A stretch of DNA of 64,000 nucleotides from NCBI GenBank assembly GCA_900143635.1, contig FREY01000001.1:93324-157323 (forward strand). Direction: 5' to 3'. The stretch comes from Rhodobacteraceae bacterium Alg231-04. Its GTDB lineage: Bacteria > Pseudomonadota > Alphaproteobacteria > Rhodobacterales > Rhodobacteraceae. The notes under the pieces were generated by a model. That model was not told where the DNA came from and did no database searches. It saw nothing but the letters and a program-made list of their open reading frames with translations. Numbering within the stretch: position 1 is the stretch's first letter; every line of letters starts with the position of its first letter. This document shows, in pieces, positions 1 through 64,000 of this stretch. Position numbers and translations under genes: made by a program.

Positions 1-1
1 A

Positions 2-394
2 GATGATCTTCCCGCTGCCGTCGCTAAGGCGGAAGTCATCTTGATAGCAACTGGAGCAAAGGATCCGGTGATCCAAGCCGAATGGATCAGGCCAGGACAG
101 CACATAACGTCTGTCGGTTCTGATGACACCACGAAATGCGAGATTGATCCGGCCATTTTAGAACGCGCTGACGTTTACGTAGATGCGATTGATTCAGCGA
201 TCAAATACGGTGCGCCACGCCGCGCGATCGCGGAGCGTCTTATCACTAGGACAAATCTGACCGAGATTGGATCAATGACCGGGGCTGCTATAAAGGGCAA
301 GACAAATACAACTGTAGCTTGCCTATCTGGTCTCGGTGTTCAAGACCTAACTGCTGTGAACGAGTTTTGGGGCGAGCAAAAACGTTCAAGTTGA
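2..394 (+). CDS. ornithine cyclodeaminase / mu-crystallin family protein, 3' part
   Basis: The reading frame is open through the left edge of the window, so only the last 130 residues are seen; the true start lies outside. The visible part has the Rossmann-fold stretch AEVILIATGAKDPVI, then HITSVGSD, which corresponds to the 'hINAVGSD' motif of the ornithine cyclodeaminase/mu-crystallin family, and ends with GLGVQDLTAVNEFW, like the family's C-terminal 'G.AVQDL' helix. Members are NAD(P)-dependent enzymes (ornithine or lysine cyclodeaminase, alanine or ketimine reductases), so the substrate cannot be given from this fragment. It runs toward the BrnA-like gene on the other strand, with a 64-base convergent spacer. 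Confidence 0.8.
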   Translation, partial: DDLPAAVAKAEVILIATGAKDPVIQAEWIRPGQHITSVGSDDTTKCEIDPAILERADVYVDAIDSAIKYGAPRRAIAERLITRTNLTEIGSMTGAAIKGKTNTTVACLSGLGVQDLTAVNEFWGEQKRSS

Positions 395-458
395 AAGCCG
401 ACCTTCGTGCAAAGTGCGGCATCTGTAAAAGTGGGCTCGGAGCGGTCTTCCCCCACCC

Positions 459-800
459 CTACCTCCCCTCCCGCATCCTCTCATGCGCCGCCAGATAAAT
501 CCGCGGGATCGTATTATCGCCGACATAGCCCTCGATATGGCCCGCCATCAGTGCCATCCAGTAGATGCGCAGAACCGCGTTGATCCGGCGGCTGTAGTTC
601 GGTCCCAGCTGGCGGAACCATTTCACCATGTCTGCGTCCAGCCGGATGGTGACGCGGGTCTTGGGGCCCTCGTGGCGGTCCCAGGTGTCCAGCCCGGCCC
701 AGTCGGCGGGCAGGCTTTTGTCAAACCACTGGCTGCGCAGCGCCTCCTGATGGGCTTCCAGTTCAAACTGCACTTCGGTGCTCCACTTTCTGCGGCTCAT
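459..800 (-). CDS. BrnA-like antitoxin family protein (no adjacent BrnT)
   Basis: A 113-aa protein starting at MSRRKWSTEVQFELEAHQ. The middle reads TRVTIRLDADMVKWFRQLG followed by RRINAVLRIY, the signature of the BrnA antitoxin family, whose C-terminal half is a ribbon-helix-helix DNA-binding unit. BrnA normally follows the RNase toxin gene brnT. Here the region upstream on this strand is only the 169-base spacer to the divergent prfC, too small for a roughly 90-codon brnT, and none is visible downstream. The N-terminal 45 residues (acidic, Trp-rich) are longer than in short BrnA proteins. It may be a domesticated autonomous regulator rather than half of a toxin-antitoxin pair. The family call is good; the role is inference. 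Confidence 0.72.
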   Translation of the reverse strand: MSRRKWSTEVQFELEAHQEALRSQWFDKSLPADWAGLDTWDRHEGPKTRVTIRLDADMVKWFRQLGPNYSRRINAVLRIYWMALMAGHIEGYVGDNTIPRIYLAAHERMREGR

Positions 801-901
801 GCGGGGCCTCCTGCCAATTGCTAACCTGTTGCGTCCGGGGCCAGAATGGCGGCCAAAGGTTAACGCGCGCCGTGGCATGCGGCCGGTGTACGCGGGGTGC
901 A

Positions 902-932
902 CAGGGGGTGCACGGCAATCACCCCCTGTTTT
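902..932 (+). terminator. terminator-like hairpin in the prfC leader
   Basis: Perfect 9-bp arms CAGGGGGTG (902-910) and CACCCCCTG (920-928) around a 9-nt loop, followed at once by TTTT. It has the form of a rho-independent terminator but lies 38 bases before the prfC start, with no plus-strand gene upstream of it. The motif GGGGTGCAC is also directly repeated (894-902 and 905-913). Confidence 0.55.
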
Positions 933-969
933 CCTTGCCCAAGGCGCAATTCCTGATATACGCGCGCTC

Positions 970-2577
970 ATGCTGGACAACGCCACAAACCGCCCCGAAT
1001 TGCCGCCCGAAATCGCGCGCCGCCGCACCTTTGCGATCATCTCGCATCCGGATGCCGGCAAAACGACGCTGACGGAAAAGTTCCTCCTCTATGGTGGCGC
1101 TATTCAGATGGCGGGTCAGGTGCGCGCCAAGGGCGAAGCACGGCGCACCCGCTCGGACTTCATGCAGATGGAAAAAGACCGGGGCATCTCGGTCTCGGCA
1201 TCGGCAATGTCGTTTGATTACAGCGGCTTGCGATTCAACCTCGTGGACACGCCCGGCCACTCGGACTTCTCCGAAGACACCTATCGCACGCTCACCGCAG
1301 TGGATGCGGCGGTGATGGTGATCGACGGTGCCAAGGGTGTGGAAAGCCAGACCCAGAAGCTGTTCGAGGTCTGCCGGCTGCGCGACCTGCCGATCCTGAC
1401 CTTTTGTAACAAGATGGACCGCGAAAGCCGCGACACCTTTGAGATCATTGACGAAATTCAGGAAAACCTCGCCATCGACGTGACGCCCGCCAGCTGGCCT
1501 ATCGGTGTGGGGCGCGATTTTGTCGGCTGTTACGACATGCTGCGCGACCGGTTGGAACTGATGGACCGCGCCGACCGTAACAAGATTGCGGAAAGCATTG
1601 AAATCAACGGCTTGGATGATCCCAAGCTGGCCGAACACGTGCCCGAACACCTGCTGGAAAAGCTGCTGGAGGAGGTCGAAATGGCGCGCGAACTGCTACC
1701 CGCGCTCGACCCGCAGGCGGTTCTCGAAGGCCATATGACCCCGATCTGGTTCGGCTCTGCGATCAATTCCTTTGGCGTGAAAGAGCTGATGGACGGCATC
1801 GGCGCCTATGGTCCCGAACCGCAGGTCCAGTCCGCTCAGCCCCGCTCCATGTCGCCCGAAGAAAAGAAGGTGGCCGGATTTGTCTTTAAAGTTCAGGCAA
1901 ATATGGACCCCAAGCACCGCGACCGTGTGGCCTTTGTGCGGATGGCCTCAGGCCACTTCAAACGTGGCATGAAACTGACCCATGTGCGCACCAAGAAGCC
2001 GATGGCGATCTCCAACCCGGTGCTGTTCCTGGCCTCGGACCGCGAACTGGCGGAAGAGGCCTGGGCCGGCGATATCATCGGCATCCCCAACCACGGCCAG
2101 CTGCGCATTGGTGATACTCTGACCGAGGGTGAGGCGCTGCGCGTCACCGGCATTCCGTCCTTTGCGCCGGAACTGCTGCAGGGCGTGCGCGCGGGCGATC
2201 CGCTGAAGTCCAAGCACCTTGAAAAAGCGTTGATGCAATTTGCCGAAGAAGGCGCCGCCAAGGTCTTCAAACCTTCGATCGGCTCCGGCTTTATCGTCGG
2301 CGTAGTCGGCCAGCTGCAGTTCGAAGTATTGGCCAGCCGGATCGAGATGGAATACGGCCTGCCGGTGCGGTTCGAGCAAAGCCAGTTCACCTCGGCCCGC
2401 TGGGTTAGTGGCGACAAGCAAGCCCTTGATAAGTTTGTGAACGTCAACAAACAGCACATCGCCCACGATCATGATGGTGACATCGTTTACCTGACCCGCC
2501 TGCAATGGGACATCGACCGGGTGGAACGCGATTATCCGGACTTGAAACTGACCGCGACCAAGGAAATGATGGTCTGA
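970..2577 (+). CDS. prfC: peptide chain release factor 3
   Basis: A 535-aa translational GTPase. RF3 recycles RF1 and RF2 from the ribosome after peptide release. The G domain shows the P-loop SHPDAGKTT about 30 residues in, DTPGHSDF (G3) and NKMDRESRD (G4); a beta-barrel domain II and a C-terminal domain with VGVVGQLQFEVLASR follow, as in RF3. The start is the ATG of MLDNATNRPELPPEI at 970, which gives the usual RF3 length of about 530 aa; in-frame upstream codons lie in the leader and do not resemble the family. It is divergent from the BrnA-like gene and is followed after 28 bases by an unrelated pair of genes. Confidence 0.96.
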   Translation: MLDNATNRPELPPEIARRRTFAIISHPDAGKTTLTEKFLLYGGAIQMAGQVRAKGEARRTRSDFMQMEKDRGISVSASAMSFDYSGLRFNLVDTPGHSDFSEDTYRTLTAVDAAVMVIDGAKGVESQTQKLFEVCRLRDLPILTFCNKMDRESRDTFEIIDEIQENLAIDVTPASWPIGVGRDFVGCYDMLRDRLELMDRADRNKIAESIEINGLDDPKLAEHVPEHLLEKLLEEVEMARELLPALDPQAVLEGHMTPIWFGSAINSFGVKELMDGIGAYGPEPQVQSAQPRSMSPEEKKVAGFVFKVQANMDPKHRDRVAFVRMASGHFKRGMKLTHVRTKKPMAISNPVLFLASDRELAEEAWAGDIIGIPNHGQLRIGDTLTEGEALRVTGIPSFAPELLQGVRAGDPLKSKHLEKALMQFAEEGAAKVFKPSIGSGFIVGVVGQLQFEVLASRIEMEYGLPVRFEQSQFTSARWVSGDKQALDKFVNVNKQHIAHDHDGDIVYLTRLQWDIDRVERDYPDLKLTATKEMMV

Positions 2578-2605
2578 GGAAGCGACCAAAGCGGAGCCGG
2601 GCAGG

Positions 2606-3373
2606 ATGGACATAGACGACACCCTGTACCCCGGCGGCATCGGCCCGATCCTGCAGCGGCTGGACCGCCGGTCAGCCCCCTTTCTGGATGCGGTGAGCGA
2701 GGTTCCACCGCTGGACACCGACCTGCAGGCCCTGCACCTCAAGCGGGTTGCGGTGCCACCATCGCCCGAGGCCGGGTTCACCGGTGGCGGGCGGCGCGAC
2801 GCCAGCCGAAAATGGCATGCCATATGCGAAGAGTTCGACGGCCAATCGGAGCTTTTTGCCCGCCATGCCTTGATGATCGCATTTCTGCGGCGGCGCTCTC
2901 CGCCTGCAGAGGCTGTTGCATTGTTCCTGCGCATGTGGCGTGACATGGGCGAAACGCTGGCCCAGGAGTTGCCGATCCGGTGGCTGATTTCGGCGGCGGC
3001 TACTTTTGCGGATCACGGCGCCACACTGGAGCAGCGACAGGGCGGGCTGGGGTTTTACATGCTGTTCGACCTCATCAAACTGCATGACAGTGAACGCCGG
3101 GTGTCTGGCCGACCAAATGACCATGGGTTTGTCTGGAAGCGCAGCAAGGAAATGCATGATCTGGCTTTTGACATGCAGCCCTATTCCCTGCGTCAGGGCG
3201 ATCTGGATCTGAACATGATCGGCCGTCTGTGGGATTATGCGGATGCGGATCCGGTTTTCCAGCCACTGGGAATGCGCATGCTGGAGCTTTTGCTGGCAGA
3301 CAAACGATCCGTCTTTGGCCGCATCCAGCGCTACAAGTGGAGGCCGCAGGGCGATGACAGCACAGACAGCTAA
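2606..3373 (+). CDS. protein of unknown function, paired with a glycosyltransferase
   Basis: A 255-aa soluble protein that I do not recognise. It has no signal peptide or membrane segment and is rich in charged residues and helix. Start: ATG after GGAGCCGGGCAGG, 28 bases beyond the prfC stop. Its last 20 bases overlap the start of the following glycosyltransferase in another frame, so the two are probably translationally coupled and functionally linked. Base composition matches the neighbours. Aromatic and histidine-rich stretches near the middle (GFYMLFDLIKLHDSERR) could mark a small catalytic or binding core, but no catalytic motif stands out. Confidence 0.7.
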   Translation: MDIDDTLYPGGIGPILQRLDRRSAPFLDAVSEVPPLDTDLQALHLKRVAVPPSPEAGFTGGGRRDASRKWHAICEEFDGQSELFARHALMIAFLRRRSPPAEAVALFLRMWRDMGETLAQELPIRWLISAAATFADHGATLEQRQGGLGFYMLFDLIKLHDSERRVSGRPNDHGFVWKRSKEMHDLAFDMQPYSLRQGDLDLNMIGRLWDYADADPVFQPLGMRMLELLLADKRSVFGRIQRYKWRPQGDDSTDS

Positions 3374-4313
3374 GCCGCCGACCTGGGCCATCTGCACAAC
3401 AATCAAGGCGGACAAGCGCGCCATTCTGGATTTCGCGGCCTATCATCTGGAGGCCGGCGCCCATCGCATTTTCATCTATCTGGACGCCCCCAACCCCGAG
3501 GCCCTGCCCGTTCTGAAGGCGCATCCAAAAATCCGGGTGATCACCTGCGATGCAGACTATTGGTCACGGCGCAAACAGGCCCGGCCGGAAAAACATCAGG
3601 TCCGCCAGACCAGCAACGCCACCCGCGCCTACCGGCGGCAGGCGGCACAACAGGCCGATTGGCTGATCCATATCGATGTGGATGAATTCCTGTGGGCCGA
3701 CCGGCCGATTGCCGAGGTTCTAAGGGATCTTCCCGCCGAGGCCATCTGCGCGCGAATCCGCCCGATAGAATCGCTGGCTGGCAGCGACACGGGTTTCAAA
3801 ACTCTACCGCCTGGCGCGCCCGGACAAAGCCCGGCGCTGGAGAGGGTTTACCCGCAATTTGGCAGATATGTGCGCGGTGGATTCCTGAGCCACACCAACG
3901 GTAAGGTCTTCGTGCGCACCGGCTATGACGGCATGAAGCTGCGAATTCACAACGCCTATCTGGAGGACATCCAAAACCCCTGTCAGGTGAATCTCCCGTC
4001 TATCGATCTTTGTCATTTTCACGCCAAGGATTGGGAAAGCTGGTTGGCACACTACCGCTACCGGCTACAAAAAGGGTCTTATCGGGCCTCTCTGGGGCCA
4101 AATCGGCCCGTCGAGCTGGGAGGCATCAACATGCATGATCTGCTCTCCCGAATAGAGGCGGAAAACGGCCAGCAGGGGCTGCGTGATTTTTACGACGAGA
4201 TCTGCGCCGATTCCCCGGCACTGCGCAGCCGCCTGCAAGCCGAGAACATGCTGAAGATTCGCGATCTGCGCCTCAACCATTTGCGCGCGTTACATTTCCC
4301 GGAATCCGCATAG
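3354..4313 (+). CDS. glycosyltransferase family 2 (PF13704-like)
   Basis: A 319-aa GT-A fold glycosyltransferase. The N-terminus reads WAICTTIKADKRAILDFAAY, then a run predicting beta strands (HRIFIYLDAPNPE), then the metal-binding DxD motif in LIHIDVDEFLW (D108 and D110). This arrangement ('xxTxxKdE...W..yH...G.d...iyd..S.D' then 'H.DvDEF') is that of the Glyco_tranf_2_4 group found widely in Rhodobacteraceae. No signal peptide or membrane segment is seen, so it acts in the cytoplasm or at the inner face of the membrane. Donor and acceptor are unknown; a cell-surface polysaccharide is the likely destination. The start ATG at 3354 lies inside the previous gene. Confidence 0.82.
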   Translation: MTAQTAKPPTWAICTTIKADKRAILDFAAYHLEAGAHRIFIYLDAPNPEALPVLKAHPKIRVITCDADYWSRRKQARPEKHQVRQTSNATRAYRRQAAQQADWLIHIDVDEFLWADRPIAEVLRDLPAEAICARIRPIESLAGSDTGFKTLPPGAPGQSPALERVYPQFGRYVRGGFLSHTNGKVFVRTGYDGMKLRIHNAYLEDIQNPCQVNLPSIDLCHFHAKDWESWLAHYRYRLQKGSYRASLGPNRPVELGGINMHDLLSRIEAENGQQGLRDFYDEICADSPALRSRLQAENMLKIRDLRLNHLRALHFPESA

Positions 4314-4497
4314 ACTGTTTCCGCAAACCCCCATTTCCTGGATCATTTGCCGTTTCAAACCGTGCCATTTGACCATTGCCGCCATTTTTGCTATCTCGGC
4401 CCCAAGCCGAAAAGCGCGACGCGCGCAGTGACCGCACGGGTCCGGCCCCTACCTGACACGCGCGGGCCATGAGAGTGTCCGCAAATAGCGGATGCTC

Positions 4498-5994
4498 ATG
4501 ATAAAATTTTCTGAACTGAACCTCAATGCGAAGGTCCTCAAGGCCATTGACGAAGCCGGTTATGAATCGCCGACTCCGATCCAGGCAGGGGCGATCCCGC
4601 CCGCACTGGAAGGCAAAGACGTTCTGGGCATCGCTCAGACCGGGACTGGCAAGACCGCTTCTTTCACCTTGCCGATGATCACCCGTCTGGCACGTGGCCG
4701 CGCCCGTGCACGCATGCCACGCAGCCTTGTTTTGTGCCCGACGCGCGAACTGGCGGCACAGGTTGCCGAGAACTTCGACACCTATGCCCAGCACGTGAAA
4801 CTGACCAAAGCCCTGCTGATCGGGGGCGTTTCCTTCAAGGAACAGGAAGCGCTGATCGACCGCGGTGTTGACGTTCTGATCGCCACTCCCGGCCGTCTGC
4901 TGGACCATTTCGAACGCGGCAAACTGCTGCTGACCGGCATTGAGATCATGGTCGTTGACGAAGCCGACCGGATGCTCGACATGGGGTTCATCCCCGATAT
5001 CGAGCGGATCTTCTCTCTGACACCCTTCACCCGTCAGACGCTGTTTTTCTCGGCCACTATGGCGCCGGAGATTGAGCGAATCACCAATACGTTCCTGTCG
5101 GCCCCGGCCCGCATCGAAGTCGCCCGTCAGGCGACCGCGTCTGAGACCATCGCGCAGAACGTGGTGATGTTCAAACCCTCGCGCCGAGACCGTGAAGGCA
5201 GCGAGAAACGCAAAGTTCTGCGGGCGCTGATCGACGGTGAAGGTGACAAATGCACCAATGCCATTGTCTTCTGTAACCGTAAGATTGACGTGGATGCCAC
5301 GGCCAAATCGCTGAAGAAATACGGCTATAATGCCGCCGCCATTCACGGTGACCTTGAGCAGTCGCAGCGCATGAAGACGCTTGATGCCTTCCGCGAAGGC
5401 ACCCTGCGCCTGCTGATAGCCTCGGATGTTGCGGCGCGCGGCCTGGATGTTCCCAGCGTCAGCCATGTGTTCAACTTCGATGTTCCCGGCCACGCCGAAG
5501 ACTATGTGCACCGGATCGGCCGCACAGGCCGTGCCGGGCGCGAAGGCAAGGCGATCACAATCTGCAATCCGCGCGACGAAAAGGCGCTGGATGCGGTGGA
5601 AGCGCTGATCCAGAAGGCCATTCCGCGTCTGGATAACCCGCTCAAACCGGCCAAGACTGAGGCCGCAAAACCGGAGCCTTCCAAGGCCGAAGCCGCCAAG
5701 CCCGAGAGCGCCAAACCCGAGGCCGCCAAGGACAAAGAGCCGGTTCAGGCCGAAGAGAAGAAACCCCGTGGTCGCCGAGCGTCCGGCAGAGATTCGGGCC
5801 GCGATGCTGGTCAGGACAACAGCCGCCAGAAATCCGCGCGTGACGCAGGTCAGGACAACAACAGACAGCCGTCCGGCCGCTCGCAGCGTGGCGGTGGCCG
5901 TCAGGATCGCGGCAACGGCAAGACCGTGGTCGGCATGGGCGACCATATGCCCAGCTTCATCGCACTGAGCTTTGCAGAGCGCCGCACGAGCTAA
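4498..5994 (+). CDS. rhlE: DEAD-box ATP-dependent RNA helicase (RhlE type)
   Basis: A 498-aa helicase for RNA remodelling, ribosome assembly or mRNA decay. Motifs by residue: Q motif SPTPIQ about 24-29, Walker A AQTGTGKT 46-53, PTRELA 81-86, DEAD 154-157, SAT 185-187, and the C-terminal HRIGRTGRAGREG. From about residue 375 the protein becomes a disordered tail, first Ala/Lys/Pro/Glu-rich, then Arg/Gly/Asp/Gln-rich with the imperfect repeat 'SGRDAGQDN..RQ'. I chose the second ATG (4498) because GCGGA lies 5 bases ahead and family members begin M-x-KFS-L-LN; ATG 4492 is the alternative. A small hairpin (TCCGC/GCGGA, 4478-4492) sits over this ribosome-binding site. Confidence 0.93.
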   Translation: MIKFSELNLNAKVLKAIDEAGYESPTPIQAGAIPPALEGKDVLGIAQTGTGKTASFTLPMITRLARGRARARMPRSLVLCPTRELAAQVAENFDTYAQHVKLTKALLIGGVSFKEQEALIDRGVDVLIATPGRLLDHFERGKLLLTGIEIMVVDEADRMLDMGFIPDIERIFSLTPFTRQTLFFSATMAPEIERITNTFLSAPARIEVARQATASETIAQNVVMFKPSRRDREGSEKRKVLRALIDGEGDKCTNAIVFCNRKIDVDATAKSLKKYGYNAAAIHGDLEQSQRMKTLDAFREGTLRLLIASDVAARGLDVPSVSHVFNFDVPGHAEDYVHRIGRTGRAGREGKAITICNPRDEKALDAVEALIQKAIPRLDNPLKPAKTEAAKPEPSKAEAAKPESAKPEAAKDKEPVQAEEKKPRGRRASGRDSGRDAGQDNSRQKSARDAGQDNNRQPSGRSQRGGGRQDRGNGKTVVGMGDHMPSFIALSFAERRTS

Positions 5995-6017
5995 TTCTAC
6001 CTGCCAGACAGAAGTAC

Positions 6018-6046
6018 AAGGCCGCCCCTGATCCGGGCGGCCTTTT
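6018..6046 (+). terminator. rho-independent terminator after rhlE
   Basis: Ten-bp arms AAGGCCGCCC (6018-6027) and GGGCGGCCTT (6035-6044) with a 7-nt loop and a short T run. Confidence 0.85.
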
Positions 6047-6181
6047 GCATGAAAACGCATGGACCCCTGCGTTTTCTGCATAGCGGCATTTCGAGTTTGT
6101 CTGATTTCATTGGGATTTTATGAGCGTATACCGCCGTCAACGCCACTTGGCAGTCCTACTTTTCTGAACCGGAACACTCCA

Positions 6182-6361
6182 ATGACCAACGTCGACTTTC
6201 ATCCCCTGACCATGAGCGAGATCCGCGCCATCGAAAATGAAGCGCAGCGTCTGCGGGCTGCCGCCATGGCCAATGGCATCCGTGCCGCCTTTGCATGGCT
6301 TGTTGCCCTGCCGAAAAAGGCGACCAGCTGCCCGTCTTGCGCACGGCCGCTGCACCCCTGA
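6182..6361 (+). CDS. 59-aa small protein with a CPSC motif
   Basis: A short gene starting MTNVDFHPLTMSEIRAIENE and ending in SCPSCARPLHP. It has an acidic amphipathic N-terminal half, an Ala-rich helix (RAAAMANGIRAAFAWLVALP), and a C-terminal CxxC pair that could bind metal or be redox active. It lies alone between two strong terminators (6018-6046 and 6389-6425), which supports its being a separate transcription unit. It loosely resembles the short Rhodobacteraceae proteins grouped as 'RSP_7527 family', but I hold that lightly. Function unknown. Confidence 0.6.
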   Translation: MTNVDFHPLTMSEIRAIENEAQRLRAAAMANGIRAAFAWLVALPKKATSCPSCARPLHP

Positions 6362-6388
6362 TCCTGCATTCCAGCAGCAGCTGAAATG

Positions 6389-6425
6389 AAAAAGCGCCCG
6401 GCCTTTCGGCCCGGGCGCTTTTTCT
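6389..6425. terminator. bidirectional terminator between the small CPSC gene and rnj
   Basis: Long GC stem with arms AAAAGCGCCCGGCC and GGCCCGGGCGCTTTTT (one bulged base), loop TTTC, A run on one side and T run on the other, so it can serve both converging genes. Confidence 0.88.
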
Positions 6426-6464
6426 TTGTTTGCTTCCGATTGGGAATAACCCGGAGCGAGAGGG

Positions 6465-6489
6465 CGGGCAAAGCGTGACGCCTTGCCCG
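6465..6489. other. stem-loop just past the rnj stop codon
   Basis: Near-perfect 12-bp inverted repeat CGGGCAAAGCGT / ACGCCTTGCCCG (one mismatch, 1-nt centre), without a T run on either strand. It lies 8 bases beyond the rnj stop and probably protects or shapes the 3' end of that mRNA. Confidence 0.5.
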
Positions 6490-6496
6490 GCCAGTG

Positions 6497-8164
6497 TCAG
6501 CGCATGCGGCTGACGATCACCGTGATTTCCGGCTTACGGCCAATCTCGGAGAGGGCAGACTGGCGGCCAATGCGGCGCAGCGCTTCTTCCAGCTTATCAT
6601 CATCGCGCCGGGTCTTGGCGTCAGCACGCATCATAAACTGGTTCAGGTCTTCTTCCATGACCTCAACCAATGCGGCCTTGGAGGTGCCGGTTTCCGGCAG
6701 GCCCTTCAGATCGACCCAGGGCTCGCCCAGCGGCTCGTCTTCTTCGTCCATGATCACGCTGATCACTGCGTGGCCGTTCAGGGCCATGCGGATACGGTCG
6801 CGCACCACACCGTCCAGCGCGCCGATCTTGACGGAACCGTCCAGATAGGTACGGCCCGTCTCGACGTAATCGGCCACTTTCGGCGTTTCATCTGTCAGGT
6901 CCAGCATCGTGCCATTCACGGCCAGCGCGCTGGCAATGCCCTTGGCCTCACCCAGCTTGGCATGTTCGCGCAGGTGGCGGTGTTCGCCGTGCATCGGCAC
7001 CAGTATCTTGGGCTTGATCAGATCGTGGATCGCTTCCAGATCGGGGCGGTTGGCGTGGCCCGACACGTGATAGAGCCCAGAGCTGTCATCAACAACATCG
7101 ATGCCCTTTTGCGAGAACTGGTTGATGATGCCAATCACACCCTTCTCGTTGCCCGGAATGGTCTTGGAGGAGAACAGGAAGGTATCCCCCTTCTTCATCG
7201 TCAGACCACGGTATTTGCCACGGGCCAGCTGCGCGGTGGCTGCGCGGCGTTCGCCCTGACTGCCGGTGACGATCAGCATCAGGTTTTCACGCGGCAGGCT
7301 GGTGGCATCCTCGGGGCTGACGCAATTGGGGAAATCGGTCAGAACGCCGGTTTCCACCGCGGCATCCACCATGCGGCGCATGGCGCGACCCAAGAGAACA
7401 ACCGAGCGGCCTGCACGTTCGCCGGCCTCGGCTAGCGTTTTCACCCGCGCCACGTTGGAGGCAAAGGTGGTGGCCGCAACCATGCCCTTGGCTTCGCCGA
7501 TCAGGCGGGTGATTTCCGGGCCCAGCTCGCTTTCAGAGCGGCCGGGATGGCGCGAGAAGACGTTTGTGCTGTCACACATCAGCGCCTGCACACCGTCCTT
7601 AGCGATCTCTTCCCAGACCTTGGGATCAAAGCCTTCGCCGACGATCGGCGTGGGGTCCAGTTTGAAGTCACCGGTGTGCACGATACGGCCCGCCGGACTG
7701 TCGATCACCAGACCGCCGCTTTCGGGGATCGAGTGCGCCATCGGCACCACGCCAATGGTGAAGGGACCCATCTTCATCGTCTCCGGCCAGGGCTGCACGG
7801 TCTGCACGATCTTGGGATCGTGGCCGTGCTCTTCCATCTTGCGCCGGGCGATATTGGCGGTGAAGGTCCGGGCATAGACCGGCACGTTCAGCGAAGAATA
7901 CATATGCGCCACGCCACCGATGTGGTCTTCGTGGGCATGGGTGATGATGATGCCTTCGAGCTGGTCCTTGCGGTCTTGCAGCCATTTCATGTCCGGCATG
8001 ATCAGATCAACGCCAGGCGTCGTATCCATGTCGGGGAAGGCCACGCCCAGATCCACAAGGATCAGACGTTCTTTGCCGGGTTTGCCATAGCCATAAACAT
8101 AGGCGTTCATGCCAATTTCACCTGCCCCGCCGAGGGGAAGGTAGATCAATCGTTCACTGCTCAT
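6497..8164 (-). CDS. rnj: ribonuclease J
   Basis: A 555-aa metallo-beta-lactamase / beta-CASP nuclease with 5'-3' exo- and endonuclease activity on mRNA and rRNA; alphaproteobacteria use it together with RNase E. N-terminus LPLGGAGEIGMNAYVYG; zinc-binding HAHEDH at residues 76-81; beta-CASP portion including VLLGRAMRRMVDAA; then LVPMHGEHRHLREHAKL and a C-terminal dimerisation domain. The start at MSSERLIYLPLGG overlaps the coaX stop by 11 bases, so both are on one mRNA (birA-coaX-rnj). The gene ends 71 bases from a bidirectional terminator. Confidence 0.95.
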   Translation of the reverse strand: MSSERLIYLPLGGAGEIGMNAYVYGYGKPGKERLILVDLGVAFPDMDTTPGVDLIMPDMKWLQDRKDQLEGIIITHAHEDHIGGVAHMYSSLNVPVYARTFTANIARRKMEEHGHDPKIVQTVQPWPETMKMGPFTIGVVPMAHSIPESGGLVIDSPAGRIVHTGDFKLDPTPIVGEGFDPKVWEEIAKDGVQALMCDSTNVFSRHPGRSESELGPEITRLIGEAKGMVAATTFASNVARVKTLAEAGERAGRSVVLLGRAMRRMVDAAVETGVLTDFPNCVSPEDATSLPRENLMLIVTGSQGERRAATAQLARGKYRGLTMKKGDTFLFSSKTIPGNEKGVIGIINQFSQKGIDVVDDSSGLYHVSGHANRPDLEAIHDLIKPKILVPMHGEHRHLREHAKLGEAKGIASALAVNGTMLDLTDETPKVADYVETGRTYLDGSVKIGALDGVVRDRIRMALNGHAVISVIMDEEDEPLGEPWVDLKGLPETGTSKAALVEVMEEDLNQFMMRADAKTRRDDDKLEEALRRIGRQSALSEIGRKPEITVIVSRMR

Positions 8165-8942
8165 CGAGTGTACCGTTTTCCTTATTGTACTGATGAATGA
8201 TCTGCAGACCATGCATGGTCAGATCATCCTCATAGGCGTCAAATAGATCCGCCGCTTGCTGGAACAAAGGCGCCAGCCCGCCTGTTGCGATAATTTTCAT
8301 GGGAACGCCGCGCTCGGCCTTGATGCGCGCGCAGATTTCCCGGACGAGGCCCACATAGCCCCAGAAGATGCCAGACTGCATGCAGGCAACGGTGTTGGTG
8401 CCTATTACCTGCTCAGGTTGGGTAATGTCCACATGCGGCAGCGCTGCCGCCGCCTGGTGCAGCGCTTCGAGGCTAAGGTTGATGCCGGGTGAGATCACCC
8501 CACCAATATAGGCGCCATCCTCGGCCACCACATCGAATGTCGTAGCGGTTCCAAAATCCACAACCACCAGATTGCCGCCGTGCCGATCAAAAGCACCGGC
8601 GGTGTTGACCAGACGGTCCGGGCCCACGGCTGTGCCCGCATCCACGCGCGGCGCGTAGGGCAACAGGCAGTCGGGTTTGCCCACCACCAGAGGCCGACAG
8701 CCAAAGAAGCGATCAGCAAAGACGCGCAGGTTGAAGACAACACGCGGCACGGTCGAGGAGATCACCACATCCGTAATGTCCGCATCAATGCCATAGTGGT
8801 TCACCAGCGTCGAATACCAGGTGAAATAGGCATCCGCCGTACGCGCATGGTGTGTAGATGTGCGCAAGGTACAGAGGAATTCCTCCCCGTCCCAGATCGA
8901 GAACACGGTGTTGGTATTGCCGCAGTCAATTGCCAGAAGCAT
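8154..8942 (-). CDS. coaX: type III pantothenate kinase
   Basis: A 262-aa ASKHA-fold kinase for the first step of coenzyme A synthesis (pantothenate to 4'-phosphopantothenate). The phosphate-binding loop MLLAIDCGNTNTVFS is at the N-terminus; TAVGPDRLVNTAGAFDRHG (pantothenate-site 'GxDR' motif) and VVVDFGTATTFDVV are typical of CoaX. It lies between birA (14-base gap) and rnj (11-base overlap), giving a cofactor and RNA-decay mini-operon common in this family. Confidence 0.95.
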   Translation of the reverse strand: MLLAIDCGNTNTVFSIWDGEEFLCTLRTSTHHARTADAYFTWYSTLVNHYGIDADITDVVISSTVPRVVFNLRVFADRFFGCRPLVVGKPDCLLPYAPRVDAGTAVGPDRLVNTAGAFDRHGGNLVVVDFGTATTFDVVAEDGAYIGGVISPGINLSLEALHQAAAALPHVDITQPEQVIGTNTVACMQSGIFWGYVGLVREICARIKAERGVPMKIIATGGLAPLFQQAADLFDAYEDDLTMHGLQIIHQYNKENGTLDEQ

Positions 8943-8956
8943 GCGCGTCCCCTGCC

Positions 8957-9706
8957 CTAGAAGAATACATCAGCGGCCGGGATCGAAACCCGGCCTTTGG
9001 CTGTCTTAAGCACCAGATTTCCGGCACTGTCCACATCCTCAAACGTACCGGTGGTCTCGCGCCCGGCGGTGCGGGCGGTGATCACCTCTCCCAGTTTGGC
9101 GGCGCGGGCCAGCCAGGCGGTGCGAATGGGTTCAAACCCATAGGTGCGGAACTGCGTCTCATAGCGGGCAAAGGCAGCAGCCAGCGCGTTGAGGAAATCC
9201 TCAGGCGCCACCTGCACACCTGTTTCACCCATCAGCGACACCGGCCAGACGGCACCGGGCTCCAGCCATTCTTTCATTGGCGTCTCCATCAGGTTCACGC
9301 CAATACCAATCGACAGATGGGTCACTGCCATGCCCTTGCCAGAGCTTTCCAGCAGGATGCCGGCCAGTTTGCCGCCGTTCAGTAGCACATCATTGGGCCA
9401 TTTCAGCGCCAGCCCTTCGGTGCGGCCCGTCACCTCGGCGCAGGCGTCATAGACCGCCAGTGCGGTCACAAAGCTGCGCAGGGCTGCCTGTTCCGGGTCG
9501 CCTTCGGGGCGCATCACCAGCGTGCCTGCGAAATTGCCTTTCGGATCTTTCCAATCCCGGCCACGCCGTCCGCGGCCCTTGGTCTGGCTCAGTGCTAAAA
9601 TCCACTCAGGCCCCGCCAGATCCGGCGCAATACGTTTGGCTTCGTCCAGAGTGCTGTCCACCTCGGCCAGCACCCGCTTTGCGTAACCTTCGGGCCAGTC
9701 GCTCAT
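8957..9706 (-). CDS. birA: biotin--[acetyl-CoA-carboxylase] ligase
   Basis: A 249-aa ligase that activates biotin with ATP and attaches it to carrier lysines, here including the LiuD subunit encoded at 28.6-30.6 kb and acetyl-CoA carboxylase. The biotinyl-AMP loop SQTKGRGRRGRDWKDPKG and ALKWPNDVLLNGGKLAGILLES are clear. There is no N-terminal helix-turn-helix, so this is the monofunctional type and not a repressor. It is first in birA-coaX-rnj and lies 72 bases beyond nuoN with a terminator between; the pairing of birA with the end of the complex I operon is a recurring arrangement in Rhodobacterales and Paracoccus. Confidence 0.94.
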   Translation of the reverse strand: MSDWPEGYAKRVLAEVDSTLDEAKRIAPDLAGPEWILALSQTKGRGRRGRDWKDPKGNFAGTLVMRPEGDPEQAALRSFVTALAVYDACAEVTGRTEGLALKWPNDVLLNGGKLAGILLESSGKGMAVTHLSIGIGVNLMETPMKEWLEPGAVWPVSLMGETGVQVAPEDFLNALAAAFARYETQFRTYGFEPIRTAWLARAAKLGEVITARTAGRETTGTFEDVDSAGNLVLKTAKGRVSIPAADVFF

Positions 9707-9726
9707 AGCTGCTCCTCAAAACGGCG

Positions 9727-9757
9727 AAAAGGCCCGGTCCCCTGGACCAGGCCTTTT
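9727..9757 (-). terminator. terminator at the end of the nuo operon
   Basis: Inverted repeat AAAAGGCCCGGTCC / GGACCAGGCCTTTT with one mismatch and a 3-nt centre, in the 72-base gap between nuoN and birA. A run on one side and T run on the other. Read-through into birA remains possible. Confidence 0.75.
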
Positions 9758-9778
9758 CCCTGTCTAGTGTATTTGCGC

Positions 9779-11218
9779 TCAGTGGACCAGAGTGGCCGCC
9801 GCTGAAGCTGCTGCATTTTCGATGCCCAGTGTGGTGAAGGTCCCCGCAACCATGGCAATCGCCGAGGCTGCCAGAAGGCCGTTCAGCAACATGGAGCCGC
9901 GGCTCTGCATCTCTTCGCCGTCTTTGCCGAAGTACATGTAGAACACGATGCGCAGGTAGTAGAAGGCGCCAATGACCGAGGCCACAACACCAGCAACCGC
10001 CAGCCATGTCATATTGGCGTCCACCGCTGCGCGCAGCACGTAGAACTTGCCAAAGAAGCCCAGCATCGGCGGCACACCGGCCAGCGAGAACAAGAGCACC
10101 AACATCGCCAGCGCCTTGCCCGGCTCTTTCTTGGAGAACTGGTTCAGCGCGTTGATATCGGTGATCGGTTTGCCGTCGCGCTCCATCATCAGGATGAAAG
10201 CAAAGGTGCCGATGTTCATGGTGACATAGATCGCCATGTAGACCAGCATCGCCTCTACCCCGAACTCGGTGCCAGCCGCGAGGCCGATCAGCGCGTAGCC
10301 CATATGGGCAATCGAGGAATAGGCCATCAGACGTTTGATGTCGCGCTGGCCAATCGCAGCCACCGCCCCCAGGAACATGGAGGCCACCGCGAGCAGAGCG
10401 ATAACCTGGCTCCAGTCGCTGACCGCATGGCCAAAGGCGTCATGCATGACACGGGCGAACAGACCCATGGCAGCGACCTTTGGCGCGGTTGCGAAGAAGG
10501 CGGTGACGGGCGTCGGCGCGCCCTCATAGACGTCCGGTGTCCACATGTGGAACGGCACGGCAGAGACTTTGAAGGCCAGACCGGAAATCAGCAGAACCAG
10601 ACCGATCAGCAGACCAACGGAGACTTCACCGTGCTGCGCAACAGTGATGATACCTGCGAATTTGGTGGTGCCGGCAAAACCGTAGACCAGCGATGCACCA
10701 TAAAGCAGCAGACCAGAGGACAGTGCGCCCAGCACGAAGTACTTCAGGCCCGCTTCGGTCGATTTTACGCTGTCGCGGCGCATGGCGGCCACAACATAGA
10801 GCGCCAGCGACTGCAGCTCGAGCCCCATATACAGCGACATCAGATCGCCGGCAGAGACCATCATCATCATGCCGACCGAGGCCAGCGCGATGAGGATCGG
10901 ATATTCGAACCGCAGCATGCCGCGGCGGTGCATGTAATCCTCGCCCATCACCATCACGATGGCGCCAGAGAGCAGGATCACAACCTTGGCAAACCGGGCG
11001 AAGGCGTCGTTGACGAACATGCCGCCAAAAGCCTCGGTTGTGCCGGTGCTGGAGGACCCCACATAGATGGCCAGAACCACCATCACCAGGGCTGTGGCAT
11101 AGACCAGCGGTTTGGCCAGCTTGTCCTTGCCGGTGTAGACCGCAAACAGCAGCGCAGCCATGGCGTAGACCGCCAGAAAGATCTCCGGCAGGATTACGGA
11201 AAGATCAGCTTGGATCAT
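9779..11218 (-). CDS. nuoN: NADH-quinone oxidoreductase subunit N
   Basis: A 479-aa membrane subunit of complex I, one of three antiporter-like proton pumps. About 14 hydrophobic helices; the transporter motif around GLALQ..., [20 protein letters not shown], and [20 protein letters not shown] match NuoN, including the conserved lysine and proline positions of this fold. It is the last nuo gene, 12 bases beyond nuoM. Confidence 0.96.
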
Positions 11219-11230
11219 CTTCCAGGCTCC

Positions 11231-12778
11231 TTAGTGCGAGGCGATCTGGGTCACAGCGGAGGTATCCGCAGCGGCCAGAGCAGCGTTATAGGTCTCGATC
11301 AGCGCGGTGGTTGAGGGGCTGATCACATCGGTAATCAGCGCCGGGTAGACACCGAGGATAATGGTCATCGCCACCAGCGGCGCAAAGATGAAGCGTTCGC
11401 GCGTGGTCATGTCAGTGATCGCTTTCAGGCTGCCCTTGATCATGTCGCCAAAGACAACACGACGATACAGCCACAGCGCGTAACCGGCCGAGAAGATCAC
11501 ACCGGTTGCCGCAACCGCGGTCACCCAGGTGTTCTTCTGGAAAGCGCCCATCAGGGTCAGGAATTCACCCACAAAGCCAGAGGTGCCCGGCAGGCCGACG
11601 TTGCCCATGGTGAAGAACATGAAGACAAGCGCATAGGCTGGCATGCGGATCACCAGACCGCCGTAGGCGTCGATGTCACGGGTGTGCATCCGGTCATAGA
11701 TCACGCCAACTGCCAGGAAGAGTGCGGCAGAGATGAAGCCGTGGCTCAGCATCTGGAAGATCGCGCCGTCGATGCCCTGCTGGTTGACCGAAAAGATGCC
11801 CATGGTCACGAAACCCATATGGGCGACCGAGGAATAGGCGATCAGCTTTTTCATGTCTTCCTGAACGATCGCCACCAGCGAGGTATAGACGATGGCGATG
11901 GCTGACATCCACAGGATGGTGTTGCTCATCACCTCGGCACCCACCGGGAACATCGGCAGAGAGAAGCGCAGGAAGCCGTAGCCGCCCATTTTCAAAAGGA
12001 TCGCCGCCAGCACGACAGAACCGGCGGTCGGCGCCTGAACGTGTGCATCCGGCAGCCAGGTGTGCACCGGCCACATCGGCATTTTCACCGCGAAGGAGGC
12101 AAAGAAGGCCACAAAGGCCAGCGTCTGCATGCCGCCCACAACGTGGATGCCCAGAACATCAAAGCTGCTGGCCGAGAAGGTATGCGTCAGCAATGTCTCG
12201 ATGTCGGTGGTGCCTGCGTCCGCATACATGGCGATCATCGCCACCAGCATCAAGACCGAGCCGAGCAGGGTGTAGAGGAAGAACTTGAACGAGGCGTAGA
12301 TGCGATCCTTACCGCCCCAGATGCCGATGATCAGGAACATCGGGATAAGCCCTGCTTCGAAGAACAGGTAGAACAGCACCAGATCCAGCGCCATGAAGAC
12401 ACCCAGCATCAGGGTCTCCAGCAGCAGGAATGCAATCATGTATTCCTTGACGCGTGTCTTCACGTTCCAGCTGGCCAGAATGGTCAGCGGCATGATGAAG
12501 GTGGTCAGCATCACAAACAGAACCGAAATCCCGTCGACGCCCATTTTATAGTTCAGGCCGAAGATCCAGTCGCGCTCTTCCACGAACTGGAAACCGGTGT
12601 CTGCAGCATCAAAGCCAAAGTAGATGCCGAGGCTCACCAGGAAGGTGATCGAGGTTGCCACAAGGGCAATCCATTTGGCGTTAAGCTGTGCCGCTTCATC
12701 CTCGCCGCGCAGGAAGGCCCCCATGATAAGGGCCGCCAGCGCCGGGATGACAGTGACGATAGTAAGGAGCGAGTCCAT
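11231..12778 (-). CDS. nuoM: NADH-quinone oxidoreductase subunit M
   Basis: A 515-aa antiporter-like proton-pumping subunit with about 14 helices. Characteristic stretches: [59 protein letters not shown] and [21 protein letters not shown] chose ATG 12778 ([17 protein letters not shown]), whose first base is shared with the nuoL stop (TGATG); a longer frame upstream is nuoL read out of frame. Confidence 0.96.
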
Positions 12779-14898
12779 CAGTGCGATCCTCCGCCGATCG
12801 ACATCCAGGTGACCAGGGCAGCAATGCCCAGCACCATCCAGAAAGCATAAGTGAAGATGTACCCGGACTGGGCGCGGCCAGCGAGACGGGTGAAGAAGGG
12901 AACGATGCCCATGGCAACGCCATTCAGGAAGCCGTCGATGGTCTTGCCGTCGCCCTTTTTCCAAAGGAAGCGGCCGATTGCCAGCGCGGGTTTGACGAAG
13001 ATCACGTCATAGAGCTCGTCAAAGTACCACTTGTTCTTGAGGAACAGGTACAAGGGCTGCTGCTGCTTGGCCAGACGACCGGGCAGCGTCGGGTTCCAGA
13101 TGTAGAACCACAGCGCCAGAACCAGACCCAGAAGCATGGCAACAAAGGGCGAAACCTTCACCCAAGCCGGGGTTGCGTGGGCATCTTCAAGAACGTGGTT
13201 GTCCTTGCCGATGTAGAGACCGCCCTCGCCCGGCTTGCCTGCGAACACATAGTGGTGTTCGCCAGCCGCGCCGTGATCGTTTGCGTCGCCGTGGCCATCA
13301 GTCTCGCCGTGGCTGTCTGTGTCACCGTGGCTGTCCGCTTCTTCGCCGTGGCCTTCGGCCGAGGCTTCTGCAACCGGGATGCCGTAGAACTTGCCGACCT
13401 GATCCGCGTGACCAAAGAAGGAGCCGTACCACAGCATACCTGCCAGCACAGACCCTACAGCCAGAACACCCAGCGGGATCAGCATGACCTTCGGGCTTTC
13501 ATGCGCGTGATCATGCGTGTGCTTGTCGCCGCGCGGCTTGCCATAGAAGGTCAGGAACATCAGGCGCCAGGAGTAGAAAGAGGTCATGAAGGCCGCAATC
13601 ACCAGCGCCCAGAAGCCGAACATCGACCCGCCCGCATAGGCGCTTTCGATGATCGCATCCTTGGACAGGAAGCCGGCAAAGCCGATGGTGGTCAGCGGAA
13701 TGCCGACACCGGTGATGGCCAGCGTACCGATCATCATCGCACCAAAGGTGAAGGGGATCTTCTTACGCAGACCGCCGTAGTTCATCATGTCCTGCTCGTG
13801 GTGCATCGCATGGATGACCGAACCGGCGCCAAGGAACAGCATCGCTTTGAAGAAAGCGTGCGTGAAGAGGTGGAACATCGCTGCCGAATACATGCCAACG
13901 CCTGCAGCCACGAACATATAGCCCAGCTGCGAACAGGTCGAATAAGCGATGACGCGTTTGATGTCGGTCTGAACCAGACCCACGGTCGCGGCAAAGAAGG
14001 CCGTGCAGGCACCAATGACGGTGATGAACGCAGTAGCTTCGGGTGCGAATTCCATCAGCGGCGACATGCGGCAAACGAGGAAGACACCCGCGGTCACCAT
14101 GGTTGCCGCGTGGATCAGAGCCGAAACAGGTGTCGGGCCTTCCATCGCGTCCGGCAGCCATGTGTGCAGCATCAGCTGCGCCGATTTACCCATCGCGCCG
14201 ATAAACAGCAGGAAAGCCAGCAGGTTTGCCGCGTTCCACTCGGACCACAGGAAGCTCAGCTCGGTTTCGGCCAGCGTCGGGGCGGCGGCAAAAACGTCGT
14301 TCAGGTTGATGCTGTCAGTCAGGAAAAACAGGCCAAAGATACCAAGTGCAAAGCCGAAGTCACCGACACGGTTGACGATAAAGGCTTTCATCGCCGCCGC
14401 GTTGGCGGTGGGCTTGCGGTAGTAGAAGCCGATCAGCAGGTAGGAGGCAACGCCCACACCTTCCCAGCCAAAGAACATCTGCACGAGGTTGTCGCTGGTC
14501 ACCAGCATCAGCATCGCGAAGGTGAAGAAGGACAGGTAAGCAAAGAAGCGCGGCTTATAGCTTTCGCCCTCTTTCCACTGCGGATCGTGATCCATGTAGC
14601 CGAAGCTGTAGAGATGCACGAGGCTGGACACGGTGGTGACAACAATCAGCATGATCGCGGTCAGACGGTCCAGACGGATGCCCCAGGATGTCGACAGGGA
14701 CCCACTTTCGATCCAGCGCAGAACTTCGATGTGCTCTGTGGTTCCGTCGAAGGTCAGGAAGACGATCCAGGACAGCAGGGCTGCCAGGAACAGCAGACCG
14801 GTGGCGGTCCACATGGCAGCCGTTTCGCCAATGAACTTCCAGCCGAAGCCGCAGATGATAGACCCGACGAGCGGGGCAAAGAGAAGGATGGTTTCCAT
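12778..14898 (-). CDS. nuoL: NADH-quinone oxidoreductase subunit L
   Basis: A 706-aa antiporter-like subunit carrying the long lateral helix of the membrane arm. Core motifs: [59 protein letters not shown] and [19 protein letters not shown]. It is longer than E. coli NuoL (613 aa). Much of the excess is a low-complexity His/Asp/Gly/Ser stretch at residues about 511-549 (bases 13252-13368) with repeats such as '[14 protein letters not shown]', in a loop between two membrane helices; a shorter His-rich patch (HTHDHAHE) precedes it near residue 460. Ordinary start ATG at 14898, 5 bases past the nuoK stop. Confidence 0.96.
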
Positions 14899-14903
14899 AA
14901 CGC

Positions 14904-15209
14904 TCAGCCCTTCATCACGTTGATGTCTTCCACGGCGATGGTGCCGCGGTTACGGAAGAAGCAGACCAGGATCGCCAGACCAATGGCGGCCTCGGCGGCG
15001 GCCACGGTCAGCACGAAGAGCGTGAAGACCTGCCCGACCAGATCCCCAAGGAAGCTGGAGAAGGCCACAAGGTTGATATTCACCGCCAGCAGCATCAACT
15101 CGATGCTCATCAGCAGGATGATGACGTTCTTGCGGTTCAGGAAGAGCCCGAAGATGCCGATGACGAACAATGTCGCCGCGACCGTCAGATAATGTTCAAT
15201 TCCGATCAT
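14904..15209 (-). CDS. nuoK: NADH-quinone oxidoreductase subunit K
   Basis: A 101-aa, three-helix membrane subunit ([20 protein letters not shown]). The two buried glutamates of NuoK are seen in [12 protein letters not shown] and [13 protein letters not shown]. It lies 4 bases after nuoJ and 5 before nuoL. Confidence 0.96.
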
Positions 15210-15213
15210 TGGA

Positions 15214-15812
15214 TCAAAGCCCCTGCCCCGGTTTCACGTCTTTCAGTTCCATCGCTTTGGCCGGGTCACGCATCATCTGGGCGATGATGTCCTGACGCTT
15301 GATGTCGGTGCGATGGCGCAGGGTCAGCACGATCGCGCCGATCATCGCCACCAGCAGGATCAGGCCCGCCAGCTGGAACAGAAGGAAGTATTGGTCATAG
15401 ATAATGAGGCCAAGCGCCTCGGTGTTGTGCTTGTCGGCCGGTACCGGCGCGGCCAGCAGGTCGGCGGCAGCATGGGAGGTCTCCCAGGCACCAAAGGCCA
15501 TGACGAACTGCATCAGGATCACCAGGCCAATGAGCAGCGCCAGCGGCATGTAGCGCGCCATCTCGGCTTTCAGCTCGGCAAAATCGACATCCAGCATCAT
15601 CACCACAAAGAGGAACAGCACCGCGACCGCGCCCACATAGACGATGACCAGCAGCATGGCGACAAATTCAGCCCCCAGCAGCACAAACAGCCCGGCCGAG
15701 GATATGAAGGCCAGGATCAGCCACAGCACCGAATGCACCGGCTGGCGGCTGATCACAGTGAACAGCCCGCCGGTGATGGCGCTGATGGCGAAGAGGTAAA
15801 AGGCAAAAACGC

Positions 15813-15816
<4 letters not shown>
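15214..15816 (-). CDS. nuoJ: NADH-quinone oxidoreductase subunit J
   Basis: A 200-aa membrane subunit with five predicted helices; the third carries [20 protein letters not shown], the conserved helix with a pi-bulge that couples quinone chemistry to pumping. The start overlaps the stop of the upstream CMD-like gene by 4 bases (ATGA). The hydrophilic C-terminus (about 40 residues) is usual for this group. Confidence 0.96.
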
Positions 15817-17763
<1,947 letters not shown>

Positions 17764-17769
17764 AGGTCC

Positions 17770-18153
17770 TCACACCGTGGGTATTCCGTTTTCCGCGCAA
17801 TCGGCAACCACGACTTCGGCGTCGAGGGTGCGCAAACCACGCGGCAGGGAGGGTGAGACGGTGTAGACAGCATCGGCTGTCCATACGCCACCCTCTTCGT
17901 TCATTTTTGTCCGCACATGACGCGCAAATCCGTAACCCCGGATCAGCGTGTACTGCGCGGCAGCACATTCGGCATAGTTATCAAGATCCTGCGCCAGAGG
18001 CACACCGCCCATGGAGACATGGAACTGCACCAAATCGCCTTCCAGCAGACTGGTCTGGACACCCCGGTAATCGGGGGCCACACGCGTCTCCTGACTGGGG
18101 GCCTCAACACAGGCAGCCAGCATCAGGGGCGATATGAGTGCAGCGCGGATCAC
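17770..18153 (-). CDS. small lipoprotein of unknown function between nuoG and nuoH
   Basis: A 127-aa protein with a short signal ending in the lipobox LMLAAC (Cys15), so probably a membrane-anchored periplasmic lipoprotein. Two further cysteines (AECAAAQY and VADCAENG) could form a disulphide. Its start overlaps the nuoG stop by 4 bases, so it is translated with complex I. I do not recognise a domain. Its placement suggests a role in assembly or stability of the complex on the periplasmic side, by analogy with the unidentified reading frames of related operons. Confidence 0.75.
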
Positions 18154-20168
18154 TCGGCCGCGATCTTTTCACCAGCGCGGGCTTTGGCGGCGGCAGACAG
18201 TTCTGCCATCACCTCGGATGCGCGGGCGATTGGGTTGGTCAGGTAGAAGTCTTTTACCGCGGGCAGGAAATCTGCCTTGCCCATCGGTTCTACGTCCAGT
18301 GCGGCATCCTCATTGACCGGCACTTCGTCGATCTTGGCGAGATGCGGCACCTCAGCAATCAAGGCAGTGCGCAGCTGCGCCAGCGAGTCATAGGCCAGTT
18401 TGGCATCCAACTCGGCGCTGAGTGCGCGCAGGATGGCCCAGTTTTCCTTGGCTTCACCCGGCGCAAAAGCGGCGCGCATGGCCAGCTGCGGGCGGCCTTC
18501 GGTGTTCACGAAAAGACCGTTTTCCTCAGTGTAGGCTGCGCCCGGCAGGATCACGTCCGCGCGGTGTGCGCCGCGATCACCGTGGCTGCCCTGATAGATC
18601 ACAAAGGCACCAGCATCGATGCTGACCTCATCCGCGCCGAGGTTGTAGACCACCTCTGCGCCATCGAAGGCCGCCTCAATACCGCCTGTCGTGACAGCAC
18701 CAATGTCCATCGCACCAACGCGGGACGCTGCGGTGTGCAGCACCAGCAGTTTGCTTTCGGTTTCAGCAGCAAATTTCTGAGCGTTTGCCAGAACCGCCAG
18801 GCCATCAGCTTCGCGCAGGGCGCCCTGCCCGACAATAACCAGCGTTTCCTTGCCAAGCGCATCGGCGTGATCCGCCTTGTGCAGCGCGTCCAGACCTTCG
18901 CGGCCGGTGCCAAGGTGGAAATACTCATAGGTCAGATCAGCTGCGGGGCCGACAACACCGATCTTGGCGCCATTGGCCCAGGCCTTGCGGATACGGGCGT
19001 TCAGCACCGGCGCTTCCTCGCGCGGGTTGGTGCCGATCAGCATGATCGCCTTGGCGCTGTCGATATCTTCGATGCAGGCAGTGCCGGCATAAGCGGCGCG
19101 GTTGCCGATAGGCAGGCGCGCATTATCGGTGCGGCATTCAACATTACCACCCAGACCCTGAACCAGCTGCTTCAGCGCGTAAGCCGCTTCAACCGGGACC
19201 AGATCACCGATCAGACCGGCAACTTTCTTGCCCTTCATCGCAGCAGCGGCGGCGCTCAGCGCTTCGGGCCAGGTGGCGGGCTTCAGCTTGCCATCGACGC
19301 GCACGTAAGGACGGTCGAGACGCTGGCGGCGCAACCCATCCCAGACAAAGCGGGATTTGTCGCTGATCCATTCTTCGTTCACACCGTCATTGTTGCGCGG
19401 CATGATGCGTTTCACTTCGCGGCCTTTGGTGTCGACGCGGATGTTCGACCCCAGCGCGTCCATGACGTCGATGGTTTCGGTCTTTGTCAGCTCCCAAGGG
19501 CGGGCCGTGAAGGCATAGGGCTTGGACGTCAGCGCACCAACCGGGCAGAGGTCGATGATGTTGCCCTGCAGGTTGCTGTCCAGCGTCTGGTTCAGATAGC
19601 TGGTGATCTCGGCGTCTTCGCCGCGGCCGGTCTGACCCATCTGGGCAATACCGGCCACCTCGGTGGTGAAGCGGACGCAGCGGGTGCAGCTGATGCAGCG
19701 GGTCATGGTGGTGGAGACCAGCGGACCGAGGTCCAGATCATCCACCGCGCGTTTGGCTTCGGTGAAGCGGCTGCCGGAGATGCCGTAGGCCATCGCCTGA
19801 TCCTGCAGATCACATTCGCCGCCCTGATCGCAGATCGGGCAATCCAGCGGGTGGTTGATCAGCATGAATTCCATCACGCCTTCGCGGGCTTTTTTGACCA
19901 TCGGCGAGTTGGTTTTGACGACCGGCGCCTGACCTTCGGGACCGGGGCGCAGATCGCGAACCTGCATCGCGCAAGAGGCCGCAGGTTTCGGCGGGCCGCC
20001 AACAACCTCGACCAGACACATGCGGCAGTTGCCGGCAATCGACAGACGTTCGTGGTAGCAGAAGCGAGGAATTTCCACCCCGGCCTCTTCACAGGCCTGG
20101 ATCAGGGTCATCGCCCCGTCGACTTCGATCTCGGTTCCGTCAATATTGATCTTGCGGAGGTTAGACAT
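18150..20168 (-). CDS. nuoG: NADH-quinone oxidoreductase subunit G
   Basis: A 672-aa peripheral-arm subunit. N-terminal [2Fe-2S] ligands C37, C48, C51, C66; the His/Cys [4Fe-4S] set H106, C110, C113, C119; and the start of a third set C158, C161, C164. These are followed by the molybdopterin-oxidoreductase-like domain, which no longer binds molybdenum in complex I ([18 protein letters not shown], then [16 protein letters not shown]). The length is near mitochondrial NDUFS1 and shorter than E. coli NuoG (about 908 aa). It is followed by an overlapping lipoprotein gene. Confidence 0.96.
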
Positions 20169-20171
20169 GGT

Positions 20172-20570
20172 CTATTTCGCCCTCAGTAAAACGCCGATCG
20201 CGCTGTTGTTCTTAATCTCTGCGCGGCCATAGGCGCAGAATGTTTCCGGGTCGGCGTAGGTCACGCCGTTCTGGGCCAGCAGACGCTCGCCCTTGGCCCG
20301 CATCCGGGCTTTTTCTGTTTTGCTTTCCACGTAGTCGCGGATTTCATCGTCCGAATATCCCAGCGCATTTGCCCGTGCTTTGAGCTGGCGCAACTGCCCC
20401 AAGCCTTTGAAATAACGCGGTGCAATATCATCGCAGTGGTCGGATACTTCCTTGGCCACCGCGACGGCGAACAGCGGGTTTTCGATTTCGGGCACGTCGC
20501 GCAGCGACGGTTTGGCAGCAACGGGTGCCGCCACAGCAATCAGGGCAGAGGCGATCAGGGCACGTTTCAT
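20172..20570 (-). CDS. DUF5333-type exported protein in the nuo operon
   Basis: A 132-aa protein starting MKRALIASALIAVAAPVAAK, a cleavable signal peptide ending AxA. The mature part has two cysteines (SDHCDDIAPRY and ETFCAYGRAEI) and the pattern LGYSDDEIRDYVES, as in DUF5333, a family I know almost only from complex I operons of Rhodobacteraceae. It lies 3 bases before nuoG. Periplasmic and probably disulphide bonded; no activity known. I chose ATG 20570 because it begins the signal peptide. Confidence 0.8.
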   Translation of the reverse strand: MKRALIASALIAVAAPVAAKPSLRDVPEIENPLFAVAVAKEVSDHCDDIAPRYFKGLGQLRQLKARANALGYSDDEIRDYVESKTEKARMRAKGERLLAQNGVTYADPETFCAYGRAEIKNNSAIGVLLRAK

Positions 20571-20616
20571 AGCAGTCTCCTTGAATGTGGAGTGCCAAAC
20601 GCGCGCGCCTGTGCGG

Positions 20617-20633
20617 CCGCTATTCAATAGCGG
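20617..20633. other. intra-operon stem-loop upstream of the DUF5333 gene
   Basis: Perfect 8-bp inverted repeat CCGCTATT / AATAGCGG around one base, extended by GC pairs, in the 98-base spacer between the lipoprotein and DUF5333 genes. No T run follows on the transcribed strand, so this looks like an mRNA processing or stability element rather than a terminator. Confidence 0.5.
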
Positions 20634-20668
20634 CGCGGCCTTTGGGGCCTGATATGCCGGTTTTCCGC

Positions 20669-21016
20669 TCAAGGATTGCACTTTCCGCGGAAAATGGCCG
20701 AATTGCCTTCGATCACCAGTGCGACCTCTTCGTCCAGCGGGTCATTTTCCCAGAGGATGTCCGACGTGCCATAGCCCGCATCGGTCAGACAATAGGTGAC
20801 GCCGTTATGATGTGCAGCGGCACGCGCGCCGGTTTCCGACAGTTGCGGATCCCTGACCTCGACGACGAAATCCTTGCGCGACACTTTTTTGTTCACGGCT
20901 TTGTATTTCACCTGAAAAGGAACGCCGTCGTAACGGGTGCGGCTGTCCTCCCTGGAACAGGCGGCAAGCGCCAGGCTGGCTGCAGCGATCAATGCAACGG
21001 ATTTGATAGTCATCAT
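20669..21016 (-). CDS. small lipoprotein of unknown function after nuoF
   Basis: A 115-aa protein with signal peptide and lipobox SLALAAC (Cys20 if translation begins at the first of two adjacent ATGs; the second, 21013, is equally possible). The mature part is predicted mainly beta (VPFQVKYKAVNKKVSRKDFV) with two cysteines (VTYCLTDAG and FRGKCNP). The start is 11 bases past the nuoF stop. It is not recognisably related to the lipoprotein at 17770-18153. Role unknown; context ties it to complex I. Confidence 0.72.
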   Translation of the reverse strand: MMTIKSVALIAAASLALAACSREDSRTRYDGVPFQVKYKAVNKKVSRKDFVVEVRDPQLSETGARAAAHHNGVTYCLTDAGYGTSDILWENDPLDEEVALVIEGNSAIFRGKCNP

Positions 21017-21027
21017 GCCCCGTCCCC

Positions 21028-22323
21028 TCAGCGCGCAGCCATGGCGCCCATGCGCCCGGTCTTGTTAGCCTTGATGCGGTCTTCGATTTCCTCGCGGAAG
21101 TGGCGGATAAGACCCTGGATCGGCCAGGCCGCCGCATCGCCGAGCGCACAGATGGTGTGGCCTTCGACCTGTTTGGTCACGTCCCATAGCATGTCGATCT
21201 CTTCGATCTCGGCCTCGCCTGTCACCAGACGGTCCATAACCCGCATCATCCAGCCGGTGCCTTCGCGGCAGGGCGTGCACTGGCCGCAGCTTTCGTGTTT
21301 GAAGAATTTCGCCAGACGCCAAATCGCCTTTACCACATCGGTGTTCTGATCCATCACGATCATGCAGCCGGTGCCGAAAGAGGATTTGTTTTCGCGCATC
21401 CAGTCGAAATCCATGATCGCGCCTTCCAGCGCATCACGCGGCAAAACCGGACAGGAGGCGCCACCGGGGATCAGGGCTTTCATATTGTCCCAGCCACCAC
21501 GCACGCCGCCGCCGTGTTTCTCGATCAGGTCACGCACCGGCATGCTCATCGATTCTTCGAAGACGCAGGGGGTGTTGACGTGGCCGGTGATGGCAAACAA
21601 TTTGGTGCCCGCATTGTTGGGCCGCCCGAAGGAGGAGAACCAGTCCGCGCCGCGACGCAGGATGGTCGGTACAACCGCGATGGACTCTACGTTGTTCACA
21701 GTGGTCGGGCAGCCATAAAGACCAGCACCGGCCGGGAACGGCGGCTTCATCCGGGGCATGCCTTTTTTGCCTTCGAGGCTTTCCAGCAGCGCAGTTTCTT
21801 CACCGCAGATATAAGCGCCGGCACCGTGGTGCAGGAAGAGATCGAAATCCCAGCCAGAACCAGCCGCGTTCTTACCCAGCTTGCCTGCGTCATAGGCCTC
21901 GTCGATGGCGGCCTGCAGTGCTTCGCGCTCGCGGATATATTCGCCGCGAATGTAGATATAGCAAGCATGTGCATTCATCGCGAAAGAGGCGATCAGCGCG
22001 CCCTCGATCAGCGTGTGCGGATCATGGCGCATGATTTCGCGGTCTTTGCAGGTCGCGGGCTCGGATTCGTCAGCGTTGATCACCAGGTAGGACGGGCGAC
22101 CGTCGCTTTCCTTGGGCATAAAGGACCATTTCAGGCCGGTCGGGAAACCCGCACCACCCCGACCACGCAGGCCCGAGTCCTTCATCGTCTGGATGATCCA
22201 GTCGGCACCCTTTTCAATGAGACCCGCAGTGCCGTCCCAATGGCCGCGCTGCTGCGCGCCCTTCAGCGTGCGGTCATGCATCCCGTAGAGGTTGGTAAAG
22301 ATCCGATCCTGATCCTTCAGCAT
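21028..22323 (-). CDS. nuoF: NADH-quinone oxidoreductase subunit F
   Basis: A 431-aa subunit with the NADH site, FMN and the [4Fe-4S] cluster N3. Seen: the FMN/NADH glycine-rich loop [18 protein letters not shown], the flavin-site run [19 protein letters not shown], and cluster ligands in [15 protein letters not shown]. Ordinary length. It is 5 bases after the DUF5337 gene, which separates it from nuoE. Confidence 0.97.
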
Positions 22324-22328
22324 GTCTG

Positions 22329-22556
22329 CTACCCTTGGCTATCCCGGCGCATGCGCCAGAGTTGAACAATGTTGACCCCTGCATAGATCATCCCCGCAAG
22401 CGCGGCGAAATCGAACAGAAGCGCGTATCGGCCCGGCAGCCCCAGCATGGGGCCGATGACCAGCGAACACGCGATCCAAGCCAGCATCGTGCCGGCAATC
22501 ACCAGCGAGATATGGCGGCCCTTGCGGGCGATGGCTGTGTCGCGTTCTGCGCTCAT
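22329..22556 (-). CDS. DUF5337-type small membrane protein between nuoE and nuoF
   Basis: A 75-aa protein with a basic N-terminus ([15 protein letters not shown]) and two membrane helices ([20 protein letters not shown] and [19 protein letters not shown]), ending RMRRDSQG. This matches DUF5337, which I know from the same position in other Rhodobacteraceae. Its size and topology resemble supernumerary complex I subunits, but nothing in the sequence proves it belongs to the complex. Confidence 0.78.
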
Positions 22557-22577
22557 AGGTCTTCAATCTCTTACCCC

Positions 22578-22596
22578 GCCCCGGATCGTCCGGGGC
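22578..22596. other. intra-operon stem-loop after nuoE
   Basis: Perfect 7-bp arms GCCCCGG / CCGGGGC around ATCGT in the 48-base spacer between nuoE and the DUF5337 gene. No T run; likely an mRNA processing or stabilising hairpin. Confidence 0.5.
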
Positions 22597-22604
22597 AGTG
22601 GCGG

Positions 22605-23750
22605 TTATTCGTCGTCGTAACGGCCGTCTTCTTTGGCCTTTTTGGCAAACTCGGTCTCTTCGCCCGAGGCCAGCTGTTTGGCCTGTTCGATCCAGCCGTC
22701 GCGTTCGATACGGCCTTTGAACTTCAGGCGGGCATCAACCCAGGCAACCTCGGCTTCGCCCCAGGCTGCGACCTGGTCAAAGTGGAAGAAGCCCAGCTCG
22801 TTCAGGGTCTCTTCCAGTTTCGGGCCCACGCCTTTCAGCAGCTTCAGGTCATCCGCCTTGCCACCGCGCGCCGCTTTCAGAACCTCAGGTTCTTTTTCTT
22901 CGGCAACGGGTGCTTCGGCTTTTGCAGCAGGCTTTTTCGCCGCGGCCTTCTTGGCTTCGGCGGCCTGTTTCACGGCAGGCTTCGGCGTCTCGGGCGCTTT
23001 GGGAGCGGGGTCGGCGGCAGCACGACCGGCCACAACACCGTCTTTGCCAACCCAAGGCGTCAGCAGCGGAACTTCGTCGCCCTGAATACGCTTCACGGTC
23101 TCGCACAGATCCACAGCGCGCTGAACAGAAGCGTTATACTGTGTCTTGCCGGACTCGTAGTCGGTGAGCGTGGTCAGGCCCAGTTTGGGCTCAGCGGCGT
23201 AGCGGCCGTTCTGCGGACCCGGAACCGGCACTTTGCCAGCGGCCAGATCGTCGATCATCTGCGCAAAGCCCTTGGCGGTCAGATCTTCGTAATAGTCCTT
23301 GCCGATCTGCGCCATCGGCGCATTGGTGCAGGCACCAAGGCACTCGACCTCTTCCCAGGTGAACTTGCCATCCGCCGACAGGGTGTGCGGCTTTTCGGCG
23401 ATCTTTTCCTTGCAGACCGCGATCAGATCTTCGGCGCCGCAGATCATGCAGGTGGTGGTGCCGCAGATCTGGATATTGGCAACCGATCCGGTGGGCTGCA
23501 TCTGGAACATGAAGTAGAAGGACACAACTTCCAGCACGCGGATATAGGCCATGCCGAGCATATCGGCGACGGTTTCAATCGCGGGCTTGGTCAGCCAGCC
23601 TTCCTGTTCCTGTGCACGCCACAACAGCGGGATCACAGCCGAGGCCTGACGGCCTTCGGGGTATTTGGTCATCTGCGCTTCGGCCCAGGCCTGGTTGGCG
23701 GGGGTGAAGGCAAAGCTATCGGGCTGTTCGGAATGCAAACGGCGCAGCAT
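22605..23750 (-). CDS. nuoE: NADH-quinone oxidoreductase subunit E with C-terminal helix-hairpin-helix extension
   Basis: A 381-aa protein, more than twice the usual NuoE length (about 160-240). Residues 1-170 are the normal thioredoxin-like [2Fe-2S] subunit, with cluster ligands C96, C101, C137, C141. Residues about 245-300 are a disordered Ala/Lys/Pro linker, and about 301-340 ([20 protein letters not shown]) form a helix-hairpin-helix-like domain of the kind seen in other Rhodobacterales NuoE proteins and in some ribosomal L21 fusions. Start chosen at [15 protein letters not shown]. The role of the tail is unknown. Confidence 0.94.
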
Positions 23751-23785
23751 CAGATCACCTTTCGGTGGGTGTTGCCCGCGCGGAT

Positions 23786-23817
23786 GCCTCCGGCGGGAGT
23801 ATTTGCGGAAAGATGAA
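23786..23817 (+). repeat. intergenic element, copy 1 (GGGAGTATTT...GAAAGATGAA)
   Basis: Reads GCCTCCGGCGGGAGTATTT then GCGGAAAGATGAA on the plus strand, in the gap between nuoD and nuoE and opposite to their transcription. It matches three other spacers in this window (28540-28570, 30599-30632, 35101-35131). Confidence 0.6.
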
Positions 23818-23832
23818 TGGTACGGGAAGCGA

Positions 23833-25068
23833 TCATCTGTCGATCTCCCCGAACACAACATCCATGGTGCCGATGATGGCGGCGACGTCGGCCAGCTGGT
23901 GGCCGCCGGCCACGTGGTCCATCGCCTGCAGGTGCAAGAAGCCCGGCGCGCGGATCTTGGAGCGGTAGGGTTTGTTGGACCCGTCCGCGACCAGATAGAC
24001 GCCAAACTCACCTTTGGGTGCTTCAACGGCGGCATAGACTTCACCGGCGGGCACGTGGAACCCTTCGGTGTAGAGCTTGAAGTGGTGGATCAGGCTCTCC
24101 ATCGAGGTTTTCATGTCACCGCGTTTCGGCGGGGTCAGCTTGCCGCGGGCCAGCACGTCGCCGGTGGCTTCGCGCAGTTTGGCAATGGCCTGACGGATGA
24201 TCGAAGTCGACTGGCGCATCTCTTCCATGCGGCAGAGGTAGCGGTCGTAGCAGTCACCGTTCTTGCCAACCGGGACCTGAAAGTCGAACTCGTCGTAGCA
24301 CTCATAGGGCTGCGAACGACGCAGATCCCATGCCAGACCGGATCCCCGCACCATGACACCCGAGAAGCCGTATTTCTGGATGTCATCTTCGGTCACAACA
24401 CCGATATCGCAGTTGCGCTGTTTGAAGATGCGGTTTTCGGTCAGCAGCCCGTCGATATCGGCCAGCATCTTGGGGAATTCCATCGCCCAGACATCGATAT
24501 CGTCAAGCAGGTCATCGGGCAGATCCTGATGCACACCGCCGGGACGGAAGTAGGCCGCGTGCAGACGCGCACCGCAGGCCCGTTCGTAAAAACACATCAG
24601 CTTTTCGCGCTCTTCAAAACCCCAGAGCGGCGGGGTCAGTGCGCCCACGTCCATCGCCTGTGTGGTGACGTTCAGCAGGTGGTTCAGAACACGGCCGATT
24701 TCGGAGTACAGAACCCGGATCAGCGAGCCACGGCGCGGCACTTCAACGCCGGTCAGCTTCTCGATTGCCAGACACCAAGCATGTTCCTGATTCATCGGCG
24801 CCACATAGTCGAGGCGGTCGAAATAGGGCAGGTTCTGCAGGTAGGTGCGGCTTTCCATCAACTTTTCGGTGCCACGGTGCAACAGGCCGATATGGGGATC
24901 GCAGCGTTCTACGATCTCGCCGTCCAGTTCCAGAACCAGACGCAGCACACCGTGCGCCGCAGGGTGCTGCGGGCCGAAGTTGATGTTGAAGTTACGGATC
25001 TTCTGCTCGCCGCTTTGCGCGTCCGAGCTGCCGTCGTCATACTTGTGATCAAGCTTGGAGCCGTCCAT
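23833..25068 (-). CDS. nuoD: NADH-quinone oxidoreductase subunit D
   Basis: A 411-aa, 49-kDa-type subunit that lines the quinone site with NuoB. Conserved N-terminus [20 protein letters not shown] with the quinone-site histidines, then [35 protein letters not shown] and the C-terminal [10 protein letters not shown] chose the ATG at 25068, giving a TGATG junction with nuoC; a GTG one codon earlier is possible. Confidence 0.96.
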
Positions 25069-25673
25069 CACTTCGCTCCTTCTTTTTCGTCACCCGGCAG
25101 GATGTATTCGGCACCCTCCCATGGGCTCATGAAATCAAACTGGCGGTATTCCTGCACCAGCTTCACCGGCTCATAGACCACGCGCTTTTGCGCCTCGTCA
25201 TAACGCACTTCGGTGTAGCCGGTGGTCGGGAAGTCCTTGCGCAGCGGATGGCCACGGAAGCCATAATCGGTGAGGATACGGCGCAGATCCGGGTGGCCGG
25301 AGAACAGGATGCCAAACATGTCAAAGACTTCACGCTCGAACCAGTTGGCCGAGGGGTGGATGTCAACGATCGAGGGCACCATTTCGTCCTCGCGCACCGA
25401 AACCCGCAGGCGAATGCGCTGGTTCTGGTACATCGACAGGAAGTGGTAAACCACGTCGAAGCGTTTGGCACGCTCGGGGTAATCCACAGCCGTAATATCC
25501 ACCAGCGACGAGAACTTGCAGGTCCGGTCCGAGGTCAGAAAATCGACAAGACCGGCAATATTGGCCGGGGTCACGTCGATGTTCAGCTCACCAAAGGCGA
25601 TGTCCCAGCCGAGCACGCAGTCGCTGCGCTTGGCTTCGATATGGGCGCCGAGTTCTTTCAGGGCTTCAGTCAT
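25068..25673 (-). CDS. nuoC: NADH-quinone oxidoreductase subunit C
   Basis: A 201-aa, 30-kDa-type peripheral subunit. The signature [20 protein letters not shown] is followed by [20 protein letters not shown], both diagnostic. It is a separate gene, not fused to nuoD as in E. coli, in agreement with the alphaproteobacterial arrangement. I prefer the ATG at 25673 ([15 protein letters not shown]) over an in-frame TTG five codons upstream. Confidence 0.96.
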
Positions 25674-25698
25674 CAATTCAATCTCCAACCAAAGCCGA

Positions 25699-26226
25699 TC
25701 AGCGAACCAGAGTGCCGGTGCGGCGGATTTTACGCTGCAGCTGCATCAGGCCATAAAGCAGTGCCTCAGCCGTCGGCGGGCAACCCGGAACATAAATGTC
25801 CACCGGCACCACGCGGTCGCAGCCACGCACAACAGAATAGGAATAGTGATAGTAGCCGCCGCCATTGGCGCAGGAGCCCATCGAGATCACATAGCGAGGC
25901 TCGGGCATCTGGTCATAGACCTTGCGCAGGGCCGGTGCCATCTTGTTGGTCAGCGTGCCAGCCACAATCATCACGTCCGACTGACGCGGGGAGGCGCGCG
26001 GCGCGATGCCGAAACGTTCGGCGTCATAGCGCGGCATGCAGGTATGCATCATTTCAACCGCGCAGCAGGCCAGACCAAAGGTCATCCAGTGCAAGCTGCC
26101 GGTACGGGCCCAGTTGATGATGTCTTCGGCCGAGGTCAGCAGGAAACCCTTGTCCTGCAGTTCGGCGTTCAGGGCCTGGGTGACAACTTCTTTGTCGACG
26201 CCAGCCGTATTGGCTCCGGTCATCAT
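25699..26226 (-). CDS. nuoB: NADH-quinone oxidoreductase subunit B
   Basis: A 175-aa subunit holding cluster N2, the last electron donor to quinone. Ligands are the paired cysteines in [13 protein letters not shown] plus those in [16 protein letters not shown] and [18 protein letters not shown]. Two ATGs in a row (26226, 26223) overlap the nuoA stop; I took the first, with a 4-base ATGA overlap. Longer in-frame starts run back into nuoA and are unlikely. Confidence 0.96.
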
Positions 26227-26588
26227 TCCCATTCCAAGGCCCCTTTTTTCCATTCGTAGGCAAAGCCAATTGTAAGAACGCCCAGGAAGACCATCATCGA
26301 CCAGAAACCCACCATACTGACGTCCTTGAAGGCGACAGCCCAGGGAAACAGCATGGCAATTTCGAGATCGAAGATGATGAACAGGATCGAGACCAGATAG
26401 AACCGGACATCAAATTTCATCCGTGCGTCATCGAAGGCGTTGAAACCGCACTCGTAGGCACTTACCTTCTCGGGGTCCGGGTTGCGGACGGCGAGCACGA
26501 CAGCTGCCAGAATGAGAACGATTCCGAGGCCCGCGGCGACGGCCAGAAACACGAGGATCGGGAGGTATTCCCGCAACATCTCTTCCAC
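26223..26588 (-). CDS. nuoA: NADH-quinone oxidoreductase subunit A
   Basis: A 121-aa membrane subunit with three helices. The conserved loop [20 protein letters not shown] and [20 protein letters not shown] identify it. The start is a GTG at 26588 (reading [15 protein letters not shown]), supported by AAGGAG six bases upstream; a further in-frame GTG lies upstream of that site and an ATG three codons in is also possible. It is the first gene of the nuo operon. Confidence 0.94.
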
Positions 26589-26654
26589 GAGTGGCTCCTT
26601 ATTCTGCACGCGGGGATCCGCGCACCGGCAAATTGGCGTGTTGACTTGGGCCTT

Positions 26655-26683
26655 TGTCTACTCCCGCCCCCCCCTATCGTCAA
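26655..26683 (-). promoter_or_regulatory. candidate sigma-70 promoter of the nuo operon
   Basis: On the minus strand, TTGACG (26683-26678), a 17-base spacer and TAGACA (26660-26655), about 67-95 bases ahead of the nuoA GTG. The -35 box matches 5 of 6 consensus bases and the -10 box 3 of 6. The spacer contains an uninterrupted run of eight G. The 207-base gap between nuoA and the liuC stop holds nothing else I can name. Confidence 0.45.
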
Positions 26684-26816
26684 CCAACACAAGAGCATTG
26701 ATAAACACATGATTTATCGTCGCGGCAGAAGCACATCACCGGTTAATTTCTTAGTTTTTTTGTAGGAATAGTCGGGTTTCGCATCCACGGCCGGAGCCAA
26801 ATCGCGCAAGCCCCTG

Positions 26817-27599
26817 TCAGGCTTGCCAGCGGGGCTTATGGCGCATGAAAAATGCATCAATTCCATGCGCGGCCTCATCGGTCTCCCAGCGGTTAACAAG
26901 GGCCTGAATGGTGTGATCAATTACCGCATCATCAATGGTCGGGCCAAGGTCGCGCACCAGCTTTTTGGCCGAGGCAACGGCGCCGGGTGCGCAGTCCAGA
27001 TAGGGAATCGCTTCGGCCATGGCGGCGGCCATCAAATCAGTGGCCGGGACGACGCGTGCCAAGAGCCCCAGATCCCGCGCCTCATCGGCGTCAAACAGGC
27101 GCGCCGACATAAAGACCCGGCGGGCTTTTGCCTCCCCCATGCGAGCGATAACATAAGGGCCGATTGTGGCCGGGATCAGCCCCAGTTTTGTCTCGGTCAA
27201 CCCCATTTTCAGATGCTGCGCGCCAATGGCCACATCACAGACCGAGGCCATGCCGACCCCCCCACCAAAAGCGTTGCCCTGCAGCGCGCCGATGAGCGGT
27301 TTTGGCAGGGTGTTCAGCGCCTGAAGCATCTCGGCCAACTTGCGCGCTTCGCGAAATCGGGTTTGCGGATCCGCCGCCATCTGTTCCTTCATCCAGCCCA
27401 GATCACCGCCCGCACAGAAGGATTTTCCGGCACCGGTCAGGATCACGGCGCGCACGCCGTCATCCGACCCCAGCTGTGCTGCGACGGTGGTCAGCTCGGC
27501 AATCATCTGTGCCGATAGCGCGTTATGTTTTTCCGGGCGGTTCAGCGTCAGTGTTGCGATGCCGCGCGGATCAGTGTCCAGTGTCAGAGTGTCAAACAT
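26817..27599 (-). CDS. liuC: methylglutaconyl-CoA hydratase (crotonase family)
   Basis: A 260-aa enoyl-CoA hydratase/isomerase. In leucine catabolism it hydrates 3-methylglutaconyl-CoA to HMG-CoA. Seen: substrate-site AGKSFCAGGDLGWMKEQ, oxyanion-hole LQGNAFGGGVGMASVCD and the acid/base glutamates in GLTETKLGLIPATIGPYV. The 'LGWMK' form after the oxyanion loop is typical of LiuC. It is last in the liu operon. Two adjacent ATGs exist; I prefer 27599 because AGGAG then sits 5 bases away. Confidence 0.88.
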   Translation of the reverse strand: MFDTLTLDTDPRGIATLTLNRPEKHNALSAQMIAELTTVAAQLGSDDGVRAVILTGAGKSFCAGGDLGWMKEQMAADPQTRFREARKLAEMLQALNTLPKPLIGALQGNAFGGGVGMASVCDVAIGAQHLKMGLTETKLGLIPATIGPYVIARMGEAKARRVFMSARLFDADEARDLGLLARVVPATDLMAAAMAEAIPYLDCAPGAVASAKKLVRDLGPTIDDAVIDHTIQALVNRWETDEAAHGIDAFFMRHKPRWQA

Positions 27600-27668
27600 C
27601 ATCTCTCCTGTTGTACGAATTTCTGAACCCAGAAACTTGCACGGAATTTTGAAGGGGAGTTCCGGGTA

Positions 27669-28523
27669 TCACTCGGTGCGCGTGGCGCGCGCCATGGCGG
27701 CCGCCTCGTCCAGTACCGCTGCATCAAGCCCTGTTTCATAGCCAAGGCTGACAAGATGGGCATGTACCGCTTCGGTTGCCACATTGCCGGCTGCACCCGG
27801 CGCATAGGGGCAGCCGCCCAGCCCGCCAACCGCCGCATCAAACACCCGCAGTCCAAGCGACAGGGACGCATCGATATTGTCCAGCGCCCGCCCATCGGTG
27901 TCGTGATAATGCCCCGCCAGCCGGGCGACCGGCACCCGATCTTTCACCGCCAGTAGCATCTTAGCGATTTTATCCGGGGTCGCCTTGCCGATCGTATCCC
28001 CAAGCGAGACCTCATAGCAGCCCAGCCCAAACAGGCGATCCGCAACCGCCGCCACCTTGTCCGGGGCCACGGGCCCATCGAAGGGGCAGTCGGTCACGCA
28101 GGAGACATAGCCGCGCACCGGCAGATCTATTTGGCGGGCCTGCTCCAGTATCGGCACAAATCTGGCAATGGAGTCCTCAATCGTGGCATTCACATTGGCC
28201 TTGGAAAACCCCTCTGACGCCGAGGCGAAGACAGCGATTTCATCGGCACCTGCGGCAACCGCATCCTGATAGCCGCGCAGGTTTGGCGTCAGGGCGGCGT
28301 ATCGCACACCGGAAACCCGGCTAATCCCTGCCAGAACATCGGCTGAACCGGCCATTTGAGGCACCCATTTGGGGGATACAAAACTGGCCACCTCGATACG
28401 GGAAAACCCGGCGCGGCTGAGGCAATCAGCAAGGGCCACCTTTTCCGCAACCGGGATTTCGCGCGCCTCGTTCTGCAACCCGTCCCGCGGCCCCACCTCA
28501 AAAATCTCGACCCGGTCACCCAT
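27669..28523 (-). CDS. liuE: hydroxymethylglutaryl-CoA lyase
   Basis: A 284-aa TIM-barrel lyase (also called mvaB) that splits HMG-CoA to acetoacetate and acetyl-CoA, the final step of leucine degradation. Motifs: FEVGPRDGLQNE (metal/substrate Arg-Asp), ASFVSPKWVPQMAGS, LSLGLRVFDAAVGGLGGCPY with the catalytic cysteine of the signature G-x-GGCP-[FY]-A, and the HxH metal ligands in HYHDTDGRALDN. Start chosen at MGDRVEIFEVG because GGAGG lies 8 bases ahead; two earlier in-frame ATGs lie within an intergenic repeat copy. Confidence 0.93.
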   Translation of the reverse strand: MGDRVEIFEVGPRDGLQNEAREIPVAEKVALADCLSRAGFSRIEVASFVSPKWVPQMAGSADVLAGISRVSGVRYAALTPNLRGYQDAVAAGADEIAVFASASEGFSKANVNATIEDSIARFVPILEQARQIDLPVRGYVSCVTDCPFDGPVAPDKVAAVADRLFGLGCYEVSLGDTIGKATPDKIAKMLLAVKDRVPVARLAGHYHDTDGRALDNIDASLSLGLRVFDAAVGGLGGCPYAPGAAGNVATEAVHAHLVSLGYETGLDAAVLDEAAAMARATRTE

Positions 28524-28539
28524 AATGCGTGCCTCCGCT

Positions 28540-28570
28540 TTCATCTTTTCCCAAATACTCAAATAGCGCC
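28540..28570 (-). repeat. intergenic element, copy 2
   Basis: On the minus strand it reads GGCGCTATTTGAGTATTT then GGGAAAAGATGAAA, just ahead of the liuE ribosome-binding site and in the same direction as the gene. The core is shared with copy 1. Confidence 0.6.
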
Positions 28571-28610
28571 AACTGCCGCGCTGCCTGACGTATCAATTCA
28601 GGTCACAGCC

Positions 28611-30551
28611 TTACACCGCGGCCTCTTCCAGTCTCACCAGCGCTGCACCCGCTTCAACCTGGTCCCCGTCCGTGGCCAGAACTTCTGCTACCACCCCATC
28701 GCGGGCGGCCAACAGTGCGTGTTCCATTTTCATCGCCTCCAGAATGGCCAGCCGGTCGCCTTCCTTTACGGACTGGCCAGCGGTGGCAAAAACGGCCTTC
28801 ACCAGCCCTGGCATCGGCGCTTCGATCACATTGCTGTCTCCCGCCGCCGAGGCATCGCGGTCCAGCGGATCAATCACCGTGAAGGAAAACCCGTAGCGGT
28901 CAAAGACAGTGATCTCCGGCCCGGACTGAGCCACCTGCGGCATCGGCATGCCATCCAGCATCCAGGCGCCGCCACGACGGTTTGCGATAACCTCCACATC
29001 ATCGATGGTCCAGATCTGCCGGTCAGGGCCATCGACCTGAACATCAGCGACAAAAACCTCTTCTTGATGGCTGAGCTGCACGGATCGGTGCAGCGGTTCC
29101 CACAGTGTGAAACCGGTCTCCGGCGTGGTCTGCACCAGCCCGAGAGCCCCCATTGCCGCAGCGGTTTTCTGAGCCACCTGCACGATGGGCGGCGCAGCCA
29201 GATCCTCCAGATCACGGGCGATGAGGCCGGTATCCACCTCGCCGCAGGCAAATCCTTTGTGACCGGCCAGCGCGCCAAGAAAGGCCAGGTTCGTCACAGT
29301 GCCCGCAACCTGCGTTTGTTCCAGCGCCGAGGACAATTTCTGCAGGGCTGCGGCCCGCGACGGGCCATGGACAATCACCTTGGCGATCATCGGATCATAC
29401 CACGGGCTGATCGCATCCCCCGCCCGCACGCCACTGTCGGCGCGGCAGCTGGCAGGAAACTCCAGATGGGTCAGTGTACCGGTGGCAGGCAGAAACCCTT
29501 TGGGCACGTCTTCAGCGTAAAGCCGGGCCTCAAAAGCGTGACCATTTATCGTCAGATCCTGCTGCCGGCCTGGCAGGCTTTCCCCGGATGCCACGCGCAA
29601 TTGCCATTCAACCAGATCGACGCCAGTGATCAGCTCGGTCACCGGGTGTTCCACCTGCAGGCGGGTGTTCATCTCCATGAACCAAAACCCATCCGGGCGC
29701 AGCCCGTTGGCGCCATCGACGATAAATTCAACGGTGCCTGCCCCCTTATAGCCGATCGCCTCAGCCGCCTGCACCGCCGCCTGCCCCATTGCCGCACGCA
29801 TGTCTTCGGTCATACCGGGCGCGGGGGCTTCTTCGATCACTTTCTGATGGCGGCGCTGCAGCGAGCAGTCGCGTTCAAACAGATGCACAGCCTGTTTGCC
29901 GTCACCAAAAACCTGCACCTCAATGTGGCGCGGCTGCTGGATATATTTCTCGATCAGCACATCCGGGTTGCCAAAGGCGGTGGTCGCCTCACCCTGCGCG
30001 CTTTTGAGGGCCTGCGCAAAATCCTCTGGGCGCTCCACCAGTCGCATGCCCTTGCCACCGCCGCCGGCGACAGCCTTGATCAGCACCGGGTAAGTGATCG
30101 TATCTGCCGCCTTTTGTAGATGATCAGGATCCTGATTGTCCCCGTGGTAGCCGGGCACCACCGGCACCCCGGCCTCCTCCATCAGCACCTTGGCGGCATC
30201 TTTCAACCCCATGGCGCGGATCGCGCTGGCAGAGGGGCCGATGAATGTCAGGCCCGCGGCCCCTACCGCGTCGACAAATTCCGGGTTTTCTGAGAGGAAC
30301 CCATAGCCGGGGTGGATGGCCTGTGCGCCCGAGGCCTTAGCGATGGAAATGATCTCTGCGCCCAGCAGGTAGCTGTCCGCAGGCGCAGGCCCGTTGCCGA
30401 TCAGATAGGCCTCATCAGCGCTGGCCACATGTTTGGCATCGCGGTCTGCATCCGAATATACGGCCACGGTTTTAACGCCCAGCGCACGGGCGGTTTCCAT
30501 CACCCGGCATGCGATCTCGCCGCGATTGGCGATCAGGATTTTTTCAAACAT
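28611..30551 (-). CDS. liuD: methylcrotonyl-CoA carboxylase biotin-containing subunit
   Basis: A 646-aa (mccA) subunit with biotin carboxylase, linker and biotin carrier domains. It carboxylates biotin, then LiuB transfers the carboxyl to 3-methylcrotonyl-CoA. Seen: N-terminal MFEKILIANRGEIACRVM, ATP-grasp loop KAVAGGGGKGMRLVE, catalytic FMEMNTRLQVEHPVTE, and the biotinyl-lysine motif EAMKMEH near the C-terminus (Lys608). BirA encoded at 8957-9706 would charge it. Start at the ATG of MFEKIL; upstream in-frame sequence is the 3' part of liuB and a repeat copy. Confidence 0.93.
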   Translation of the reverse strand: MFEKILIANRGEIACRVMETARALGVKTVAVYSDADRDAKHVASADEAYLIGNGPAPADSYLLGAEIISIAKASGAQAIHPGYGFLSENPEFVDAVGAAGLTFIGPSASAIRAMGLKDAAKVLMEEAGVPVVPGYHGDNQDPDHLQKAADTITYPVLIKAVAGGGGKGMRLVERPEDFAQALKSAQGEATTAFGNPDVLIEKYIQQPRHIEVQVFGDGKQAVHLFERDCSLQRRHQKVIEEAPAPGMTEDMRAAMGQAAVQAAEAIGYKGAGTVEFIVDGANGLRPDGFWFMEMNTRLQVEHPVTELITGVDLVEWQLRVASGESLPGRQQDLTINGHAFEARLYAEDVPKGFLPATGTLTHLEFPASCRADSGVRAGDAISPWYDPMIAKVIVHGPSRAAALQKLSSALEQTQVAGTVTNLAFLGALAGHKGFACGEVDTGLIARDLEDLAAPPIVQVAQKTAAAMGALGLVQTTPETGFTLWEPLHRSVQLSHQEEVFVADVQVDGPDRQIWTIDDVEVIANRRGGAWMLDGMPMPQVAQSGPEITVFDRYGFSFTVIDPLDRDASAAGDSNVIEAPMPGLVKAVFATAGQSVKEGDRLAILEAMKMEHALLAARDGVVAEVLATDGDQVEAGAALVRLEEAAV

Positions 30552-30598
30552 GCGTTTGGTCCTTTTTCTATGGGTCGCGCCGGGGGCCAGCCCCCGGA

Positions 30599-30632
30599 CC
30601 CCCGGGATATTTTCAGCAAGAGGAAACGGATC
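30599..30632 (+). repeat. intergenic element, copy 3
   Basis: Plus strand CCCCCGGGATATTTTCAGC then AAGAGGAAACGGATC, in the 79-base spacer between liuB and liuD, opposite to their direction and touching the liuB stop codon. Preceded by a G/C-rich inverted stretch (GGGGGCCAGCCCCC at 30582-30595). Nearly the same as copy 4. Confidence 0.6.
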
Positions 30633-32235
30633 ACATCCGGAACACGCCAAAGCGCGTATCCTCGATGGGCGCGTTGAGCGCGGCGCTGAGCGAAAGCGCC
30701 AGCACGTCGCGGCTTTTGCGCGGATCAATGATGCCGTCATCCCAGAGGCGCGCGGAAGCATAAAGCGGATGGCTTTGTTCTTCGAACATGTCGATGGTGG
30801 GCTGTTTGAAGTCGGCTTCTTCCTGCGGTGACCAGCTGCCGCCCTGTCGCTCGATGCCGTCACGTTTCACGGTTGCCAGCACGCCCGCCGCCTGCTCTCC
30901 GCCCATGACCGAGATCCGCGAGTTGGGCCAGGTCCACAGGAAGCGTGGTTGATAGGCGCGACCCGCCATGCCGTAATTGCCCGCGCCAAAGGAACCGCCG
31001 ACCAGCATGGTCACTTTTGGCACATTGGTCGTGGCCACTGCCGTCACCAGCTTGGCGCCGTGACGGGCGATGCCCTCGTTCTCATACTTGCGGCCCACCA
31101 TGAAGCCGGTGATGTTCTGCAGGAAAACCAGCGGGATTTTGCGCTGTGAGCAAAGCTCGACAAAATGGGCACCCTTCTGGGCCGCTTCAGAAAACAAGAC
31201 GCCATTGTTGGCGATGATGCCGATGGGGCAGCCTTTGAGGTGGGCAAAACCGGTCACCAATGTTTCGCCAAAGCGCGGCTTGAATTCATCAAAGCGCGAC
31301 CCGTCGACCAGCCGCGCGATCACCTCGCGGATGTCATAGGGGGTGCGCAGATCACCGGGCACCACGCCGAAGATCTCTTCGGGATCATAGGCCGGGTCTT
31401 CCGGGCTCTGCCAGTTCACGCTGCGTGGCCTTGAGATGTTCAGCGACAGGACCGCGCGCCGGGCCAATGCCAGGGCGTGGCTGTCATCTTCCGCCAGATA
31501 ATCGGCGACACCGGAGAGGCGTGTATGCACATCGCCGCCGCCAAGATCCTCGGCGCTGACCACCTCTCCCGTGGCGGCCTTCACCAGCGGCGGGCCGGCG
31601 AGGAAGATGGTGCCTTGTTCCTTTACGATGATGGTCACGTCGGACATGGCCGGCACATAGGCGCCGCCTGCCGTGCAGGACCCCATGACCACGGCGATCT
31701 GCGCAATCCCCTTGGCCGACATCCGCGCCTGATTATAGAAGATACGGCCAAAATGATCGCGGTCGGGGAAAACCTCGTCCTGATTGGGCAGGTTGGCGCC
31801 GCCCGAATCCACCAGATAGATGCAGGGAAGGTTGTTTTCCTCGGCGATCTCCTGCGCGCGCAGGTGTTTTTTCACCGTCATCGGATAATAGGTGCCGCCC
31901 TTCACGGTGGCGTCGTTGCAGACCACCATGACCTCCTGCCCGTGGACCCGGCCAATGCCTGCAATCACACCAGCCGCCGGGGCCACGCCATCGTACATGC
32001 CATGCGCTGCCGTGGCGCCGATTTCGAGGAAGGGCGAGCCCGGATCCAGCAGGTTTGCCACCCGGCGGCGCGGCAGCATCTTGCCGCGGCTTTCATGGCG
32101 CGCGCGGGATTTTTCACCGCCCCCCATGCGGGCGGCTTCGGCCGCTTGCGAGATCTGCGCCAGCGCGTCCAGATGCGCCGCGCGGTTCTGCTTGAAGCCT
32201 TCCGAGGAGGGTATCGCTTTGGATGTGAGTTTCAT
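30631..32235 (-). CDS. liuB: methylcrotonyl-CoA carboxylase carboxyltransferase subunit
   Basis: A 534-aa (mccB) crotonase-fold carboxyltransferase. Motifs: [72 protein letters not shown] and [19 protein letters not shown], all matching MCC beta rather than propionyl-CoA carboxylase beta. The start overlaps the stop of the acyl-CoA synthetase by 4 bases (ATGA). Confidence 0.94.
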
Positions 32236-33764
32236 CTGTCTGTTTCTCCTTCCAGCGCGGCCCGCGCCTTCAATTCCTTGCGGATCACCTTGCCGGTCAC
32301 TGTCATCGGCAGCGCCTTTAGAAAGGCGATTTCTCTTGGATAGGAATAGCTTGCAAGCCGTTCCTTGACGTAGTTCTGCAGCTCGACTTCAGTAGCCGAG
32401 GCCTCTGCCTTCAAAACCACATAGGCTTTCACAATTTCTGTCCTTAGGCTGTCCGGCTTGCCGACAACGCCGACCGTGGCCACCGCCGGGTGGGTCATCA
32501 GACAGTCTTCGATCTCAGCCGGTCCGATGCGGTAGCCACCCGAGGTAATCACATCATCCTCACGGCCAACAAAACGCAGAAAGTCGCCGTCCCAGATGCC
32601 CCGGTCACCGGTCAGCATCCAAGACCCTCGAAATTTCGCCGCGGTCTCTTCCGGCCGGTTCCAGTATTCCAGCAGCATGGAAGCCGAGCCGCGTTTCACC
32701 ACAACATCGCCCTCGCCGGCTGCGAAGGCGCCATCAGGGCCTATCACCGCCACCTCATGCCCCGGCACCGGCTTGCCGATGCACCCGCTGCGTGGCTCAA
32801 AATCAGCGGAACAGGAAGAGGCCACCATATTGCACTCGGTCTGGCCGTAGAATTCGTTGATCTTCACACCCAGATGCCGCCTGCCCCAAGCGAGCATCTC
32901 TGCGCCCAGGGGCTCTCCTCCACTGGCAACCGAGCGCAAACCGGCGAGCCCCTGCCCCGCCGCCTTGAGCATGCGCAAGGCGGTTGGCGGGAAGAACACA
33001 TTGCGGACGCCGCCGCGTTCAATGATTTCAGCACAGGCCTCGGGGGTGAATTTCGCCAGCCGCGCGGCCACAACCGGCACGCCCAGCGCAAGACCCGGCA
33101 TCGCCACATCAAACAAGCCACCGATCCAGGCCCAATCCGCCGGCGTCCACAGCATATCACCGGGTTGGCCCAAATGGTCATGGCTCAGTGATACACCCGG
33201 CAGATGGCCGGTCAGCAGTTGGTGCCCATGCAGCGCGCCCTTTGGCGTGCCCGTGGTGCCAGAGGTATAGATCAGGATCGCAGGTGTCTGCGGGCCGGTT
33301 TCGGCAAAGGGGACCACCCCGCCCGACAGGCCGGCCTGATCGACCTGCACCGCGTCAGACAGATCGTCCAACAGCGCGGCGCCCTCTTCGTCGGCAAAGA
33401 CAAACCTCAGGCCAGCATCATCGACACGGGCCGCCAGCGCATCGCGCCGGAACAGCTTGAACAGCGGAACCGAGATCACCCCCGCTTTCCAACAGGCCAG
33501 ATGCGCCGCCGCACACCAGGGTGACTGCCCCAGCAACACCCCAACCCGGTCACCGGGCGACACCCGTGTTTGCAAAAACCGGACCAGCCCATCCACCATG
33601 TCCAACAGGGCCCCATAGGTGACCCACTCGGGGACCGCGCCGGTCAGATCCAGAATTGCCAGCGCCTCTTGAGGATGCGCCAAGGCTTGCTGCGCCATAT
33701 TCAGCCGGTCGGGAAGATCCCAGCTTCCATCGGACCGCAATCCGGGCAAGGTGCGCGCTGTCAT
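32232..33764 (-). CDS. AMP-binding acyl-CoA synthetase in the leucine operon
   Basis: A 510-aa ANL-family adenylating enzyme. Motifs: [20 protein letters not shown] (P-loop), [22 protein letters not shown] and [16 protein letters not shown], with the terminal catalytic lysine in [12 protein letters not shown]. It is close in layout to acetyl-, propionyl- or acetoacetyl-CoA-type synthetases. Between liuA and liuB it could activate isovalerate, or acetoacetate formed by LiuE; the sequence does not settle this. It lies 21 bases after liuA with GGGAG upstream. Confidence 0.88.
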
Positions 33765-33785
33765 TGCTTGTCTCCCTGCCCTAAA

Positions 33786-34946
33786 CTACATCGCGCCCAT
33801 CAGCTCGCGCCCGATCAGCATGCGACGGATTTCCGAAGTACCCGCCCCAATTTCCATCAGCTTGGCATCGCGGAAAATACGCCCAATGGGGTTATCGCTC
33901 AGATAGCCCGCACCACCAAAGGCCTGCACCGCCTGATGCGCCTGCACCATCGCCTGCTCCGAGGCATACAGGCAGCAGGCCGCTGCGTCCTGCCGCGTCA
34001 CGGTGCCCCTGTCGCAGGATTTGGCAACTTCATAGACATAGGCACGGGCGGTGTTCATTGCCGTATACATGTCGGCGATCTTGCCCTGCATCAGCTGGAA
34101 GTTTCCAATCGGCTGACCGAACTGTTTACGTTCCTTCATATAGGGCATCATTTCATCCATACAGGCTGCCATGATGCCGGTGCCGATCCCGGCCAGCACC
34201 ACCCGCTCGTAATCCAGACCGGACATCAGAACGCGCACGCCGCGCCCCTCTTCGCCAAGGATGTTTTCAAAGGGCACTTCCACATCGTCAAACACCAATT
34301 CCGCCGTGTTCGACCCCCGCATCCCCAGCTTGTCGAAATGCGCCGAGGTCGAGAAGCCCTTCATTTCCTTTTCGATCAGAAAGGCTGTGACACCCCTTGA
34401 CCCGGCCTCCGGATCGGTCTTGGCATAGACAACCAGCGTGTCCGCATCCGGGCCGTTGGTGATCCAGTATTTATTGCCATTCAGCACAAAGCGGTCGTTG
34501 CGCTTCTCAGCCCGCAGGGACATGGCCACAACATCCGATCCGGCCCCAGCCTCTGACATGGCCAGCGCCCCCACATGCTCACCGGAAATCAGCCGTGGCA
34601 GGTATTTCGCGCGCTGTTCGTCCGTTCCGTTCAGCTTGATCTGGTTCACGCAGAGATTGGAATGTGCACCGTAAGACAGGGATACCGAGGCCGAGGCCCG
34701 CGCGATTTCCTCAACCGCGATCACATGCGCCAGATAAGACATGCCCGCGCCGCCATATTCCTCAGGAACAGTGACCCCCAACAGGCCAAGATCCCCCATT
34801 TCGCGCCACAGGGCGGCCGGGAATTCGTTCTTCTGGTCGATCTCCTGCGCCATCGGACGCACACGGTCCTGGGCCCAGCGGTGCACCATATCGCGCAGCG
34901 CATTCACATCCTCGCCCAGATCAAAAGCCATCGTATGAGTGAACAT
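33786..34946 (-). CDS. liuA: isovaleryl-CoA dehydrogenase
   Basis: A 386-aa FAD-dependent acyl-CoA dehydrogenase (also called ivd). It oxidises isovaleryl-CoA to 3-methylcrotonyl-CoA and passes electrons to ETF. The catalytic base of this subgroup lies in helix G, seen here as Glu247 in [13 protein letters not shown], which distinguishes it from short- and medium-chain dehydrogenases. Also [28 protein letters not shown] and [21 protein letters not shown] chose the ATG at 34946 ([12 protein letters not shown]) because GGAGAG lies 5 bases ahead. First gene of the liu operon. Confidence 0.94.
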
Positions 34947-34961
34947 CCAAACTCTCCGCAT

Positions 34962-34983
34962 TTATTGAACAGTTGTTCAATAA
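34962..34983. promoter_or_regulatory. perfect palindromic operator upstream of liuA
   Basis: TTATTGAACA - 2 bases - TGTTCAATAA, a perfect 10-bp inverted repeat, 16 bases upstream of the liuA start. Size and spacing suit a TetR/AcrR-type repressor dimer, and it overlaps the -10 box of the candidate promoter. No regulator gene lies beside it in this window. Confidence 0.65.
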
Positions 34984-35010
34984 ACTACGGTGACCGCAAG
35001 CCTCAATCAA
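34982..35010 (-). promoter_or_regulatory. candidate promoter of the liu operon
   Basis: Minus strand TTGATT (35010-35005), 17-base spacer, TAGTTT (34987-34982). Both boxes are imperfect (4/6 and 3/6), but spacing and position over the palindrome support them. Confidence 0.38.
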
Positions 35011-35050
35011 GCCTTTTCATTCCATCAACCCAAGACCCTGATCAAAAACG

Positions 35051-35080
35051 AAAAAAGCCGCCCCCAATAGGGAGCGGCCG
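35051..35080 (-). terminator. rho-independent terminator after the DegT-type aminotransferase gene
   Basis: On the minus strand GCCGCTCCC - TATT - GGGGGCGGC (9-bp stem with one G-T pair) followed by TTTTTTC. Confidence 0.88.
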
Positions 35081-35100
35081 AAAGGAATATCGAATCCGCA

Positions 35101-35131
35101 GGCTTCCTCTTGCCAAAAATATCCCGGGGGA
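35101..35131 (-). repeat. intergenic element, copy 4
   Basis: Minus strand CCCCCGGGATATTTTTGGC then AAGAGGAAGCC, between the aminotransferase gene and its terminator. Nearly the same as copy 3. Confidence 0.6.
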
Positions 35132-35164
35132 ACCGCCCTTGGCGGTGGGGGCAGCGCGCCCCCC

Positions 35165-36358
35165 TTACTGCGCCTGAAACACCGAACTGACCTCGCTTTT
35201 GATAATCCGAGCAATTAGCGCGCAGTCGTCTTCGGAGAATGTCAGCGGAACCCGAATATCAACCACTCCGGTCAGGATGCGGTCACTGGCTGGCAGGCTC
35301 TGCGCCGGAGCATAGCGCCAGCTGTCATAGCGCGAGGTAAAGGCCACAGGTTCCGCGCCGCCAAACCATTTCAACTCCACGCCGCGCTTGGCGCAGCGGG
35401 CGATGGCTGCGTTGATCTTCTCCGGGCTCCAGTCCAGCAGCAAAAACTGAATGGAGGACCCTACAAAGCTCTCCTCGTCCGGGCGTTCAACCACAGTCAG
35501 ACCCGGCGTGTCGCGCAGGCCCTCTTCCAGCACCCGGTAGCGCGCGTTCCAGCGCTGCACCTGCCGGTCGAGATCCCGCAGCTGCGGCCGCAGGATGGCG
35601 GCGCGTAGGTTGTCCATCCGACCCGAGATATTCGGGGTGTCGTATTTCACCCGTTCAAACACCTCCGGCCCTGGTGCTGCCAGATGACGACCATAGAGCA
35701 TATAGGAGCCGGACATGATGATGGCGCGGGCCGCGATATCCTCATCATCAGTGATCAGCAGCCCGCCTTCACCGGAATTCACATGCTTATAGGTCTGGCA
35801 GGAATAGGCGGCCACTGCGCCCCAGCGGCCTGAGGCCTTGCCCTTCCAGGCCCCCCCCATTGTATGGGCGCAATCCTCGATCACGATGATGCCCGCATCA
35901 TCACAGATCTCCATCAGCCTTTCCATGTCACACAGGTGCCCGCGCATATGGCTGAGCATGAGAACTTTGGCCTGATCCGCCTTGGCGGCCAGATCCTCCA
36001 GATCGATCACCAGCCCCTCGGTGACCCCGACAAACACCGGTTCCGCCCCGACCGAAGCGATCGAACCCGGAACCGGCGCCAGGGTGAAGGCATTGGTCAG
36101 AACCTTGTCGCCCGGTTTCACCCCGACCGCACGCAGCGCCGTTGCCAGCGCATATCCGCCCGAGGCCACGGCGAGGCAATAGGCAGCGCCCGTCTGGTCG
36201 GCAAATTCGCGTTCCAACAATGCGGTCTCGCCGGCCTCATCTGCGGCCAGATTATACCGATGAATGCGCCCGTGCTGCAGCACCGCCATTGCGGCGGCGA
36301 TGGCATCTTCTGGGATGGGTTCCTGCTGGGTGAAGTTACCCGTAAAAATCTCTGTCAT
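35165..36358 (-). CDS. DegT/DnrJ/EryC1/StrS family aminotransferase
   Basis: A 397-aa PLP-dependent aminotransferase of the family that makes amino-sugars and related metabolites. The PLP lysine is Lys191 in SCQTYKHVNSGEGG, followed by the family's GEGG; PLP-contact residues EDCAHTMGG and the glycine-rich ASGGYALATALRA are present. No sugar-nucleotide or antibiotic genes flank it, so the substrate is unknown. It is a single-gene unit with its own terminator; the 163 bases to gph contain nothing I can name. Start at MTEIFTGNFTQQEP. Confidence 0.88.
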   Translation of the reverse strand: MTEIFTGNFTQQEPIPEDAIAAAMAVLQHGRIHRYNLAADEAGETALLEREFADQTGAAYCLAVASGGYALATALRAVGVKPGDKVLTNAFTLAPVPGSIASVGAEPVFVGVTEGLVIDLEDLAAKADQAKVLMLSHMRGHLCDMERLMEICDDAGIIVIEDCAHTMGGAWKGKASGRWGAVAAYSCQTYKHVNSGEGGLLITDDEDIAARAIIMSGSYMLYGRHLAAPGPEVFERVKYDTPNISGRMDNLRAAILRPQLRDLDRQVQRWNARYRVLEEGLRDTPGLTVVERPDEESFVGSSIQFLLLDWSPEKINAAIARCAKRGVELKWFGGAEPVAFTSRYDSWRYAPAQSLPASDRILTGVVDIRVPLTFSEDDCALIARIIKSEVSSVFQAQ

Positions 36359-36521
36359 GCAGCGATTTGTGCGAAGTCCCAATCCAACGGTCAAGAGGGG
36401 TGAGGTTAATTTCAGGATCTGACACGCGCGTCACACCGCAACCAGATACCTCTTCACCGCTCAAGCTGGCCACCCAGACACTCTGCCACCAAGACACGCA
36501 GATACACAGGCCGCCGGGCCT

Positions 36522-37184
36522 TCAGCCGATCAGCTGAGCCACCATCGCGGGCAAATCGGCAAAATCATTCAACAGACCTTCGGGCGTGAGCGCCGCCATG
36601 TCCTCGCCCGAGGGTCCAAAAGTGACCAGGATCGATGGCACGCCGGCCGCAGCCGAAGTATTGCGGTCGGTGTCACTGTCACCAATAAGGATGGTTTTTG
36701 CCGGATCACCGCCTGCGCGGCGCGCCGCTTCAAACAGCGGCTCGGGATCGGGTTTGCGCACCGGCAATGTGTCGGCCCCAATCAACGAGGCAAAAGCATC
36801 GCGAACACCGAGGCTCTGCATCAGCTGTTCAGCCAGGGCTTCGGGTTTGTTGGTGCAGATACCGACGCCGTAGCCTGCGGTCTTCAACGCTTCCACCGCC
36901 TCCATCGCGCCGGGATAAAGCACGGTGTGATGGTCGATGGCATCGCGGTAGGCCTCCAGCAGCACCGGATAGAACTCATCCACCGTGGCCACATCAAATT
37001 GTTCGGCGCGCTTCAAACCATGGGTCAGCATCATCCGCCCGCCACGCAGTGCAATGCCCGCGTCCGATGGGTGGGTCAGCACATCACCCAGCCCCATCTG
37101 GCGAAAACAGTGATTGGCCGCCGCCAGCAAATCACCCGAGGTATCGGCCAATGTCCCGTCCAGATCGAAGATAACTGTCCGCAT
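36522..37184 (-). CDS. gph: phosphoglycolate phosphatase (HAD family)
   Basis: A 220-aa HAD hydrolase. Motif I FDLDGTLADTSGD, motif II GICTNKPEAL, motif III lysine in RKPDPEPLFEA and motif IV LIGDSDTDRNTSAAAG are all intact, with an alpha-helical cap between I and II (residues about 20-90) as in Gph. It removes phosphate from 2-phosphoglycolate, a by-product of DNA repair and photorespiratory chemistry; a related small sugar phosphate cannot be ruled out. It is divergent from glmU across a 128-base spacer. Confidence 0.86.
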   Translation of the reverse strand: MRTVIFDLDGTLADTSGDLLAAANHCFRQMGLGDVLTHPSDAGIALRGGRMMLTHGLKRAEQFDVATVDEFYPVLLEAYRDAIDHHTVLYPGAMEAVEALKTAGYGVGICTNKPEALAEQLMQSLGVRDAFASLIGADTLPVRKPDPEPLFEAARRAGGDPAKTILIGDSDTDRNTSAAAGVPSILVTFGPSGEDMAALTPEGLLNDFADLPAMVAQLIG

Positions 37185-37312
37185 TTTGGTCCCCTTAGGC
37201 GTGTTTTCGCCACTGCGTGTTGCAAGCCGCAATGTCATTTGATGGCGCTATCGCTTGCGCCCTGCCCCACAGCGGATAAAACGACAGCAGAAAAAAGACA
37301 AAGAGAAAACAC

Positions 37313-38668
37313 ATGAGCATTGCCCTCGTCATTCTGGCCGCCGGAAAAGGCACGCGGATGAATTCGGATCTGCCGAAAGTTCTGCACCCCATCGCGCAGG
37401 CCCCGATGCTGGCCCATGCCATGCAGGCCGGCGCGGCGCTAGAGCCTGAACGCACCATCATCGTGGCAGGCCATGGTGCCGAGGCGGTGACGCAGGCAGT
37501 GGCGGATATAGACGAGACTGCCGAGGTGGTTTTGCAGACCGAACAGCTGGGCACCGCCCATGCGGTGGATCAGGCCCGCGCCGCATTGGACGGGTTCGAG
37601 GGCGACGTGGTGGTCCTATATGGTGATACGCCTTTTCTCAGCGCTGACACACTGAACCGAATGCTGGAGGCCCGCGCCAAGGCGGATCTGGTCATTCTTG
37701 GTTTTGAGGCAGCAGACCCCGGCCGCTATGGCCGCCTGCTTATGCAGGGCGACAGTCTGGAGCGGATTGTCGAATTCAAAGATGCGACAGACGAAGAGCG
37801 CGCCATCACCTTTTGCAACTCGGGCCTGATGGCCTGCGGATCGGCAGCCCTGTTTGATCTGATTGCGCAAGTGGGCAATGCCAATGCCTCGCAAGAATAC
37901 TACCTGACGGATGTGGTTGAACTGGCCCGCACCAACGGTCTGACTGTCACCGCCGTTTCCTGTGATGAGAGTGAGACGCTGGGCGTCAACTCGCGCGCAG
38001 ATCTGGCCGCCGCTGATGCGGTGTTCCAAGCGCGCGCGCGCAACGAACTGCTGGACCTCGGCGTCACCCTGATGGCGCCGGACACCGTCTATCTCGCCTT
38101 TGACACCTACATTGGCCGCGACACGGTGATTGAACCCAATGTGGTCTTTGGCCCCGGCGTCACCATTGAAAGCGGCGCGTTGATCCGGGCGTTTTCGCAC
38201 TTGGAAGGCTGCCACGTCAGCCGCGATGCGGTGGTCGGCCCCTATGCCCGCCTGCGCCCCGGCACCGAACTGGCCGAAGGCGTGAAGGTCGGCAATTTTG
38301 TCGAGATCAAAAACGCCGAAGTGGCCGAGGGCGCCAAGGTCAACCACCTCAGCTACATCGGGGATGCCTCGGTTGGTAAAGAAACAAACATTGGCGCGGG
38401 CACCATCACCTGCAACTATGACGGGGTGATGAAACACCGCACCGAGATTGGCGCGCGGGCCTTTATCGGCTCTAACACCATGCTGGTGGCACCGGTGAAA
38501 ATCGGCCGCGAGGCGATGACAGCCACCGGCGCGGTGGTCACCAAGAATGTTGAGGCCGGCGCGCTGGCGATTGCGCGTACGCCGCAACAGAACAAACCGG
38601 ACCGGGCGTATAAGCTGTTTGATCTGCTGCGCGCCAAGAAAGCCAAACGCGACAAGGGAGACAGCTAA
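37313..38668 (+). CDS. glmU: bifunctional UDP-GlcNAc pyrophosphorylase / GlcN-1-P acetyltransferase
   Basis: A 451-aa two-domain enzyme making UDP-GlcNAc for peptidoglycan and LPS. N-terminal uridyltransferase with LAAGKGTRMNSDLPKVLHPI; C-terminal left-handed beta-helix with hexapeptide repeats (NFVEIKNAEVAEGAKVNHLS, YIGDASVGKETNIGAGTITC) and the acetyl-CoA site. It sits one base before glmS, so hexosamine synthesis is on one mRNA. Confidence 0.97.
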   Translation: MSIALVILAAGKGTRMNSDLPKVLHPIAQAPMLAHAMQAGAALEPERTIIVAGHGAEAVTQAVADIDETAEVVLQTEQLGTAHAVDQARAALDGFEGDVVVLYGDTPFLSADTLNRMLEARAKADLVILGFEAADPGRYGRLLMQGDSLERIVEFKDATDEERAITFCNSGLMACGSAALFDLIAQVGNANASQEYYLTDVVELARTNGLTVTAVSCDESETLGVNSRADLAAADAVFQARARNELLDLGVTLMAPDTVYLAFDTYIGRDTVIEPNVVFGPGVTIESGALIRAFSHLEGCHVSRDAVVGPYARLRPGTELAEGVKVGNFVEIKNAEVAEGAKVNHLSYIGDASVGKETNIGAGTITCNYDGVMKHRTEIGARAFIGSNTMLVAPVKIGREAMTATGAVVTKNVEAGALAIARTPQQNKPDRAYKLFDLLRAKKAKRDKGDS

Positions 38669-38669
38669 T

Positions 38670-40493
38670 ATGTGCGGGATCGTAGGTGTTCTGGGCAATC
38701 ACGAAGCGGCCCCCATTCTGGTAGAGGCCCTGAAGCGGCTGGAATATCGTGGCTATGACAGTGCCGGCATCGCCACGGTGCATGATGGCGCTTTGAACCG
38801 CCGCCGTGCGCTGGGAAAGCTGGTGAACCTGTCCGATCTGCTGGTCCATGACCCGCTGCGCGGCAAATCCGGCATTGGCCACACCCGCTGGGCCACTCAC
38901 GGCGAACCCTCGATCACCAATGCCCACCCGCACCGCGCCGGCCCCATTGCTGTGGTCCACAATGGCATCATTGAAAACTACAAAGAGCTGCGCGAAGAGC
39001 TGGCGGGCTGCGGCATCGGTTTTCAGACCGACACCGACACCGAAACCGTCGCCCTGATGACCCAGCGTTACCTGAACGACGGGTTTTCCCCGGTAGAGGC
39101 CGCCAACAAGACCATCGACCGGCTGGACGGCGCCTTTGCGCTGGCTTTCCTGTTTGAAGGCGAAGAAGACCTGATTGTTGCCGCCCGCAAGGGCTCTCCG
39201 CTGGCTATTGGCCACGGGGACGGTGAGATGTTTGTCGGCTCGGACGCCATAGCGCTGGCGCCGCTCACCGACCGGATCACCTATCTGGACGAAGGCGACC
39301 GCGCCGTTTTGACCCGCACATCGCTGGAAACCCGCGACGCGCGCGGCGAACTGGCGAACCGCCCTATCAAAACCGTGCAGGTTGACGCCGCCCGCGTCGA
39401 CAAGGGCGGCCACAAGCACTTCATGGCCAAGGAAGTTGCCGAACAACCCGTGGTCATCGCCGAAGCCATCCGCCACTACCTGCCTCTGGGCGGCGACGAG
39501 GTTGTGCTGCCGGGCGACGGCATTGATTTCACCAAGATAGACCGGCTGACCATGGTGGCCTGCGGCACCGCCTTTTATGCCTGCCTGACCGCCAAATACT
39601 GGTTCGAGCAGATCGCGCAGCTGCCCGTCGAGGTCGATATCGCCTCGGAATTCCGCTACCGCGAGCCGCCCATTCCGGGCCGCACCGCCGCTTTGTTCGT
39701 CTCTCAGTCTGGCGAAACCGCCGACACGCTGGCGGCGCTGCGCTACTGCGAAGGCAAGGCCGACAAGATCCTGTCGGTGGTCAACGTGCCCGAAAGCAGC
39801 ATCGCGCGCGAAAGCGATCTGGCGCTGCCGATCCATGCCGGTGTCGAGATCGGCGTTGCCTCGACCAAGGCCTTTACCTGCCAGCTGAGTGTTTTGTTGA
39901 TGCTGGCGCTGAAGGCGGCTCAGGACCGGGGCACCATCAGCGCCGAACACCTGGAGGCGCATATCGCCGCCCTGCGCGGACTGCCCAGTGTTCTGTCCGC
40001 AGCACTGGAGCAAAATGACGCCATCCGCCAAACCGCTCAAAAACTGAGCGAAGCCCGCGATGTGCTGTTTCTGGGCCGTGGCCTGATGTATCCGCTGGCC
40101 CTGGAAGGCGCGCTGAAACTGAAGGAAATCAGCTATATCCACGCCGAGGCCTATGCCTCGGGCGAGTTGAAACACGGGCCGATCGCGCTGATCGACAAAC
40201 ACATGCCGGTGGTGGTGCTGGCGCCGCGGGATGGGTTGTTCGAAAAATCCGTCTCCAACATGCAGGAGGTTATGGCGCGCAAAGGTAAAGTGGCGTTGAT
40301 CTCTGACGAACAGGGGATTACGGAAGGCGGCGACGGCACATGGTCGACGATCCGTATGCCCGAGGTTCATCCGAACCTGACCCCTATCCTTTATGCAATC
40401 CCGGCCCAGCTTCTGGCCTATCACACGGCCGTCGCCAAAGGCACCGATGTGGACCAGCCGCGCAATCTGGCAAAATCGGTGACAGTAGAATGA
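38670..40493 (+). CDS. glmS: glutamine--fructose-6-phosphate aminotransferase
   Basis: A 607-aa enzyme forming glucosamine-6-phosphate. N-terminal glutaminase begins MCGIVGVLGN with nucleophile Cys1 (after Met removal); two SIS domains follow (VACGTAFYACLTAKYWFEQ, VSQSGETADTLAALRY, LFLGRGLMYPLALEGALKLK) and the C-terminus ends DQPRNLAKSVTVE. The start is ATG 38670. No glmS-ribozyme-like leader is possible, as glmU abuts it. Confidence 0.97.
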   Translation: MCGIVGVLGNHEAAPILVEALKRLEYRGYDSAGIATVHDGALNRRRALGKLVNLSDLLVHDPLRGKSGIGHTRWATHGEPSITNAHPHRAGPIAVVHNGIIENYKELREELAGCGIGFQTDTDTETVALMTQRYLNDGFSPVEAANKTIDRLDGAFALAFLFEGEEDLIVAARKGSPLAIGHGDGEMFVGSDAIALAPLTDRITYLDEGDRAVLTRTSLETRDARGELANRPIKTVQVDAARVDKGGHKHFMAKEVAEQPVVIAEAIRHYLPLGGDEVVLPGDGIDFTKIDRLTMVACGTAFYACLTAKYWFEQIAQLPVEVDIASEFRYREPPIPGRTAALFVSQSGETADTLAALRYCEGKADKILSVVNVPESSIARESDLALPIHAGVEIGVASTKAFTCQLSVLLMLALKAAQDRGTISAEHLEAHIAALRGLPSVLSAALEQNDAIRQTAQKLSEARDVLFLGRGLMYPLALEGALKLKEISYIHAEAYASGELKHGPIALIDKHMPVVVLAPRDGLFEKSVSNMQEVMARKGKVALISDEQGITEGGDGTWSTIRMPEVHPNLTPILYAIPAQLLAYHTAVAKGTDVDQPRNLAKSVTVE

Positions 40494-41323
40494 CTGAAGA
40501 CATGAACGACGACACGCCCGAGACACAGGACGCGCCCGAAGCAGATGCGGTTCTCGAAATCAGCGAAAACCCGGACACTGGCGAAGCGCCCGAAGGCGAG
40601 GCCGCTGAACCGGTTATCGTTATGTCGGACGAGATGATCGCGCTGGTCGCCCCCTATCTGGAGCAGCTGCGCGCCCATGCCGATCCGGCCCGCGCCGAAC
40701 AAAAGGCCGCCTACCACAAACAAAAGCGCGAAGTGCTGGGTGCTGCCAACCCCGAGCTGAACGATCTGGCCAAAGCATGGCGTCAGGATCTCAGCCTTGA
40801 GGACCGCGTGACGCTGGCCGATGCGCTGTGGCAGACCAATATCTTTGAGGCCCGCATCGTGGCAGGCAAGCTGCTGACACAGGCGCGGATCAAGGATGAC
40901 GCCGCAGTTTGGGAGCTGCTGCAGTCCTGGACGGCTGACTTTGACAGCTGGGCCATAGCGGACCATGCCTGTTCGGCCGTGGCAAAGCGTCTGCAGGCAG
41001 ATCCCTCACGGCTGGATCAAGTCGAGGAGTGGACCAAGTCCGACCACATGTGGACACGGCGCGCGGCGCTGGTGTCGACCCTGCCCTGGGGCAAGCTGGC
41101 CAATCCCAAACCGGAAGAGACCGCCGCCCGTGATCGCATTCTGGGCTGGGCTGCGTCTTATGTGCCGGACCGCAACTGGTTCATCCAGAAATCCATCGCC
41201 TGGTGGCTGCGCGATCACTCCAAACATGACGCCGATCAGGTTCGCGCCTTTCTGGCCGAACATGGCGACGCGATGAAGCCCTTTGCCCGCAAAGAAGCCG
41301 GCAAATATCTGAAAGACGTCTAA
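40490..41323 (+). CDS. DNA alkylation repair protein (AlkD-like, HEAT-like repeats)
   Basis: A 277-aa protein. After an acidic N-terminal tail (residues 1-45, Glu/Asp/Pro-rich), the rest is alpha-helical and matches the AlkD group of HEAT-like DNA glycosylases: ANPELNDLAKAWRQDL, WELLQSWTADFDSWAIADHA, WTKSDHMWTRRAALVSTLPW and FIQKSIAWWLRDHSKHDADQ. Such enzymes excise 3- and 7-alkylated purines by trapping the flipped site on the helix surface. The start overlaps the glmS stop by 4 bases (ATGA), so it is translated with glmU-glmS, an unusual companion. Its acidic tail is not part of the enzyme fold. Confidence 0.86.
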   Translation: MTEDMNDDTPETQDAPEADAVLEISENPDTGEAPEGEAAEPVIVMSDEMIALVAPYLEQLRAHADPARAEQKAAYHKQKREVLGAANPELNDLAKAWRQDLSLEDRVTLADALWQTNIFEARIVAGKLLTQARIKDDAAVWELLQSWTADFDSWAIADHACSAVAKRLQADPSRLDQVEEWTKSDHMWTRRAALVSTLPWGKLANPKPEETAARDRILGWAASYVPDRNWFIQKSIAWWLRDHSKHDADQVRAFLAEHGDAMKPFARKEAGKYLKDV

Positions 41324-41332
41324 GCCACAGCG

Positions 41333-41530
41333 TTAACGCAGAATGACACCCGAATCGCCAGCGTCATCGACTTGCTGGCGGCTGACAACTGATCCGCCCT
41401 GACGGGCGGATCCGGCACCAGACGGCGCATAGACCCAACCCCCTGAAGGGGCGGGAACATCTGGAACAGACGGGGCGGTGCAGGCAGCCAGCGAAAGCCC
41501 CGCCAGCAGGGTATATATGTAAGTACGCAT
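41333..41530 (-). CDS. small lipoprotein
   Basis: A 65-aa protein: signal [17 protein letters not shown] with lipobox SLAAC (Cys17), then a short Pro/Gly/Ser tail ([14 protein letters not shown]) and [14 protein letters not shown]. The coding region contains a perfect 9-bp inverted repeat GATCCGCCC/GGGCGGATC (41391-41412). It is convergent with the AlkD-like gene and divergent from moaA. Function unknown; the mature part is too short for an enzyme. Confidence 0.62.
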
Positions 41531-41620
41531 ACAACCTCCTCTAGGTGGTTGGCTGACCTGCGGCAATCACATTTTCCTTTGCCTCTTGCCGGCGGCAAAA
41601 CCCCGCTTTACCTATGCCTC

Positions 41621-42628
41621 ATGAGTGCGCCCTTAATTGATCCCTTCGCCCGTGCAATCACCTACCTCCGGGTCTCGGTGACAGACCGCTGCGATTTCCG
41701 CTGCGTCTATTGCATGTCCGAGGATATGACCTTCCTGCCCAAGCGGGATCTGTTGACACTGGAAGAGCTGGACCGCCTGTGTTCGACCTTCATTCGCCTA
41801 GGGGTGGAGAAGCTGCGGATCACCGGCGGTGAACCACTGGTGCGGCGTGGGATCATGACATTCTTCAACTCCATGTCCCGGCACCTGGAAAGCGGAGCGC
41901 TGAAAGAGCTAACGCTGACCACCAATGGCTCGCAGCTGGAAAAATACGCCGACGCGCTATACGCCGCAGGCGTGCGGCGGGTGAATATCTCGCTCGACAC
42001 GATAGATGAAGCCAAGTTCAAAGAGATCACCCGCTGGGGCCGTCTGCCACAGGTGCTGCGCGGCATTGATGCCGCCCAGAAAGCCGGGCTGAAGGTCAAG
42101 ATCAACGCGGTGGCCCTGAAAGGCTTCAACGAGCCTGAGCTGCCTGCGATCACTGAGTGGTGCGCCAGCCGCGACATGGATCTGACCTGGATCGAAGTCA
42201 TGCCGATGGGTGACATTGGCAATGAGGATCGGATCACCCAGTTCTGGTCCCTGAAAGATGTGCGCGCCGAATACGAAAAACATTACACGGTCACCGATCT
42301 GCCCGAACGCACCGGTGGGCCGGCGCGTTACGTACGGCTGGAAGAAACCGGCCAGAAGATCGGTTTCATCACCCCGCTGTCCCATAACTTCTGCGAAAGC
42401 TGCAACCGGGTGCGTGTCACCTGCACTGGTGAGATCTACACCTGCTTGGGCCAGGAAGGCAAAGCCGACCTGCGCGCGCCGCTTCGTGCCAATGAGGAAG
42501 GCAACGGAGGGCTGGAGGCGGCAATTCGTGCGGCCATCGGCGACAAACCCCGCGGCCATGACTTTGACTATTCCCGCGAAAACGTCGCCGGAAAAATGTC
42601 GCGCCACATGAGCCATACAGGCGGCTGA
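41621..42628 (+). CDS. moaA: GTP 3',8-cyclase (molybdenum cofactor synthesis)
   Basis: A 335-aa radical-SAM enzyme, first step of molybdopterin synthesis. SAM cluster CDFRCVYC (C24, C28, C31); second cluster ligands [18 protein letters not shown] near the C-terminus; GGEPLVRRG and the conserved terminal glycine pair in SHTGG. No other moa gene is near, so this is an isolated moaA. One base separates it from waaA. Confidence 0.97.
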
Positions 42629-42629
42629 G

Positions 42630-43928
42630 GTGTCTGATACGCCGGGCGCCACCCCTCTTTTTCACGCCTATCGCGTGGCCACCACGCTTGCCCTGCCTTT
42701 TGCCTTCCGAAAGGTCGCGGGCCGTCTGCGTGAATTTAACGTGTCCGAACACCGGCTGCGGGAACGGTTGGGTCATGCGACCCAGGATCGTCCCGACGGG
42801 CAACTGGTCTGGTTTCACGCGGCCTCCGTCGGCGAAAGCCTCGCCGCACTGACCCTGATGGCAAAGCTGTCATCCCGGCTGCCGCAGGTGCAGTTCCTGC
42901 TAACCTCTGGCACTGCAACTTCGGCTGAAATGGCCGCCAAACGCATGCCGAACAACTGCCGCCACCAATATGCGCCGCTGGATGCATCAGGGCCGGTGCG
43001 CCGTTTTCTGAAACACTGGCGGCCGGATGCAGGCATTTTTGTGGAAAGCGAGCTTTGGCCGCTCACTTTGACGGCTGCGCGCAAATCCGGCGCCCGTCTG
43101 GCACTGGTCAATGCCCGCATGTCGCCGCGCTCTATCCGGCGCTGGCAAAAGCGCGCGCCCACGGCCCGCTACGTGCTGGACCAATTCTCGCTCTATCTGG
43201 CGCAGAACGCCCGTATGGCCGATGACCTGCGCGCCATCGGTGCGAGCCCCGAGCGGCTGCGCCCCGGCGGCAACCTCAAGGCCGCAGCAGCCCCCCTGCC
43301 CGTCGATCAGCACCTGCTGGATGAAACCCGCGCAGCCCTTAACGCACGGCCTGTCTGGATCGCCAGCTCGACCCATGCGGGCGAAGAAGAACAGGTTCTG
43401 GCAGCCCATCTGGAGCTCCTGAAAACGAATCCTGATCTCTGCCTCATTCTTGCCCCGCGCCATCCAGACCGGGGCGACGATGTCGAGGCGCTCATTCATG
43501 CGGCCGATCTGGGCAGTGCGCGGCGCAGCAAGGCCCAAGCACTGCAGGCCGACACGCAGGTCTATTTGGCAGACACGCTTGGGGAGGTCGGAACATGGTA
43601 CGCCCTGTCGCCAATCGTCTTCCTTGGCGGATCGCTGGGGCCCATTGGCGGCCACAATCCCTTTGAAGTCGCGCAATCCGGCGCGGCCGTGATCACCGGT
43701 CCGGGCTATCACAATTTCACCGAGACGTTTCCCGCTCTGGAAAGTGCCGGCGGAGCAGTGGAAATTCACGAGTCTCACGGGCTGGCACAGGCCGTGCAAC
43801 ACTGGCTGGATGACCCGGCAGCCTTGGATCAGGCCCGCAAATCTGCCGCGGATTTCGCCGCCGAAAAAGCCGCGCAATTGGAAGGTGTCGCGGATGAGTT
43901 GATCCGCGGGCTGGAACTGAAGGCCTGA
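42630..43928 (+). CDS. waaA: 3-deoxy-D-manno-octulosonic acid transferase
   Basis: A 432-aa GT-B transferase (KdtA) that adds Kdo to lipid IVA in the inner membrane. N-terminal WFHAASVGESLAALTLM, VESELWPLTL, SMSPRSIRRWQ-type stretch, and the C-terminal FLGGSLGPIGGHNPFEVAQ, matching the acceptor/donor site of WaaA. It starts with GTG at 42630, one base beyond the moaA stop. A hairpin (GGCCTGAA/TTCAGGCC) covers the stop codon. The next gene is an LPS-core-type glycosyltransferase, in keeping with a role in LPS core assembly. Confidence 0.92.
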   Translation: MSDTPGATPLFHAYRVATTLALPFAFRKVAGRLREFNVSEHRLRERLGHATQDRPDGQLVWFHAASVGESLAALTLMAKLSSRLPQVQFLLTSGTATSAEMAAKRMPNNCRHQYAPLDASGPVRRFLKHWRPDAGIFVESELWPLTLTAARKSGARLALVNARMSPRSIRRWQKRAPTARYVLDQFSLYLAQNARMADDLRAIGASPERLRPGGNLKAAAAPLPVDQHLLDETRAALNARPVWIASSTHAGEEEQVLAAHLELLKTNPDLCLILAPRHPDRGDDVEALIHAADLGSARRSKAQALQADTQVYLADTLGEVGTWYALSPIVFLGGSLGPIGGHNPFEVAQSGAAVITGPGYHNFTETFPALESAGGAVEIHESHGLAQAVQHWLDDPAALDQARKSAADFAAEKAAQLEGVADELIRGLELKA

Positions 43929-43942
43929 AACGCGTTCAGGCC
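43922..43942. other. stem-loop over the waaA stop codon
   Basis: GGCCTGAA - ACGCG - TTCAGGCC, a perfect 8-bp stem that includes the stop codon; no T run. It may limit translation into the next gene or affect mRNA decay. Confidence 0.45.
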
Positions 43943-44010
43943 GACCAGTGCACTGGACAATGGTTCAATGCCATTGGTAGGTCTGACCAGACCGGCAGAA
44001 GGAACGCCAA

Positions 44011-45069
44011 ATGACGCAGGCAGACGCAAATGCGACCGATGTGATCGCGCCCAATTTCAAGCGGCGCCTGTCCGGTGTCACCTCGACCATTGTGCGCCTT
44101 GTGCCGCTCCAGCGCGAGAAAATCGCCATCGCCACCACAGGCAGCGGCCTGCCGCCCGAGATGCCGCATCTCAGCGCCGCGCAGCTGGTGTTCATGCGCC
44201 GCAATGGCCCCTCTGGGGTGCGGGTCTGGCATGCGCGCCGAAACCTTGAGATGCTGGGCGGACTAGCGCTGAAATACCTGCTGGGTAAACAGCTGAAACT
44301 GCTGTTCACCTCGGCTTCACAGCGCCACCATTCCGGCTATACCAAATGGCTGATTGGCCGCATGGACCGGGTGATTGCCACTTCGGCCAAAGGTGCGGCC
44401 TATCTGGAAAACCCCGCGCAGGTGGTGCACCACGGCATCGACACCGAAGACTTTGCGCCGCCCGCCGATAAGGCCGCATTGCGCCGCGAACTGGGACTGC
44501 CCGAAGAGGCCTTGCTGATCGGCTGCTACGGCCGCATTCGCGCGCAAAAAGGCACCGATGTGTTTGTCGACGCCATGCTGGAGGTACTGAAGGCCCAGCC
44601 CAACGCTGTTGCCTTGGTAATGGGGCGCGCGACCGAGAAATTCGTGGCATTTGAAACAGAGCTGAAAACCAAGGTCGAAGAGGCCGACCTGTCAGACCGG
44701 CTGTTGTTCCCACCCGAGGTGCCAGTATGGGAGGTTGGCCGGTGGTATCAGGCACTGGATCTCTATGTGGCCCCACAGCGCTGGGAGGGGTTCGGCCTGA
44801 CGCCACTGGAAGCCATGTCCTGCGGCGTGCCCGCCGTCGCCACCCGTGTTGGTGCCTTTGAGGAACTGGTGGCAGATGGGGAAACCGGCGCCCTGATCGA
44901 TCCCGGTGACGTCGGACAGATGGTGGAGGCGGTGACTTCAGCGCTCAGCACCAAAGGACAACTCGCGCAATGGTCCACCAACGCCCGCCGCCGCGCGCAG
45001 GATCATTTCACCCTGCAAAAAGAGGCCGATACGCTGACCGCGATCTACCGCGAGATGCTGGATCACTGA
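44011..45069 (+). CDS. lpcC: glycosyltransferase family 4 (LPS core, LpcC-like)
   Basis: A 352-aa GT-B enzyme. Donor-side motifs IGCYGRIRAQKGTDVFVDAM, APQRWEGFGLTPLEAMSCG (the E-x7-E of GT4), and SASQRHHSGYTKWLIGRMD near the N-terminal half. Alphaproteobacterial genes placed beside waaA with this pattern encode the core mannosyltransferase LpcC, so the symbol is by family resemblance and context, not proof of the sugar. The 82 bases after waaA hold only the hairpin. Confidence 0.84.
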   Translation: MTQADANATDVIAPNFKRRLSGVTSTIVRLVPLQREKIAIATTGSGLPPEMPHLSAAQLVFMRRNGPSGVRVWHARRNLEMLGGLALKYLLGKQLKLLFTSASQRHHSGYTKWLIGRMDRVIATSAKGAAYLENPAQVVHHGIDTEDFAPPADKAALRRELGLPEEALLIGCYGRIRAQKGTDVFVDAMLEVLKAQPNAVALVMGRATEKFVAFETELKTKVEEADLSDRLLFPPEVPVWEVGRWYQALDLYVAPQRWEGFGLTPLEAMSCGVPAVATRVGAFEELVADGETGALIDPGDVGQMVEAVTSALSTKGQLAQWSTNARRRAQDHFTLQKEADTLTAIYREMLDH

Positions 45070-45200
45070 TCCCAGGCGCGGTCAGCGCCCCGGCCAGCCC
45101 AAGACAGTGCGGATACATTTACAATATTTTGGTAGTTTCGGGCGAGACTCCGACTCCAGAAGATCATCGGAAGCGCGGCGTTCAAGCATGGCTTGGCGCC

Positions 45201-45228
45201 GATACCCTCCGGTTCCTAGTGGAGTATC
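45201..45228 (+). promoter_or_regulatory. hairpin covering the ribosome-binding site of the 76-aa gene
   Basis: GATAC-CC-TCC (45201-45210) pairs with GGA-GTATC (45221-45228), leaving a 2-base bulge and a 10-base loop. The Shine-Dalgarno GGAG (45221-45224) lies in the paired arm, 8 bases before the ATG. This could be a translation switch. Confidence 0.4.
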
Positions 45229-45232
45229 CCTT

Positions 45233-45463
45233 ATGAACGAACCCAAAGAATACATGACCGAACAGGTTCAAAACCCTGAGTTTCTGATCCAGTTCAGCCT
45301 GAATGCCATCCGCTCTGGCATGTCGCCGCAAAAGGTCGCCGAACTGGGCGATGAGATCATTGACCAGCTGTTTGATGAACGGCTGGCCAATGAGGTGGAG
45401 CTTGCCGATCAGGCGACCATGGGCGGGCACGACATCGCCGGTCCGTTCATTCCGAACGCCTAA
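45233..45463 (+). CDS. 76-aa protein of unknown function
   Basis: An acidic small protein starting MNEPKEYMTEQVQNPEFLIQ and ending HDIAGPFIPNA. The middle (SLNAIRSGMSPQKVAELGDE and IIDQLFDERLANEVELADQA) predicts two helices, perhaps a dimerising bundle. No signal, membrane or metal motif. It has a 163-base leader with its own structured ribosome-binding site and lies alone between the LPS gene and a convergent amidohydrolase. I do not recognise it. The start is fixed by GGAG eight bases upstream. Confidence 0.66.
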   Translation: MNEPKEYMTEQVQNPEFLIQFSLNAIRSGMSPQKVAELGDEIIDQLFDERLANEVELADQATMGGHDIAGPFIPNA

Positions 45464-45479
45464 CGCCTTATGTAAATGT

Positions 45480-45498
45480 GCCCGGCCAGTGGCCGGGC
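45480..45498. terminator. stem-loop between convergent genes
   Basis: GCCCGGCC - AGT - GGCCGGGC, a perfect 8-bp stem without a strong T run. It lies between the ends of the 76-aa gene and the last M20 gene and probably ends both transcripts. Confidence 0.5.
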
Positions 45499-45505
45499 AG
45501 CAGAT

Positions 45506-46669
45506 TTATGCCGCAGGCATACGTTTTTCGACGATCTCAGCCCACCAGCTGCAACCGGCCGGGATTGCCTCGTCGTTGAAATTATATTCGGGGTGATGCA
45601 CGGCGGCGGTGTCGCCATTGCCAACCAGAATATAAGCGCCAGGGCGTTCTTCCAGCATAAAGGCGAAATCCTCGCCGCCCATCACCAGCGGTGCGTCACT
45701 GCAAGTGCCCGAGACCGAGGCCGCGACTTCGGCGGCAAATTCGGTCTGTTCTTCAGAGTTCACCATCACCGGATAACCACGCATGTAGTTGATCTCTGCG
45801 GTGCCGCCACTGGCCGTTGCGATGCCGGTGCCAACTTCCTTGAGCCGGGTTTCGGCAAGATCCCGCATTGCCGCACTCATCGTGCGCACGGTGCCTTTCA
45901 GGTGCACCTTCTGCGGGATGACGTTGAACGCATTGGACGAGGTTTCAAACGAGGTGACCGAGACCACCAGCTGGTCGACTGGATCAGCATTGCGGCTGGC
46001 AATGGTCTGCAGTCCCAGCACGATCTGGCTGGCCATCACGGTTGGATCCACGGTTTCATGCGGCTTGGCGGCGTGGCCACCGCGCCCCTCCAGCGTCATC
46101 TCGAACGTGTCGGTGGCGGCAAAGAAGCTACCGGGACGGATCGCAAAGGAGCCGACCGGCTGACCCGGCCAATTGTGCATGCCGTAGACTTCTTGGATGT
46201 TCCAGCGGTCCATCATGCCGTCGTCGCACATCTCCTTACCGCCGCCGCCGCCTTCTTCGGCGGGCTGGAAGATCACCACGACGGTGCCGTCGAAATTGCG
46301 GGTCTCGGACAGGTATTTCGCCGCGCCGAGCAGCATTGCGGTGTGGCCATCATGGCCGCAGGCGTGCATCGCGCCGGGGGTTTTGGAGGCGTAATCCAGA
46401 CCCGTCGCTTCCAGAATAGGCAGCGCGTCCATGTCGGCGCGCAACCCGATCACCTTGCCGGCCGTGTCGGTCTTGCCTTTGATGACACCAACCACGCCGG
46501 TGCGGCCGATGCCCGTCACCACTTCCTCGCAGCCGAAGTCCTTCAGTTTCTCTGCCACCAGCGCCGAGGTGCGGTGGGTGTCAAACAGGATCTCCGGGTT
46601 TTCGTGGATGTCACGCCGCCATGCGGTGATTTCATCCTGCAGTTCGGCAAAGCGGTTCTTAACGGGCAT
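45506..46669 (-). CDS. M20-family amidohydrolase, paralogue 1 of 4 (hippurate hydrolase type)
   Basis: A 387-aa metallopeptidase of the M20D group (aminoacylase, hippurate hydrolase, IAA-amino-acid hydrolase type), expected to remove the acyl group from N-acyl amino acids in the cytoplasm. Metal ligands are intact: MHACGHDGHTAMLLGAAKYL (Cys104, His106), QPAEEGGGGG (Glu pair 138-139), the His of VYGMHNWPG and the C-terminal VHHPEYNFNDEAIP. It starts MPVKNRFAELQDE like its sisters and ends KRMPAA. Last in the leftward unit, 20 bases after paralogue 2. It differs most in the substrate-pocket region (RPGSFFAATDTFEMTLEG), so it may prefer another acyl group. Confidence 0.88.
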   Translation of the reverse strand: MPVKNRFAELQDEITAWRRDIHENPEILFDTHRTSALVAEKLKDFGCEEVVTGIGRTGVVGVIKGKTDTAGKVIGLRADMDALPILEATGLDYASKTPGAMHACGHDGHTAMLLGAAKYLSETRNFDGTVVVIFQPAEEGGGGGKEMCDDGMMDRWNIQEVYGMHNWPGQPVGSFAIRPGSFFAATDTFEMTLEGRGGHAAKPHETVDPTVMASQIVLGLQTIASRNADPVDQLVVSVTSFETSSNAFNVIPQKVHLKGTVRTMSAAMRDLAETRLKEVGTGIATASGGTAEINYMRGYPVMVNSEEQTEFAAEVAASVSGTCSDAPLVMGGEDFAFMLEERPGAYILVGNGDTAAVHHPEYNFNDEAIPAGCSWWAEIVEKRMPAA

Positions 46670-46689
46670 TGGTCACTCCATACATTCTT

Positions 46690-47853
46690 TTATTGCGCCG
46701 GCATTCGGCGTTCGATCATTTCGGCAAACCAGCTGCAGCCCAGCGGGATTGCCTCGTCGTTGAAATCCATCTCAGGGTGGTGCAGCGGTGCCCCCTCTCC
46801 GGTGCCAAGGCTGATGAAGGCACCGGGGCGTTCGCGCAGCAGGTAGGAAAAGTCCTCTGCCCCCATAACCATAGGAGACTCAACGTAAGCACCGCTGACA
46901 CTCTGTGCAATGGCGGCGGCGTGGCCGACTTCCGTTTCGCTATTCACCAGCACCGGATAACCGTCGCGGTAGTCCACTTCGGCCGCGCCGCCGAACATCG
47001 CCGCGGTGCCTTCGCAGATCTCGAAGATGCGTTTTTTAGCATTGGCGCGCACCTCTTCCGACATGGTGCGCAGGGTGCCTTTGACGGTGATCCGCTGCGG
47101 GATCACATTGGTCGCCTTAGACGAGCTTTCAATCGAGGTCACCGAGACCACGATCTGTTCCACCGGATCAGTGTTGCGCGAAGAAATGGTCTGCAGGGCA
47201 ATCACCGCGTGGCAGGCGATCATCATCGTGTCCACCGTGGTGTGCGGCTTGGCAGCGTGGCCCCCTTTGCCTTCAAACTCGATGGTATATTCGTCAGCAG
47301 CTGCCAGCATCGCACCGGCACGCGAGGAAAATTCGCCAAAGGGGCGGCCGGGTCCATTGTGGATCGCATAGACCTCCTGGATACCCCAGCGGTCCATCAT
47401 CCCGTCCTGCACCATCTTCTCACCACCGCCACCGCCTTCTTCGGCGGGCTGGAAGATCATCACGGCGGTGCCGTCAAAATTGCGGGTCTCAGACAGGTAT
47501 TTCGCCGCGCCCAGCAGCATCGCGGTGTGGCCGTCATGGCCACAGGCATGCATTTTGCCAGCAATGGTTGAGGCATAGGGCTTGCCGGTTTCCTCGTGAA
47601 TAGGCAGCGCATCCATGTCAGCGCGCAGCCCCACGACCTTGCCTGATGTGCTGGCCTTGCCCTTGATAACCGCGACCACACCCGAGATGCCAATGCCTTC
47701 TACCACCTCATCACAGCCGAATTCGCGCAGCTTTTCGGCCACGATGCCAGCGGTGCGATGGACCTCGAAGCCCAGTTCAGGGTGCATATGGAAATCCTGC
47801 CGCCATGCGGCGATTTCATCGTGGAGTTCAGCAAAACGGTTCTTAACTGGCAT
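46690..47853 (-). CDS. M20-family amidohydrolase, paralogue 2 of 4
   Basis: A 387-aa sister of the gene above. All metal residues are present: MHACGHDGHTAMLLGAAKYL, QPAEEGGGGGE, VYAIHNGPG and LHHPEMDFNDEAIP (His358, His359). The dimerisation/catalytic loop is GGHAAKPH. By eye it is closest to paralogue 3, with long runs of near-identical DNA (for example around 47075-47160 against 48240-48320), which suggests their duplication is the most recent. Fifteen bases separate the two genes. Confidence 0.88.
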   Translation of the reverse strand: MPVKNRFAELHDEIAAWRQDFHMHPELGFEVHRTAGIVAEKLREFGCDEVVEGIGISGVVAVIKGKASTSGKVVGLRADMDALPIHEETGKPYASTIAGKMHACGHDGHTAMLLGAAKYLSETRNFDGTAVMIFQPAEEGGGGGEKMVQDGMMDRWGIQEVYAIHNGPGRPFGEFSSRAGAMLAAADEYTIEFEGKGGHAAKPHTTVDTMMIACHAVIALQTISSRNTDPVEQIVVSVTSIESSSKATNVIPQRITVKGTLRTMSEEVRANAKKRIFEICEGTAAMFGGAAEVDYRDGYPVLVNSETEVGHAAAIAQSVSGAYVESPMVMGAEDFSYLLRERPGAFISLGTGEGAPLHHPEMDFNDEAIPLGCSWFAEMIERRMPAQ

Positions 47854-47868
47854 TAGTCAAATCCTTCG

Positions 47869-49032
47869 TCAGGCGGCAGGCATGCGACGTTCAATCATTT
47901 CGGCAAACCAGGAACATCCGATAGGGATGGCCTCATCGTTGAAATTATACTCCGGGTGATGCAGGGCTGCGCCGTCACCGATGCCCATCATGATAAAGGC
48001 ACCGGGGCGCTGTTCCAGCATGTAAGAGAAATCCTCGCTTCCCATGACCAGCGGCAGTTCGGCGTATTTGCCGCTTACCACCTCAGCCATCTGGGCCGCG
48101 TAGCCGACCTCAGTTTCGGTATTGATCGAAGCAGGATAGCCCCAATCCATGTCCAAAGTCGCGGTGCCGCCAAACATGGCAGCCGTGCCTGTGGCCAGTT
48201 CCTCGATGCGTTGGCGGGCCATGGTGCGGGTCTCGCGGGACATGGTGCGCAGGGTGCCTTTGACGGTGATTTTCTGCGGGATCACATTGGTCGCCTTGGA
48301 CGAGCTTTCGATCGAGGTGATCGACAGCACGATCGGGTCCACCGGGTCGGTGTTGCGCGACGGGATCGTTTGCAGGGCCAGCACCATGTGGCAGGCGATC
48401 ATCATGGTATCGACGGATTTATGCGGCTGGGCTGCGTGACCGCCCTTGCCTTCGATCACGACCTCAAAGGAATCCCCTGCCGCCGTGATCGGCCCGGTGC
48501 GCGACCGGAATTCACCCAGCGGAAAGCCGGGCATATTATGGATGGCATAGACTTCCTGAACACCCCAGCGGTCCAACATGCCGTCCTGCACCATCTTCTC
48601 ACCACCGCCGCCGTCTTCTTCGGCCGGCTGGAAGATCAACACAGCCGTGCCGTCGAAATTGCGCGTCTCGGCCAGATATTTCGCCGCGCCCAGCAGCATC
48701 GCAGTGTGACCATCATGGCCACAGGCGTGCATTTTTCCTTCATTCACAGAGGCATAGTCTGCGCCGGTCTCCTCGGGGATCGGCAGCGCATCCATGTCGG
48801 CGCGCAAACCCACAACCCGGCCATTGCTGTTGGATTTCCCTTTGATCACCGCGACAACACCAGTGATGCCGATACCTTCCACCACTTCATCACAGCCAAA
48901 TTCACGTAGTTTGTCAGCAACGATGCCGGCCGTGCGGTGCACCTCAAAGCCCAGTTCGGGGTGCCTGTGGAAATCCTGTCGCCAGCCGGCGATTTCGTTA
49001 TGCAGCTCGGCAAAGCGGTTCTTGACCGGCAT
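47869..49032 (-). CDS. M20-family amidohydrolase, paralogue 3 of 4
   Basis: A 387-aa sister. Metal site MHACGHDGHTAMLLGAAKYL, QPAEEDGGGGE, VYAIHNMPG, LHHPEYNFNDEAIP, and GGHAAQPH. Compared with its neighbours the first Gly after the Glu pair is Asp (EED). Same start (MPVKNRFAELHNE) and end (RRMPAA) as paralogue 2. Expected role as for the others; the retained metal site argues that all four copies are active. Confidence 0.88.
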   Translation of the reverse strand: MPVKNRFAELHNEIAGWRQDFHRHPELGFEVHRTAGIVADKLREFGCDEVVEGIGITGVVAVIKGKSNSNGRVVGLRADMDALPIPEETGADYASVNEGKMHACGHDGHTAMLLGAAKYLAETRNFDGTAVLIFQPAEEDGGGGEKMVQDGMLDRWGVQEVYAIHNMPGFPLGEFRSRTGPITAAGDSFEVVIEGKGGHAAQPHKSVDTMMIACHMVLALQTIPSRNTDPVDPIVLSITSIESSSKATNVIPQKITVKGTLRTMSRETRTMARQRIEELATGTAAMFGGTATLDMDWGYPASINTETEVGYAAQMAEVVSGKYAELPLVMGSEDFSYMLEQRPGAFIMMGIGDGAALHHPEYNFNDEAIPIGCSWFAEMIERRMPAA

Positions 49033-49055
49033 TGATTATCTCCTTCGGGAATATC

Positions 49056-50222
49056 TTACTCCGCGGGCATGCGCCTCTCGGTGATTTCAGCAAACCAGCT
49101 GACACCGGCGGGAATGGTTTCGTCATCAAAATTATACTGCGGGTGATGGCACATGGCCGTGTCCCCATTACCCAGAAACATATAGGCGCCCGGACGTTCT
49201 TCGAGCATGTAGGCAAAATCTTCGGACGGCATGATCGGGTCGACGTCACCGATCACCTTATCCGTCACCGCCTTGGCCGCCTCGACCGCATAGGCGGCCT
49301 CGTCGGGTGTATTCACTGTAACCGGATAACCCGGTGTCCAGATCACTTCCGCCGATGCCCCCATGGCGGAAGCTGTGTCTTCGGCAATGCGGAAGACGCG
49401 CTCTTTGGCGTAACCACGCATCTCTCCGTCCAGGGTGCGCACGGTGCCTTCCATGCGTGCGGTATGGGCGATTACGTTTGACGCTGTGCTGTCTGTGTTG
49501 AAGGTGCCGACAGTCAGAACCACATTCTTCAGCGGGTCGATATTACGCGACACAATCGTTTGCAGGGTGATCAGGATCTGGGCGGCCACCAACGTGCTGT
49601 CCACTGCCCGGTGCGGTTCGGCGGCGTGGCCACCAATGCCGGTCACCACAATTTCGAACTCATCAGAGGAGGCCATCAGCCCGCCGGGCCGAGTGGCAAA
49701 TTCACCGACCGGCATGCCCGGCGCGTTGTGCATGCCGTAAACCTCCTGAATGCCCCAGCGGTCCATCATTCCGTCGTCGCACATCGCCTTTCCGCCGGCG
49801 CCGCCTTCTTCGGCGGGCTGGAAAATCAACACCACAGAGCCGTCGAAATTGCGCGTCTCGGCCAGATATTTCGCCGCGCCCAGCAACATGGCGGTATGCC
49901 CGTCGTGGCCACAAGCGTGCATCTTGCCCGGTACGTTCGAGGCATAATCCAGCCCGGTATCTTCTTCGATTGGCAGCGCGTCCATGTCGGCACGCAGGCC
50001 GATCACCCGGCCTTTGGTATCAGATTTCCCTTTGATCACAGCCACAACACCGGTCTTGCCGATGCCCGGTGTGATCTCATCAACACCGAATTCTTTCAGC
50101 CGCGCCTCAACAAAGGCGGCCGTTTCATGCACGTCATACATCAGTTCCGGATTGGCGTGCAGGTGGCGACGCCAGCCGGTGATCTCGGTGTGAAGTTCGG
50201 CAATACGATTACGGACGGGCAT
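49056..50222 (-). CDS. M20-family amidohydrolase, paralogue 4 of 4
   Basis: A 388-aa sister, first of the four to be transcribed. Metal site MHACGHDGHTAMLLGAAKYL, QPAEEGGAGGK, VYGMHNAPG, CHHPQYNFDDETIP; loop GGHAAEPH. It begins MPVRNRIAELHTE and ends RRMPAE. It is the most divergent of the four in the C-terminal lid (VIWTPGYPVTVNTPDE) and may define the ancestral member. It lies 75 bases after the ArgE-like gene; that gap shows no terminator. Confidence 0.88.
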   Translation of the reverse strand: MPVRNRIAELHTEITGWRRHLHANPELMYDVHETAAFVEARLKEFGVDEITPGIGKTGVVAVIKGKSDTKGRVIGLRADMDALPIEEDTGLDYASNVPGKMHACGHDGHTAMLLGAAKYLAETRNFDGSVVLIFQPAEEGGAGGKAMCDDGMMDRWGIQEVYGMHNAPGMPVGEFATRPGGLMASSDEFEIVVTGIGGHAAEPHRAVDSTLVAAQILITLQTIVSRNIDPLKNVVLTVGTFNTDSTASNVIAHTARMEGTVRTLDGEMRGYAKERVFRIAEDTASAMGASAEVIWTPGYPVTVNTPDEAAYAVEAAKAVTDKVIGDVDPIMPSEDFAYMLEERPGAYMFLGNGDTAMCHHPQYNFDDETIPAGVSWFAEITERRMPAE

Positions 50223-50297
50223 GATGGTTACTCCTTACAGGTGCAAACTGTTTCGTAATTTCCCGCAAGTGGCAAGCGCAGAAACTTAACAGGGCAA

Positions 50298-51461
50298 TCA
50301 GCCGCCGAGACGATCCAGCAGACCCAGCATAAACCCATGGCCTGCCTTGAACTGCGCCACGGTGATGAATTCGTCCGGCTGGTGTGCCTGCGCAATGTCA
50401 CCCGGACCGCAGACCACGGCGGAATAGCCCGCGTTCTGGAACTGGCCGGCCTCGGTCGCATAGCTGACCACATGGATGCCGTTGTCGCCGGTGATGGCGC
50501 GCACTTCGGCCTCGGCCTCGCCGTCTGCCTCGGGGGTCAGACCGGGCACCGCGAATTTGCTGTCGAGAATGATTTTCGCATCCGGCTGAACCGCCTGCAT
50601 CTCGGCCTCGATCCGGCGCACTTCGGCGAAATAGGCGTCGCGCCAATCTTCGGCGGAATCACTGGGCACAAAGCGGAAATCCATTGAAAAATGACAGTCC
50701 AGCGCGGTGATATTATGCGCTGTACCCCCCTGAACCGTGCCCACATGGCAGGTGGTATAGGGCGGATCAAACATCGCAGCGATCTCACTCGGCTCGGCGG
50801 CCATGCTTTCGGCGTTGCGCTGGTTGGCCCAGTCGATCAGGCGCGCCCCCTGCATCACTGCACTGACCCCGGTGTGCATGATCGAGGAGTGCACCTCGAA
50901 CCCCTGCACATGGGTTTTATAGCCCTGCCCGCCCTTGTGGCCGGTCACCGCCTTCATCATCGACGGCTCACCCACGATGACGGCAGATCCCTTGGGCAGG
51001 ACAGCCTGCATCGCTTCGATCATCGGCGGCGCACCGGTGCAGCCGACCTCTTCGTCATAAGACAGCGCCAGTTGCAGCGGGCGTTTCACACCACGGGACT
51101 GCGCCTCGACCAGAGTCCAGATCGCCAGCGCGTCAAAGCCTTTCATGTCGCAGGTGCCACGGCCAAAATACTTGCCGTCGCGCTCAACCACAGTGAAAGG
51201 ATCCGAGGTCCAGGGCTGGCCATCGACCGGCACCACATCCGTGTGGCCGGACAGGACAATCGCCCCTTCGACCATGGGGCCAACATGGGCGAAAATCGCC
51301 TCTTTCGGCTGCTCGGGATCGCGGTAGCGATGGCTTTCTACCCCATGTTCGCCAAGGTAATCCGCGACCCAGTCCACCAGCGGAATATTGGTATCACGAC
51401 TCACCGTTGGAAAGGAGATCAGCGTCTGCATGATCTCCAGCGGTGTCAGCCTTTGTGCCAT
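50298..51461 (-). CDS. argE: acetylornithine deacetylase (ArgE, M20 family)
   Basis: A 387-aa M20A metallo-deacylase. Motifs: LSGHTDVVPVDGQPW (metal His/Asp), RGTCDMKGFDALAIW, LSYDEEVGCTGAPPMIEAM (catalytic Glu-Glu), and VCGPGDIAQAHQPDEFITVA. It fits ArgE of alphaproteobacteria, which cuts N2-acetylornithine to ornithine. Here it is placed between an oligopeptide-type ABC ATPase (3-base gap) and the four M20D genes, so it may also serve the catabolism of imported acyl amino acids rather than arginine synthesis. Confidence 0.86.
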   Translation of the reverse strand: MAQRLTPLEIMQTLISFPTVSRDTNIPLVDWVADYLGEHGVESHRYRDPEQPKEAIFAHVGPMVEGAIVLSGHTDVVPVDGQPWTSDPFTVVERDGKYFGRGTCDMKGFDALAIWTLVEAQSRGVKRPLQLALSYDEEVGCTGAPPMIEAMQAVLPKGSAVIVGEPSMMKAVTGHKGGQGYKTHVQGFEVHSSIMHTGVSAVMQGARLIDWANQRNAESMAAEPSEIAAMFDPPYTTCHVGTVQGGTAHNITALDCHFSMDFRFVPSDSAEDWRDAYFAEVRRIEAEMQAVQPDAKIILDSKFAVPGLTPEADGEAEAEVRAITGDNGIHVVSYATEAGQFQNAGYSAVVCGPGDIAQAHQPDEFITVAQFKAGHGFMLGLLDRLGG

Positions 51462-51464
51462 GGT

Positions 51465-53291
51465 TCAGTACCCGCTGTCGGTGAGCAGCACGAAATGGCC
51501 CGGCTCAATTTCAATATAATCCGACGGTTCCGGTTCGTAGTTCAGATCATGGATTGGTGAGGGGATCGGTTTGAAGTTCAGATCCCGTTCGTCCTTGCGC
51601 TGGCGCGGATCGGCAATCGGCACCGCCTTCATCAGCGCCTGTGTATAGGCGTGCTGCGGGTTCTCGAAGACCCGAGCACGCGGGCCTATCTCGACCAGAC
51701 GGCCCAGATACATCACCCCGACCTGATGGCTGACCCGTTCAACCACTGCCATATCATGACTGATGAACAGGAAGGACAGATCCAGTTCGGCCTGCAGCTC
51801 CATCATCAGGTTCAACACCTGCGCCTGCACAGACACATCCAGCGCCGACACGGCCTCATCCGCCAGAATCAGCTTGGGGTTCAAGGCCAGCGCACGGGCA
51901 ATGGCGATCCGCTGTCGCTGCCCACCGGACATCTCGTGCGGGAAGCGCCGCATGAAACTGCGCGGCAACTGTACCCGGTCAAACAGATGCGCGACACGGT
52001 CATCCAGCTCGGACCCCGAAGCCGTGCCGTAGTTGCGCATGGGTTCAGCAACCTGATCGGCCAACATCATCTGCGGATTGAGCGATGCAAAGGGATCCTG
52101 AAAGATCATCTGCATGTTCTGGCGCATCTTGTGCATGTCGCCTTGATTGAGCCCCAGAACATCGGTGCCCTCAAAGTGTACCGAGCCGGAAGCCGGTTCA
52201 ACCAGTCGCAGAATCGAGCGGCCGGCGGTGGATTTTCCGCAACCGGATTCACCGACCAGCGACAGGGTCTGCCCCTTGTTCACCTTGAACGAGATATCCT
52301 CGACCGCATGGACCTGCGCCACGGTGCGCCGCATGAAACCGCCCTTCACCGCGAAGCGGGTGGTGAGGTTCTTTACCTCCAGCAGCACCTCGTCCGAACC
52401 CTTGATCGGCGCGATTTCCTTCTGGTCCACGCCCATCAGCTTCATCGGCTCTGGGTAGGCCTTGCCGGTCATCTCACCCAGTTTGGGAACCGCTGCCAGC
52501 AGTGCCTTGGTGTAATCGTGCTGCGGATCCTCAAAAATCTGTTCGACCGGACCTTCTTCGACCTTGTTGCCGCGGTACATTACAACCACGCGGTCAGCCA
52601 TCTGCGCCACGACCGCCATGTCATGGGTGATGAACATTACCGCAGTGCCGGTCTCGCGTTTCAGCCGGTCCATCAGGGCGAGGATTTCAGCCTGAATGGT
52701 CACATCCAATGCGGTTGTTGGCTCATCCGCGATCAGCAGGCGCGGCTCGCAGGCGAGCGCCATGGCGATCACCACACGCTGGCGCATACCGCCCGACAGC
52801 TCGTGCGGGTATTGCTTCAGACGGCGGTCCGGCTCCGGGATGCGCACCTGATGCAGCAGCTCCAGCGCGCGGGCCTCGGCCTCTTTCTTGGTCATGCCCT
52901 TGTGGACGCGCAGGCCTTCGGTCAGCTGGCGGCCAACCGTGAACACCGGGTTCAGCGCCGTCATCGGCTCCTGAAAGATCATGCCGATCTGATTGCCGCG
53001 GATCTGCTTCATCAGACCCTGCTCGGCCTTGGCCAGATCGACCTCGGTACCGTCGCGCTGATTGAACATCAATTCGCCACCTGCGATCTCGCCGCCGCCG
53101 AATTCCACCAGCCGCATCAGCGACAAGGAGGAGACCGATTTGCCCGATCCCGATTCGCCCACGATGCACAGAGTTTCACCGGGGCTGATGTCAAACGAGA
53201 CGTCCTCAACCCCGACCACAGGCCCGTCTTTTGTTTGAAATTCAACGCGCAATCCGTTGATCCGGGCAATCGGCTGATCCAGCACTTGCAT
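51465..53291 (-). CDS. fused double ATP-binding protein of a peptide-type ABC transporter
   Basis: A 608-aa protein with two complete ABC domains, matching DppD and DppF joined together. First domain: Walker [15 protein letters not shown], signature [15 protein letters not shown], Walker [15 protein letters not shown]. Second: [15 protein letters not shown], signature [15 protein letters not shown], Walker [15 protein letters not shown]. Each domain ends with the family-typical C-terminal extension ([15 protein letters not shown] and [15 protein letters not shown]). The start is ATG 53291 after AGGGGAG. It powers the permeases encoded divergently at 57450-59397. Confidence 0.92.
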
Positions 53292-53596
53292 CTCCCCTGC
53301 CCACCTTTTGGTGGTGCATTTTTGTTTATTTTTGCTTCTGGGGTGAACGCTAACGGCGCTCAGCGAGAAGGTCAAACCCGCGCCTGAAACTTCCGCTACG
53401 TCACAAGGGGCCAGGACAAGGGTGCGACCGAGCGCTCCAAAAAGTTGAACGGCGCTTGACTGAATCATCTAAATGAGAATTCATATTCATGTGAGTTTTT
53501 GGTTTTTCGACATGTGACCCACCCCATTTTCCGACCTCAGGCGGCAAGGCTGCCGGTCCATCAAAACAATAAAACGACGACAAGGAGACGTTCTTC
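53292..53596. other. divergent intergenic region between the ATPase and binding-protein units
   Basis: A 305-base spacer with the start signals of both directions. The minus-strand gene has AGGGGAG ahead of it and the plus-strand gene AAGGAG (9 bases before ATG). It holds the plus-strand promoter candidate listed separately, an AT-rich stretch (53460-53510) and no recognisable operator or gene. Confidence 0.5.
53445..53473 (+). promoter_or_regulatory. candidate promoter for the first binding-protein gene
   Basis: TTGAAC (53445-53450), 17-base spacer, TCTAAA (53468-53473); four of six consensus bases in each box. The leader would be about 117 bases. Confidence 0.35.
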
Positions 53597-55297
53597 ATGA
53601 CACCCAAGGCAATCCTATTAGGGTCATTGGCCGCCGCGGCCCTCGCGGGCCCTGCCAGCGCCGAACGTGGCGCAGATGGCCATTTGAACATGATCTACTG
53701 GCAGGCGCCTTCGACGCTGAACCCGTACCTGAGCGGTGGCACAAAGGAACAGGAAGCGGCCTCTCTGGTGCTTGAATCACTGGCCCGTTATGACCAGACC
53801 GGTACACTTGTTGCCTTCCTGTCCGACGGCATTCCCACGGTGGAAAACGGCGGCGTCTCGGCCGATCTGACGTCGATCACCTGGAAATTGAAAGACGGGC
53901 TGAAGTGGTCTGACGGAACGCCGGTGACCTCGGCAGATGTGAAGTTCACCGCCGATTACTGCATGGACCCGGCCGGTGGTTGCGCGTCTCTGCAGCGGTT
54001 TGAAAACATCGCAAGCATCGAAACCCCGGATGCACTGACCGTGGTCGTCAATTACGATTCCCCCAAGCCAAACCCCTATGGTCCCTTTGTTGGCTCCGAA
54101 GCGCCCATCATCCAGATGGCACAGTTCAAGGAGTGCCTCGGCGCCGCCGCCCCTTCCTGCACCGATGCCAACTTTGCCCCCATCGGCACCGGCCCCTTCA
54201 AAGTGGACGAGTTCCGCCCGAACGACGTGATTTCCTTTTCTGCCAACGGCGAATACCGCGATCCGGCCAAACCCGCCTTTGCCACAGTGACCTTCAAGGG
54301 TGGCGGTGATGCGCAGTCTGCCGCCCGCGCCGTTCTGGAAACCGGAGACTTCGATTACGCCTGGAACCTGCAGCTGGCACCTGACGTGTTGGAAGCGATG
54401 AAAGGCAAAGGCAACGGCCAGATCGTTGCGGCCTTCTCCAACTCGGTCGAGCGGTTGGAGCTGAACATGACCAACCCTTCGCATGATCTGGCCGAGGGCG
54501 AACGCTCCACCGCGAAACACGCCCACCCTGCGTTCAGTGACATGGCCGTGCGTCAGGCCCTCTCGATTTCCATCGACCGGGCGCTGCTGGCCGAAATCGG
54601 CTACGGCCCTGCCGGACGCGCGACCTGTAATATCGTCCCAGCCCCGGCCCTGTTTGCCTCGGACAACACGGCCTGCATGACGCAGGATATCGCTGGCGCC
54701 AATAAGCTGCTGGACGATGCTGGCTGGGCAAAAGGGTCTGACGGGGTGCGCGAAAAAGACGGGGTGCGCCTGTCTCTGCTGTTCGCCACATCCACCAATG
54801 CCGTGCGTCAGGATTATCAGGCGCTGATCAAATCCTGGTGGCAGGAAATCGGCGTAGAAACCGAACTGCGCAATGTCGCCGGTTCGGTCTTCTTTGGTGG
54901 GGATCCCGGATCGCCCGACACCATCCAGAAATTCTATGCCGATGTGACCATGTACACCAACAGCTTCCCCGGCACCGACCCGGAAGCCTATTTGGCTCAG
55001 CGTCTGTGCGGGCGTGAGCCGAAACCGGAATCGCAGTGGCTGGGATCCAACATCAACCGTTTCTGCGACGCGGAGTATGACGCATTGGTCGCCGAGCTGG
55101 CCAAGACCGGCGAGATGTCCAAGCGTGGCGAAATCGGCCGCAAGCTGAACGACATGCTGACCAAGGACAGCCTCGCGCTGATGCCGCTGGTGGATCGTGG
55201 TTTTGTGTCTGCCCACGCCAATTCGCTGGGTGGTGTGGTTCTCAACCCCTGGGACACCGAGATCTGGAATATCGCCGATTGGCACCGCATCAAGTAA
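53597..55297 (+). CDS. ABC transporter solute-binding protein, family 5, paralogue A
   Basis: A 566-aa periplasmic protein. Signal peptide MTPKAILLGSLAAAALAGPA ends ASA; the mature form begins ERGADGHLNMIYWQAPSTLN, the SBP_bac_5 (dipeptide/oligopeptide) fold start. Also LKDGLKWSDGTPVTSADVKF and LSISIDRALLAEIGYG. Four or more cysteines are conserved with paralogue B (for example CMDPAGGCASLQ and CGREPKPESQW). Ligand unknown; peptides or acyl amino acids are the natural guess from the M20 genes. Confidence 0.9.
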   Translation: MTPKAILLGSLAAAALAGPASAERGADGHLNMIYWQAPSTLNPYLSGGTKEQEAASLVLESLARYDQTGTLVAFLSDGIPTVENGGVSADLTSITWKLKDGLKWSDGTPVTSADVKFTADYCMDPAGGCASLQRFENIASIETPDALTVVVNYDSPKPNPYGPFVGSEAPIIQMAQFKECLGAAAPSCTDANFAPIGTGPFKVDEFRPNDVISFSANGEYRDPAKPAFATVTFKGGGDAQSAARAVLETGDFDYAWNLQLAPDVLEAMKGKGNGQIVAAFSNSVERLELNMTNPSHDLAEGERSTAKHAHPAFSDMAVRQALSISIDRALLAEIGYGPAGRATCNIVPAPALFASDNTACMTQDIAGANKLLDDAGWAKGSDGVREKDGVRLSLLFATSTNAVRQDYQALIKSWWQEIGVETELRNVAGSVFFGGDPGSPDTIQKFYADVTMYTNSFPGTDPEAYLAQRLCGREPKPESQWLGSNINRFCDAEYDALVAELAKTGEMSKRGEIGRKLNDMLTKDSLALMPLVDRGFVSAHANSLGGVVLNPWDTEIWNIADWHRIK

Positions 55298-55303
55298 GAA
55301 AAA

Positions 55304-55340
55304 CCTGCAGGCCCGGCGCTCTGTGCTGCGGGCCTGCAGG
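55304..55340 (+). other. stem-loop after the first binding-protein gene
   Basis: Perfect 11-bp arms CCTGCAGGCCC and GGGCCTGCAGG with a 15-base loop, 7 bases beyond the stop codon. No strong T run follows, so it is more likely to protect the 3' end of an abundant mRNA, or to end transcription only partly. Confidence 0.6.
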
Positions 55341-55632
55341 ACCGTCTATTTCTTGCGCGAAACGTAACGTCCCGCCCCTTGTCTGAGAATTTCAGTCACA
55401 GATTCTTGACCACAGGCCTTGCAATTTTTTGAAACTCTGTTTTCGATAACGCCAGTGACTAAATGGGGAGTCTGCAACCGGAGACGGCTGACAAAGATCA
55501 GTTATCCGATTGTTATCAAAGCGTTACCGATGATTTCGGACGCTCCCTTCCCGTTTTGAGCAACAATAACCGGGCCCAAAGATGTCCGGACAAAATAGCA
55601 CTCATCGTGCTTTATAACGGAGGAGTAATCCT
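55341..55632. other. spacer ahead of the second binding-protein gene
   Basis: A 292-base noncoding stretch (335 with the hairpin region). It is AT-richer than its surroundings. I see the palindrome TGTCCGGACA (about 55581), a small hairpin AGCAC-TCATC-GTGCT ahead of the strong ribosome-binding site GGAGGAG, and no convincing promoter, though the length and separate leader suggest the second gene has its own. Confidence 0.45.
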
Positions 55633-57333
55633 ATGAAATTGAAGTCCATCCTGATGGGCGCAGTGGCAGCAACTGCCTTTGCCCCTGCAGCCTTTGCTGA
55701 GCGTGGCGCTGACGGCCATGTCAATATTATCTATTGGCAGGCCCCGTCGATCCTGAACCCCTATCTGTCCTCGGGCACCAAAGACATCGAGAGCGCCTCG
55801 CTGGTGATCGAACCGCTTGGCCGCTACGACCAGGACGGCGCGCTGGTCGCTTATCTGGCGGAAGAGATTCCCACCGTTGAAAATGGTGGCGTTTCGGCCG
55901 ATCTGAAGTCGATCACCTGGAAATTGAAGTCTGGCCTCAAGTGGTCCGACGGAAGTGACGTGACGTCACAGGACGTCAAGTTCACCGCCGATTACTGCAT
56001 GGATCCGGAAGGCGGCTGCGCGCAGCTGGCCAAGTTCGAAGGCGTTTCCTCGGTTGAGATTGTCGACGACCTGACCGTTGTTGTGAACTTCAGCGAGCCC
56101 AAGCCGAACCCCTATGGTCCCTTCATGGGCGGCCAGTCGCCGATCATTCAGGCAGCTCAGTTTGCCGATTGTACCGGTGCCAAGGCGCCGGAATGCACCG
56201 ACGCCAACTTTGGCCCGATCGGCACCGGCCCCTTCGTGGTTGATGAGTTCAAGCCAAACGACGTGATCTCCATGTCGGCGAACACCAACTACCGTGATGC
56301 AGCCAAACCGGCATTTGCCACCCTGACCTTCAAAGGCGGCGGCGATGCAACGGCCTCGGGTCGTGCGGTTCTGGAAACAGGCGAATTTGACTACGCCTGG
56401 AACCTGCAGCTGGCACCCGACGTTCTGGCCAAAATGGCCGAAGGCGGCAAAGGCACCCCGATCGCAGCATTCGGCACCCTGGTCGAGCGGATCGAGATGA
56501 ACATGACCGACCCGTCGCCCAGCCTCGAGGAAGGCGTGCGTTCGACCGCAGCAGCCCCCCACCCGGCCCTGTCCGACATCAACGTCCGCAAGGCCCTGTC
56601 GATGGCTATCGACCGCGACCTGCTGGTTGAAATCGGTTATGGTCAGGCTGGTCGTCCCACCTGTAACCTTGTGCCCGCACCGCTGGCTTACGCCTCGGAC
56701 AACACCGACTGCCTGGTTCAGGACATTGCTGGCGCCAACGCGCTGCTGGACGAAGCTGGCTGGGCCAAAGGCTCTGACGGCGTTCGTGAAAAAGACGGCG
56801 TTCGCCTGTCGCTGCTGTACCAAACCTCGACCAACGCCGTGCGTCAGGATTTCCAGGCTCTGATCAAACAGTGGTGGGACGAGATCGGTGTTGAAACCGA
56901 ACTGCGTAACATCAACGCCTCGGTCTTCTTTGGTGGTGACCCCGGTTCGCCCGATACCTTCCAGCGTTTCTATGCAGACGTTGAAATGTACGCCAACAAC
57001 TTCGATGGCACCGATCCGGAAAGCTATCTGGCGCAGCACACCTGCGACAAGGCGCCCAAGCCGGAAAGCCAGTGGCAGGGTGAAAACATCAACCGTTTCT
57101 GTGACCCGGCCTATGACGAGCTGGTTGCTGAACTGGGCCGCACTGGTGAGCTGTCCAAGCGCGGTGAGATCGCCAAGAAGCTGAACGACATGCTGACAAA
57201 AGACAGCTACGTGGTTGTGCCGCTGGTTGACCGTGGTCGTGTATCGGCCCACGCCAACAGCCTTGGTGGTGTTGTTCTGAACACCTGGGACAGCGAGCTG
57301 TGGAACGCAGCTGACTGGTACCGCATCAAGTAA
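55633..57333 (+). CDS. ABC transporter solute-binding protein, family 5, paralogue B
   Basis: A 566-aa sister of paralogue A, the same length with almost the same layout: signal MKLKSILMGAVAATAFAPAA ending AFA, mature start ERGADGHVNIIYWQAPSILN, LKSGLKWSDGSDVTSQDVKF, LSMAIDRDLLVEIGYGQAGR. Cysteines match paralogue A. Codon use here is more strongly biased to preferred codons than in A by eye, as expected for a very abundant binding protein. It is followed by two hairpins before the permease genes. Confidence 0.9.
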   Translation: MKLKSILMGAVAATAFAPAAFAERGADGHVNIIYWQAPSILNPYLSSGTKDIESASLVIEPLGRYDQDGALVAYLAEEIPTVENGGVSADLKSITWKLKSGLKWSDGSDVTSQDVKFTADYCMDPEGGCAQLAKFEGVSSVEIVDDLTVVVNFSEPKPNPYGPFMGGQSPIIQAAQFADCTGAKAPECTDANFGPIGTGPFVVDEFKPNDVISMSANTNYRDAAKPAFATLTFKGGGDATASGRAVLETGEFDYAWNLQLAPDVLAKMAEGGKGTPIAAFGTLVERIEMNMTDPSPSLEEGVRSTAAAPHPALSDINVRKALSMAIDRDLLVEIGYGQAGRPTCNLVPAPLAYASDNTDCLVQDIAGANALLDEAGWAKGSDGVREKDGVRLSLLYQTSTNAVRQDFQALIKQWWDEIGVETELRNINASVFFGGDPGSPDTFQRFYADVEMYANNFDGTDPESYLAQHTCDKAPKPESQWQGENINRFCDPAYDELVAELGRTGELSKRGEIAKKLNDMLTKDSYVVVPLVDRGRVSAHANSLGGVVLNTWDSELWNAADWYRIK

Positions 57334-57347
57334 GCGCATTTCGGTTT

Positions 57348-57367
57348 GCGGCGGATCTTTCCGCCGC
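57348..57367 (+). other. stem-loop after the second binding-protein gene
   Basis: GCGGCGGA - TCTT - TCCGCCGC, perfect 8-bp stem, 14 bases beyond the stop. First of two hairpins in a row. Confidence 0.6.
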
Positions 57368-57381
57368 TGACTGGGTTTAGG

Positions 57382-57413
57382 GTCGGGTCCGGCAATTGCC
57401 GGACCCGACTTTT
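57382..57413 (+). terminator. strong terminator between binding protein B and the permeases
   Basis: A perfect inverted repeat with arms GTCGGGTCC and GGACCCGAC around the self-complementary GGCAATTGCC, followed by TTTT. It should stop most transcripts, leaving some read-through to the permeases; this gives more binding protein than permease. Confidence 0.85.
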
Positions 57414-57449
57414 CCCACAAAAGAAGCCGTCTAGAAAAGGGCGCTCTGC

Positions 57450-58457
57450 ATGCTCACCTTCACCATCCGGCGATTGGTTCTATCCGTTCCAACGCTGCTA
57501 TTTATCTCCCTCATAATCTTCCTGCTGCTTGAGCTCGCCCCCGGCGATCCGATGGCGCAGGTGCCGCTGACCGTTCCCCCGGAAGTCAAAGAAAAGATGC
57601 GCGAGGCGCTGGGTCTCGGCCAGCCGACGCATGTCCGCTTCTGGAAATGGCTGGTACAGTTCTTCTGGATCGAACCGCAGGTCATGATCGACCACTATTT
57701 CGGCACCACCTACGCCGAAGGCGATCTCCGCGTGATCTCCTGGCAGACCCGTTCGCCGGTCATGGACATCGTTGTTCAGCGCATCCCGCAAACACTCTGG
57801 GTGGTTGGCACCGCCTATATCGTTGGCATCCTGATCGCCCTGCCGATCGGCATCTATTCCGCCTATCGCCAGTATTCGGTCTTTGACCAATGCGGTACCT
57901 TTGTGACCATGGTCGGCTTCTCGATCCCGCCCTTCTTCACCGGGCCCTTGCTGATCGTCGTCTTCTCGGTGCAGCTGGGCTGGTTCCCCTTCATCTATGA
58001 CACCACCCACAAGGTGACCGATTGGGACAGTTTCGTGTACCAATTCCGTCAGATGATCCTGCCGGTGATGGTGCTGGCGTTGCAAACAACAGCCCAGATC
58101 AGCCGCTTCATGCGCGCCTCGATGCTGGACAACCTCAATCAGGACTATGTGCGCACCGCCCGCGCCAAGGGCCTGTCCGAGGCGGTGGTTGTCACCGTGC
58201 ATGTGCTGCGCAACTCAATGATCCCTGTTGTGACGGTGATTGCACTGGGCATGCCGGCCATCTTTGGCGGCGCCATCATCACCGAGCAGGTCTTCTCAGT
58301 GAACGGGATCGGTTCCTTGCTGATTGGTGCATTGTTCGCCAATGACCTGCCAATGGTACAGACACTGACGTTCATCTTCGCGATCCTCATCGTGTTCTTC
58401 AACCTGATCGCCGATATCCTCTACGGCATTCTTGATCCGAGGATCCGCTATGACTGA
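57450..58457 (+). CDS. peptide-type ABC transporter permease (DppB-like)
   Basis: A 335-aa inner-membrane permease with about six helices (N-terminal LTFTIRRLVLSVPTLLFISL), a periplasmic segment after the first helix and the EAA loop YVRTARAKGLSEAVVVTVHV. Pairs with the next gene. Partner of the double ATPase encoded at 51465-53291; the locus has no other ATPase. Confidence 0.92.
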   Translation: MLTFTIRRLVLSVPTLLFISLIIFLLLELAPGDPMAQVPLTVPPEVKEKMREALGLGQPTHVRFWKWLVQFFWIEPQVMIDHYFGTTYAEGDLRVISWQTRSPVMDIVVQRIPQTLWVVGTAYIVGILIALPIGIYSAYRQYSVFDQCGTFVTMVGFSIPPFFTGPLLIVVFSVQLGWFPFIYDTTHKVTDWDSFVYQFRQMILPVMVLALQTTAQISRFMRASMLDNLNQDYVRTARAKGLSEAVVVTVHVLRNSMIPVVTVIALGMPAIFGGAIITEQVFSVNGIGSLLIGALFANDLPMVQTLTFIFAILIVFFNLIADILYGILDPRIRYD

Positions 58458-59397
58458 TCTTTCAAACCCCGTTCCGCTTACCAAACCACGTAGCCAGTGG
58501 CTGAGTGTCTGGGACCAGTTCAAGCAGCACAAGGGCGCGCTGATGGGCGGCGGATTCCTCGCCTTCATCACCCTCGCTGTGCTGATCGGCCCCTATATCT
58601 GGACACTGGATCCGCAAAAGCTGGATATCCGCAACAAGGATCTGCGGCCGATCTTCAATGCAATCTGGGACAGCGACGCAAAGGTGTCCTGGGCGCATCC
58701 CTTCGGCACCGACAACCTTGGCCGTGACGGGCTGTCAAACCTGCTGGCTGGTGGGCGCACCTCGATGGCGGTGGGCTGGGCGGCGATGCTGCTGACGCTG
58801 GGCATCGGCACATCGGTTGGGGTGATCGCCGGTTTTTTCAAGAAACTGGACGGCCCGCTGATGCGGCTGACCGATCTGTTCCTGTCGCTGCCGATCCTGC
58901 CGCTGCTGCTGGTCGCTGTGACGCTGTTCAGACAGCCGCTGCGCGCCAACTTTGGTCCTGAGGGTGGCATGTTCATCCTGATCGTGGCGATCATCGGCAT
59001 CACCAGCTGGATGCCCACCGCGCGGATCGTGCGCGGTGATATTCTGGCGCTGAAGGAACGCGAGTTCGTACTGGCCGCGCGCTCCATCGGCACACGGCCC
59101 GGTGCGATCATCCGGCGCCATTTGCTGCCCAATGTGATCTCGCCGATCATGGTCTCGGCCACGCTGGGTCTGGCGGCGGCGATCATCACCGAAAGCGCGT
59201 TGTCCTTCCTTGGTGTTGGCTTCCCCTCCGACTTCCCCACTTGGGGAAAGATGCTGGCAGACGCCGTGCAGCGGATGGAGGAATTCCCCGAGCGCGTTAT
59301 GCTGCCGGGGATTGCGATCTCGCTGACCGTGCTGAGTGTGAACTATCTGGGTGACGGGTTGCGCGACGCGCTGGATCCGCGCATTCGCGGCCGCTAA
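58450..59397 (+). CDS. peptide-type ABC transporter permease (DppC-like)
   Basis: A 315-aa permease. N-terminal cytoplasmic segment SQWLSVWDQFKQHKGALMGG, then the OppC-type helix; EAA loop FVLAARSIGTRPGAIIRRHL; C-terminal GDGLRDALDPRIRGR, usual for DppC. The start ATG 58450 overlaps the end of the previous gene by 8 bases; an in-frame ATG six codons earlier is less likely. A terminator follows. Confidence 0.92.
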   Translation: MTDLSNPVPLTKPRSQWLSVWDQFKQHKGALMGGGFLAFITLAVLIGPYIWTLDPQKLDIRNKDLRPIFNAIWDSDAKVSWAHPFGTDNLGRDGLSNLLAGGRTSMAVGWAAMLLTLGIGTSVGVIAGFFKKLDGPLMRLTDLFLSLPILPLLLVAVTLFRQPLRANFGPEGGMFILIVAIIGITSWMPTARIVRGDILALKEREFVLAARSIGTRPGAIIRRHLLPNVISPIMVSATLGLAAAIITESALSFLGVGFPSDFPTWGKMLADAVQRMEEFPERVMLPGIAISLTVLSVNYLGDGLRDALDPRIRGR

Positions 59398-59413
59398 GCC
59401 CCATGCCAAACAG

Positions 59414-59442
59414 AAAAAGCCCCGCCTCGGCGGGGCTTTTTT
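59414..59442. terminator. bidirectional terminator after the permeases
   Basis: AAAAAGCCCCGCC - TC - GGCGGGGCTTTTT, perfect 13-bp stem with A and T runs on either side; serves the permease unit and the convergent DUF3422 gene. Confidence 0.9.
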
Positions 59443-59466
59443 ATGCAGAGGGAAAGACATCCTCGC

Positions 59467-60747
59467 CTAATGCAAGCGCTTTTTCACCCGCTGAACGGCA
59501 TACCAGACTAAGCCCACCACCGGCAAGGTGATCAGAGCGACCAGATTGCCCTTGCTCAGCTCAAAGGCCTTGGCCGCCGGGTAGAGCAAATAGCCCGCCA
59601 GCGTCACCGCATAATAGCTGATCGCCACCACAGACAGACCTTCAACCGTGTGCTGAAGCCGAAGCGCCAGATCCGCGCGCCGGTCCATGCTTTCCAACAG
59701 TGCCTGGTTCATCGCGCTGCGTTCCACATCCACCCGTGTCCTCAGCAATTCACCGGTGCGGCGCGCCCGGTCCGCCAGCGTCGCCATTCGGTCTTCTACT
59801 GACTTCACGGTCCGCATCGCAGGCTCGTAGCGCCGCATCATGAAGTCATCAAATGTCTGGAAACCACCGAACCGTTCCTCGCGCAGCAACCCCGTTCGCT
59901 GGGTCACCAGCGCCTCGTATGCGCCTGTGGCTCCAAACCTGAAGGCCGACCGCGCGCCCATTGCTTCCAATTCAGCCGAGATGTTCAACAGCTCACTCAG
60001 GGTCTGCTCCGCCGGCGCCTCCCCTTCCGTGAGCTGGGCCATCAACCCGCTCAGCTGCGCGTCCAGACCGGCGATCTTGGGCAATAGCGCCCGCGCCCGC
60101 GAAAACCCCAGCATAGACATCGTCTTATATGTTTCGATCTCGCACAGGCGCTGTACAATCCGTCCAATGCGGCGCTGGCCGGTGCCGGGCGTCACAAAAA
60201 CTGCAAAGCGAATGTGGCCAGCAGGATCGATACGAAAATCGCTTGCGACCACTGCATTGTCATCCAGCACCTCAGCTGCTGCCGTGCTTTCCGGCACGAA
60301 CCAGTCATTCAGACAGCGGGCCACCTGTTCGGCGCCGGGGCGCTCTTCGAGCCGCATCAGTAACGAGGTGATCCGCTGCCCCGGGGCCTCTGCCAGCCAG
60401 TCCTCGGGAAAGACAGAAAAATCCGCGGGATCATAGGACCTTGCGCTGACCCCTTCACTGTAAGCCGTATAGGAGACAAACTCCGTATGCTGCTCCCATT
60501 TTAACGCATAGCGCCCGATCTGCGCCGAATGATGCGTCGCACCGGGTTGTGGATGAGGAGCTCCATGACGGTCCAACAGAGCGATCAAGTGACGACGATC
60601 TAGGTCCTTGTCGCGGTAGACTGCCTCTTGTGGCTGCTTCACGGCCAGATAAGCCACCGTCGCAGGGCATCCCATGACCGGGAAGGGTCGGGCATGAAGT
60701 TCATTGGCCAGCGGGTAACGCAGCGGGTGGTCTTGAATCGGCGGCAT
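59467..60747 (-). CDS. DUF3422 family membrane protein
   Basis: A 426-aa protein matching DUF3422: N-terminal PLRYPLANELHARPFPVMGC, WEQHTEFVSYTAYSEG, a central helical part with SMLGFSRARALLPKIAGLDA, and two C-terminal membrane helices (VEGLSVVAISYYAVTLAGYL and LVALITLPVVGLVWYAV). Layout resembles CorA-like membrane-anchored coiled-coil proteins; the function is not known to me. Start chosen at MPPIQDHPLRYP because AGGAG lies 8 bases ahead; a longer in-frame ATG is less likely. The 236 bases upstream contain an AT-rich stretch and one hairpin. Confidence 0.85.
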   Translation of the reverse strand: MPPIQDHPLRYPLANELHARPFPVMGCPATVAYLAVKQPQEAVYRDKDLDRRHLIALLDRHGAPHPQPGATHHSAQIGRYALKWEQHTEFVSYTAYSEGVSARSYDPADFSVFPEDWLAEAPGQRITSLLMRLEERPGAEQVARCLNDWFVPESTAAAEVLDDNAVVASDFRIDPAGHIRFAVFVTPGTGQRRIGRIVQRLCEIETYKTMSMLGFSRARALLPKIAGLDAQLSGLMAQLTEGEAPAEQTLSELLNISAELEAMGARSAFRFGATGAYEALVTQRTGLLREERFGGFQTFDDFMMRRYEPAMRTVKSVEDRMATLADRARRTGELLRTRVDVERSAMNQALLESMDRRADLALRLQHTVEGLSVVAISYYAVTLAGYLLYPAAKAFELSKGNLVALITLPVVGLVWYAVQRVKKRLH

Positions 60748-60935
60748 TTTCTTGGCTCCTGATACGCAGGCCAACCTATCCGACAAAACAACATTGTAAA
60801 GAAATCTTTTATTTCAATGCGTTACTTGGATACGATGGCATGCAGAAGCGAATTTTCAAGTAATTTGAATGGCTTCGTTACCTCTATCGCAACACGCCAG
60901 ATGACCCGCCGATATTGATTGAGAAACAAATCAGC

Positions 60936-60964
60936 TTTGGGGCACGTTCAAAACGCGCCCCAAA
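60936..60964 (-). terminator. stem-loop after the flavodoxin-like gene
   Basis: TTTGGGGCACGTT / AACGCGCCCCAAA, 13-bp stem with one mismatch and a 3-base loop, 20 bases beyond the stop; the T run is weak. Confidence 0.5.
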
Positions 60965-60983
60965 CGTGAAATCGCGCGGTACT

Positions 60984-61553
60984 TCAGGCGGAAAATCTAC
61001 CAGCCGTTGCCGCGACGTGAGCCCCATAGTCAAAAGCAGACGTCAGATCGCCCGACCTTGGCGCCTGTTCAGGCGAAGCATCTGCTGGTGAAATCGCCAT
61101 TGCACCCGCACTGCCCCCAACCCAATTCCGGTCGACAGGTCCGTTTCCCATTGCATTTGCAGGCAATTGGTTCAACGGTGCCCACAGCATACCGTGCTGC
61201 CCAGCGAAGGTTCGCATGTAGTTGAGCGTATCTCCCTTGTCGCCGACAACACTGGCCGAGTTGGTGAAACCGCCAGCCAGCTTATTTTCCCATTTGCGAT
61301 CGAACCAACGTTTTGAGCTCTCATCGGCGAAGCGCTTAAATTGCCAGGCGACACCGGCCATGTAGGTGGGTGACCCAAAGATGAGCCCATCCGCCCGATC
61401 CGCTTCTGTCCAAAACCCATCAGGGACAATTCCATCTTCTGTTATCGACCACAGCCGGGCCTCACCAGCAGATTGCGCACCCTCGAGCACCGCCTGCGCC
61501 TGCCTTGCAGTGTGGCCATAGCTTGAGAAGTAGATGATTTCTATTCGGGGCAT
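60984..61553 (-). CDS. flavodoxin-like protein / NAD(P)H-quinone reductase type
   Basis: A 189-aa flavoprotein of the flavodoxin/WrbA fold. FMN-phosphate loop IIYFSSYGHTARQAQAVL, FGSPTYMAGVAWQFKRFADE, then KLAGGFTNSASVVGDKGDTL as in WrbA and related NAD(P)H:quinone reductases. It is divergent from an HxlR regulator and is its likely target. Likely role: two-electron reduction of quinones or other electrophiles, inferred from family and context. Confidence 0.84.
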   Translation of the reverse strand: MPRIEIIYFSSYGHTARQAQAVLEGAQSAGEARLWSITEDGIVPDGFWTEADRADGLIFGSPTYMAGVAWQFKRFADESSKRWFDRKWENKLAGGFTNSASVVGDKGDTLNYMRTFAGQHGMLWAPLNQLPANAMGNGPVDRNWVGGSAGAMAISPADASPEQAPRSGDLTSAFDYGAHVAATAGRFSA

Positions 61554-61606
61554 TTTGAACTCCTTGCCTAGTTGCAGGCAGAAGATGGCGGCCTTACAAA
61601 CATAAA

Positions 61607-61636
61607 GTAAGTAATTACCATTTAGTAATCAGTTAC
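61607..61636. promoter_or_regulatory. two GTAA-N4-TTAC sites between the flavodoxin-like and HxlR genes
   Basis: GTAAGTAATTAC (61607-61618) and GTAATCAGTTAC (61625-61636), each an inverted repeat GTAA-N4-TTAC, with centres 18 bases apart. Site spacing and sequence resemble those bound by HxlR-type regulators such as YodB and QorR. They lie in the 100-base divergent spacer. Confidence 0.65.
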
Positions 61637-61653
61637 CAAAAGGAAACCGAAAG

Positions 61654-62007
61654 ATGCCAGCAAACGAATGCCCCATGGATCCGCTTCTGCGGGCGGTGAC
61701 GGGGCGATGGACAACCTACATCCTTTGGCTGTTGGCCAATGAAGGACCAGTACGCTTTGGTGAATTAATGGGGCTGATGCCAAAAATTTCGGCGAAGGTT
61801 CTAACCGATCGGCTTCGTATGCTGGAGAAAAATGGAATTGTTCTTCGCGAACAGAAAAGCACGATCCCGCCGGAGGTAAGCTATCAATTGACGCCGCAAG
61901 GCCGCGACCTCCTTGGAGCACTTCAGGCACTCAACCGTGTCGCAAGGGAATGGGAACGCGCCGGATGGAGCTTAGACAGAGGGTTCCCCGAGACAGCTAT
62001 CCAATAG
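61654..62007 (+). CDS. HxlR/MarR-like winged-helix transcriptional regulator
   Basis: A 117-aa regulator: MPANECPMDPLLRAVTGRW, then FGELMGLMPKISAKVLTDRL and LREQKSTIPPEVSYQLTPQG, the HxlR winged helix. The sole cysteine is Cys6, at the position of the redox-sensing cysteine of YodB, HypR and QorR. Probably a repressor of the divergent flavodoxin gene that is released when Cys6 is modified by quinones or other electrophiles; the target and the mechanism are inferences from family and position. Confidence 0.87.
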   Translation: MPANECPMDPLLRAVTGRWTTYILWLLANEGPVRFGELMGLMPKISAKVLTDRLRMLEKNGIVLREQKSTIPPEVSYQLTPQGRDLLGALQALNRVAREWERAGWSLDRGFPETAIQ

Positions 62008-62040
62008 AAAAGGCCCCGCCTGTTCAGACGGGGCCTTCTT
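62008..62040. terminator. bidirectional terminator between hxlR and pntB
   Basis: AAAAGGCCCCG - loop - CGGGGCCTT, 9-bp core stem with A/T runs; serves the convergent regulator and pntB. Confidence 0.82.
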
Positions 62041-62059
62041 GATCGCTTCTGTTTGCCAG

Positions 62060-63493
62060 TTACTGGATCAGTGTCAGCAGCTGATCGAGGCTGGCCTTGG
62101 CGTCACCATAGAACATCCGGGTGTTCTCTTTGAAGAACAGCGGGTTTTCGATGCCCGAATAACCGGTGCCCTGACCGCGTTTGGAGACAAACACCTGCTT
62201 GGCTTTCCAGCATTCCAGAACCGGCATACCAGCGATGGGCGAGTTGGGGTCTTCCTGAGCGGCCGGGTTCACGATGTCATTGGAGCCAATGACGATCGCC
62301 ACGTCGGTGTCCGGGAAGTCCTCGTTGATCTCGTCCATTTCCATAACGATGTCGTAAGGCACTTTGGCTTCGGCCAGGAGCACGTTCATGTGGCCCGGCA
62401 GACGGCCTGCGACCGGGTGGATCGCGAAGCGCACGGTCTTGCCTTTGGCGCGCAGACGACGGGTGAGCTCGGCCACGTTCTGCTGTGCCTGTGCCACCGC
62501 CATACCGTAGCCGGGGATGATGATGACGCTGTCAGCTTCTTCCAGCGCAGTCGCCACGCCGTCACCGTCGATGGCCACCTGTTCGCCCTCAACCTCCATC
62601 TGCGGACCTGCCGTGCCGCCGAAGCCGCCGAGGATCACAGAAACGAAGGAGCGGTTCATCGCCTTACACATGATGTAGGAGAGGATGGCACCGGAGGAGC
62701 CAACCAGCGCGCCAACAACGATCAGCAGATCATTGCCAAGGCTGAAGCCAATCGCCGCTGCGGCCCAGCCCGAGTAGCTGTTCAGCATGGAGACGACCAC
62801 CGGCATGTCGGCGCCGCCGATGCCCATGATCAGGTGGTAGCCGATGAACAGCGCCGCCAGTGTCATCACGATCAGCGGAAGCAGGCCGCCGGTGTTGCAA
62901 TACCAGATCAGCGCAATGGCCGAGATCACAGCTGCACTCGCGTTCAGCATGTGGCCGCCCGGCAGTTTAGTCGCAGCAGAGGAGACCTTGCCCGCCAGTT
63001 TGCCATAAGCCACAACCGAGCCGGTGAAGGTCACCGCACCGATAAAGACACCGAGGAACAGTTCCACCCGCAGGATCGACTGTTCGACCGGGGTTTTATG
63101 CGCCAGAAGGGCGGCAAACCCGTCCAGATGGTGACGTGCCTCTTCCGACATGGCCAGAACATTGCCCAGCTCGAAGTGGGCGATCAGACCAACAAAGACA
63201 GCGGCCAGACCAACCAGCGAGTGCATCGCGGCAACCAGCTGTGGCATCTCGGTCATCTGGACCTTCTTGGCCACATAGGTGCCGATCATGCCGCCGCCTG
63301 CGATCAGCAGCAACGACAGCAGCCACAGGCCCGAACCGGGGCCGACGAGAGTGGCAAAAACCGCCAACGCCATGCCGACGATACCGTACCAGACAGCGCG
63401 TTTTGCGCTCTCCTGGCCGGAGAGACCGCCCAGGGAGAGGATGAAAAGAACAGCCGCAACAACATAGGCGGCAGTGGTAAATCCGAATTCCAT
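62060..63493 (-). CDS. pntB: NAD(P) transhydrogenase subunit beta
   Basis: A 477-aa proton-translocating transhydrogenase subunit. Roughly nine membrane helices (residues 1-260) followed by the NADP(H)-binding domain III, with [20 protein letters not shown] and [17 protein letters not shown]. It uses the proton gradient to drive NADH + NADP+ toward NADPH. Transcribed after pntA with a 13-base gap. Confidence 0.96.
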
Positions 63494-63506
63494 GACCCGC
63501 TACTCC

Positions 63507-64000
63507 TTAGGATTTCTGGAACATGGCGAGCATGCGCCGAGTCACGAGGAAGCCGCCGAAGATATTGATTCCGGCCATGAAAACACTGAGCGCTGCCAAA
63601 ATGATCACTAAGGCTGAGCTGGAGCCGATCTGCATCAGCGCCCCCAGAATGATGATCGAGGAGATCGCGTTGGTCACCGCCATCAGCGGTGTGTGCAAGG
63701 AATGCGCCACGCCCCAGATTACCTGGAAGCCGACAAAGCATGCCAGCACAAAGACGATGAAGTGCTGCATGAAGGAGGCCGGTGCAAAGAGACCCGCCAG
63801 CAGGATCAGACCGCCGCCAACAGCCAAGAGGGTGACCTGCTGTTTGGTGGCTGCTTTGAAGGCTGCCGCTTCCTGTGCCTTTTTCTCTTCCGGGGTCAGT
63901 TCCGGCACCACTTCCTTGGGCTTGGCCGCGATGGCCTGCACTTTCGGGGGCGGTGGCGGGAAGGTGATCTCACCCTGGTGGGTGACGGTGGCGCCACGGA
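63507..64000 (-). CDS. pntA: NAD(P) transhydrogenase subunit alpha, 3' part
   Basis: The frame is open to the right edge, so the N-terminal NAD-binding domain lies outside the window. Visible: a Pro-rich link ([17 protein letters not shown]), a charged Lys/Glu helix, then four membrane helices ([68 protein letters not shown]) ending [14 protein letters not shown], which matches the C-terminal domain of single-chain PntA. In some alphaproteobacteria this part is a separate gene (pntAB); here the frame continues through the Pro-rich link, favouring one chain. Confidence 0.9.

Follow-up and report, generated by a model that had tools for sequence, protein, structure and literature searches.

Four solved proteins, YxeP (1ysj), ILL2 (1xmb), an S. 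aureus protein (4ewt) and CsAga (6slf), are M20D members that resemble the gene products discussed here in fold over almost their full length and in a Cys-containing metal motif, with 31-37% identity in structural alignments. In the available part of PMC11511702 CsAga is described as having a Cys bridge at its metal site. A matching gene order is known from Ruegeria pomeroyi SPO2814-SPO2820, which runs periplasmic binding protein (SBP), two permeases, two further genes, pntB and pntA. The accessible portion of PMC10041152 gives mutants of the permease genes SPO2815 and SPO2816 fitness values of -0.12 and -0.14 log2, respectively, in the Rp+V treatment only; this effect is small and significant in one of three treatments, and it would bear on the present locus by analogy, being from another species tied to it by gene order only. 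The passages of PMC9870897 examined have nothing on SPO2814-2816, a literature search of partly accessible texts recognized no description of tandem M20D arrays in the Rhodobacteraceae, and the short text of PMC2447312 contains nothing relevant.

In the window analyzed here (64,000 nucleotides from Rhodobacteraceae bacterium Alg231-04), the M20D genes differ from the solved members in forming a tandem array of four that is linked to an importer, and the locus differs from SPO2814-SPO2820 in its second SBP and probably in the division of the middle hydrolase into two, the likeness between these two loci being one of gene order only. The arrangement of the SPO2814-2816 transporter is found here, as is the flanking order through pntB and pntA, the pntA fragment being a putative assignment. 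We read the cluster as a modest variant of an ordinary operon type that has been expanded in this lineage.

The M20D array and its neighboring genes

The M20D array is the 3' end of the cluster and consists, as a sequence-only reading had described, of four head-to-tail open reading frames of 387, 387, 387 and 388 amino acids, all on the minus strand: copy 1 (45506..46669, the last gene of the cluster), copy 2 (46690..47853), copy 3 (47869..49032) and copy 4 (49056..50222, adjoining the ArgE-like gene), with successive gaps of 20, 15 and 23 bp. They match TIGR01891 at 347.4, 341.5, 345.8 and 344.4 bits, respectively (341-347 bits against a curated cut-off of 153.75), and are predicted amidohydrolases of that family. 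After this general model the top-scoring named enzymes are the equivalog models for CpsA carboxypeptidase (NF040868; 339-360 bits, cut-off 500) and DoeB2 deacetylase (NF038260; 309-333 bits, cut-off 550), and the four copies are members of neither. The same reading was also correct that all four begin with MPV[KR]NR, contain HACGHDGHTAMLLGAAKYL and end in RMPA (plus one residue), and that their metal and catalytic residues are intact: C104, H106, E138, E139, H165, H199, H204, N249, R262, E333, D334, H358 and H359 are the same across the copies. All four thus carry the conserved Cys/His/Glu/Glu/His set of the M20D family, which we take to be its metal and catalytic residues. Pseudogenization is ruled out by the intact reading frames and residues. 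An AlphaFold2 model of copy 3, the one copy modeled (mean pLDDT 94.9), has the two-domain M20 fold; its best solved match is 4ewt (Z 49.5, rmsd 1.4, 379 residues), and it also matches 1xmb, 1ysj and 6slf (Z 44-50 including 4ewt).

The ABC ATPase, the ArgE-like deacetylase and the M20D copies run in one direction, and the binding proteins and the two permeases in the opposite one. The ArgE-like gene (50298..51461, minus strand) encodes an M20A deacetylase of the acetylornithine deacetylase family that scores above both cut-offs (NF005710, 478.6 versus 412 bits; TIGR01892, 363.9 versus 297.7). A 3 bp gap separates it from the gene for a fused two-domain Opp/Dpp ATPase (open reading frame 51465..53468, minus strand; two ABC_tran stretches; NF008453, 544.5 bits versus 408), whose translation probably begins at the in-frame ATG at 53291, because the family match starts at residue 67 and the matches in relatives are about 610 codons long. 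The best overall model for this ATPase, the glutathione importer GsiA (NF007613), was rejected because its 763.2 bits lie below the cut-off of 1077. On the plus strand are two family 5 binding proteins, SBP1 (53597..55297; PF00496, 212 bits) and SBP2 (55633..57333; PF00496, 229 bits), permease B (57450..58457; PF00528, 133.9 bits) and permease C (58432..59397 as the open reading frame is given, the true start lying inside it; PF00528, 105.4 bits, and PF12911). The SBPs are 73% identical to one another. SBP2 is the best counterpart of the single SBP of relatives (up to 87% identity to that of one relative), and SBP1 is the extra copy, with an orthologue in a same-genus genome (87%). This duplication is found in this genus only, at 2 of 86 loci (the count keeps matches of fewer than 450 aligned residues, which the SBP tree omits). 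The sequence-only reading made no mention of the transporter operon, the SBP duplication or the recurrence in relatives.

Recurrence and lineages of the M20D copies

The cluster is found across the Rhodobacteraceae with one, two, three or four M20D copies at 25, 24, 27 and 4, respectively, of 80 named loci, a set biased toward best matches, and the transporter and ArgE-like gene are kept alongside the M20D genes at most of the relatives' loci. At least two copies are present at 55 of the 80 named loci and 12 of 40 relative loci, and four copies at 1 of the latter (the Ruegeria sp. PrR005 record is counted in both sets). The earlier remark that arrays of four are unusual is therefore right in that four copies are in the minority, but arrays of two or more are common. 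Four adjacent copies in the same operon also occur in Ruegeria sp. PrR005, Ruegeria sp. XHP0148, R. marina and Aestuariivita boseongensis (L102, L108, L111 and L152); these have one middle copy plus a copy x outside lineages A, B and C, whereas the middle copy is split into copies 2 and 3 at the present locus only, among the loci compared. Copy x is a distant lineage in the careful tree (PrR005, R. marina and Aestuariivita included).

Copy 1 falls in the lineage A clade (support 100/99), copy 4 in the lineage C clade (100/100), and copies 2 and 3 group together as a sister pair (100/100). On the evidence of these trees, lineages A and C (copies 1 and 4) are old and common to several genera with conserved gene order, and copies 2 and 3 arose when the middle copy split later. 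Lineage B forms one clade with a FastTree support of 98 and a quick-tree support of 96; it is split in the careful tree, where 4% of bootstrap trees give it a single origin, and the AU test yields p-AU 0.417 for one clade, short of rejection. The large tree omits two short copies (L039_3876m and L066_2p), distant paralogues in L079 and L080, and L102 and L135 as repeats of L057 and L042.

Divergence and selection

Are the copies recent duplicates? The sequence-only reading had copies 2 and 3 sharing long near-identical DNA runs, and this did not hold up: they are 75.0% identical in DNA (77% in protein), and their longest identical run is 32 nt (codon shuffles give a mean maximum of 23.4, p 0.064). 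A recent duplication with near-identical DNA is ruled out by this identity and by a dS of ~1 between them. Among the pairs listed, the copies differ by 23-42% in protein. These differences were also said to cluster at residues 165-190 and near the lid; the variable fraction is indeed higher in the lid (0.66, residues 191-296) and at 165-190 (0.58) than overall (0.52), but the densest 26-residue windows lie elsewhere, at ~301-333, and 165-190 ranks 79 of 362. Residues 297-387 have a variable fraction of 0.59 and the metal block (101-164) one of 0.23.

Average omega by codon model, our measure of selection, is 0.056, 0.104 and 0.101 for lineages A, B and C, respectively (MG model), and 0.105 for the window's four M20D genes (GY model), and all lineages are under purifying selection. 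Together with the old lineages A and C across genera and the sister copies 2 and 3, these low values bear out the proposal of repeated duplication, not decay. After rows at least 97% alike were thinned, there are 52 lineage-fixed positions, including position 357, beside H358/H359, where lineages A, B and C have V, L and C, respectively (frequency 1.00 each); N351, at frequency 1.00 elsewhere, is replaced by T in copy 2 and by I in copy 3. By sequence distance, enrichment of fixed positions near the catalytic residues is weak (p 0.11, 0.12, 0.05 and 0.03 within 2, 3, 4 and 5 residues, respectively), and lineage-fixed residues are expected in any old paralogues. The idea that the copies diversified in specificity is plausible from the group-fixed residues, position 357 among them, but gains little from the near-catalytic enrichment.

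Proposed role of the cluster and its alternatives

We favor, with a probability of roughly 0.6, the reading that the cluster, enlarged in this lineage, serves to scavenge small compounds with amide linkages, short peptides and/or N-acyl amino acids being the likeliest candidates. The two periplasmic binding proteins would capture substrates, the single Opp/Dpp-type permease pair with its fused ATPase would import them, and in the cytoplasm the ArgE-like M20A deacetylase and the four Cys-bridged two-metal M20D amidohydrolases would cleave the amide bond to give amino acids. A cytoplasmic site is suggested for the M20D proteins because a signal peptide is visible in the SBPs and none is visible in the M20D proteins. 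We infer that each M20D paralogue takes a different subset of substrates.

Might the extra copies simply raise the amount of enzyme for one shared reaction? Identical active-site residues and purifying selection throughout would fit such a dosage effect, which we nevertheless think unlikely, as dosage would favor recent identical copies or strong homogenization, neither of which was found; the copies differ by the protein distances given above, and their lineages stay separate across genera with fixed residue differences. Local gene conversion could instead homogenize the active-site block as the remainder of each gene drifts, and selection for new specificity would then play no part. Copies 3 and 4 do share a 47-nt identical run, the longest of any pair (0 of 500 shuffles), and the synonymous excess in codons 111-150 (0.204) is the top value of 33 loci compared (next 0.182). 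This signal in the active-site block is suggestive but not significant against orthologue controls: the control-corrected scan gives p 0.08 for the four copies jointly, 0.23 for copies 1, 2 and 4 and 0.21 for copies 1, 3 and 4, and by pair copies 2-3 alone reach p 0.017, in codons 231-270 and before correction for six pairs, so we consider this account more doubtful still.

A more restricted version of the scavenging reading, to which we give somewhat less than an even chance, is that the M20D set consists of carboxy-dipeptidases dividing peptide breakdown by side-chain class, and not of N-acyl amino acid acylases. The neighboring importer is of the Opp/Dpp type, and three bacterial M20D enzymes are Met-X carboxydipeptidases according to the title of Jamdar et al. 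2015 (cited in PMC11511702), whereas the M20D enzyme CsAga cleaves N-acyl-glutamines (PMC11511702, as far as accessible), and sequence alone gives no choice between the two activities. Finally, the paralogues could be subunits of one mixed-oligomer enzyme. The genes are tightly spaced, and the part of PMC11511702 available tabulates M20D enzymes as dimers or tetramers, but the single-copy loci (25 of 80) have the same operon context, where one kind of subunit suffices, and we find this idea highly improbable.

Because purifying selection acts in all lineages, the differences are fixed and the lineages are old and shared, the sequence comparisons favor old specialized paralogues over decay or simple dosage. 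The extra copies in this marine roseobacter probably broaden the range of small peptides or acylated amino acids that it can use. A more speculative extension, which we hold only tentatively and think rather unlikely, is that in this genus the module was widened at both ends, with a second SBP and a second middle hydrolase on a shared permease, such that new receptor-hydrolase pairs would give access to further substrates with no added transporter. Phytoplankton exudates sustain roseobacters, and to our knowledge the organic nitrogen compounds that these bacteria take up are largely unassigned. Since A, B and C copies share one operon in many genera with one to four copies, these loci form a natural test series in which copy number and receptor duplication can be set against substrate range. 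For the SPO2814-2816-type transporter, whose competition phenotype stands in the accessible table of PMC10041152 without a named substrate, this M20D operon series may help to assign substrates.

The four M20D genes and their divergence

The four M20D amidohydrolase genes, copies 1 to 4, are minus-strand ORFs at 45506-46669, 46690-47853 and 47869-49032 (387 aa each) and 49056-50222 (388 aa), with intergenic gaps of 20, 15 and 23 bp; on their own strand the order is copy 4 to copy 1, and purine-rich, Shine-Dalgarno-like stretches are seen by eye ahead of the ORFs. All four exceed the TIGR01891 cut-off in profile scores, and the 13 presumed metal-site, catalytic and lid residues do not differ among them, in agreement with the sequence-only reading of four genes with intact sites. 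The predicted model of copy 3 (mean pLDDT 94.9) aligns with solved M20D enzymes across almost its whole length. A small ORF (45233-45463) between a glycosyltransferase gene and the array is conserved in a same-genus genome (72%, locus L039).

Copies 2 and 3 had been described from the sequence as near-identical in DNA, but they are not, since their DNA identity is 75.0%, their longest identical run is 32 nt and their dS is ~1.02. The dS values of all pairs among the four copies are 1.0-1.9, which is close to saturation, and pairwise dN/dS is 0.17-0.29. The further claim that differences cluster at residues 165-190 stands only in part: that stretch is moderately variable, but variation is densest at about residues 301-333 (and least at 101-164).

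Lineages and distribution in relatives

M20D matches at E ≤ 1e-60 are present in 58 of 81 genomes (own genome counted), and at least two adjacent copies occur in 12 of 40 relatives' loci, with four in one, L057. The named loci are a biased set, the best 80 matches, in which some loci end at contig ends and the second copy of one (L142) is ~5 kb apart; there 25 have one copy, 24 two, 27 three and 4 four. Leisingera, Ruegeria, Phaeobacter, Shimia and Sulfitobacter are among their hosts, as are some MAGs labelled just Alphaproteobacteria or Rhodobacteraceae. Most M20D loci, though not every one, also carry the transporter and the ArgE-like gene. In three Ruegeria and one Aestuariivita (L057, L108, L111 and L152), the array includes an extra fourth copy outside lineages A, B and C. 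The window's own genome has a further paralogue on another contig (L079, 5364-6531; 51% to copy 3), whose last His-containing stretch is in another frame after an apparent frame shift near the 3' end, which may be real or a sequencing error; by eye, two adjoining ORFs resemble agmatinase-family ureohydrolases.

In a 47-row tree, whose bootstrap was not fully settled, copy 4 falls in lineage C (support 100/100) and copy 1 in lineage A (100/99; 15 rows, 13 pre-labelled A and two previously unlabelled). Copies 2 and 3 pair as sisters (100/100) and join the middle copies (lineage B) of G028 and Aestuariivita (99/94); the remaining middle copies fall together in another group, and a single middle-copy clade is neither shown nor rejected. 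The order C-B-A or its reverse is found in 28 of 123 loci, and A-B-B-C in one, the window. The second genome of the genus, G001 (75% complete, 690 contigs), carries copy 1 and the terminal part of a middle copy at a contig edge. Because this fragment clusters with copy 2 rather than copy 3 (SH-aLRT 96; only 137 residues), copies 2 and 3 probably separated before the two species diverged.

Operon context and binding proteins

On its own strand the array is preceded by genes for an ArgE-like M20A protein and for a fused Opp/Dpp ATPase (51465-53468, minus strand); the 5' end of the ATPase ORF is probably overcalled, as there is an in-frame ATG at 53291 with GGGGAG just upstream. Diverging from these, the plus strand carries two family-5 periplasmic binding-protein genes, SBP1 (53597-55297) and the adjacent SBP2 (55633-57333), and two permease genes, PermB and PermC. 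As read from the sequence, the N-termini of SBP1 and SBP2 resemble Sec signal peptides and no signal peptide is visible in the M20D proteins. Scanning the region for sigma-70-type promoters gave 3 sites against a shuffle mean of 4.1, no excess, and operon boundaries were therefore inferred from spacing.

SBP1 and SBP2 are 73% identical, and two such genes occur in 2 of 86 SBP-matching loci, both in the window's genus (the window and L166 of G001, the latter with its second gene present as a fragment at a contig edge). SBP2 is nearer to relatives' proteins; SBP1 and its G001 orthologue form a deep, weakly placed branch (support 64), for which old duplication, import and fast change are all possible. 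The doubling coincides with the separation of copies 2 and 3, yet each is one event.

SBP2, PermB and PermC are followed by DUF3422, an FMN-reductase-like gene, pntB and the end of a last gene, presumably pntA. These agree in count and order with SPO2814-SPO2820 of Ruegeria pomeroyi, to which they were matched by order alone. There, SPO2814 is a binding protein and SPO2815 and SPO2816 are permeases (PMC8319176; for SPO2816 also PMC4334477), and SPO2819 and SPO2820 are pntB and pntA (PMC10041152). Table 1 of PMC10041152 gives SPO2815 and SPO2816 mutants log2 fitness values of -0.12 and -0.14 in Rp+V and leaves their entries for the other two treatments blank. SPO2814-SPO2816 are among 37 groups found in 9/9 sulfur-aminolipid producers and missing from two non-producers (PMC8319176 Table 2), and are tabulated without further discussion in that section.

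Specialisation, dosage and gene conversion

The four copies could be specialised paralogues, or could merely add to the amount of enzyme. Omega within lineages A, B and C is 0.056, 0.104 and 0.101 in the MG codon model (11, 13 and 12 rows) and 0.047, 0.071 and 0.082 in the GY model, which gives 0.105 for the four window genes. With the window excluded, 56 rows of lineage A, 35 of B and 38 of C show 52 positions with fixed between-lineage differences and 199 further variable positions; 21 of the 52 lie in the lid (residues 191-296), and the fixed positions are only weakly enriched close to catalytic residues (p 0.11, 0.12, 0.05 and 0.03 at 2, 3, 4 and 5 residues). The sole three-way marker, position 357 (V/L/C), adjoins the late His pair, and two family residues are replaced in the middle copies, N351 by T in copy 2 and I in copy 3, and Y362 by M in copy 2. 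From these sequence comparisons specialised paralogues appear more likely than dosage.

Signs of gene conversion among the copies are suggestive only. A 47-nt identical run in copies 3 and 4 is longer than any in 500 codon shuffles, synonymous identity is elevated at codons 110-165 in most pairs, and the synonymous excess at codons 111-150 (0.204) is the highest of 33 loci (the window and 32 others); a joint scan against orthologues with similar GC3 gave p 0.08, with its peak at codons 231-270.

We read the M20D array as the enlargement, specific to this lineage, of a scavenging operon that is widespread among roseobacters.
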